NCBI GenBank assembly: GCA_014879945.1
Contig: JACSRE010000408.1
Location: 1-39,244 of the forward strand
Direction of reading: 5' to 3'
Origin: Myxococcus sp.
GTDB taxonomy: Bacteria > Myxococcota > Myxococcia > Myxococcales > Myxococcaceae
Length of the DNA: 39,244 nt
This document shows positions 1 to 39,244 of the stretch, in pieces. The notes below the pieces were generated by a model that did not search any database, had not been told where the DNA came from, and saw only the letters and a program-made list of their open reading frames with translations. Numbering within the stretch: the first letter of the stretch is position 1; every line of letters begins with the position of its first letter. A program made the translations under genes and the position numbers.

Positions 1-84
1 GTCGGGGCGTTGCGGACTGCCGTCGGGACGTTGCGGACTGCCGTCGGGGCGTTGCGGACTGCCGTCGGGGCGTTGCCGGGAGCC
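1..84. repeat. 21-bp tandem repeat, about four copies, cut by the left edge
   Basis: Units lie at 1-21, 22-42, 43-63 and 64-84. The first three differ by a single base (G to A in the second); the last is divergent in its final third. The period is a multiple of three, so the array keeps frame and would code heptads. On the minus strand it reads NAPTAVR-type heptads and sits inside the partial reading frame 161-1. The array may continue to the left of the window. Confidence 0.85.
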
Positions 85-161
85 CCTGGGCGCCTGCGGG
101 GGTTGTTCAGTGTTGTCGGGCGATTGCCTGGTGTGTCGAGAGGTGGGTCGGGCAACGACAT
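1..161 (-). CDS. Partial hypothetical protein with heptad repeats (runs off left edge)
   Basis: An ATG at 161 (minus strand) opens a frame that stays open to the edge of the window, giving about 53 residues. It begins MSLPDPPLDTPGN, is rich in Pro, Asn, Arg and Thr, and then enters repeats of the form N-A/V-P-T-A-V-R produced by the 21-bp array. It follows the stop of the 211-residue gene at 191 by only 29 bases on the same strand, so the two could be co-transcribed. There is a purine-rich GAAGGG about 17 bases upstream of the ATG, which is rather far for a ribosome site. Other frames across the array are also open, including one on the plus strand, so the strand choice is a judgement based on gene spacing and GC-rich third positions. 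No function is recognised. Confidence 0.4.
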   Translation of the reverse strand, partial: MSLPDPPLDTPGNRPTTLNNPRRRPGAPGNAPTAVRNAPTAVRNVPTAVRNAP

Positions 162-190
162 GCGCTGCCCGAGCCCTTCACCGAGCGACG

Positions 191-826
191 CTACGGGACG
201 AGCTTCTGGAACTGTGTGGCGATGTCGGGTTGATCGATGAAGGCGAGGGTTCCGGCGTTGATGATGCCGTCGATGGCGTTCTCGATGCGCACCTGGGCGG
301 CCTTGCGCTCAGAGACGGGGTTCTTCCGGGTGCTCTTGGCGGTCTCCTGAACGGCATCGGCCGAGGTGAGGCTCGCGCGGAGGCTGCGGGCGCGGTCGAA
401 GTCGGTCGACAGCAAGCCAGCGGCGCGCGCGGCGTCGGGGAAACGGGTGGCTCCATCGAGCAGGGCGTCGAGGCAGGCAACGACGCTGGCGACCTTGTCG
501 GCCTTGAGCTTCAGCTTGAGGCCGAAGGCCGCGCGCTCGGCCGCGTTCGCCCCGCTGCGCGTGAGGGCCGCGCGGGCGGCCACGGCGAAGGCATGGCCCT
601 TGGCAGCGGCGGCGTCTTGCTCCCTGGTCGCGGTGCGCAGCACCTCGCCCGATCGGCTCGCCGCCGACCGCTTCCCCTCGAAGGCATCGAGATCGACCGC
701 CAACCCGTCGATGACTCCGGCGGGCAATCGATCGCTGATCGCCGCCTGGTGTTGACGCGCGAGCGCGAGCGCCGCCCGGCCCGTGGGCGCAATCTGGTTT
801 GCCGACCACTTCGGTTTCAAAGCCAC
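191..826 (-). CDS. Hypothetical protein, helical, 211 residues
   Basis: I do not recognise a family. The protein starts MALKPKWSANQIAPTGRAA and is soluble and alanine-rich. It looks almost wholly alpha-helical, with charged heptad-like stretches (for example around KLKLKADKVASVVACLDALLDG) and no signal peptide or membrane segment. The first half mixes many Ala, Arg and Asp residues; the C-terminus ends in IDQPDIATQFQKLVP. Codon use is GC-rich like the bulk of the window, unlike the restriction-modification genes that follow upstream, so it probably belongs to the resident genome and marks the left side of the accessory block. It shares its strand with the restriction gene (914-2059), 87 bases away. 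Long open frames on other strands here are shadows of its GC-rich codons. Confidence 0.7.
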   Translation of the reverse strand: MALKPKWSANQIAPTGRAALALARQHQAAISDRLPAGVIDGLAVDLDAFEGKRSAASRSGEVLRTATREQDAAAAKGHAFAVAARAALTRSGANAAERAAFGLKLKLKADKVASVVACLDALLDGATRFPDAARAAGLLSTDFDRARSLRASLTSADAVQETAKSTRKNPVSERKAAQVRIENAIDGIINAGTLAFIDQPDIATQFQKLVP

Positions 827-913
827 GTGTGTACCCCCATCGGCGTCGGGGACCTGATTGACGCCAGCGCGGAACGGTATCGAAGTGGCCGCGAGGTCGT
901 CTTCAGAAAAGCG

Positions 914-2059
914 TCAGCGTTCAACCAACTCGTCGAGCACGTCCGTGAGCTGCTCCCGCCAGCTACCGCCGCCAACCGCGAGCTTGTCTGCGATGCGGTT
1001 CGGGCACTTCCGGTGGTCTGGCAGACTGAGGGTTGGCGCGAACTGGTACTCCCAGCGCTCGTTCACTGGGTGAAGACAGGCGGCAAGGACCTCGAATTGA
1101 TCGCGGCGATAGTACCGGCTGCATGGGTCGCCCTTCGAGGCGCGGGTCTTCTGAAAGTCGATTCTCGGAACGCCGTCTTTCGGGACTCGACGTAGCACGT
1201 TCTTGCACTCAATTCGGAAGAGCTCAGACCGGTAGCGCAGCTCGAAGTCAGGTTGGCCGTCGGCGTCGATCTGTCGAACGTCCGAGACTTCTCGGACCCG
1301 CTGCAGTTGGTCGAGAAGGTGGCGCTCCGCAACGCTGCCGCGCACCGCGACGAGTAGGCGGAAACTGCCCCCGAGTAGGTCGAGGATCTCTTTGGAACTC
1401 AGGCCGAACGCGAGTTCCAGAGGGTGGCGCTTCGACAGTTGCTCTGACTTCATCTTGTCGAGGAGCAGGAGCCGATGACCAGTGTCGAGACCGGTCGCGG
1501 CCTGCTCGAAGCGAAGGTATCGAAGGAAGTGCTCGGGGGTGAAGCCGAGCACCGCCTCCGTGGTGAGGCTCTGCTTCGGCATGACGTGGCGTCGGCCCAT
1601 CTTTCGTTCGCGCTCCCAGCCGCTCCAACCTGCTTCGACCGTGGAGGCCACGTGTTCGTCCTTGAACTCGATCGACATCGAGAACCAGGTCGGGTTGTGC
1701 ATCATCGGGTCAACCGCGACGAAGATTCCCTCCTCGTGGTGCACGCCGTACATGAGCGTGAGTCGCTTCCGCGAGTCGTCGATGAAGACGTTGTGCAGGC
1801 GATCGAACTGGCTCCCGTACTTCACTTGGAGTCGGTGCTCGTCGCTTGGTCGACCCTTCTGCCGGTACTTGTTCGCGGTAAACGCGTAGCAGACGAGAGC
1901 CAGTTGCTCGCCGTCAGGCGTTTCGATCTCGTATTCGAACGGGGCGGAAGACGGGTCCGCTTCTTCCAGGATCTTGCAGCCGGAGGCTTCCAGCGCGGCC
2001 GTCGTAGCGGCCACGTTGTCGTGCCCGTGAACACCGTCGAATCGCTCCATGCGAGTCAT
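914..2059 (-). CDS. Probable type II restriction endonuclease, PD-(D/E)XK fold
   Basis: This 381-residue protein is encoded back-to-back with a C5-cytosine methyltransferase, the classic layout of a type II restriction-modification pair. The C-terminal third carries a nuclease-like signature: a Pro-Asp at about 270-271, then a strand ending in Glu284-Cys-Lys286 (FRIECKNV). This matches the PD-(D/E)XK metal-binding core. It is followed by a conserved-looking basic and aromatic stretch (QKTRASKGDPCSRYYRRDQF) that I associate with restriction enzymes. The N-terminal 200 or so residues are a separate region of unknown role with strands such as YEIETPDGEQLALVCYAF. The open frame continues upstream into the methyltransferase gene, so I take the ATG at 2059 (alternative 2050), which leaves a 78-bp divergent promoter region. 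GC content is lower than downstream genes, suggesting transfer. The recognition sequence cannot be told from sequence alone. Confidence 0.75.
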   Translation of the reverse strand: MTRMERFDGVHGHDNVAATTAALEASGCKILEEADPSSAPFEYEIETPDGEQLALVCYAFTANKYRQKGRPSDEHRLQVKYGSQFDRLHNVFIDDSRKRLTLMYGVHHEEGIFVAVDPMMHNPTWFSMSIEFKDEHVASTVEAGWSGWERERKMGRRHVMPKQSLTTEAVLGFTPEHFLRYLRFEQAATGLDTGHRLLLLDKMKSEQLSKRHPLELAFGLSSKEILDLLGGSFRLLVAVRGSVAERHLLDQLQRVREVSDVRQIDADGQPDFELRYRSELFRIECKNVLRRVPKDGVPRIDFQKTRASKGDPCSRYYRRDQFEVLAACLHPVNERWEYQFAPTLSLPDHRKCPNRIADKLAVGGGSWREQLTDVLDELVER

Positions 2060-2137
2060 CGTGCGCGACCCTCGCTCGGGGTCAAGGACTGCGACCTCTC
2101 GACAGCACGTCAGCCCCTCGTGGTACGAGCCTTCCGC

Positions 2138-3358
2138 ATGAAGAGCGCGATCAGTCTGTTCTCGGGTGCGGGTGGCATGGACTACGGGTTCGAAGCCGCG
2201 GGCTTCGAGACCAAGGTCGCGGTCGAGTTCGACCACGATTGCTGTGAGACGCTCCGGAAGAACCGTGACTTTGCAGTGATCGAGCGAGACATCATGAAGG
2301 TCCCGACGGCGGAGATGCTCGAGGCAGGTGGGCTCAAGCAGGGTGACGTGAGCTTGCTTTTCGGAGGTCCTCCGTGCCAGCCGTTCTCCAAAGCCGGCTA
2401 CTGGGCGCGTGGCGACTCCAAGCGGCTCGAGGACCCGCGGGCGAATACGTTGTGGGCGTACATGCGCGTCGTCGAAGAGGCGCTCCCTCAGGCGTTCGTT
2501 CTCGAGAACGTCAGCGGCCTCGCCTTCTCAGGGAAGGACGAGGGGCTTCAGCTGCTGCTTGAGCGCATCAAGGAGATCAACAAGAAGACGAAGAGCAACT
2601 ACCAGCCGTCGTTCAAGGTTCTGAACGCCGCCGGCTACGGGGTGCCGCAGATTCGTGAGCGGTTCTTCATCGTCGCTTCGCGCGAAGGGGAGCGGTTCAA
2701 CTTCCCAACGCCGAGCTTCGAAGACCCGAGCAACGATTCGACGCTCGTGGGGCTCGAGCCGTACCGGACGGCCTGGGACGCCATCGGAGACCTCCCGGAG
2801 CCGGCCGACGAGGACCTCGCCATGCGCGGCAAGTGGGCCAAGCTTCTCCCCTCGATTCCCGAGGGCCAGAACTACCTCTGGCACACGGACCGCGGAGGTG
2901 GCCTGCCGCTGTTTGGGTGGCGGCGTCGGTATTGGTCTTTCTTGCTCAAGCTCGCGAAGAACAGACCCTCATGGACGATCCAGGCGCAGCCAGGGCCGGC
3001 GATTGGCCCGTTCCACTGGAAGAGCCGCCGTCTGAGCGCGCGCGAACTCTGCCGGATCCAGACCTTCCCGGATGATGTTGAGATCGTCGGGAGCCGCACG
3101 AGTGTGCAGAAGCAGATCGGAAACGCTGTGCCGAGTTTGCTCGCCGAAGTCGTCGGTCGCGCGCTTGCGGCGCAGGTGTTTTCGGCAAGGCGGTCGTCGG
3201 CACCGAAGCTGCTGCCGCTTCGCCGCCAGCCAGTGCCAGCAGCAGAGCGGGTCGGCACGGTTCGAAGCGAGTTCAGACTGTTGTCTGGCGTGCACGTTGC
3301 CCACCCAGGGACAGGAAGGGGGAACCGTTCCCAACAGGGAGTTCTGGCATCGACATGA
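2138..3358 (+). CDS. C5-cytosine DNA methyltransferase (type II modification enzyme)
   Basis: The enzyme transfers a methyl group from S-adenosylmethionine to carbon 5 of cytosine and protects host DNA from the divergent endonuclease. All main motifs are present in order in the 406 residues: motif I FSGAGG (8-13), motif IV GGPPCQPFS with catalytic Cys80, motif VI ENV (Glu123), motif VIII QIRERFF (171-177), a target-recognition region about 185-300, motif IX RELCRIQTFPD, and motif X QIGNAVPSLLAEVVG (326-340). The open frame extends upstream, but MKSAISLFSG at 2138 is the natural start because motif I begins at residue 8. After motif X there is an unusually long, basic tail of about 66 residues with no recognisable domain. 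The stop lies one base from the convergent small gene at 3360, so the tail may be recombinant. GC is lower than in the surrounding chromosome. Confidence 0.95.
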   Translation: MKSAISLFSGAGGMDYGFEAAGFETKVAVEFDHDCCETLRKNRDFAVIERDIMKVPTAEMLEAGGLKQGDVSLLFGGPPCQPFSKAGYWARGDSKRLEDPRANTLWAYMRVVEEALPQAFVLENVSGLAFSGKDEGLQLLLERIKEINKKTKSNYQPSFKVLNAAGYGVPQIRERFFIVASREGERFNFPTPSFEDPSNDSTLVGLEPYRTAWDAIGDLPEPADEDLAMRGKWAKLLPSIPEGQNYLWHTDRGGGLPLFGWRRRYWSFLLKLAKNRPSWTIQAQPGPAIGPFHWKSRRLSARELCRIQTFPDDVEIVGSRTSVQKQIGNAVPSLLAEVVGRALAAQVFSARRSSAPKLLPLRRQPVPAAERVGTVRSEFRLLSGVHVAHPGTGRGNRSQQGVLAST

Positions 3359-3359
3359 T

Positions 3360-3605
3360 TCAGGCTGACAGCAGGCTCAGCAGGTCCGCAGCGTGGGTGG
3401 TCAGCTGTTCGTAGCTGCCTGCGGGCGCGATGCAGAGCTGCCGAGCACCACATTCCTTCACGTGGGCGCCCCTCGCGCTCACTCGTTGCGCCTTGTTGCC
3501 CAGTACCGAGCGAACGCGAGCTTTGGTCTTCTTTCCCAACCAGTTGACCCACGCACCGACGAAGCCGCCGTCCTGATAGCCCTCGCAGACGATCAGCGAG
3601 TTCAT
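3360..3605 (-). CDS. Small TOPRIM-like protein coupled to an ATPase
   Basis: This 81-residue protein begins MNSLIVCEGYQDGGFVGAW, which resembles the first strand, glutamate and helix of a TOPRIM domain (hydrophobic-E-G-x-x-D). Its start codon shares one base with the stop of the ATPase (TGATG), a strong sign of translational coupling and of a joint function. The rest is basic (KKTKARVRSVLGNKAQRV) and contains two cysteines (CGARQLC). The second TOPRIM motif, DxD, is not visible, and known TOPRIM partners of such ATPases are usually much longer. It is therefore either a minimal family or a truncated remnant. It ends one base from the convergent methyltransferase stop. I am confident the gene is real because of the coupling, but the functional assignment is tentative. 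Confidence 0.6.
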   Translation of the reverse strand: MNSLIVCEGYQDGGFVGAWVNWLGKKTKARVRSVLGNKAQRVSARGAHVKECGARQLCIAPAGSYEQLTTHAADLLSLLSA

Positions 3606-4633
3606 CAGCGCAGCTCCGTGCCGATGACGTTCCTGATGCGGTCTGATTCTGGGCCTTCGAAGCGAGTCGTCTCGAGAGTTCCGTTGGTGATCCTCAGCTT
3701 CTGGACGCTGAGCCTGTCGAGCAGCTCAGACCTCGAAGCGCTCAGCAGGAGTTCGTCGATGAGCTCGAGGCTGTGGGTTGCAACCACGACCTGAAGGCCG
3801 CGTTTCACGGCAGCGACGATCGACGCTGCTGACACCTTGAGTGCGCCCGGATGCTGGTGCACTTCGGGTTCCTCGAGGAGCACGAGGCCAGTTGGCGATG
3901 CGGCCAGCTCGAGCGCGAGGCGGGTGGCCGCTCGAACACCATCGCCGGCCATCGAGAGTGGTACCGCGCCGTCATCGAAGATGAGGCCGACCTCGTAGCC
4001 ACCGCCTACCTTCAGGACCTCGAAGTTTCTGAGTCCGGGTGCCACGTTCAGAAGCAACTCAACCGTGGCGTCGCCAAAGCCTGCAGACTTCGCCTCCGAG
4101 AGAACGTCAGTCATTTCACGTTGGTCGCCGATGAGCCCGCGCATGTCGATGAGCCGTGCTTCGACGGTTGAGCTTCTGGGTACGAGTTCCTCCCCGTAGT
4201 CGCGAGAGCTCCAGTAGGACCCGTCGGGCTCGAAGAAGGTGTGGCTCCTGCCCGTTTGCGCGCCTTGGCTGGCGACAGCCGCGATCGCGCCGACAACGAC
4301 GGCGTTGGGCGTTTCGCTGCGCATCTCCGCTTCACTGGCGTCGAGCCAGCGGAGCGAAACGACTCGTGGGGAGCCGCCAATCGACACCACGATCCGCGCC
4401 TCGGTGAGCCGCTTCCTGAAGAGCCACTCACCGGTGAACTGCCGACTTGCCCGTCGCTTCACCGCCTGGCCGATCGCCATCCCGGGAAACCGTGAGGCGC
4501 CGATGAGCAGGGACTCGAGGACGGTGCTCTTCCCCGAGCCGTTCACGCCGGTGAGGATCGTGAGCGGAGTGAGGTCGCTCACCGTCCCCCCGGCGATACC
4601 GCGAAGATCCTTGATGGAGACCTGAGTAATCAC
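3605..4633 (-). CDS. AAA/ABC-type ATPase of the OLD-like defence class
   Basis: The 342-residue protein is a compact SMC/ABC-like ATPase with no membrane segments. Walker A is GVNGSGKST (29-37), an ABC-signature-like SMAGDG lies at 227-232, Walker B is GLVLLEEPEVHQHP (249-262) with the catalytic glutamate pair, and the switch histidine is in VVVATHSLELID (His287). This layout is typical of AAA_21/AAA_15 proteins that pair with TOPRIM or other nucleases in phage-defence operons such as OLD, Gabija or PARIS. Here the partner would be the overlapping 81-residue gene. The start is GTG at 4633; MITQVSIKDLRGI places the first strand at the usual distance from Walker A. Its codon use and GC match the neighbouring restriction-modification genes, not the peptidase on its other side. 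It is divergent from that peptidase with a 94-bp gap. Confidence 0.88.
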   Translation of the reverse strand: MITQVSIKDLRGIAGGTVSDLTPLTILTGVNGSGKSTVLESLLIGASRFPGMAIGQAVKRRASRQFTGEWLFRKRLTEARIVVSIGGSPRVVSLRWLDASEAEMRSETPNAVVVGAIAAVASQGAQTGRSHTFFEPDGSYWSSRDYGEELVPRSSTVEARLIDMRGLIGDQREMTDVLSEAKSAGFGDATVELLLNVAPGLRNFEVLKVGGGYEVGLIFDDGAVPLSMAGDGVRAATRLALELAASPTGLVLLEEPEVHQHPGALKVSAASIVAAVKRGLQVVVATHSLELIDELLLSASRSELLDRLSVQKLRITNGTLETTRFEGPESDRIRNVIGTELR

Positions 4634-4727
4634 GGCTCGGTTCTTCTCCCGGTCGCTCGGCTTGCCGAGTTCGCGACGCGGTGATTCACGCGCCCCTGAC
4701 CTGCGCTATGCCGCGCCCGTGATCCTC

Positions 4728-6878
4728 ATGACCATTCTCGCCGCGACCTCCGCCGACCCGCAGTTCCTTCGCGAATACGCCGAGACCCGCCGCTACCTGG
4801 CGGGCCGGCCCGAGAAGCCGAAGTTCTCGCCCGACGGCAAGAGCGTCTTCTTCCTCCGCTCGGCGCCGAAGGACGCCCGCCAGCTCCTCTACGAGTTCGA
4901 CGTCGCCACCGGCGAGACGAAGGAGCTCCTCACCCCCGACGCGCTGCTCCAGGGCGCGTCCGAGACGCTCACCGCCGCCGAGAAGGCCCGCCTCGAGCGC
5001 CAGCGCGTCTCGGCCCGCGGCTTCACCAGCTTCCAGCTCTCGCCCGACGGCTCGCGGCTGCTGGTGGTGCTCTCGGGCAAGCTCTACGTCGTCGAGCGCG
5101 CGAACCAGAAGGTCACTCAGCTCAAGACCGGCGACGGGGCCTGCATCGACCCGAAGTTCTCTCCGACTGGCACGCACGTCGGCTACGTGCGCGACAACGA
5201 CGTGCACGTCGTCGAGCTCGCCACCAACAAGGAGGCGCGCGTCACCACCGGCGGCACCGACGTCAAGCCCAACGGCCTCGCCGAGTTCGTCGCGCAGGAG
5301 GAGATGAGCCGCTTCTCGGGCTTCTGGTTCTCGCCCGACGGCAAGCACGTCATCTTCCAGAGGACCGATCACACCGGCCTCGAGCGCTTCGGCATCGCCG
5401 ACCCGATGCACCCCGAGGCCGAGGCCGAGCGCTTCTTCTACCCACGCCCCGGCAAGAAGAACGCCGTCGTCGGCCTCGCCATCGTCGCGCTCAACAAGGG
5501 CAAGCCCGTCACCGTCACCTGGGACGCGGCCGCGTTCCCCTACGTCACCACCGTGAAGTGGCCGAAGGCCGGCGCGCTCTCGGTCGTGGTGCAGAACCGC
5601 GAGCAGACGAAGGCGCAGCTGCTGGCCATCGACCCGAAGACCGGCAAGTCGACGCTGCTGGTGGCCGAAGAAGACGCCGCGTGGCTCAACGTGAACCAGG
5701 ACGTGCCGCACTGGCTCCCCGACGGCTCCGGCTTCTTCTGGGACACCGAGAGGCACGGCGGCCACGAGCTCGAGCTGCGCAAGGCCGACGGCTCCTCGGC
5801 CGTCTCGTGGGTCAACCCCGCCGCCGGCTACAAGGGCGAGCTCGGCCTCGTCGGCTTCGAGCCGAAGTCGCGCACGCTCTACTTCCTCGGCGGCGACGAC
5901 CCGACGCAGACGCTCCTCTTCAAGTCGGTCAACGGCGCCGCGCCCCAGCGCGTGAAGACCCTCACCGAGGGCCGCGCCGTCGAGAACGCCGTGATGAGCG
6001 AAGACGGCTCAACGTTCGTCATCACCGCCACCTCGACGAAGGCCATGCCGAAGCTCACCGTCGTCAAGGACGGCGCGAAGGCCGGCGTCCTCCCCAGCGT
6101 CGCCCTCGAGCCCTCGCTCGCCCTCAACCTCGAGCTCTTCACCCTCGGCGCGCCCCACGCGATGCGCGCCGCCGTCATTCGCCCGAAGGACTTCAAGAAG
6201 GGCACGAAGTACCCGGTGGTGCTCAACGTCTACGGAGGCCCCGGCCACCTCGAGGTGCTCGAGGTGCTGCGCGAGAACCTGGTGCTCCAGTGGCTCGCCA
6301 ACCAGGGCTTCATCGTGGTGAAGCTCGACGGCCGCGGCACGCCACGACGCGGGCGCGACTACGAGCGCGCCATCAAGTTCGACTTCGCCACCACCACCAC
6401 CACCGATCAGATCGACGGCCTCGAGCAGCTCGCCGCGAAGGTGCCCGAGCTCGATCTCTCGCGCGTCGGCGTCTACGGCTGGAGCTTCGGTGGCTACATG
6501 GCCGCGCTGCTCGCGCTGACGAAGGGCGACGTCATCAAGAGCGCCGTCGCGGGCGCGCCGGTCGTCGACTGGCGCGACTACGACACGCACTACACCGAGC
6601 GCTTCCTCGGCCTGCCCGACGCGCAGCCGAAGGCCTACGAGGTCAGCTCGCTCCTCTCGTACGTGAAGGACGCGAAGCGGCCGATCCTCCTCATCCACGG
6701 CACCGCCGACGACAACGTGTACTTCCTGCACTCGCTCAAGCTCTCGGACGCGCTCTTCAAGGCCGGCAAGGCGCACGCGGTGCTGCCGCTGTCGAACTTC
6801 ACGCACATGGTGCCCGACCCGCTCGTCACCGAGCGCCTCTGGGAGCGCATCGCGCAGACCTTCAAGGAGACCCTCTAA
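4728..6878 (+). CDS. Dipeptidyl-peptidase IV-type serine peptidase (family S9)
   Basis: The protein (716 residues) cleaves dipeptides from peptide N-termini. An N-terminal beta-propeller carries several FSPDG repeats (KFSPDGKSVFF, QLSPDGSRLL, WFSPDGKHVIF). It contains the double glutamate QEEMSRFSGFW (Glu191-192) that in DPP-IV binds the substrate amino end. The C-terminal alpha/beta hydrolase domain holds the catalytic serine in GWSFGGYM (Ser586), an aspartate in GTADDNVYF (661/662) and a histidine in NFTHMV (His693). I chose the ATG at 4728, where MTILAATSADPQFL begins; a GTG at 4719 would add three hydrophobic residues, and the longer frame from 4662 adds non-typical sequence. A very short hydrophobic N-terminus makes export possible but not certain. 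It is followed after three bases by the hotdog gene, likely an operon. GC rises sharply here against the defence genes. Confidence 0.92.
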   Translation: MTILAATSADPQFLREYAETRRYLAGRPEKPKFSPDGKSVFFLRSAPKDARQLLYEFDVATGETKELLTPDALLQGASETLTAAEKARLERQRVSARGFTSFQLSPDGSRLLVVLSGKLYVVERANQKVTQLKTGDGACIDPKFSPTGTHVGYVRDNDVHVVELATNKEARVTTGGTDVKPNGLAEFVAQEEMSRFSGFWFSPDGKHVIFQRTDHTGLERFGIADPMHPEAEAERFFYPRPGKKNAVVGLAIVALNKGKPVTVTWDAAAFPYVTTVKWPKAGALSVVVQNREQTKAQLLAIDPKTGKSTLLVAEEDAAWLNVNQDVPHWLPDGSGFFWDTERHGGHELELRKADGSSAVSWVNPAAGYKGELGLVGFEPKSRTLYFLGGDDPTQTLLFKSVNGAAPQRVKTLTEGRAVENAVMSEDGSTFVITATSTKAMPKLTVVKDGAKAGVLPSVALEPSLALNLELFTLGAPHAMRAAVIRPKDFKKGTKYPVVLNVYGGPGHLEVLEVLRENLVLQWLANQGFIVVKLDGRGTPRRGRDYERAIKFDFATTTTTDQIDGLEQLAAKVPELDLSRVGVYGWSFGGYMAALLALTKGDVIKSAVAGAPVVDWRDYDTHYTERFLGLPDAQPKAYEVSSLLSYVKDAKRPILLIHGTADDNVYFLHSLKLSDALFKAGKAHAVLPLSNFTHMVPDPLVTERLWERIAQTFKETL

Positions 6879-6881
6879 GTC

Positions 6882-7376
6882 ATGCCCCTCGAGCCAGCGT
6901 TCGTCGAAGACTGCCCCTACGGCCCCGGAGGTCTCCTCATCGACGAGATCCTCTCCATCGACGCCGCGAAGGGCGAGGTGGTGTGCCAGATGCCGATGCA
7001 CGACGAGCTGCCGCTGACCCGCGAGCAGCGCGTGCACCCGGTTCGCCATCCGCGTCACTTGAGCGGCGGGCTGATGGTGCACATGACCGGCATGATCGGC
7101 TTCGTGCACGCCTACTACGTGCTGGGCCTGCGCCACGCCGAGGGGTGGATTGGCTACGGCGCGAAGATCCACGAGGCCCGCTTCCTCGCGCTGGCGAAGC
7201 CGGGAACGCCCGTGGTGCTCAAGGGCTGGACGACGCGCAGCCGCCGCATGAACGACAACATCATGGTGCGCTACCAGTTCGAGTTCCGGCAGGGCGACAC
7301 CGTCATCTACACCGGCGATCAGACCGCCATGTGGGCGCGGGTGAAGGACGGCGAGGCGCTGCCCGGCGAGCCGTAG
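6882..7376 (+). CDS. Hotdog-fold protein, FabZ/thioesterase-like
   Basis: This is a single-domain protein of 164 residues. The stretch HPRHLSGGLMVHMTGMIGF resembles the active-site loop and central helix of FabA/FabZ-type dehydratases (a histidine, then a Gly-rich turn, then a hydrophobic helix). The second half has long alternating strands (GTPVVLKGWTT, IMVRYQFEFRQGDTVIYTG) with the QTAMWAR ending seen in hotdog proteins. A role in acyl-CoA or acyl-ACP hydration or thioester hydrolysis is likely, but the substrate cannot be named. No signal peptide is seen. It starts three bases after the peptidase stop and probably shares its transcript. It is convergent with the DUF1501 gene, with only three bases between them. 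Confidence 0.75.
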   Translation: MPLEPAFVEDCPYGPGGLLIDEILSIDAAKGEVVCQMPMHDELPLTREQRVHPVRHPRHLSGGLMVHMTGMIGFVHAYYVLGLRHAEGWIGYGAKIHEARFLALAKPGTPVVLKGWTTRSRRMNDNIMVRYQFEFRQGDTVIYTGDQTAMWARVKDGEALPGEP

Positions 7377-7379
7377 CGC

Positions 7380-8531
7380 TCAGCCGAACAGGCCGACCCG
7401 CGCGGGCGTGAAGTCGGGGAAGACGTCTTTCCCACGCAGCCCCGTCGCGTCGAGGCACTCGCTCATCACGCTGCGCAGATCGGTCGTCACCGCGAGATCG
7501 CGGCCCTCGTAGAGCTTCGTCAGCCCCGGCCAGTCGCTCAGCACCCGGCCGCCGTTCACGCCGCCCCCGAGCACGAGCGAGGCCGACGCCGTTCCGTGAT
7601 CCGTCCCGCGGGTGCCGTTCTCTCTCGCGGTGCGTCCGAACTCCGTCATCGTCAGCAGCGTCACGTCGGCCAGCTTCGGCCCGAGATCGACCGCGAAGGC
7701 GGCGAGCGCCTCCGAGAGCTCCTTGAGCCGCTGCGCCAACTGGCCCTCGTCGCTGCCCTGCGCCAGGTGCGTGTCGAAGCCGCCCAGCTCGGTCGCCGCG
7801 AGGTGCAGGCCCACGTCGGCGTGGATCAGCCGCGCGAGATCCTGGAGCCGCCTGCCGAGCGTCGATCTCGGCCACACCGCGCCGTTCTGCGGAGGGCGCT
7901 CCGCCAGGCCCTCGGTCTTCACCTTCGCGACCGAGTCGAAGGCCTCATGGCCCGAGGTGCGCAGCGCCTGATCGACGGCCTGCGCGTAGAGGCTCTCGAA
8001 GGTGGCCGCCGAGACGTCTCCACCGCCGATGCGGAGGTCCTTCAACGACGGGAAGGCCAGCGCGCTGGCGTCGCCCTGCATCGAGCCCGGCAGGCCGTTC
8101 TGCACCGCCACCATCGAGAACGCGGCGTCGTCGAGCGCGCGGCCCGCCCGGTTGAGCCAGCCGTCGCGCGCCCGGCGCCCAGCCGACCCCGACTCGAGAA
8201 TGTCTTGCGCCTCGAAGTGGCTGCGCGGCGAGCTGGGGAGCCCGACCGCGTGCACCACCGCGAGCTGCTTCGCCTGGAACAGCGGCGCCAGGGCGGACAT
8301 CGCCGGGTGGAGCCCGAACGTCGCGTCGAGCGGCAGCGGCCTCGTCGGCTTCAGTGACGGGCGCAGCGGCGCCAGCGCCGGGTCCCCGATGGGCGGCACC
8401 ATCGAGAGGCCGTCCACCCCGCCGCGCAGGAACACCACCACCAGCGTCTTCTTCGAGCCGGACTTCTGCGCGAAGGCTGGCGCCGCGCCGAACGCGGCGA
8501 GGGACTGCATCAGGGCGCGTCGTGAGATCAT
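7380..8531 (-). CDS. DUF1501 family exported protein
   Basis: The protein has 383 residues and belongs to the DUF1501 group, which has a sulfatase/alkaline-phosphatase-like fold. Supporting features are KTLVVVFLRGGVDGLSMVPP near the N-terminus, ATELGGFDTH in the middle, and TMTEFGRTARENGTRGTDHG near the C-terminus, all hallmarks of the family. The N-terminus MISRRALMQSLAAFGAAPAFAQ looks like a twin-arginine signal with an AFA-Q cleavage site, so it is probably folded in the cytoplasm and exported. It overlaps the upstream DUF1800 gene by four bases (ATGA). The two families are commonly found as a pair, but the activity of the pair is not established. The open frame extends far upstream as a shadow of the DUF1800 gene. 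Confidence 0.92.
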   Translation of the reverse strand: MISRRALMQSLAAFGAAPAFAQKSGSKKTLVVVFLRGGVDGLSMVPPIGDPALAPLRPSLKPTRPLPLDATFGLHPAMSALAPLFQAKQLAVVHAVGLPSSPRSHFEAQDILESGSAGRRARDGWLNRAGRALDDAAFSMVAVQNGLPGSMQGDASALAFPSLKDLRIGGGDVSAATFESLYAQAVDQALRTSGHEAFDSVAKVKTEGLAERPPQNGAVWPRSTLGRRLQDLARLIHADVGLHLAATELGGFDTHLAQGSDEGQLAQRLKELSEALAAFAVDLGPKLADVTLLTMTEFGRTARENGTRGTDHGTASASLVLGGGVNGGRVLSDWPGLTKLYEGRDLAVTTDLRSVMSECLDATGLRGKDVFPDFTPARVGLFG

Positions 8532-10129
8532 TGTTTCTGGAACTCCGGAGACCCGAGCAGCAGCCCCACCACCTTCGAGACCTCGACGCCGCGCCGCTCG
8601 TCGAGCTCGTCGTCGCTCGAGAGCGCCCGTCGCACGATCGAGAGCGTCTGCTCCGAGGCGGGCCGGCCCAGCACGCCGAGCGCGATGGCTTCGACGCTGG
8701 TGGACTTCGGCGGCAGCCTCACCTCGACGCCGGGCACGCGGCCGCTGGCGAGCTTGAGCCCGAAGTTGATGCGAGAGACCAGGGCGCCGGCCGAGACCCA
8801 GGCGGCGGCGTCTTCTCGGTACCCGGTGGGCGGCGCGCAGCGGTACAGCGGCTGGCCGAGCTGCTCGAGCGCGGTCGCCAGCGGGCGCTGCGCCTCGTCG
8901 AGGGTGCCGATGGCCCGCACCGCGCCCACCACGAACTCGAAGGGCGTGCGGGTCTTGGTGGCCACCACCTCGGGGCTCCAGAACTCGGGTGACTCGATGA
9001 TGGCGCGGTAGGTCGCGCGCAGGTCGCCGTCGGTGCGCAGGAACTCGGCGGCCACCCTGTCCACCAGCGCTGGCGGCGGGGTGTCGCTCACCAGCCGCTG
9101 GCACAGCTTGAACGCCAGGTGCTTCGCCGTGGCGGGGTGCCGCGCGAGGAAGTCGAGCAGCAGCTCCCCGTCTCGTTGGCCTCCGCCGGCCGGCAGGCGC
9201 AGCCCGAACACCTGCTTCGCTCCGTCGTCGTGCGCGAGGCGGTGGAACTCGAACTGCGCGAAGTCGTCCTTCTTGCGGCGCAGCTCGAGGCCCCAGCCCG
9301 TCAGCGCCCGGGCCGCCTCGCGAACGTCGTCCTGCGAGTAGCCGGCGTTCACGCCCACGGTGTGCAGCTCGAGCAGCTCGCGCGCGTAGTTCTCGTTGAG
9401 CCCCATCGCCCGCGGCGCGTCGTCGTCCTGGTCGCGCAGGCCCCTCGGGAGCGTGAAGCCGTCGCGCACCGACATCCAGTTGTCGAGGTACCAGAGCATC
9501 GCCGGGTGCTTCGCGGTCGCGCCCAGCAGCGCTCGAAAGCGCCCGTAGACGTGGGGCCGAATCGCCTCGCGCTCGTAGGCGTTCACCATCCACCGCACGC
9601 GGTTCTTCTCGGCCGAGACGTTGAAGTGGTTGAACCAGAAGTCGACCAGCACCTCTTCGAGCTGTCGCTGTGAGTTGGCCGCGCGCAGCAGCTTCGCCTG
9701 GGTCAGCTCGATGAGGAGCTGGCGGGGCAGGGCGTCGGGGTTCTCCCTGGCCAGCTGGCGCGCCTGGGCTCTGCCTTCGCCGGTCTTCACGTCGACGCCC
9801 AGCGCCTTGAGGCGCTGCTCGGGGCGCGGGTACTCGCGAAAGGAGTCGGCCACCGTCAGCGAGAGCGTCTTGAAGCCCGACAGCCGCGCCTCGATGGCCG
9901 GGTCCACGCCCGGCTCCAGCTGGGCCGCCAGCCAACCCTCGAGGCCCGCCGCGGCGAGGCGCTGTCGATCGGCCTCGCTGGGCCCGAAGGCGAGCCGGTG
10001 GAGGGCGTGCGTCACCTGCTCCGGCGCAGTCAGCGCGGTCGGGGGAAGGTGCAGCGTCACCGGCGGCGTGGCGCCCGGGGGCGCGCCCGTCGCGCAGCCA
10101 GTCAGCATCAGCAGAGCCAGGCGCCGCAT
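8528..10129 (-). CDS. DUF1800 family lipoprotein
   Basis: The protein has 533 residues. It starts MRRLALLMLTGCATG, with a lipobox LTGC that predicts lipid attachment at Cys12, so it should sit at the cell envelope. Family features include the opening HALHRLAFGPSEADRQRL, the VDFWFNHFNVSAEKNR segment, GLNENYARELLELHTVGVNAGYSQDDV, ARALTGWG, and a C-terminal section with PPTGYREDAAAWVSAGAL. These are typical of DUF1800. Its stop overlaps the DUF1501 start, so the two are coupled. The start at 10129 is fixed by the lipobox; the longer open frame toward 10495 is a shadow of the divergent oxygenase gene. The promoter must lie in the 61 bases upstream, which contain the large palindrome at 10167-10193. 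Confidence 0.92.
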   Translation of the reverse strand: MRRLALLMLTGCATGAPPGATPPVTLHLPPTALTAPEQVTHALHRLAFGPSEADRQRLAAAGLEGWLAAQLEPGVDPAIEARLSGFKTLSLTVADSFREYPRPEQRLKALGVDVKTGEGRAQARQLARENPDALPRQLLIELTQAKLLRAANSQRQLEEVLVDFWFNHFNVSAEKNRVRWMVNAYEREAIRPHVYGRFRALLGATAKHPAMLWYLDNWMSVRDGFTLPRGLRDQDDDAPRAMGLNENYARELLELHTVGVNAGYSQDDVREAARALTGWGLELRRKKDDFAQFEFHRLAHDDGAKQVFGLRLPAGGGQRDGELLLDFLARHPATAKHLAFKLCQRLVSDTPPPALVDRVAAEFLRTDGDLRATYRAIIESPEFWSPEVVATKTRTPFEFVVGAVRAIGTLDEAQRPLATALEQLGQPLYRCAPPTGYREDAAAWVSAGALVSRINFGLKLASGRVPGVEVRLPPKSTSVEAIALGVLGRPASEQTLSIVRRALSSDDELDERRGVEVSKVVGLLLGSPEFQKQ

Positions 10130-10166
10130 TCCCGAAGAACACGGCAGCCCGCCGGAGGTTGTGTTG

Positions 10167-10193
10167 CATTCTGACTCACAAAGAGTCAGAATG
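10167..10193. promoter_or_regulatory. Perfect inverted repeat, 11-bp arms, 5-bp spacer: candidate operator
   Basis: The left arm CATTCTGACTC (10167-10177) and right arm GAGTCAGAATG (10183-10193) are exact reverse complements separated by ACAAA. The right arm ends in the ATG used as start of the oxygenase gene. The element sits in the only non-coding space between that gene and the divergent lipoprotein gene, so one bound dimeric repressor could control both. The symmetrical TGACTC/GAGTCA core is of the size bound by TetR- or GntR-type dimers. An RNA hairpin covering the start codon is the alternative; it has no T-run after it. Confidence 0.6.
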
Positions 10194-10781
10194 ACCTTCA
10201 TGGCGAAGCTGCTCCCCAATGCCGAGGCCGAGCTCGACACCCGGAACCCGCTGGTGATGACGGTCGAGGGGGTGCTGAGCCCCGACGAGTGCGCTGGGCT
10301 CATCGCGCGTATCGAAGCCCTGGGCCCGAGCGCGGCGCCGGTGACGACCTCCCGCGGTCCGGTGATGAGGCCGGACCTGCGGAGCAACGACCGCGTCATG
10401 TTCGACGACGTCGCGCTGGCCGAGCGCCTGGCCGCCGCCGTCGCCGGACACGTGCCCGAGCGCCTCGAGGGGGACTGGGTGCTGTCGGGCGCCAATGAGC
10501 GGCTTCGCTGCTACCGCTACCGCCCCGGTCAACGCTTTGCTCCGCACTTCGACGGCGCGTTTCATCGGCACGCGGGCGAGCGCAGCCTGCTGACTTTCCT
10601 CGTCTATCTCAACGGTTGCACCGCCGGCGGCGAGACACGCCTGCTCGACCTGGGGCTCACGGTCCACCCGCGGGCGGGGCTGGGGCTGGTCTTCAACCAC
10701 CACCTGCTCCACGAGGGCGCGCCGGTGCTGGCGGGGGTCAAGTACGTGGTGCGGACGGACCTCATGTTCCGCAGAGCGTGA
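10191..10781 (+). CDS. 2-oxoglutarate/Fe(II) oxygenase, prolyl-4-hydroxylase-like
   Basis: The 196-residue protein is a double-stranded beta-helix dioxygenase. Iron ligands are visible as His119-x-Asp121 in APHFDGAF and His174 in HLLHEGAPV; the 2-oxoglutarate-binding basic residue is Lys184 or Arg188 in KYVVRTDLMF. The GGETRLL strand and LTFLVYLN are also typical of P4H-like hydroxylases. The substrate is unknown; proteins of this shape hydroxylate proline or other residues in proteins, or small molecules. The start at 10191 has an AAAGAG a few bases upstream. An in-frame ATG at 10200 would place the palindrome entirely in the leader. It is divergent from the DUF1800/DUF1501 pair. Confidence 0.85.
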   Translation: MTFMAKLLPNAEAELDTRNPLVMTVEGVLSPDECAGLIARIEALGPSAAPVTTSRGPVMRPDLRSNDRVMFDDVALAERLAAAVAGHVPERLEGDWVLSGANERLRCYRYRPGQRFAPHFDGAFHRHAGERSLLTFLVYLNGCTAGGETRLLDLGLTVHPRAGLGLVFNHHLLHEGAPVLAGVKYVVRTDLMFRRA

Positions 10782-10863
10782 TTTGGGCTGTGGTTTCAGC
10801 CCCTTGCGGCGCATCGGTCGGTTGACCTGTCGCCAGCCCACGGTTGCGCTATGGCCGGACGCC

Positions 10864-12855
10864 ATGAGTGACGTTCCCCAGGCCCAACCCTCCGCTTCCG
10901 CACCGGCGCCCGCCGAGGCTCCCGCGGCTCAAGCGGAGCCTCCGTCAGCAGGCCACGGACACGGCCAGCAGAAGAAGCTGCTCCCGTTGGCCATCGGCGC
11001 CCTCGGCGTCGTCTACGGCGACATCGGCACCAGCCCGCTCTACGCCATGCAGGAGTGCTTCGCGAAGCGCATCGGCCCCGACGGCACCCTCGAGACGTCA
11101 CCGCACGCCATGGCCGTCTCGCACGACTCGGTGCTGGGGGTGCTGTCGCTGTTCTTCTGGGCGCTGACGATGGTCGTCACCTTCAAGTACCTGCTGTTCA
11201 TCACCCGGGCTGACAACAAGGGCGAAGGCGGCATGTTCGCCCTGCTGGCCCTGGTGCCCGGCCGTGACTCGCAGAAGAAGTTGACGGTGACGGTGGTGCT
11301 GGCGGGGTTGCTGGGCGCGTCGATGCTGTTCGGAGAGGGCGTCATCACGCCCGCCATCTCGGTGCTCTCGGCCGTCGAAGGCCTCGGCGTGGCGACCCAC
11401 GCGATGGACGCGGCCGTCGTTCCGCTCACCCTCGTCATCCTCCTGGGCCTGTTCATGGTGCAGCGCCGCGGCACCGGCGGCATCGGGCGCGTCTTCGGCC
11501 CCATCATGGTGGTGTGGTTCCTGACGCTGACGGTGCTGGGCGTGCGCGCCATCTTCCTGCACCCCAGCGTGCTGCAGGCCGCCAACCCGCTGTGGGCCAT
11601 CAGGCTGTTCGGGCACGATCCCTGGCACGCCTTCGTGGTGCTGGGCGCGGTGGTGCTGTGCATCACCGGCGGCGAGGCGCTCTACGCCGACCTCGGGCAC
11701 TTCGGCGCGCGGCCGATTCGCGTGGCGTGGATCTCGGCGGTCTTCCCGGCGCTGCTGATCAACTACTTCGGCCAGGGCGCCTACCTGCTGGAGCACGGCT
11801 GGGTCGAGAAGCCCTTCTGGGCGCTGGTGCCGGAGCCGCTGCTGTACCCGATGGTGGCGCTGGCGACGGCGGCCGCGGTGATCGCCTCGCAGGCCCTCAT
11901 CTCGGGCTCCTTCTCGCTGGCCCGCCAGGCGGTGCACCTGGGGTACCTGCCGCGCGTCACCATCGTGCACACCTCGGAGCGCAACGAAGGGCAGATCTAC
12001 GTGCCCGAGGTGAACCAGGCCCTGATGTGGGCCTGCCTGACGCTGGTGGTGGCGTTCAAGAGCTCGACGGCGCTGGCGGCCGCGTACGGAATCGCCGTCA
12101 CCGGCACCATGACGATCACCTCGATCGTCTTCAGCTACATGGCGCGGCAGAACTGGAAGTGGCCGCTGTGGCGGGTGCTGCCGCTGACGCTGATCTTCCT
12201 CTCTTTCGACGTGCCGTTCTTCCTCGCGAACGTGCTCAAGTTCTTCGACGGCGGCTGGTTCCCCGTGGTGCTGGGCATCTCGATGTACGCCCTGATGACG
12301 ACGTGGAAGCGGGGCCGCGCCGAGCTCGCGCGCCGGTTCAACCAGTCGGTGATGCCCATCGCGGCGCTCCTGGAAGACCTCGAGGCCACCAAGCCCAACC
12401 GGGTGCGCGGCACCGCGGTCTTCATGTCCGGCAACCCCGACGGTACGCCCCCGGTGCTGCTGCACCACCTCAAGCACAACCAGGTGCTCCACCGGCAGGT
12501 GGTGCTGCTGTCGATTCTGCCGCTCGAGGTGCCCTTCGTGCCGAAGGCGGAGCAGCTCGAGGTCAAGGACCTGGGCAACGGCTTCTTCCGGGTGCTCTGG
12601 CGCACTGGCTTCATGGAGACGCCCAACGTGCCCTCCATCTTGCTGCGGGCGCGCGAGCACGCGCTGGTGGCCGAGCCCTCGACGACCAGCTACTTCCTCG
12701 GCCGCGAGACGCTCCTGACGCACGGCAAGTCCACCATGATGCACTGGCGCAAGACGCTGTTTGCCTTCGTCTCGCGAAACGCGCTCTCGGCCACCAGCTA
12801 CTTCGGCATTCCGCCCGGGCGGGTGGTCGAGCTGGGCATGCAGGTCGATCTCTGA
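10864..12855 (+). CDS. kup: Kup-family potassium uptake transporter
   Basis: The 663-residue protein matches the KUP/HAK/KT family of proton-coupled potassium importers of the inner membrane. After a Pro/Ala-rich cytoplasmic tail it opens with LAIGALGVVYGDIGTSPLYA, the family signature, followed by about twelve membrane helices (for example LPLTLIFLSFDVPFFLANVLKFFDGGWFP). Also diagnostic are GEGGMFALLALV, GGEALYADLGHFG and FGQGAYLL. The C-terminal 200 residues are the usual soluble domain (GTAVFMSGNPDGTPPVLLHHL). The start ATG at 10864 is preceded by a TTGACC hexamer at 10822. The usual long N-terminal extension of Ala/Pro (about 40 residues) is somewhat larger than in the E. coli protein. 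It appears monocistronic. Confidence 0.95.
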   Translation: MSDVPQAQPSASAPAPAEAPAAQAEPPSAGHGHGQQKKLLPLAIGALGVVYGDIGTSPLYAMQECFAKRIGPDGTLETSPHAMAVSHDSVLGVLSLFFWALTMVVTFKYLLFITRADNKGEGGMFALLALVPGRDSQKKLTVTVVLAGLLGASMLFGEGVITPAISVLSAVEGLGVATHAMDAAVVPLTLVILLGLFMVQRRGTGGIGRVFGPIMVVWFLTLTVLGVRAIFLHPSVLQAANPLWAIRLFGHDPWHAFVVLGAVVLCITGGEALYADLGHFGARPIRVAWISAVFPALLINYFGQGAYLLEHGWVEKPFWALVPEPLLYPMVALATAAAVIASQALISGSFSLARQAVHLGYLPRVTIVHTSERNEGQIYVPEVNQALMWACLTLVVAFKSSTALAAAYGIAVTGTMTITSIVFSYMARQNWKWPLWRVLPLTLIFLSFDVPFFLANVLKFFDGGWFPVVLGISMYALMTTWKRGRAELARRFNQSVMPIAALLEDLEATKPNRVRGTAVFMSGNPDGTPPVLLHHLKHNQVLHRQVVLLSILPLEVPFVPKAEQLEVKDLGNGFFRVLWRTGFMETPNVPSILLRAREHALVAEPSTTSYFLGRETLLTHGKSTMMHWRKTLFAFVSRNALSATSYFGIPPGRVVELGMQVDL

Positions 12856-12922
12856 AGCCCCGGGAATTCGGTCAGTTGCCGGCGACTTGAAACCAAGGCG
12901 CCCATCGCCTCATCTCCAAGGC

Positions 12923-13522
12923 GTGCTCCGCCTGCTGCGTCGCCCAGAGCCCATCACCGCCGACACGCCCGACGAGGCGCTGGTGCGGCGCGCCCAGCGC
13001 AGCGACTCCGAGGCCTTTCGGGCGTTGTTCGAGCGCCACGCGCTGTCGGTGCGGCGCTTCTTGCGCGACCTCATGCGCGACGCCGACGCCGCCGATGACG
13101 CCACCCAGGAGACCTTCACCCGAGCCCACGTTCAGCTGCCGAAGCTGGGCGAGCACGATCGCTTCCGCCCCTGGGTGTTCGGCATCGCGCGAAACGTGGC
13201 CTTCGAGGCGCGGCGGGTTCGGCAGCACCAGTCGCTCGACGTCGAGGGCGATGACGACGTGCCGGCCGCGGTGCTCCCGGCGCCCGACCCGGAGCGCACC
13301 CTGCTCGACCGGGAGCTGGAAGGCCACCTCACCTCGGCGCTGGGCGAGCTGTCGGAGCACCGCCGCGCGGCGCTGTTGCTGCGGCTCGATCACGGGCTCT
13401 CGTACGATGACATCGCCGCGGCCATGGGGTGGACGTTGCCCATGGTGAAGAACGAAATCCACCGGGCGCGCCTGTCGTTGCGCGCGTCCTTGCTCCCACA
13501 CCTGGGAGGGCCGACCCCATGA
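12923..13522 (+). CDS. ECF-type RNA polymerase sigma factor
   Basis: The 199-residue protein has region 2 (AFRALFERHALSVRRFLRD, then DDATQETFTRAH and RFRPWVFGIARNVAFEARR) and region 4 (LTSALGELSEHRRAALLLRL then LSYDDIAAAMGWTLPMVKN, the helix-turn-helix). The linker is acidic. It would direct RNA polymerase to a small stress or envelope regulon. Its stop overlaps by four bases the start of a zinc-binding anti-sigma-like gene, the standard sigma/anti-sigma operon layout. I use the GTG at 12923 because the frame upstream runs back into kup. The start is uncertain; it has AAGG very close in front. Confidence 0.87.
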   Translation: MLRLLRRPEPITADTPDEALVRRAQRSDSEAFRALFERHALSVRRFLRDLMRDADAADDATQETFTRAHVQLPKLGEHDRFRPWVFGIARNVAFEARRVRQHQSLDVEGDDDVPAAVLPAPDPERTLLDRELEGHLTSALGELSEHRRAALLLRLDHGLSYDDIAAAMGWTLPMVKNEIHRARLSLRASLLPHLGGPTP

Positions 13523-13989
13523 GCCGATGCGGAAAGACCCACCTCCTCGAAGCGGCCGTGCTGGGCGAGACGCCGGACGACGGGCTGCGCGCCCACGCCG
13601 CGCAGTGCCCCCGGTGTCGCCACGAGCTGAACTGGCTCCAGGCCGAGCAGCGCCTGTTTCGCGAGCGCGCGGCCCGTGAAGAGGTGCGCGGGCTGTGGAA
13701 GGGCGTGGCCCACCGCACGGGCGTCGAGCCGCAGCCGCACCGGGTGAGCCGGGCGCTGGTGGGCCTGGCGGCGGCGGTGCTGCTCGTCCTGGGGGCAGGT
13801 CGGCTGCTGGTGGCCCCGGCCTCGAGCGGAGGCCTCGACGCCTCGGTCGCGGCCCGGGAAGAGGCGTTCGAGGCGCTGATGACCGAGAACGCCATCTCGC
13901 AGGAGCGCGCGGAGCTCTGCTCCCGGTTCGAGCGGGGCATCGGCTTTCACTGCGGGTACGTGCCGGCGAGCCTCGTCGCCTCACGCTGA
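13519..13989 (+). CDS. Anti-sigma-factor-like membrane protein with zinc motif
   Basis: This 156-residue protein overlaps the sigma factor by ATGA and probably holds it inactive at the membrane. The cytoplasmic part has His26-x3-Cys30-x2-Cys33 (HAAQCPRC), the ZAS zinc-binding pattern of anti-sigma factors. One membrane segment spans about 79-99 (ALVGLAAAVLLVLGAGRLLVA). The periplasmic tail of about 55 residues carries two cysteines, Cys134 and Cys145, 11 apart, that could form a disulfide. The small size and absence of a catalytic domain point to a sensor rather than an enzyme. It is convergent with the hydroxylase-like gene five bases away. Confidence 0.82.
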   Translation: MSRCGKTHLLEAAVLGETPDDGLRAHAAQCPRCRHELNWLQAEQRLFRERAAREEVRGLWKGVAHRTGVEPQPHRVSRALVGLAAAVLLVLGAGRLLVAPASSGGLDASVAAREEAFEALMTENAISQERAELCSRFERGIGFHCGYVPASLVASR

Positions 13990-13994
13990 CGGCG

Positions 13995-14621
13995 TCAGCT
14001 CTTCGCGTCGCTCTTCTCGTCGGCGCTGCGCTTCAGCAGCGAGCCGATCATCGCGTCCATCCACATGTGGCTGATGCCGAAGTTCTTGTCGGGGTCGGCG
14101 AAGTGGTGGGCCATGTGGTGGGCGCGCATGCGCTTGCCCCACTCGGTCAGCGGCGGGCGGTGGTGCGTGGACCAGTGAAGGAAGTCGTACCAGAGGTAGC
14201 CGATGACGATGCCCGCCCAGAAGGGCGTGGTGAGATCGGCCCGCCCCAGGAGCGACAGGCCGCCCCAGATGAGGCCGGCCAGCGCGATGCTCACCGGCAG
14301 CGGCATCACCAGGCGGGTGTCGTCGTCGGGGTACTTGTGGTGGAAGCCGTGGCCCGTCCACCCCGGCCAGGTGTGGAAGAGGTGCTTGTGGAGGAAGTAC
14401 TCCATGAACTGCCAGGTCAGGAACCCCAGGGGCACCGCGGCCGCGGCGACCTGCCAGGTGGTGCTGCCGTTCGAGAGCGCGCTGCCCAGGACCCACGCCG
14501 TGACCGGAATCCAGAAGAGGAACGGCATCGACGGGTGCACCTTCGAGAAGAACTCGAAGAAGTCGCTCTGATACATCCGCCCGCGTTGGTGCCGTACGTA
14601 GTCGCGCATGGTGTCCCTCAT
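13995..14621 (-). CDS. Fatty-acid-hydroxylase-superfamily membrane protein
   Basis: The 208-residue membrane protein has the histidine clusters of the di-iron sterol-desaturase/fatty-acid-hydroxylase superfamily: HKHLFH (78-83), HGFHH (91-95), HWSTHH (149-154) and HHMAHH (168-173), plus His185 in GISHMW. Membrane helices run about 33-50, 57-75, 106-125 and 133-148. The segment GFHHKYPDDDTRLVMPLPVSI is like FA2H/Scs7-type enzymes, so lipid 2-hydroxylation is a reasonable guess, although carotenoid or sterol substrates cannot be excluded. The start MRDTMRDYVRHQ at 14621 is preferred over the internal ATG at 14609. It lies 65 bases downstream of the esterase gene on the same strand. Confidence 0.85.
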   Translation of the reverse strand: MRDTMRDYVRHQRGRMYQSDFFEFFSKVHPSMPFLFWIPVTAWVLGSALSNGSTTWQVAAAAVPLGFLTWQFMEYFLHKHLFHTWPGWTGHGFHHKYPDDDTRLVMPLPVSIALAGLIWGGLSLLGRADLTTPFWAGIVIGYLWYDFLHWSTHHRPPLTEWGKRMRAHHMAHHFADPDKNFGISHMWMDAMIGSLLKRSADEKSDAKS

Positions 14622-14686
14622 GGCGCGGGCCTTTAACGGGTTTGGGTCTGGGCTGGCAACCCCGGGGCCCGCAGGGTTGATTCGGC

Positions 14687-15418
14687 TCAACCGAGCTTCA
14701 GGCGCGCCTTGAGGAAGGCCGCGAGCCCGCGCAGCACCGGCAGGGGAATCTCGTGCCCGCCCTCGAAGGCGTGGAAGTCGACCTCGAGCCCCGCCTCGGT
14801 GAGCGTCTGCTGGAGCGCCTGCGCGCCCGAGAAGGGCAGCACCTCGTCGCGCCGGCCGTGCGACTGGAAGACGGGCAGCCCGGCCCGCGCCTTCGCCTTC
14901 GGCTTCCAGACGTCTTCGATGAGCAGGGTGCCCGACAGAATGGCCAGCGCGGCCGGAGACTCTTCGAGCCGCAGGGCGACGTCGGTGGTGATCATCGAGC
15001 CCTGCGAGAAGCCGCCCAGCACCAGCTTCGAGTACGGCAGCCCCGAGCCGTTCATCACCTGGGCCACCATCGCCAGCATCGCCTTGCGCGCCGCCGGCAT
15101 GCCCGGGGGTTCGACCTTGCGGAACTCGGCGAGGGCTTGAGGGCTGGCCTGGCGGAGCTTCGCGATGACGTCGAAGTCGATCATCCACCAGGCGCGCGCG
15201 TCGCCCATGCCGAAGGCGTCGAGCGACAGCGGCGCCGCGGGGAAGTGGAAGCGCACCGGCGCCAGCGCCGGCTCCACCGAGCACAGCGCCTCGGCCAGGC
15301 CCACCAGGTCGGTGCCGGGGGCTCCGAAGCCGTGGCAGAGCACCACCACGCCCGCGGGCGGGACGGTGGCGGTCTGTTGAACGGTGACGACGTCGAGGCC
15401 GGCGATGACGGAGCGCAT
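14687..15418 (-). CDS. Phospholipase/carboxylesterase, alpha/beta hydrolase
   Basis: The 243-residue protein is a cytosolic serine esterase of the phospholipase/carboxylesterase (PF02230) type. The oxyanion-hole loop is VVVLCHGFGAPGTDL, the nucleophile elbow GGFSQGSM gives Ser138, SHGRRDEVLPF gives Asp191 and FEGGHEIP gives His222. It also shows the FHFPAAP...WWMIDFD stretch found in this family. I take the ATG at 15418; the frame can be extended to 15601 but that would enter the divergent FHA gene. The divergent intergenic space is 76 bases. The substrate is not predictable; short acyl esters or lysophospholipids are usual. Confidence 0.88.
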   Translation of the reverse strand: MRSVIAGLDVVTVQQTATVPPAGVVVLCHGFGAPGTDLVGLAEALCSVEPALAPVRFHFPAAPLSLDAFGMGDARAWWMIDFDVIAKLRQASPQALAEFRKVEPPGMPAARKAMLAMVAQVMNGSGLPYSKLVLGGFSQGSMITTDVALRLEESPAALAILSGTLLIEDVWKPKAKARAGLPVFQSHGRRDEVLPFSGAQALQQTLTEAGLEVDFHAFEGGHEIPLPVLRGLAAFLKARLKLG

Positions 15419-15494
15419 GGAGCGCTGGCAAGCCACGAACCCGGGCCTGCGACAAGGCCTTGACCTGCCAGCCCCGGCCGTATTCGCTCCAGTC

Positions 15495-17195
15495 GTGGCC
15501 TTCCACCTCAAGGTCTCCCAGGGCGCCGCCGCTGGCGAGGAATACTCCTTCACCGACGAAGCGCGCCTCGGCCGCACCGCCGACAACGACGTCGTCGTCA
15601 AAGACCAGGCCGCCTCGCGCAGCCACGCGCGCGTCTTCGAGAAGGGCGGGCGCTACTTCGTCGAAGATCTCGGCAGCGCCAACGGCACCCGGCTGAACAA
15701 GGGCGTGGTGAAGCAGGCGAAGGAGCTCAAGGACGGCGACTCGATCATCATCGGCGACACCGTCTTCACCTTCGAGCTCAACCTCGACCAGACGCTGGCT
15801 CCGGCGCCGTCGTCGACGATGGATGACGCGGCCGCCGACGAGAGCGACCCGAACGCGACCAGGCCGCCGGTTCGGCCCCAAAGCAAGCCGGTGAGCAAGG
15901 TCGCCAGCAGGCCCGACGCCACCAACGCCGACGAAGACGAGCCGATCGAAGACCCAGCCGACACCGGAGGAGAGCCCGACTCCACCGGCGACGACGAGGC
16001 CGCCGACGACGAGCCCCCCGACGAAGAGGCCGACTCGACCCTGTTCGTGGACGTGCCCGGGCCCCGGGCCCTCGCGCAGCGCCCTCCTGCCCGTGGCGCG
16101 GTCCCCCGCGGCAACGGCGCCGAGCGGCCCTCGCGCTCCCTCGAGCGCCCGTCACGCGCGCGCGCCATCGCGAGGGCTGAAGGCGCCGACGCCGAGGCGG
16201 TCGAGCTCACCGCTGCTGATCGCGCCCGCATGCGCCGGCAGCTGGCCCAGTCGACCGGCGGCCGGGTGCAGCTGCTGTGGCAAGACCTGCCCAGAGGCGC
16301 CCGCGCGCTGCTGGCCGTCTTCGGAACGCTGCTGCTGGTGGGCACCATCGGGCTGGCGGGCTTCGTGGCGTGGCCCCGCGCGCGGGTGAATCGGCCCGAG
16401 CCCAGGAGCCTGCCGGCCGACGGCTCGCTCATCGAAGACAGCTTCGGCGTGGGGCAGGTCACCTTCACCACCAGCGACCAGAAGGCCTTCACCTTCGCGT
16501 CGATGTCGCCGACCCGCATCGTCGGGGTGTTGCACTACCAGGCCGCCAACATCTCGGCCGACGAGGTGACCATCAACCTCAACGGCCAGGACCTCGGCAC
16601 GGTGCCCCCCGACAACCTCGACGTCGAGTCGCGCGAGGTCGAGATGGTGCTGCCCGCCGCGACCCTCAAGCCGCGCGACGAGAACCTCATCGTCTTCGAC
16701 AACACCCGCAACCCGCCGGGCAACGAGGAGTGGAAGATCTGGAACCTGTGGGTCGAGATCATTCCCGTGCCCGAGATGTCGACCGAAGAGGCGCGCCGGC
16801 GCGCCCAGGGCGAGATCGACAAGGCCACCAAGGACTGGGAGCTGCGCGAGGTCGGCGCCGCCAACCTCTTCCGCGCGTGGAAGACGTACCGCGAAGCGTG
16901 GCTGCTCCTGGAAGCGACCCCCGACGCCCCGCCCGAGCTCATCACCCTCTCGCGCACCCGCATGAAGGAGCTCCGCCCCGAGCTCGACCGCAAGTGCAAC
17001 GCGATGATCGTGAAGTTCAAGTCGATCGTGAACACCCGCCCCGACGCGTTCGCCGAGGGCCGGCAGGTGCTCGAGAACATTCCCGAGCACTTCCCGACCC
17101 GTGAGCACCCCTGCTTCAACTTCTCGCGGTCGCTCCTGCGCACCATGGACGGCTTCGATGACTTCGAAGCCGCCGGCGCGCCGCCCACCGAGTGA
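15495..17195 (+). CDS. Membrane-anchored FHA-domain protein
   Basis: The 566-residue protein has an N-terminal FHA domain that should bind phosphothreonine: LGRTADNDVVV (25-35), SRSHARVF (41-48) and SANGTRL (61-67) are canonical. Then comes a long acidic, Pro/Asp/Glu-rich disordered linker (about 105-250). A single membrane helix follows at about 270-292 (LLAVFGTLLLVGTIGLAGFVAW). The remaining 270 residues are outside the cytoplasm, with a beta-rich region then a helical region that includes WNLWVEIIPVPEMSTEEA. The start is GTG at 15495, because the FHA fold begins immediately; upstream in-frame ATGs overlap the esterase gene. A TTGACC lies at 15460. It precedes the Tad-like cluster by 164 bases and may tie it to Ser/Thr kinase signalling. 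Confidence 0.85.
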   Translation: MAFHLKVSQGAAAGEEYSFTDEARLGRTADNDVVVKDQAASRSHARVFEKGGRYFVEDLGSANGTRLNKGVVKQAKELKDGDSIIIGDTVFTFELNLDQTLAPAPSSTMDDAAADESDPNATRPPVRPQSKPVSKVASRPDATNADEDEPIEDPADTGGEPDSTGDDEAADDEPPDEEADSTLFVDVPGPRALAQRPPARGAVPRGNGAERPSRSLERPSRARAIARAEGADAEAVELTAADRARMRRQLAQSTGGRVQLLWQDLPRGARALLAVFGTLLLVGTIGLAGFVAWPRARVNRPEPRSLPADGSLIEDSFGVGQVTFTTSDQKAFTFASMSPTRIVGVLHYQAANISADEVTINLNGQDLGTVPPDNLDVESREVEMVLPAATLKPRDENLIVFDNTRNPPGNEEWKIWNLWVEIIPVPEMSTEEARRRAQGEIDKATKDWELREVGAANLFRAWKTYREAWLLLEATPDAPPELITLSRTRMKELRPELDRKCNAMIVKFKSIVNTRPDAFAEGRQVLENIPEHFPTREHPCFNFSRSLLRTMDGFDDFEAAGAPPTE

Positions 17196-17359
17196 GCGCG
17201 TAAGCCCCCGTTCTTCCTGATTGGCTTCCCCGGTCCACCTGACGGATGGCGGGGTTGCGGGGCTGCTCCGACAATGCCCTCATGAACGCTCGATCCGCTC
17301 TCATCGGTCAGGTGGCCGCGCCGCTCGCCCTGGAGGGAACGAAGGGCGAGACTCGGCTG

Positions 17360-18241
17360 ATGCGACGCGCGCGACGTGCCCGGGGTCAGGTGGTGGTCGA
17401 GACGGCCATCGTGATGCCGGTGTTCGTGTTCTTGATCCTGGGCCTCTTGCAGCTCGGCCTCATGCACCACGCCCGGGTGATGGCGAAGTACGCGGCCTAC
17501 AAGGCCGTGCGCGCCGGCTCGGTGAACCGCGGCGAGAGAGACGTGATGGAGAAGGCCGCCCTCGCGGTGCTGCTCCCCGTCACCGGGCGCGACAGCACCA
17601 CCGGCGCTCCCTACAAGACCGACAGCACGGGCGCCTACAACAACGCCTGGAACAACATGAAGAACAACAGCCAGGGCGGGGGCATCAAGTTCGTCGAGGT
17701 CAACATCTGCAACCCCAAGCGCAGCCAGATCGCGCAGGCCGGCAACTTCGACGACGCGCGCGACGCGATGGGCCAGAGCTCGGCGGCGGCGCCGTTGCCG
17801 GCCGACCCCAACGACCCTGCACCGCCGCCGGCCCCCGCGATTCCCCAGCCGGGCGTGGGCAGCGCGCCAAACCTCGGGTGGCAGGGCTTCAACTCCACCA
17901 AGCTCCAGATTCAGGTGACGCTCTTCTACCGAATGTACATCCCCTTCGCGAACTGGATGGTCTGGCGCCTGGCGGTGGGAGAAGAGACGGGCTCGCCCAA
18001 GAAGATGCGCTGGCTCGGCTGGAAGAAAGACCCGAACAACCCCACCGCCCAGACCCTCAAGCAGCGGCTGATGGGGCTGGCCAACCAGAAGAAGTACGTG
18101 ATGCCGATTCGCGCGAGCTACTCGATGCGCATGCAGTCGAACTTCAGCCGAAACGCCCACGCCGCGCTGCCCAACGGCGGCTCGGGCACCAACACCGGCA
18201 GGGGCGACACCCAGTGCCGTATTCCCTGGGCCACCAAGTAG
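17360..18241 (+). CDS. TadE-like pilus-assembly protein
   Basis: The 293-residue protein begins MRRARRARGQVVVETAIVMP. The basic head, Gly9, then Glu14 at +5 of the predicted cleavage site, and a hydrophobic helix (IVMPVFVFLILGLLQLGL) are the signature of TadE-type pseudopilins processed by a TadV-like peptidase. The outside part contains a Pro-rich loop (PADPNDPAPPPAPA) and a WMVWRLAVGEE segment. Earlier in-frame ATGs exist at 17246 and 17282; they would add a non-pilin leader, so I prefer 17360. It is followed by two further genes with similar heads on the same strand, twelve bases to the next, so this is an operon. Substrate and assembly role are inferred from family. Confidence 0.82.
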   Translation: MRRARRARGQVVVETAIVMPVFVFLILGLLQLGLMHHARVMAKYAAYKAVRAGSVNRGERDVMEKAALAVLLPVTGRDSTTGAPYKTDSTGAYNNAWNNMKNNSQGGGIKFVEVNICNPKRSQIAQAGNFDDARDAMGQSSAAAPLPADPNDPAPPPAPAIPQPGVGSAPNLGWQGFNSTKLQIQVTLFYRMYIPFANWMVWRLAVGEETGSPKKMRWLGWKKDPNNPTAQTLKQRLMGLANQKKYVMPIRASYSMRMQSNFSRNAHAALPNGGSGTNTGRGDTQCRIPWATK

Positions 18242-18253
18242 CGCGGAGCCACC

Positions 18254-19816
18254 ATGAACTCGACCAAGACCCTCGCTTCGCGTCGCCGCCGTGGCCAGAC
18301 CATGGTGCTCGCCGTCGTCACCATGCTGGTGCTGGCGCTGATGATGGTGATCGGCTTCAACATCGCCCACACCGCCCATGAGCGCATTCGGGTGCAGCAG
18401 GCGGCCGACGCGCAGGCCTTCAGCGTCGCGGTGCTGCAGGCCCGCGCGATGAACGTCAACGCGGTGCTCAACCGCACCATCGCCGCCCTCACCGTCGCCC
18501 AGATGTCGCTCCACGCGTGGAACACCATCGCCACGCACGAGGTCGACATGCTCAACGCGGGCTTCTTCAGCTTCCTCGGCGTCTCGGCGTGGGAGGCCGG
18601 CAAGGCCAAGTGCTCGAAGTGGACGCCGTGGCACTGCTGGGACGCCATCGAGGCGCTGCTCATCGCCTTCGATTACCTGGGCGAGAAGGGCGACTACGAG
18701 GACAAGCTCGAGAGCAAGGAGCAGCAGTTCAACGAGGCCGTCAAGGCGCTCTACGACGCCAAGAAGTCGCTCTACGATCAGGAGCTCAACCTGGTGAACC
18801 AGATCAAGGGCGAGATCAACGGCGGGAGCATCTTGAAGGACATGCTCAAGAAGACCGCGCCTCAGGCGAAGTACGCCACCGGGGTGGACAGCGTGAACGT
18901 GAACAACTTCCTCTGCACGCTCGACGGGCCCGACGATGTCGGCGCCTGCAGCGGCTCCGAGCCCCTGGTGTTCCAGCGCGCGCGGCCCCCGCCGTCGGAG
19001 CGGTCGAGGTCGATGGAGAACGCGGCCAACGCGGCGCGAGGCCTCTTCAACAAGACCGGCGGCGGTGGGGCGACGCTCGACCACGCCGACTTCAAGGGCC
19101 AGTCGCCGTTCAGCGTGCGCAACCCGCCCAAGATGATGGACATCCAGAGCTCGGGCACCTACCAGGCCACCTACATCCCCGGCGCCTTCGCCTCGCGGGT
19201 CGGTGACAGCGAGTTCAGCAAGAGCTCCGACAACGGAGAGCTCGCGCTCAACGTGGGCTCGGCGACGGGCTTCGGCTTCGTCAACGTGCGGTGGCGCCAT
19301 GGCCGCGGCGCGTGGTTCCTCGGGTCGAGCGTCTTCTCGTCGCAGGGCGGCGGCGAGCACACCGGCGCGGTCGGCGACAACCACTCCGAGTTCAAGACCA
19401 TCGCGAACATCACCGGCGAGGCCACCTTCATCAGCTTCAACGGCCACACCAACCCCACCGCTGACAACGACTGGGGCCAGCCCAACGCCTACGGCGCCGT
19501 CACCCAGGACCTGCGGCTGCTCCAGAAGGGCGGCAAGGGCGCGTTCGAGGTGAACAAGACCGGCACCATCAACATTCGCATCGGCCAGGAGCAGCGGAAG
19601 ATCACCCTCGTCTCGCAGAACGAGGGCGTCGCGGTCGGCAAGGCCAAGGCCTACTTCCATCAGCTGGGCGCCGACTGGAAGCTGCCTCCCAACGGCTTCG
19701 ACCCGTTCTGGCGCGCCAAGCTGCACCCCTTCAAGCGCGATGAGCTGCGCCAGGTGCTGAACCTCGCAGGTGACCCGAACGCCAACGTGCAGGGCCCGGT
19801 CGAAGGAGTGGAGTGA
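18254..19816 (+). CDS. TadG-like protein (Tad-domain N-terminus)
   Basis: The 520-residue protein starts MNSTKTLASRRRRGQTMVLA, a basic head with Gly14-Gln15 and then a long membrane helix (VVTMLVLALMMVIGFNIAHTA). The residue at +5 is Leu, not Glu, which fits TadG-like proteins, which are not processed, rather than TadE. The segment after the helix (RVQQAADAQAFSVAVLQARAMN) is typical of the Tad domain (PF13400). The large extracytoplasmic part has a coiled helical region (LESKEQQFNEAVKALYDAKKS) and a glycine-rich, beta-like C-terminal half. It ends three bases before the next gene. It probably anchors or caps a surface appendage. Confidence 0.8.
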   Translation: MNSTKTLASRRRRGQTMVLAVVTMLVLALMMVIGFNIAHTAHERIRVQQAADAQAFSVAVLQARAMNVNAVLNRTIAALTVAQMSLHAWNTIATHEVDMLNAGFFSFLGVSAWEAGKAKCSKWTPWHCWDAIEALLIAFDYLGEKGDYEDKLESKEQQFNEAVKALYDAKKSLYDQELNLVNQIKGEINGGSILKDMLKKTAPQAKYATGVDSVNVNNFLCTLDGPDDVGACSGSEPLVFQRARPPPSERSRSMENAANAARGLFNKTGGGGATLDHADFKGQSPFSVRNPPKMMDIQSSGTYQATYIPGAFASRVGDSEFSKSSDNGELALNVGSATGFGFVNVRWRHGRGAWFLGSSVFSSQGGGEHTGAVGDNHSEFKTIANITGEATFISFNGHTNPTADNDWGQPNAYGAVTQDLRLLQKGGKGAFEVNKTGTINIRIGQEQRKITLVSQNEGVAVGKAKAYFHQLGADWKLPPNGFDPFWRAKLHPFKRDELRQVLNLAGDPNANVQGPVEGVE

Positions 19817-19818
19817 TC

Positions 19819-20883
19819 ATGAAAGCGCTCAAGCAACGCCGCGGTGCCGCGTCCGTCGAGCTGGCCGTCTCGATGATCTTCCTGGTGCCGCTGATCATGT
19901 ACATGATCTTCCTGCAGGACATGCTGATCATGAAGATGAACGGCCAGGAGGCCGCCGTTCAGGCCTCGTGGGACTACGCGGTGCTCGACTACGGCAGCAA
20001 GGTCGACAGCTACATCGTCGGCCGCATGTCGCGCCTGACGTACTGCGATCACTCGGCGGCGTACGACTCGTACGATCAGCCCTACGACTGCAACGACGAC
20101 ACCCACCACAAGGCCATGACGGCGCACGAGTGTTGGATCGGCACCGACCCGGCCGCGTACGGCGGTCAGGTGCGCTGCAGCGTCAGCGAGCAGCTCAGCC
20201 CGAGCGGCGCGGCCACCAGCGCGGTGGCGAACTTCGGCCAGGGCGGCGTCGTCAACTGCAACTCGCGCCTGGGCATCATGAACTACTACCTGCCCAACAG
20301 CTTCTTGAACAACTTCCGTGGCGGCAAAGGCTTCACCGTCAACACCGACGCCAGCGGCACGGCCAAGAAGAAGATGGACTCGCGCTGGGCCGTCGGCAAC
20401 GGCGCGGCCTCGGCGCAGGACAAGGCGCACGACGACCGCACCCAGGCGACGCCCAACGGTGAGACCTCCCTGGGCTCCAACTACTGGCGGCTGGCGCGCA
20501 CCGAGCACGCCATGCTCGTCGACCCCTGGGCCCTGGGGCTCTCGGGCGGCACCGACCCGATCGGCGGCATCAACCCCGACATGCCCTCGGGCCCCAACCT
20601 CACCAACCCGCTCTACGCGCGCATCAGGGCCGCCTACGGCACCGCCAGCGGGGCCACCGACAAGGCCGAGCAGTGGAACAAAGACATCGAGAGCGCCGGC
20701 ATGATCAAGGGCAACTCGCGCCAGGACGTCGTCGGCGACAACCTCACCACCGCCGCCGCGGCCTTCGAGCCCAACAACGCCCAGCAGGAGTTCAGCAACC
20801 ACTGGGCCGCGCAGTGGAGCGACTCGCGCATTCAGGCCACCAACAACTCTCGCCAGAACGGTTACTTCGGTCTCGCGCAGTGA
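19819..20883 (+). CDS. Second TadE-like pseudopilin
   Basis: The 354-residue protein begins MKALKQRRGAASVELAVSMI. Gly9 followed by Glu14 at +5 and a hydrophobic helix make this a TadE-type pseudopilin. The outer part has several cysteines (TYCDHS, YDCNDD, HECWIG, RCSVSE, VNCNSR), so disulfides are likely. It has a tyrosine/aspartate-rich patch and a Gln/Asn-rich C-terminus. I use the ATG at 19819 with a GGAG about five bases upstream; a GTG at 19813 overlapping the previous stop would add two residues. The next gene starts inside its stop codon (GTGA), so they are coupled. Confidence 0.8.
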   Translation: MKALKQRRGAASVELAVSMIFLVPLIMYMIFLQDMLIMKMNGQEAAVQASWDYAVLDYGSKVDSYIVGRMSRLTYCDHSAAYDSYDQPYDCNDDTHHKAMTAHECWIGTDPAAYGGQVRCSVSEQLSPSGAATSAVANFGQGGVVNCNSRLGIMNYYLPNSFLNNFRGGKGFTVNTDASGTAKKKMDSRWAVGNGAASAQDKAHDDRTQATPNGETSLGSNYWRLARTEHAMLVDPWALGLSGGTDPIGGINPDMPSGPNLTNPLYARIRAAYGTASGATDKAEQWNKDIESAGMIKGNSRQDVVGDNLTTAAAAFEPNNAQQEFSNHWAAQWSDSRIQATNNSRQNGYFGLAQ

Positions 20884-21764
20884 AGAGGCGGTCGGTCAGC
20901 GTCGCCGGCCTGTTGTTGATCGCGGCGGTGCTGGGCGTGGCGATGGGCGCGGTGATGGGCAGCCGCCCAGGCGCAGAAGAGGACGAGGCCGAGGCCATGT
21001 TCGCCGCAGCGGAAGCCAGGGCCGAGAAGCTGTTGCCGATGGGCGCGCCCATGAACGGCACGCCGCGCGACGGGGTCGACCCGATGTCGGCAGACCCCCG
21101 TTCCCTGCGAGGCATTCCTCCGTACCCCGGCGCCCAGCCGCGCAGGCTCTCTGACGTCAGCCAGGTGCTGGGCATGCCGCTGATGGCGTCGTGGTTCGCC
21201 ACGCGCGACCAGCCCGAGCAGATCATCTCGCACTACGAGTACACCTACCTCGACGCCGGCATCCCCATCGTCAGCCACATGTTCAGCCGCGACCTGGGCT
21301 ACGTCGCCTGGCTCGAAGAAGAGCGGGTGGACGGCGGCCTGGCCGAGGGCATCGTGCACATGGTCTCGGTGATCAAGAACACGCCCACCTCCACCGAGAC
21401 GATCGTGCTGCTGTCGGCCTCGCGGCCCCAGCGCCTGCTCGATGGCAACCGCAACCTGCCGGCGGGCCTGGTGTTGCCCACCGAAGCGCGGCCGCCTCAG
21501 GTGGTGCAGATGGCCATGGAGGGCAAGACGCGCAGCATCATCACCACCGGCCGCCGCGGCGAGCTCGAGGGCACCGTCGACGAGATCGTCACGCTCATGC
21601 GCAAAGACGGCTGGGCCGTCGAGAGCCTGATGGGCTCACCCACCAGCCGCTCCTTCATCGGGCGAAAGGGCGGCCTGTCGCAGTCGGTGTCGGCCACCGT
21701 GGCCGAGGGCGCGGGCGAGGTGAGCCTCATGTACAGTCTGGAACAGGAAAGGAAGGCTCCATGA
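20880..21764 (+). CDS. Membrane-anchored protein with a duplicated domain
   Basis: The 294-residue protein starts at a GTG that overlaps the previous stop and has an N-terminal membrane helix (SVAGLLLIAAVLGVAMGAV). I recognise no named family. The rest contains what looks like two copies of a small alpha/beta unit: a helix ending in a hydrophobic strand, then a basic strand, then another strand. Compare GYVAWLEEERVDGG with FIGRKGGLSQSVSA, each followed by a V-rich strand (IVHMVSVI and VSLMYS). A Pro/Gly linker (IPPYPGAQPRR) follows the anchor. Its position inside the Tad-like operon suggests a role in assembling or gating the surface structure. It overlaps the next gene by four bases (ATGA). 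Confidence 0.7.
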   Translation: MKRRSVSVAGLLLIAAVLGVAMGAVMGSRPGAEEDEAEAMFAAAEARAEKLLPMGAPMNGTPRDGVDPMSADPRSLRGIPPYPGAQPRRLSDVSQVLGMPLMASWFATRDQPEQIISHYEYTYLDAGIPIVSHMFSRDLGYVAWLEEERVDGGLAEGIVHMVSVIKNTPTSTETIVLLSASRPQRLLDGNRNLPAGLVLPTEARPPQVVQMAMEGKTRSIITTGRRGELEGTVDEIVTLMRKDGWAVESLMGSPTSRSFIGRKGGLSQSVSATVAEGAGEVSLMYSLEQERKAP

Positions 21765-22009
21765 AGTGGCTCCTGACGCTGACTACGGTGCTGCTGGCGA
21801 CCCCGTCGCTGGCCGGCCGCGCCGACTGCTCGCGCAACTGCGCGACCGCCCTCAAGAACTTCGAGAAGCAGTGCAAAGAGACCGCGGGCAACGACGCCGA
21901 CAGCAAGGCTGGCTGCGACATGGTGTCGAAGAAGTTCGAGTCGCAGTGCAAGCAGGCGTGCGCGTCGGGCCAGAAGCCCAAGAAGCCCACCAACACCAAC
22001 AGCTTCTGA
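21761..22009 (+). CDS. Small secreted six-cysteine protein
   Basis: The 82-residue protein has a clear signal peptide, MKWLLTLTTVLLATPSLA, with cleavage after SLA. The mature part of about 64 residues contains six cysteines (DCSRNC, QCKE, GCDM, QCKQAC), an even number that could make three disulfides, and then a lysine/proline tail. The ribosome site GGAAGG lies five bases before the start, one of the best in the region. It overlaps the previous gene and is followed after twelve bases by the Flp-like gene, so it is translated with the cluster. The function is unknown; small helical disulfide-rich proteins of this kind may be adaptor or cap subunits. Confidence 0.75.
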   Translation: MKWLLTLTTVLLATPSLAGRADCSRNCATALKNFEKQCKETAGNDADSKAGCDMVSKKFESQCKQACASGQKPKKPTNTNSF

Positions 22010-22021
22010 CGAGGACTTGCC

Positions 22022-22243
22022 ATGACGACCCCCAACCAGAAGCGCCTCCTCGCCTCACTCAGGCAGGCTCGCCGCCGGCTCGCGCGCGGCCAGTCGATGG
22101 TGGAGTACAGCATCGTCAGCCACGCCATTCTGCTGCTGGGCGCGGGCGCCGCGATGGGCATCTCGCAGTACCTGCGGCTCTTCGACGCCCTCGATGTGTA
22201 CCTGCGCAGCGTCTACACGGTGCTGGCGATGGGCGCCGTCTGA
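22022..22243 (+). CDS. Flp-like prepilin
   Basis: The 73-residue protein has a basic leader (LRQARRRLARG) and then GQSMVEYSIVSHAILLLGAG. Gly23 followed by Glu28-Tyr29 fits the Flp signature (Gly, four residues, Glu-Tyr) cut by TadV/prepilin peptidases. The mature chain would be 50 residues, mostly a single hydrophobic helix, the size of Flp pilins. It therefore could be the major subunit of a Tad-type pilus or pseudopilus, with the TadE and TadG proteins upstream as minor parts. It sits at the end of the coupled gene set. An alternative is another small TadE-like protein. Confidence 0.72.
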   Translation: MTTPNQKRLLASLRQARRRLARGQSMVEYSIVSHAILLLGAGAAMGISQYLRLFDALDVYLRSVYTVLAMGAV

Positions 22244-22292
22244 CGGCGTCGGCACTCGTTGCGCTGGCACCCACTTCGGCTATGCGTGCCGA

Positions 22293-22994
22293 ATGGAACA
22301 AGCGGCGCCCAAGCAGCGGTCTCCCTGGCTCTACGTCCTCCTCGGCTGCGGCGGCTTCGCGGCGCTGACCTGCCTGGGCGTCGCCATCTTCTTCGGGGTG
22401 GTGGTGAAGAAGGGCAGCGACATGGTGGCTGGCGTCACCGACCCCGAGGTGCGCGAGCAGAACGCCCGCAAGATGCTGGGTGAGCTCCCCGAGGGGTACA
22501 GCGTCGCCATGTCGATGAGCGTGTTCGGCATGGTCGACACCGCGCTGCTGACCGACCGCCCGATGCTCCCCGACGGCGGGTTCGAGGTGGGCGACCACCT
22601 CTTCACCTACGTGCGGGTGATGGCGAACGAAGAGAACAAGCGCACCAAGGCGTTCTTCGTCTCTGGCGAGGGCGACGTGAACCACCTGCGCAGCAACGGC
22701 GTGAACATCGACGCGCGCGACGTCATCAAGCGGGGCAACCTCACCGTCGACGGCCGCAAGGTCTACTACGTGGCCGCGCGAGGCCAGTTCGGAACCGGAC
22801 CGCAGGCGAACGAAGACGGCCTCAACGCCTCGGTGCTCTTCGACTGCCAGGGCGACCAGCTCCACGTCGGCGTGTGGTCGATGCGCGACCCGGCGCCGCA
22901 GAAGGCGGCAGGCGAGCTCGACCTGACCGGCACCGTGGCCGACGAGTCCGAGCTGGCGAAGTTCCTCAAGCCGATGAACCCCTGCGGGCGCTAG
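22293..22994 (+). CDS. Hypothetical membrane-anchored protein
   Basis: The 233-residue protein has a short cytoplasmic head and one membrane helix at about 13-38 (LYVLLGCGGFAALTCLGVAIFF). The soluble domain of about 190 residues outside includes EGYSVAMSMSVFGMVDTALL, a strand-rich core (VYYVAARGQFG, ASVLFDCQGDQLHVGVWSM) and a KFLKPMNPCGR end. Two cysteines in this domain may pair. I recognise no family. It follows the Flp-like gene by 49 bases on the same strand; the start ATG at 22293 gives a natural membrane-anchor N-terminus. Its role is probably envelope-related. Confidence 0.7.
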   Translation: MEQAAPKQRSPWLYVLLGCGGFAALTCLGVAIFFGVVVKKGSDMVAGVTDPEVREQNARKMLGELPEGYSVAMSMSVFGMVDTALLTDRPMLPDGGFEVGDHLFTYVRVMANEENKRTKAFFVSGEGDVNHLRSNGVNIDARDVIKRGNLTVDGRKVYYVAARGQFGTGPQANEDGLNASVLFDCQGDQLHVGVWSMRDPAPQKAAGELDLTGTVADESELAKFLKPMNPCGR

Positions 22995-23022
22995 CCTCCA
23001 CGGCTTTCCTCGGGGGGAACCG

Positions 23023-24687
23023 ATGCTCTTCAGCTTCCTGGTGGTGACGGCGCTCGCGCAGCTCGACGCGGGCGCGTTCGACGAGGCCCAGGCGCCCCCT
23101 GCCGACGTCGTGGCACCGCTGCCGGCCGACGCGCCTTTGCGCGAGGCGCCTGTCGCGACCGAGCCGCGCCCGGCCGGCGAGACGAAGTCACCCACCGCGG
23201 GCTTCGTGAAGGGCGAGCTCTCGGTCTACCTGGGCAGCGACCGGCTGGTGGTGAAGAACACCCGCGTCGGGCTCTCGGCCGGCCTCGATCGCTTCGAGAC
23301 GGCCTTCTACCTGTTGCTCGAGCCGCTGGTCGATCTGCGCTTCTTCGAGGGCAAGCTGGGGCTCGGCTTCGGCGTACCCCTGCGGCTCGAGCTGCTGAAC
23401 TTCGCCGCCGATGAGACGGGCGCGCCGCTGCTTACCCGGCGCCTGGGCCGGCTGCGCACCGAAGACTGGGACAGCGTTCACGACTTCGGCCGCCTGCTGA
23501 AATACGTGACGTGGGGGCGCAAGGAAGACCCGCTCTACATCTCTGCGGGCCAGCGCTACGCCTCGACCATCGGCCACGGCGCGCTGGTGCGCCGGTACGC
23601 GCCCAACGTCGACATCGACTACCCGCGCGCCTCGGCCCAGGTCGACGCGTACAACGACTTCGGCGGCTTCGAGCTCTTCACCAACGACCTGCTGGAGTGG
23701 AACACCGTGGCCGGCATCGGCTTCATCAAGCCGCTCTCGTTCCTCAAGAGCGAGAACCTGCTGGCGAAGACGCTCTCGATCGGGGTGAGCGGCGCGACCG
23801 ATTGGCGCGCGCCGTACCAGCTGTCGATCGACTCGACCTCTGGCCTGCGGCAGGTGGACGCCCAGGGCCGGCTCCTCTCGCGGACGCGCGCGGTGGGCCT
23901 GGTGGGCCTCGACGCCGAGGTGAAGGTGGTGAAGACGGCCCACGTCGACCTCAAGCCCTACCTCGACTACTCGATGCTCATCGGCGGCGACGGGGGCCTG
24001 ACCGCGGGCCTCCTCGCGCGCTTCAATGTCGGCACCGACGTCGTCAACGCCTTCCGCCTGGTGGGCGAGTTCCGCGCGCTGGGGAGCCGGTACCTGCCCA
24101 GCTACTTCGACACCTTCTACGAGATCGAGCGCTTCATCTTCGCCAGCGAAGCGGCGCCCGGGCAGGTCTCGCGCAACGCGCTCACCCGCCAGCAGGTCGT
24201 GATGGAGCAAGGGCTGGGGCAGCGCCTCGGCTACTACGTCGAGGCCAGCTGGGGCATTCCGGGGAAGGTGGGCCTGACGCTGGCCGCCGAGGGCGTGTCG
24301 AACGCGCCCAACACCAACCTCATCGCGCACCTCGAGGTGCCGGTGCTCGACTTCGTGCAGGTGTTCGGCAGCTACTACAAGCGCGGCATCACCTCGCCCG
24401 CGGCCATCTTCCGCATCGACCCGCAGACGCCCGACACCGTCTTCTACGCCGGCGCCCGGCTGCGGGTGCTCCCGTTCCTCTTCATCAACGGGCGCGCCTA
24501 TCAGACGTTCCGGCTCAACCCCGAGGTGCGGCGCTACGACAGCCAGCTGGGCTTCGTCGTCGATCTCGAGGTGGGGTACGAGTTCAAGGGCAAGAAGAGC
24601 GAGACGGTGGCGACCCAGCCCCTCGAGGCGCCGCCCACCAGCGAGTCGACGCCCGCGACGGAGCCGGCTCCGCAGCCCGCGCCGTAG
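23023..24687 (+). CDS. Outer-membrane beta-barrel protein
   Basis: The 554-residue protein begins with a short signal (MLFSFLVVTALA) and a Pro/Ala-rich linker. A long series of amphipathic strands follows, with alternating hydrophobic residues and aromatic girdles (FETAFYLLLEPLVDLRFFEG, YYVEASWGIPGKVGLTLAA, FVQVFGSYYKRG, LFINGRAYQTFRL, LGFVVDLEVGYEF), typical of an outer-membrane barrel. The C-terminal tail is Pro/Thr/Glu-rich (EAPPTSESTPATEPAPQPAP), unusual after a barrel and probably exposed or cytoplasm-independent. It begins 28 bases after the previous gene and closes the co-directional block. It may be the outer-membrane component for the Tad-like set or an unrelated porin-like protein. 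Confidence 0.8.
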   Translation: MLFSFLVVTALAQLDAGAFDEAQAPPADVVAPLPADAPLREAPVATEPRPAGETKSPTAGFVKGELSVYLGSDRLVVKNTRVGLSAGLDRFETAFYLLLEPLVDLRFFEGKLGLGFGVPLRLELLNFAADETGAPLLTRRLGRLRTEDWDSVHDFGRLLKYVTWGRKEDPLYISAGQRYASTIGHGALVRRYAPNVDIDYPRASAQVDAYNDFGGFELFTNDLLEWNTVAGIGFIKPLSFLKSENLLAKTLSIGVSGATDWRAPYQLSIDSTSGLRQVDAQGRLLSRTRAVGLVGLDAEVKVVKTAHVDLKPYLDYSMLIGGDGGLTAGLLARFNVGTDVVNAFRLVGEFRALGSRYLPSYFDTFYEIERFIFASEAAPGQVSRNALTRQQVVMEQGLGQRLGYYVEASWGIPGKVGLTLAAEGVSNAPNTNLIAHLEVPVLDFVQVFGSYYKRGITSPAAIFRIDPQTPDTVFYAGARLRVLPFLFINGRAYQTFRLNPEVRRYDSQLGFVVDLEVGYEFKGKKSETVATQPLEAPPTSESTPATEPAPQPAP

Positions 24688-25222
24688 CCGTCGCGCTCGC
24701 CAGCAACGCTCGGCGACGATGGCGGCGCCGGCCGCCGCCGGGACCGTCGAGGACGACGCCGTGGCCTTCGCCCACTGGAAGGCGCGGGCGCTTCCGAGTC
24801 ACGCTCGTTGGACCGATGAGGGACAGCGGCGCGCCCTGGGGCTTCGTCGGGCCTGGGCGGCGCGACCTCCCGCCGCCCCCGCCTGGCTCCTCGGCGGGCC
24901 GCAGGCCGTCGCGCACCTGCAGCGCGAGGCGCAGTGCGGGCCTGCCGCGTCGCTGCAAACCCGTCGCGCACCTGCAACTCGAGGCGCGGTGCGGGCCTGC
25001 CGCGCCGCTGCAAACCCGTCGCGCACCTGCAGCGCGAGGCGCAGTGCGGGCCTGCCGCCGCAAACCCGTCGCGCACCTGCAGCGCGAGGCGCAGTGCGGG
25101 CCTGTCGCGCCCGCCGCGATCCATCGCGCGCTCCGAGTGCTCGCGGCGAGGCGGCACCGGCGGCGCGCGTAGGGCAGCGGGCCCAGGGCGCGCACCATCG
25201 CCATGGGGTGCGAGACGCGCGC
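24688..25222. other. 535-bp non-coding gap with a tandem repeat
   Basis: This is the only gap longer than 300 bases. Open frames cross it on both strands, but they reflect GC-rich sequence lacking stop codons. None has a plausible start, ribosome site or family. The repeat period of 55 is not a multiple of three, so the copies would read in different frames, which argues against coding. Sequence before the repeats (24688-24905) shows short GC palindromes only. The right side (25110-25222) lies next to the stop of the EamA gene. No tRNA or promoter is recognised. Confidence 0.6.
24906..25109. repeat. 55-bp imperfect tandem repeat, about 3.7 copies
   Basis: Copies lie at 24906-24960, 24961-25015, 25016-25065 and 25066-25109. 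Each begins CCGTCGCGCACCTGCAGCG (the second has CAACTCG here) and runs through AGTGCGGGCCTGCCGC (the second has GGTGCGGG, the fourth CCTGTCGC) into a CTGCAAA-like end. The third copy lacks five bases and the fourth is cut short after about 40 bases. Copies 1, 3 and 4 are nearly identical over the first 39 bases, so the array is recent or homogenised. CTGC and GCAG pairs inside each unit allow small hairpins. Confidence 0.9.
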
Positions 25223-26071
25223 TCAGCGCTCGAGCGCGACCCAGGCGCCGGCGCCGACCATCATCACCAGCCCGGCGCCCGTCACCAGGCTCGCGCTCTC
25301 GTGCAGCACCACCACGCCGAGCACGGCCGCCACCACCGGCTCCAGGTACGTCAGCACGCCGGTCAGCTGGGCGCCGACGCGCGGCAGGCCGAGGTTGAAG
25401 AACAGGCCGCCCATCAGCCCATTGAGCGCGGCGCCGCCGACCAGGAGCGCCACCCCGGCGTCGAGCTGCGTCGGCAGGGCCCGCTCGCGAAAGAACAGCA
25501 GCAGCAGCGCGGCCGACACCACCGCGTGGAACGACGTCACCGCGAGCGGCGGAAAGGACACCGCGGCCCGCCGGCTCGCCAACACCAGCGCGGCGTAGAA
25601 CACCGCTGATCCGCCGCCGAGCAGCCCCGCCTTCACGCCCGAGCCCGAACCATCGGCGGCCGGGAGCACCAGCCACAGCCCGGCGAGGATGACGGGCAGG
25701 GCCCACGGCGCGCGTCGGGAGCGCGGCTCCGCCAGCAGCAGCGGCGCGGTGAGGCCGACCAGGAGCGGGGCGAGGTAGTGCGTCAGCACCGCCACCACCA
25801 CCGGGCCCTCCTCGAGCGCCGAGAAGTAGAGCGCGACGTTGGCCGCGTCGGCCACGCCCACCACCAGGAGCGCCGCCAACGCGCCGCGGTCGTCGAAGCG
25901 CAGGCGTCGCCGCAGGCCGAGCGCGGGGAGCGCCATCACCAGCATCGTCAGGAAGCCCACCACGAGGCCGCTCTGGCCGCCGTAGCGGACGAAGAGCGGC
26001 CAGGTGCCCCAGCACGACGCCGCCGCGGCGACGAAGACGATTCCAGCGCGGCGCTGGTTGGCCTGCTCCAT
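25223..26071 (-). CDS. EamA/DMT-family inner-membrane transporter
   Basis: The 282-residue protein has about ten membrane helices in two similar halves, the pattern of the drug/metabolite transporter EamA family. The first half begins with AGIVFVAAAASCWGTWPLFV and has the ALYFSALEEGPVVVAVLTHYLAPLLVG signature. The second half has VFYAALVLASRR and GVLTYLEPVVAAVLGVVVLHE, typical of the family end. Such proteins export or import metabolites, but the substrate is not predictable. It is divergent from the YcaO gene with 214 bases between starts, so a functional link with that pair is possible but not shown. Confidence 0.9.
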   Translation of the reverse strand: MEQANQRRAGIVFVAAAASCWGTWPLFVRYGGQSGLVVGFLTMLVMALPALGLRRRLRFDDRGALAALLVVGVADAANVALYFSALEEGPVVVAVLTHYLAPLLVGLTAPLLLAEPRSRRAPWALPVILAGLWLVLPAADGSGSGVKAGLLGGGSAVFYAALVLASRRAAVSFPPLAVTSFHAVVSAALLLLFFRERALPTQLDAGVALLVGGAALNGLMGGLFFNLGLPRVGAQLTGVLTYLEPVVAAVLGVVVLHESASLVTGAGLVMMVGAGAWVALER

Positions 26072-26285
26072 GGCGGCGCCTTATGGCCTGACCGCCGTCG
26101 CGGTGAGCGACCTTTCTCGGGGCGTCGGCCCTCGAGGCCGCCAGGCCTGGCTTCCTTGGTGGGCGGCGCGCCATGCGCCTCGGGGGCCGCGGCGTCTGTC
26201 CGCGTGACGGCCGGGCCGAGGGGTTGCGCGTGCTCCACGTCGAATGCGCCGGGTGGAGCAGGCGCTGCGTGGCACGATGCGCGCG

Positions 26286-27278
26286 ATGTCACCAGACGAC
26301 GCGCCGCCGCGCGCCCTCCTCACCTCGCTCGGCGTCACCCGGTTGGCGCGCGTCACCACCATGGACCGCTGCGCCATCGAGGTGACGGCCGCCGTGCGCC
26401 CCTCGGGCCATGTGCTCCAGGTGACGCAGGGCAAGGGGCTGAGCCACGCGCACGCGCAGTGGAGCGCCGTGGGCGAGGCCGCGGAGCTGCTGGCGGCCGA
26501 GCGGCCCGAGGCGAGCCGGCTCACCTTCGCGCGAGGGAGCGAGCTCGACGGGCTGGTGCTCGACGACGACGGGCTGCGGCGCGCGTGGGTCGGCGGGGCG
26601 CGGCTGTCGGACCAGGCGGCGGTCTGGGTGCCGGCCGAGCGCGTCTTCTGCCCGCCCCGAGGCACGGCCTGGCTCGGGCCCTCGACGGCGTCGTGGTCGA
26701 GCAATGGCTTCGGCGCGCACCAGACGCACGCCAGGGCGCTGGAGCACGCGGTGCTGGAGCTCTGGGAGCGGCACGCGCTCGCCGCCGCCATCCCCGACGG
26801 GTGGACCCCGGCGGTGCTGCGCCGAACGCGCGTCGCGTGGACGCACCCGTTGGCCGAGCAGCTCGAGGCCCGCGGCTTCGTCGTGGCGCCGTGCGTGGTG
26901 GCGATGACGCCGCTGCCGCTCGCGGCGGTGTTGCTGTTCGACCGTGAGGACCCGGCCGTGCCCCTGACGGCGGGCTACGCGTGCCGGCGCACCGCGGCGG
27001 AGGGCCTGCTCGCGGCGCTGCTCGAGGCGGCGCAGTCCCGGTTGACCGAGATCCACGGCGCGCGTGACGACGTCGCCACGGGCGGGCGACCCGTCGGCGC
27101 GTCGCTCCTCGAGCAGCTCGGCGCCGCCCAGGGCCGGCCGGTGCCCGAGGCCGCCCGCGTCAAGGGCTGGCCGCTCACGGTGGCCTCGAAGGTGGTGATG
27201 GTGACGGTGACTTCAACGCCCCTGCACGTGGTGAAGGCCGTGGGCATCGGGCTCTCCGAGTCGGAGCTGCTGCGATGA
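26286..27278 (+). CDS. YcaO-domain protein (ATP-dependent backbone modification)
   Basis: The protein (330 residues from this start) belongs to the YcaO family, which uses ATP to activate peptide amides for cyclodehydration or, with TfuA, thioamidation. Matching ATP-binding segments are SHAHAQWSAVGEAAEL (about 53-68), NGFGAHQTHARALEHAVLE with WERHAL (140-164) and EGLLAALLEAAQSRLTEI with GARDDV (239-263). Acidic residues in these match the family's metal and ATP ligands. It overlaps the TfuA gene by four bases (ATGA), the recognised thioamidation arrangement. The start is uncertain: in-frame ATGs lie at 26244, 26277 and 26286, and none has a good ribosome site. I chose the last because MSPDDAPPRALLTSLG starts just before the conserved part. 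Confidence 0.87.
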   Translation: MSPDDAPPRALLTSLGVTRLARVTTMDRCAIEVTAAVRPSGHVLQVTQGKGLSHAHAQWSAVGEAAELLAAERPEASRLTFARGSELDGLVLDDDGLRRAWVGGARLSDQAAVWVPAERVFCPPRGTAWLGPSTASWSSNGFGAHQTHARALEHAVLELWERHALAAAIPDGWTPAVLRRTRVAWTHPLAEQLEARGFVVAPCVVAMTPLPLAAVLLFDREDPAVPLTAGYACRRTAAEGLLAALLEAAQSRLTEIHGARDDVATGGRPVGASLLEQLGAAQGRPVPEAARVKGWPLTVASKVVMVTVTSTPLHVVKAVGIGLSESELLR

Positions 27279-28294
27279 GCGCGCGCGACGTGGTGGTGTT
27301 CCTGGGCCCGACGCTCCCGCGCGCCGTGGCGAAGAAGGCGCTGCGCGCGCGCTACCTGCCGCCGGCGCGGCAGGGTGACGTCTTTCGGGTGCTGGGCTCA
27401 CGGCCGAAGGTGATCGTCCTCATCGACGGCGTCTTCGAGGCCGTGCCGTCGGTCTGGCACCACGAGCTGCGCGCGGCCCTGGCCAGCGGCGTACACGTCA
27501 TCGGCGCCGCGAGCATGGGCGCGCTGCGGGCGGCCGAGCTGCACCAGGAGGGCATGCTGCCCGTCGGGGCGATCGCCGGCGCCTACGTCACCGGTACACG
27601 CACCGCCGACGCCGACGTGGTGCTGCTCCACGGTGACGCCGACTCGGGCTACCAGCCGCTCACCGTGCCATTGGTGAACGTCGAGGCGACAGTGCGCGCG
27701 GCGGTGCGGCGCCGGCTGATGACGAACTGGGAGGCGACCGCCTTCGTCGACCGGGCGCGCTCCGTCTTCTTCAAGCAGCGCACCTGGCGGCGCCTGGTGC
27801 AGAGCGCCCCCGGCTGGGACGAGGCCCGCCGCGCCAGGGTGCTGCGGTGGCTGCGCACCCACGTCGTCGATCAAAAGGCGAAGGACGCGCTCGAGGCGTT
27901 GGAGGCCGCCGCGACGCTCGCGCTGCGGCCGGCCCGGCCCACGCGCGTGGTGACGTTCAGCTCGTTCGTGCGCCGCCAGCGGTTGATGGACGCGCACGGT
28001 GAGGTGATGGCGCAGCTCCAGGCGCTGCCCGACGCCGACGCGCTGGCGAAGCAGGGGCTCCGGCGCCTGCTGCTGGCCTCGTTCGCGAAGGTCGCGGGGC
28101 TGACGGTCGAGGCGTCGGCGCGCAAGGGCGCTCAGCGCGGGGTGGCGCTCGACGAGGCGCTCAGCGACGCCGAGGTCGAGGCCCTCGACGCGCTGGTGCT
28201 CTCGGCCCCCGAGCGCTTCGTGGCAGACGGCCCCACCTGGCTCGAGGGGCTGGCGCTCGAAGCGAGGCTCACCGGGCGCTGGCCACGGCGTTAG
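27275..28294 (+). CDS. TfuA-like protein, partner of YcaO
   Basis: The 339-residue protein has the TfuA core (PF07812) in its first 130 residues: VVVFLGPTLPRAVA, KVIVLIDGVFEAVPSVWH, VIGAASMGALRAAEL and GMLPVGAIAGAYVTG. In characterised cases (trifolitoxin biosynthesis, thioamitide-type peptides, methyl-CoM reductase) TfuA acts with YcaO to deliver sulfur for thioamide formation. The C-terminal half is helical and basic, with no clear family, and is longer than the minimal core. Its start overlaps the YcaO stop, so the pair is coupled. The neighbouring downstream gene is 12 bases away on the same strand. No methyltransferase, dehydrogenase or leader peptide typical of RiPP clusters lies alongside. 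Confidence 0.88.
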   Translation: MSARDVVVFLGPTLPRAVAKKALRARYLPPARQGDVFRVLGSRPKVIVLIDGVFEAVPSVWHHELRAALASGVHVIGAASMGALRAAELHQEGMLPVGAIAGAYVTGTRTADADVVLLHGDADSGYQPLTVPLVNVEATVRAAVRRRLMTNWEATAFVDRARSVFFKQRTWRRLVQSAPGWDEARRARVLRWLRTHVVDQKAKDALEALEAAATLALRPARPTRVVTFSSFVRRQRLMDAHGEVMAQLQALPDADALAKQGLRRLLLASFAKVAGLTVEASARKGAQRGVALDEALSDAEVEALDALVLSAPERFVADGPTWLEGLALEARLTGRWPRR

Positions 28295-28306
28295 ACTGCG
28301 TTTCGC

Positions 28307-29233
28307 ATGCGCATCGTCAGCTACAACGTCCGGTACTTCGGCCACGCGCTCAAGGGCCTGGCCAGCACCTCGTCGTCGAAGCAGGGCATCGCCGAGGCCA
28401 TCGCCGGGCTGACCCCCCTCGCCGACGTGGTGGCGCTGCAAGAGGTCGAGACGAGGTCGATTCGGTCGAGCGCCGCCCACCGCGGGGGCCACCCCAACGA
28501 GACGCAGCTCGAGGCGTTCTTGCGGCACCTCGAGGCGGCGCTCCAGAAGCGCGGCGTGCCGATGCCGTACCGCGCCTTCTACTACCCAGCGCACGTCTAC
28601 GGCGTCGGCTCGCTCAAGGTGTACACCACGGGCCTCGCCATCCTCGTCAACCAGCAGACGACGAACGTGCTCAAGGGCAACAGCGACCAGCCCTTCGACA
28701 TCACCTTCCGCGGCTCCGAGAGCCTCAAGCGGGTGAAGCAGACCCGCATCGCCGCCCACCTGCACCTCGAAGACGCGAAGGGCAAGCCGTTTCACCTCTT
28801 CAACACCCACCTGTCCCTCCCGACGCCCTGGGCGAAGGAGTTCTGGAGCCAGAAGGTGAAGATGGGGCACGGCGCGAACCAGCTCACCGAGGTGAAGGCG
28901 GTCACCGACTACGCCCAGCAGGTGTCGCGCCAGGAGCCGTACCTCATCGTCGGCGACTTCAACTCGGCGCCGGCGACGCCGGTGTACCGACTGCTGACCG
29001 AGCAGCTGAAGCTGCATGGCGCCCAGGCGGTGTTGAAGCAGATCGACCCGAACCGGCCCGACTCGTTCTCGACCGCGGGCTTCATGAACCTGCGCATGCA
29101 CCTCGACCACATCTTCGGGCGCGGGGTCGAGTTCGCCGACATGAAGGACACGCACGCCTTCGGTGATGGCTCGAGCCGCTTTCACGGCCTGTCTGACCAC
29201 GTGCCCCTCATCACCAACTTCGAGGCGTCGTAG
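28307..29233 (+). CDS. Endonuclease/exonuclease/phosphatase-family hydrolase
   Basis: The 308-residue protein has the EEP fold motifs: Asn7 in SYNVRY, Glu46 in VALQEVE, His168 in FNTHLSLP, Asp217-x-Asn219 in GDFN, and the terminal Ser296-Asp297-His298 in LSDHVP, together with LDHIF. These cover the metal and catalytic residues of Mg-dependent phosphodiesterases. The substrate may be DNA, a phosphoinositide or a sphingomyelin-like lipid; the absence of a signal peptide favours a cytoplasmic role. It lies 12 bases after the TfuA gene and may share that transcript. Confidence 0.88.
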   Translation: MRIVSYNVRYFGHALKGLASTSSSKQGIAEAIAGLTPLADVVALQEVETRSIRSSAAHRGGHPNETQLEAFLRHLEAALQKRGVPMPYRAFYYPAHVYGVGSLKVYTTGLAILVNQQTTNVLKGNSDQPFDITFRGSESLKRVKQTRIAAHLHLEDAKGKPFHLFNTHLSLPTPWAKEFWSQKVKMGHGANQLTEVKAVTDYAQQVSRQEPYLIVGDFNSAPATPVYRLLTEQLKLHGAQAVLKQIDPNRPDSFSTAGFMNLRMHLDHIFGRGVEFADMKDTHAFGDGSSRFHGLSDHVPLITNFEAS

Positions 29234-29285
29234 CCGCGGCCGTCGGGCGGCCGAAGGCGCCGCCAGGTCGCGCTCCTCTCGCGGG

Positions 29286-30329
29286 CTACGCCTCGGGCCG
29301 GGCCAGCGGGGCGCGCGCGTCGAGATCGAGCAGCTCGTACCGGTCTGGGTTCACGTGCGACATGCCGCCGTCGGTGAAGAAGAGCCGGGCGTCAGGCAGG
29401 CACTCCGCGGCGTAGCGCACGCCCCCGGCCTCGACGCGGAGGGAACGCAGGGGCCCGTCGGTCGGCGGCCCCGCGGGGCTCCACTGCGGCATCAGCTCGC
29501 GGCACTTGGTGTCGCGGATGTGCCCGATGGCCTGCGGAAACGAGGCGGGCAGGGTGCGCGGGTCGAACCGCCGTCTGGGAGGCCCGCTCAGGCGCGCCGG
29601 CGGCTGGCTCGATGGGTCGCACGGGCGATGGTAGAGGGCGCCGCGCCCTTCGCCCGTCGCGGCGCTCCCGGCCTGGTGGAGCGGCGAGAGGTCGAGCGGC
29701 CCCTCGGCCCACGCCGAGACCCTCGCGTCGAGGTACCGATTGAGCCCCTCAGCGGCCGAGGCCGCGTCGTTCGCCTCGACGCCCGCGAGCGCGAAGTCCT
29801 CGACCGTCACCCCGGCGTGCACCAGCAGCAGGCCGCGGTGGTGCGCCGCGAGGCGGAACCGGCGCGAGCGCAGCAGGTGCGTCACCAGGGCCCGCTGCGA
29901 GGCCGTGAAGCACGAGTAGTCCCTGGCGAGGCACTCGGCGTCGGGCACGCTCGGGTACCGCCTCGAGAACCCGTCAGCGCTCCCGCCGCCCTCGTAGAGC
30001 GCCCTCGCCTCGGCGTTGGCGAGGAGGAAGGTCTGGTCGTCGAAGGGGAACAGCTCGCAGACGCGCGCGAGGTCGTGGTTGCCGAGCAGGAGCGTCACCT
30101 GCTCGGCCGGGTGTGAGGCCAGCCACGAGAGAATCGCCTCGCCCGCCTGCGCGGCCTGGGGGCGCTGCGCCGGCTTGCCGTAGTCGAAGTGATCGCCCAT
30201 CGAGACCAGGTGCACGTCGTCGGCCAGCGCGCCGTCGTCGCTCAGCAGCCCGTGCCCGTCGAGCACGCGAATGAAGGTCTCGAACGAGGCCTGCGGATCT
30301 CCGATGGCGACGTGGCGCATGGGCGGCAT
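29286..30329 (-). CDS. Metallophosphoesterase (calcineurin-like) with altered first motif
   Basis: The 347-residue protein has GDHFDYG (Asp46, Asp49), GNHD (Asn84, His85), VHAG (His171) and GHIRDTK (His270), the metal ligands of calcineurin-like phosphoesterases. The first motif, normally D-x-H, reads GDPQ, so Asp11 is kept but the histidine is Gln13. This is expected to weaken one metal site or to be typical of a distinct subfamily. A linker of about 80 residues between VHAG and GHIRD is longer than usual and Pro/Arg-rich. No signal peptide is seen. It is divergent from the permease gene with its start 38 bases away. Confidence 0.85.
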   Translation of the reverse strand: MPPMRHVAIGDPQASFETFIRVLDGHGLLSDDGALADDVHLVSMGDHFDYGKPAQRPQAAQAGEAILSWLASHPAEQVTLLLGNHDLARVCELFPFDDQTFLLANAEARALYEGGGSADGFSRRYPSVPDAECLARDYSCFTASQRALVTHLLRSRRFRLAAHHRGLLLVHAGVTVEDFALAGVEANDAASAAEGLNRYLDARVSAWAEGPLDLSPLHQAGSAATGEGRGALYHRPCDPSSQPPARLSGPPRRRFDPRTLPASFPQAIGHIRDTKCRELMPQWSPAGPPTDGPLRSLRVEAGGVRYAAECLPDARLFFTDGGMSHVNPDRYELLDLDARAPLARPEA

Positions 30330-30367
30330 TGTGCTGCACGCCGCGGCCGCGTGATACGCCTGCGCGG

Positions 30368-31117
30368 GTGTTGACCTGGGGCTTGCTGGTGGCGGCGGCG
30401 TTCCTGGCGGGCGGGCTCAACTCCATCGCGGGCGGAGGCACCTTCCTGACCTTCCCCGCGCTCGTCTTCACCGGCACCGCGCCGCTGGCGGCCAACGCGA
30501 CCAGCACGGTGGCGCTGTGGCCGGGCTCGGTGGCGAGCGCGTGGGGGTACCGCTCGGTGATGAACGAGGAGCGCGGCGCGCTGACGCCCCTGATTCTGGT
30601 GAGCCTCGCGGGTGGCCTCCTGGGCGCGCTGCTGGCGCTCGCGACGCCCAGCGCCGCCTTCCAGGCCATCGTGCCCTTCCTGGTGTTGTTCGCCGCCGTG
30701 CTCTTCACCGTGGGCGACCGGCTGCGGGCCTGGTTGAGCTCGCTCGGCCAGACGCCCCGGTGGCTGGTGCTGCTGGTGCAACTGCCCATCGGCCTCTACG
30801 GCGGCTACCTCGGCGGAGGCATCGGCCTGCTGATGCTGGCGGCGCTCAGCCTGCTCGGGGGCGGGCGCGATCTGCACCGGCTCAACGGCGTCAAGTCGGT
30901 GCTGGGCCTCGCCATCAACCTCACCGCGACGCTCGTCTTCGTCGGCTCGGGCCTGGTGGAGTGGCCGAAGGCGCTGGCGATGGCGGCGGCGTCGACGCTG
31001 GGCGGCTACGTCGGCGCGCGCTTCGCGCTGAGGTTCGACGCGCGCGTGGTGAAGCGCTTCGTGGTGGTGCTGGGGTGGGTGATGACGATCGCCTTCTTCG
31101 TGAAGACGTTCGGCTGA
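30368..31117 (+). CDS. TauE/SafE-family (DUF81) permease
   Basis: The 249-residue protein has seven or eight membrane helices and the family signatures AGGLNSIAGGGTFLTFPAL in the first half and GLYGGYLGGGIGLLMLAAL in the second. Members move sulfur-containing or organic anions such as sulfite, sulfoacetate or taurine, but the substrate here is unknown. I chose GTG at 30368 (VLTWGLLVAAAFLAGG) because it begins with the first helix; an ATG at 30329 would overlap the divergent phosphatase start. It is convergent with the lipoprotein gene, two bases apart. Confidence 0.87.
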   Translation: MLTWGLLVAAAFLAGGLNSIAGGGTFLTFPALVFTGTAPLAANATSTVALWPGSVASAWGYRSVMNEERGALTPLILVSLAGGLLGALLALATPSAAFQAIVPFLVLFAAVLFTVGDRLRAWLSSLGQTPRWLVLLVQLPIGLYGGYLGGGIGLLMLAALSLLGGGRDLHRLNGVKSVLGLAINLTATLVFVGSGLVEWPKALAMAAASTLGGYVGARFALRFDARVVKRFVVVLGWVMTIAFFVKTFG

Positions 31118-31119
31118 CT

Positions 31120-31998
31120 TCAGTCCTGGGCGGTCGCGCCCGACTTGTGCACCAGCGCCCGCGGGTACATCGAGCACAGCTTCGGCGCGCAGGCTCCCGT
31201 GGTGCCCGCGAAGATGGCCAGCCGCGGCGTGCCCACCGAGACGATGCCGGGCGTCGAGTAGGCGACGATCGACCAGGTGCACCCGTCGGCCTCGAAGCGC
31301 TCTTCGCTGGCGCCGCAGATGGCCTTGAAGCCGTTGGCGTAGGTGGTGACGCACTGGAGCTGCTTCTGGCCCCCCGCCGAGGCGAAGCGGGCGCTGATGG
31401 TGTACTCGGGGCCGCCCGCGTAGCGCCGGAAGATGGCGTCGGGGCAGTCGCCCTCGCTCACCCAGCTGTCGATCGTCCACGTCTGCTCGGAGCGCTTCTG
31501 GGTCGGGTAGGGCGTGCCGCAGAGGAACGAGCCCGCGTTGGCGGCCACCTTGTCGGAGCAGTCGTGCGTGGTGGTGCTGAAGCGCCCCTCGACCTTGTGG
31601 TTCTCGCTCGAGCTGCCGCTGAACGAGCCCTCGAGCCGGAACGGGTAGGCCCCGTCGTTCTGCCAGCGCACCCGGTCGACGGTGAGGGCCAGGGTGAGGC
31701 TCTTGGCCGCCGCGACCGTGTCGGCCCCCAGGTGGAGGTTGCCGCCAGTGCCGTAGCGCCCGGGCTGGAGCGGGGCCAGGCGCAGCGACAGCCCCAGCGG
31801 CACGTTCTTGTTCCAGGTGGCCAGGTCGGGGAACGAGGCCGTCGCGCGCTCGGCGCCGTCGAAGAGGAAGCCGGTGGCGTCGGCGAACGACTTCGTGGTG
31901 ACGGTGCCGTCGGGCATCGTCAGCGTGAGGTCGAGCGTCTTGTTCCCTCCGCCCCCGCAGGCGGTCAGGCCCAGCAGGAGCGCGATGGCCGTTCGCAT
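31120..31998 (-). CDS. Hypothetical lipoprotein
   Basis: The 292-residue protein begins MRTAIALLLGLTACGGGG, with a lipobox LTAC that predicts lipid attachment at Cys14 and a glycine-rich tether. The rest looks beta-rich, and eight further cysteines (DCSDK, FLCGT, GDCPD, LQCVT, AICGA, DGCTW, GACAP, LCSMY) could form disulfides in the periplasm or on the surface. I recognise no family. It follows the acyl-CoA synthetase stop by only seven bases on the same strand, so it may be transcribed as the second gene of that operon. Its convergent neighbour is the permease gene. Confidence 0.78.
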   Translation of the reverse strand: MRTAIALLLGLTACGGGGNKTLDLTLTMPDGTVTTKSFADATGFLFDGAERATASFPDLATWNKNVPLGLSLRLAPLQPGRYGTGGNLHLGADTVAAAKSLTLALTVDRVRWQNDGAYPFRLEGSFSGSSSENHKVEGRFSTTTHDCSDKVAANAGSFLCGTPYPTQKRSEQTWTIDSWVSEGDCPDAIFRRYAGGPEYTISARFASAGGQKQLQCVTTYANGFKAICGASEERFEADGCTWSIVAYSTPGIVSVGTPRLAIFAGTTGACAPKLCSMYPRALVHKSGATAQD

Positions 31999-32005
31999 CG
32001 CCGGG

Positions 32006-33799
<1,794 letters not shown>

Positions 33800-33880
33800 G
33801 GCAGCGCCCTTTCGTGGTTGCGAAGGGCGGCAATCTACGAGCGCAGGCAGGGCCCGCAAGCGCTATTTCCGCGCGGCCCG

Positions 33881-33921
33881 AAAACGAAACAGCCGGCCAC
33901 TCCCGCGGGAGCGACCGGCTG
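33881..33921 (-). terminator. Rho-independent terminator of the EF-G gene
   Basis: On the minus strand, CAGCCGG pairs with CCGGCTG over a centre holding the perfect palindrome CTCCCGCGGGAG. It is followed at once by TTTCGTTTT (33881-33889 read in reverse). The hairpin starts about 47 bases after the EF-G stop, so it can end that transcript before the acyl-CoA ligase gene. Confidence 0.8.
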
Positions 33922-33939
33922 CCTTCGAAGCACCAAGGC

Positions 33940-33967
33940 CTCGAGCGAGACGACTCGAGCGAGACGA
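33940..33967. repeat. 14-bp perfect tandem duplication after EF-G
   Basis: CTCGAGCGAGACGA occurs twice in a row (33940-33953 and 33954-33967), just before the EF-G stop codon at 33968-33970 as read on the plus strand. It lies between that stop and the terminator. It looks like replication slippage in the untranslated trailer and has no obvious function. Confidence 0.9.
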
Positions 33968-36103
33968 CTACTTGCGGGCGGCCTGCTCGGCGGCGAGGCG
34001 CTCCTTGTGCTTCTTCATCATCTCTTCCTGCTCACCGCGCGGCACGATGCCGTAGCGGGCGAACTCCATCGTGAAGTTGCCCTTGCCCTGGGTGGCCGAG
34101 CGCAGGTCGGTGGAGTAGCCGAACATGGTGTTGAGCGGCACCTCGGCGACGACGGTGACGTTGCCGTCGGCCGACGTGGTGGTCTGAATCACGCCGCGGC
34201 GCTGGTTCACCTGGCCGACGACCGAGCCCTGGAAGTCGATGGGGGCCTCGACCTCGACCTTCATGATGGGCTCGAGCACCACGGGCTTGGCCCGCTCGTA
34301 CGCCTCGCGGAAGCCCATGATGGCGGCCGTCTTGAACGCCTGCTCGCTCGAGTCGACGTCGTGGTACTGGCCGTCGTTCACCACGCAGCGAATGCCGACG
34401 ATGGGGAAGCCGATCAACGTGCCCTTCTTCACCGCTTCCTGGAAGCCCTTGTCGCAGGCCGGAATGAACTCGCGGGGAATCGAGCCGCCGACGATCTCGT
34501 TGACGAACTCGAACTGCTCCACGGCGTCGCTGGGCAGCGGCTCGATGAAGCCGCACACGCGCGCGAACTGACCCGAGCCGCCGGTCTGCTTCTTGTGCGT
34601 GTAGGCGTACTCACCGCGCTGGGTGATCGTCTCGCGGTAGGCCACCTGGGGCTTGCCGGCGACGACCTCGCAGCCGTACTCGCGCTTCATGCGCTCCATG
34701 TAGATCTCGAGGTGGAGCTCGCCCATGCCGCTGATGATCGTCTGGCTGCTCTCTTCGTCCTGGTGCACGCGGAAGGTGGGGTCTTCCTTGGTGAACCGGT
34801 TGAGCGCCTTCGAGAAGTTCGTCTCGCTGCCGCGGTCCTTCGGGGTGATGGCGAGCGAGATGACGGCCGCGGGCACGAACATCGACGTGAGCGTCACGTT
34901 CATCTTGCCGTCGGTGAACGTCTCGCCCGACGAGCACTCGAGGCCGTAGAAGGCCACGATGTCGCCGGCCTCGGCCTCCGTGAGCTCCTCGCGGTCGTCG
35001 GAGTGCATGCGGAACATGCGCGGCACGCGGGCCTTGCGCAGCTGGTTCGAGGTGTTGACCAGGGTGTCGCCGTTCTGAATCTTGCCCTGGTAGATGCGCA
35101 CGTAGGTCAGCTGACCGAACTTGTCCTGGGTCAGCTTGAAGGCGAGGCCGACGAACGGCTTGTTCGGCGTCGACTCGAGCACCACCTTCTCTTCACCCTT
35201 GGCCTGGTCGAAGGCCACGTTCTCGACCTCGGCCGGGTTGGGCAGGTACGCGCACACCGCGTCGAGGAGCAGCTGCACGCCCTTGTTGCGGAAGGCCGAG
35301 CCGCACATCACCGGCGTCATCTTGAGGGCCAGCGTGGCGCGGCGAATGGCCGCCCGCAGCTCGTCGTCAGAGATGGGCTCTTCGGCGAGGAACTTCTCGG
35401 CCAGCACCTCGTCGACGTCGGCCACGCGCTCGATGATCTCGGCGCGGGCGGCCTTCACCTTGTCGGCCAGGTCGGCCGGCGGCGCCTCGATGCGGATGTT
35501 CTCGCCGTTCTCGCCGTCGAAGTAGTGGGCCTTGCCGGTGATGGCGTCGATGATGCCGATGAACTTGTCTTCGGCGCCGATCGGCACCTGCAGGTTGACC
35601 GGGTGGTGCGCCAGCTTCTCTTTGAGCATGTCCGAGACGCGCTCGTAGTTGGCGCCCGGGTTGTCCATCTTGTTGACGTAGGCGATGCGGGGCACGCGGT
35701 ACCGCTTCATCTGGCGGTCCACGGTGATCGACTGCGACTGCACGCCCTTGCCCGAGTCGAGCACGAGAATGGCGCCGTCGAGCACGCGGAGCGCGCGCTC
35801 CACCTCGATGGTGAAGTCCACGTGGCCCGGGGTGTCGATGATGTTGATGTTGTGCTCGGGGAGCTGGTTCATCGACCCCTTCCACACGCAGTACGTCGCG
35901 GCGGACTGAATCGTGATGCCCTTCTCGCGCTCGAGGTCCATCGAGTCCATCTTCGCGCCCACGCCGTCCTTCCCGCGGACTTCGTGAATCGCGTGGATCT
36001 TCCCGGTGTAGAAGAGGATGCGCTCAGTGAGGGTGGTCTTGCCCGAGTCGATGTGGGCCGAGATACCGATGTTGCGGATTTTTTCGAGGGGGATCTTCGC
36101 CAT
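33968..36103 (-). CDS. fusA: Elongation factor G, mitochondrial/spirochaete-like type
   Basis: The 711-residue GTPase moves the ribosome along mRNA after each peptide bond. G motifs are AHIDSGKT (16-23), GITI (62-65), DTPGH (90-94) and NKMD (144-147). Domains II to V follow, including [14 protein letters not shown] and the C-terminal [20 protein letters not shown]. The Ser in AHIDSGKT (usual bacterial EF-G has AHIDAGKT) and [17 protein letters not shown] resemble mitochondrial EF-G1. ATG 36103 ([13 protein letters not shown]) is the start; the frame upstream is shadow. It stands alone, away from rpsL, rpsG and tuf, suggesting that a second EF-G may exist in this genome. Confidence 0.95.
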
Positions 36104-36215
36104 GGCGGCGCGGCCACTACTGAATGCTCCGCCGAAAGACAAGCGCCGTTCGGTGCCCCCTCGCAGCCCGAGCGCCGGCATGGCGCGGCGCCGCAGGTTT
36201 GGCTAGGCGAACGGG

Positions 36216-36923
36216 GTGTCGTCCGACTCCGAGTCCCAGCCCCCGGCGCCCACCTTCGAGCCGCACGAGAAGGTGTGTGGCAACTGCAAGCTGTGGCGGC
36301 CGCACTCCCTCGACGCCCAGAAGGGCTGGGTCGGCGAGTGCCGGGTTCAGCCGCAGCGCGCGCTCTTTCCGCCCAGCGCCCCCATCTGCAACGTCTTCGC
36401 GCCTCGAGGAGAGGCCGTGCGCGTCGCCCACGAGGCGGCGCAGTCGTCGCGGCCCAGGGCGCTGAAGTCGATCGCCCCGCTGGTGCGCTCGAGCGCCGGC
36501 GCCACCCGGCCGACCGCCCTCGGGCCCACCCTCGTTCACCGCATCGACCCCCGCACCGAGGTCGACCTCGAAGGAGACACCATGACGCGCCAGGAGTTGA
36601 TGGAGCTGTTCCTCGAGGCCTCGGGCCTCGCCGACGTGCCGCTGGCGCAGAAGTGGGAAGGGGGCACGGTGAAGCTGGTGCCGGCCAACCCCGAGCTGCA
36701 GCCGAAAGATCTGCCCATCGACGCGCTCTTCCACAAGGTGGTGATGGTGCGCGATCGCCTGCGCACCCTCGAGCAGCGCATCAACGCGCACCCCAAGCTC
36801 ACCGACGTCGAGAAGGTCGAGATGCAGCAGTACGTCACCCGCTGCTACGGCTCGCTCACCACCTTCAACGTGCTCTTCAAGGACAAGGGCGACCAGTTCG
36901 TCGGGCAGAAGGGCGACGAGTAG
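36216..36923 (+). CDS. Four-cysteine protein with a probable internal second start
   Basis: From a GTG start at 36216 the frame gives 235 residues. The first 65 contain Cys21-x2-Cys24 and Cys42 and Cys58 (VCGNCKLW, GECRV, ICNVF), a likely zinc or iron-sulfur site. The second half starts at an internal ATG (36582) with an excellent AAGGAG five bases before it. It begins MTRQELMELFLEASGLADVP and is a compact helical region (VVMVRDRLRTLEQRINAHPK, KLTDVEKVEMQQYVTRCYG). I recognise no family. Either the protein is translated whole, or the helical half is also made alone as a 114-residue protein. It is convergent with the ECF sigma factor with no gap. GTG at 36216 is the chosen start because nothing better lies upstream. 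Confidence 0.72.
   Translation: MSSDSESQPPAPTFEPHEKVCGNCKLWRPHSLDAQKGWVGECRVQPQRALFPPSAPICNVFAPRGEAVRVAHEAAQSSRPRALKSIAPLVRSSAGATRPTALGPTLVHRIDPRTEVDLEGDTMTRQELMELFLEASGLADVPLAQKWEGGTVKLVPANPELQPKDLPIDALFHKVVMVRDRLRTLEQRINAHPKLTDVEKVEMQQYVTRCYGSLTTFNVLFKDKGDQFVGQKGDE
36571..36576 (+). promoter_or_regulatory. Strong internal ribosome-binding site
   Basis: AAGGAG lies five bases before the ATG at 36582, inside the 235-residue frame that starts at 36216. It is among the closest matches to the consensus in the window and suggests that the C-terminal 114 residues are also translated separately, or that 36582 is the true start of the gene. Confidence 0.55.
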
Positions 36924-37433
36924 TCACCCGGCGGCGTGCTCCTGAAGGTCGTGCCCGGCCATCACCTTCGCGAGGCGGGTGCGGCCGCGGTTGAGCGCGC
37001 TCTTCACCGTGCCCTCGGGCAGGTTCAGCATACGCGCGATGTCGGGGTACGAGTAGCCGCGCACGTCGCGCAGCGTGACGACGAGGCGGTGCTGCTCCGA
37101 GAGGTGCTGGAGCGCCTCGAGCAACATCGCGTGGCGCTCGTTGCCCACCGCGCGCGCCTCGGGGTCCTCTCCCAGCCCCAGCGGCGTCTCGAGCCGGCCG
37201 CGGCGCTTGCGGGCCCGCAGCGAGTTGATCGACGAGTTGATGAGAATGCGGTGCAGCCAGGTGGTGCAGGCCGCCTTGCCGTCGAAGTGCACGTCCTTCG
37301 AGTAGAGGCGCACGAACACGTCTTGCACGACGTCTTCGGCTTCGTCGGCGTCCTTGACGATGCGGCGCACCACCGCGAGGGCGCGCTGACGCTGCTGGCG
37401 GTAGAGCTCGTGAATGGGGGGGAGCGCGGTCAT
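36924..37433 (-). CDS. ECF-type sigma factor without adjacent anti-sigma
   Basis: The 169-residue protein shows region 2 (ALAVVRRIVKDADEAEDVVQ, VFVRLYSKDV, KAACTTWLHRILINSSINSL) and region 4 (EALQHLSEQHRLVVTLRDVR, YSYPDIARMLNLPEGTVKSA), giving a clear ECF sigma factor. GTVKSALNRGRTRL is the recognition helix segment. I start it at the ATG 37433 (MTALPPIHELYRQ); the extension to 37454 is less likely. No anti-sigma gene follows, so control must be elsewhere. The stop abuts the convergent four-cysteine gene. Upstream lies the sigma54 activator, 84 bases away on the same strand. Confidence 0.9.
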   Translation of the reverse strand: MTALPPIHELYRQQRQRALAVVRRIVKDADEAEDVVQDVFVRLYSKDVHFDGKAACTTWLHRILINSSINSLRARKRRGRLETPLGLGEDPEARAVGNERHAMLLEALQHLSEQHRLVVTLRDVRGYSYPDIARMLNLPEGTVKSALNRGRTRLAKVMAGHDLQEHAAG

Positions 37434-37517
37434 GGAGCGTTCAACGCCCCTCACGCGCCCACGATCTACCGACCGGCGGGCCGAAGCAATTCCAGGCGGT
37501 TATCGGGCCCTGCCGAC

Positions 37518-39209
<1,692 letters not shown>

Positions 39210-39244
39210 GTCCCGGGCGGCGGCACGGTCGCCACCCACATGGA

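Follow-up and report, generated by a model that had tools for sequence, protein, structure and literature searches.

Two overlapping minus-strand genes at positions 3360-4633 of the window (the whole stretch of 39,244 nucleotides of Myxococcus sp. DNA analysed here) are very probably an ATPase-TOPRIM module of the PARIS/OLD-like type, in which the nuclease gene has been clipped to 81 codons where a restriction-modification (R-M) pair lies. Judging from sequence comparison, the 81-residue protein appears to be the front end of a TOPRIM-type nuclease that normally has 200 to 280 residues. Since the catalytic core has been lost beside the R-M pair, we regard the locus as an ordinary two-gene module that has decayed and not as a minimal system; the candidate "minimal TOPRIM" system is struck off, and the case shows module decay instead.

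The ATPase gene and its probably truncated partner

The ATPase gene (3605-4633, minus strand) encodes 342 aa in an intact frame with a GTG start. Its product is an ABC/OLD-like AAA ATPase, of which the top PADLOC match was PDC-M38A (3.5e-21) and which also matched Pfam AAA_15 and AAA_21. The translation contains GVNGSGKST and EEPEVHQHP, which we take to be Walker A and Walker B, together with an ATHS motif. The P-loop, EEPE, and THS residues were retained in an alignment with eight relatives, and the Walker A, Walker B, and H-loop of an ABC/OLD-type ATPase are all present, as the initial annotation of this DNA had proposed. Both frames that it described were confirmed in place and strand, and the stop codon of the ATPase gene does overlap by one base with the ATG start of the 81-codon ORF, both on the minus strand. 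The G+C contents of the three codon positions in the small ORF (0.63, 0.49, and 0.79) resemble those in the ATPase gene (0.67, 0.48, and 0.78).

The small ORF (3360-3605, minus strand), which begins MNSLIVCEGYQD, can be read from its match to a partner profile and from its full-length relatives as what remains of the N-terminus of a TOPRIM partner of the DUF3226/OLD type. A profile search of the 81-residue protein had been recommended, and the general libraries proved weak or empty: neither Pfam nor NCBIfam gave a match, and the two PADLOC matches, both to N-terminal parts of PDC-M38B, had E-values of 0.013 and 0.03. A custom partner profile built without the 81-residue protein matched it at 3e-08 (1.1e-24 when the profile contained it). 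The N-terminus of the partner in G151, another genome of the same genus, matched it at E 3.4e-11 with 38% identity over approximately the first third of 218 aa. The suggested relation to TOPRIM proteins is borne out by these two matches. Between the window and G151, the NG86 estimates were dN 0.561 and dS 1.312 for the TOPRIM part and dN 0.353 and dS 1.46 for the ATPase, with dS near saturation in both.

The partner-family profile aligned to the window copy at positions 2-78 of 236, so that the copy falls short of a full-length overlapping partner of about 200-280 aa. E8 and D12 of the first TOPRIM motif are retained; the copy stops before the DxD strand and has only part of the acidic set of a TOPRIM domain (the motif 1 Glu/Asp plus DxD). 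The motif 1 Glu is itself not universal, being Ala in one relative (L016/L026).

Full-length partners in relatives

Among 195 genomes of the phylum, the ATPase was matched at 1e-15 in 11 and the 81-residue protein at 0.01 in five, the own genome included in both counts; G057 (0.0026) and G082 (0.0065) gave weak matches to the 81-residue protein and none at 1e-15 to the ATPase. When GTDB contigs were scanned with the ATPase alignment, at least 68 loci were returned. Our first survey of partner lengths covered 86 loci and our second covered 40 of those, leaving out L046-L084, which had shown no partner match in the first. No relatives of the ATPase were found on the plasmids searched, and of 56 pattern matches in viral contigs none was confirmed.

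Relatives were defined by an ATPase profile score of at least 170 in one frame, a rule set after the scores had been seen, and duplicates from the same record were merged (L002 with L007, L012 with L020, and L016 with L026). This left 20 distinct ATPases outside the window among the matches listed, including two (L023 and L032) whose own ATPase is broken across frames. The partner ran in a single frame at least as far as position 202 of the 240-position profile in 18 of the 20 relatives among the matches listed, and was split over two frames in the other two (L013 and L032); eight of the 20 partners had been used to build this profile and therefore match by construction. In 15 relatives, the start codon of the partner overlaps the ATPase stop by 4 bases, which fixes lengths of 203-279 aa. 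The partner frame is open in L019, L027, and L045, which were excluded from that range, and one of the 15, the partner of the second copy in L018, runs to the end of the available DNA (241 aa, incomplete). Below the score limit, G112 has a relic, L025 and L028 have a broken ATPase and no partner match, and the more distant ATPases of L029, L030, L031, and L040 are followed by ORFs of 232-262 aa without a profile match at 0.001.

A partner of about 80 residues was found beside none of the 20 distinct ATPases among the matches listed. The question raised at the outset, whether homologues are all of about 80 residues and next to this ATPase, is thus answered in the negative, and the 15 partners with fixed starts exceed the 200 residues that had been named as the sign of a simple truncation. 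The long partners in relatives and the absent DxD strand speak against the proposal of a minimal or reduced system. As a separate observation, L018 (6001-13018), a contig from a bin labelled uncultured Chthonomonas sp., carries two ATPase-partner pairs approximately 5 kb apart.

Predicted fold of the full-length partner

The model of one full-length partner (L024, 246 aa) had a pLDDT of 83.2 and a pTM of 0.84. It resembled PH0156 (2p62) most closely, with Z 19.0 and an rmsd of 3.0 over 225 aligned residues, followed by the OLD TOPRIM domains 6nk8, 6njv, and 6njw (Z 10.1, 9.9, and 9.6; rmsd 4.4-4.7; 168-176 aligned) and, weakly, by GajA (8j4t, Z 7.3). The remaining matches shown, at Z 6.9 or below, include phosphorylases, lumazine synthases, and nucleosidases, and these similarities to the predicted model are taken as common alpha/beta arrangements. 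With Foldseek, 2p62 alone passed E 0.001; mostly unrelated proteins lay below it, along with two type III topoisomerases (E 0.035 and 0.059). In the model, E9 and D13 sit on either side of the point where strand 1 ends, and D94xD96 lies at the end of the strand formed by residues 88-94, past the point where the window copy stops; we assume these to be the acidic positions expected of TOPRIM, its metal site. These matches to known TOPRIM domains concern the full-length relatives. DUF3226 was matched by three of nine partner rows, at best with 4.5e-05.

The junction with the restriction-modification pair

A complete C5-cytosine DNA methyltransferase gene (2138-3358, plus strand) converges with the remnant. 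It matched PF00145 at 5.5e-59, and its TIGR00675 score exceeds the cut-off of that model. In an alignment with 10 of 12 other matches (L098 and L099 were left out), the C-terminal tail was common to nine of the 10 relatives, whose ends lie within 8 residues of that of the window protein; the methyltransferase of L097 is shorter than that of the window. The candidate restriction endonuclease of the pair (914-2059, minus strand; its start is uncertain and the frame is open to 2236) has an MTaX1 domain (5.9e-15), a weak PDDEXK_5 match (0.23), and a PD-(D/E)XK-like motif, PDF...ECK, in its translation, and was found in its own genome alone among nine genomes searched. Of the R-M pair that had been noted beside the module, the methyltransferase therefore stands, and the nuclease is likely.

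One base separates the stop codon of the methyltransferase gene from that of the remnant. At the junction (3344-3375), the similarities to methyltransferases and to TOPRIM partners both end within about 30 bases; because the TOPRIM similarity ends at 3375, the joint must lie within that distance. An insertion scar was sought and rejected, since there were no convincing direct or insertion repeats at the borders and there is no tRNA gene in the window. Without insertion repeats, both an insertion of the R-M pair at this point and a deletion extending up to it stay candidates. Because the aligners placed the final 4-7 residues of the remnant at the C-terminus of the partner, the event may have been either a simple loss of the 3' part or a deletion inside the gene that spared the last few residues.

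When all six frames of the own genome (7.7 Mb) were searched with the profile, only the 81-residue stretch and one weak match were returned (E 0.19, profile positions 5-115, with an internal stop). We therefore rejected both a frameshift that left the rest of the gene in a different frame and a displaced C-terminus, as this search found no convincing remainder. An earlier search with PDLC04618 was uninformative, giving no match in the own genome and none in 14 controls either.

A second decayed copy was found in G112, a genome of the same family (L003/L014 and L115). Its ATPase is reduced to the last 90 codons (70% identity), and its partner has an internal deletion, so that profile positions 204-230 follow 3-24 within a single frame; this lesion differs from that of the window. 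The nuclease part has thus been lost by different routes in two genomes from the same bacterial family, a pattern that would be compatible with a costly nuclease.

The site in other genomes of the genus

The module is flanked by a gene for an S9 (DPP IV-like) peptidase (4662-6878, plus strand), which served as the synteny anchor. Contig C263 of G151 starts inside the same gene, with 92% identity between the two peptidases over residues 17-148 and 84% DNA identity over window positions 4419-5099. Beside the peptidase, G151 has an ATPase with 61-62% identity to that of the window and then the 218-aa partner. After the partner come convergent genes of McrC- and McrB-like type, the second of which we read as McrB from its AAA_5 match. 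The S9 peptidase was also present in five other genomes of the genus, and no ATPase-partner pair occurred in the 3.8-13.4 kb examined beside it; in G154, there was a single weak match at this place, to a different ATPase.

The contents of this site differ among three genomes of the genus: a truncated pair with R-M genes in the window (900-4633), ATPase-TOPRIM and McrBC-like genes in G151 (L108:1-5066), and PDC-M01A/B genes in G154. The last (L109:11143-13349) are a Septu-like pair encoding a PtuA-like ATPase and an HNH protein. The module had been placed in a defence block, and this description holds, as the methyltransferase and the likely nuclease adjoin it and the same site in relatives carries defence genes. 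This location next to the S9 peptidase gene is a possible defence hotspot.

Proposed mechanism and alternative explanations

By analogy with PARIS (AriA-AriB), whose toxic nuclease is released upon a phage trigger, the intact module is likely an ATPase-gated TOPRIM nuclease. The ABC-type ATPase would sense a target and would control a separately encoded TOPRIM nuclease, the product of the overlapping next gene. In the window, the nuclease gene would have been cut when the R-M pair arrived or by a deletion up to that pair, and the remnant is expected to be inactive, with no nuclease activity. A point against this reading is that the ATPase gene has kept an unbroken frame and the 81-codon ORF a normal codon composition, so either the decay took place recently or selection still maintains something.

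The last point touches on a reading that we consider improbable, namely that the system is reduced but working and that the 81-residue piece serves the ATPase as a functional small subunit (a regulator, an adaptor, or a decoy) and not as a nuclease. The intact ATPase, the retained gene coupling, and the open frame with normal codon composition would suit such a subunit; however, no similar partner occurs in the 20 relatives among the matches listed, and the Arg near the first motif, invariant in all nine rows of partner alignment A4, is Gly in the window copy. The protein modelled alone also gave a poor predicted fold (pLDDT 54.1, pTM 0.34, on a shallow alignment of seven rows), and a single base separates the end of its ORF from another complete gene. 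There is likewise only a slim chance that the half-domain has been kept to dock on the ATPase, which would turn the module into a sensor without a nuclease or into a decoy titrating phage inhibitors.

Decay of a once complete module would be illusory if the real gene were of full length and the contig misjoined two places. The genome is a draft of 448 contigs and the join is abrupt, but we hold an assembly or sequencing artefact to be quite unlikely: the missing part has no significant match elsewhere in a genome rated 98.67% complete, and the convergent genes meet with their stop codons one base apart. A chance frame without any relation to TOPRIM, for which the absence of Pfam and NCBIfam matches and a best PADLOC E-value of 0.013 could be cited, has a negligible probability, because the ORF matches the partner of the orthologous G151 ATPase, which occupies the same position after the ATPase, and also matches the profile built without it.

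Comparison with known systems

The initial suggestion that a TOPRIM-type protein is coupled to an ATPase of the OLD/PARIS kind agrees with the AriA and PDC-M38A matches of the ATPase and with the fold of the full-length partner model. Among catalogued systems, the ATPase is most like PDC-M38A, one half of the PADLOC phage-defence candidate PDC-M38A/PDC-M38B. N-terminal parts of the PDC-M38B profiles (240-250 positions) match the 81-residue protein and the G151 partner; however, these partner matches are weak (at best 0.013 and 0.00051, respectively), and the full-length partners L009, L024, and L017 had no PADLOC match at E 0.01. Our literature search returned no paper under the name PDC-M38 and none combining DUF3226 and TOPRIM.

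The predicted fold of the full-length partner is like that of the TOPRIM domains of OLD and GajA and that of PH0156 (DUF3226). Unlike the module, OLD and GajA have their ATPase and TOPRIM parts in one chain, according to PMC10568477. The class 4 OLD systems (PARIS) are described in PMC10568477 and PMC12796447 as having separate adjacent genes for the ATPase and the TOPRIM protein, an arrangement shared by the module. The window ATPase matched the AriA profile at 8.5e-17, although it scored better with PDC-M38A and NsnB, and no AriB model appeared among the six families matched by nine partner rows at E 0.1, where the reach of the profiles is limited. Weak similarity to MADS was also seen, between the window ATPase and MAD3 (8.9e-09) and between the G151 partner and MAD4 (1.9e-04); in this comparison on MAD3 and MAD4 alone, however, the scores of 35 of 420 bits and 21.6 of 160, respectively, are far under the curated cut-offs. 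The intact relatives form a thinly catalogued, two-gene OLD-like group with a putative defence role, and the ATPase-partner pair belongs to a known kind, which the PDC-M38, MAD3/MAD4, and PARIS models cover loosely.
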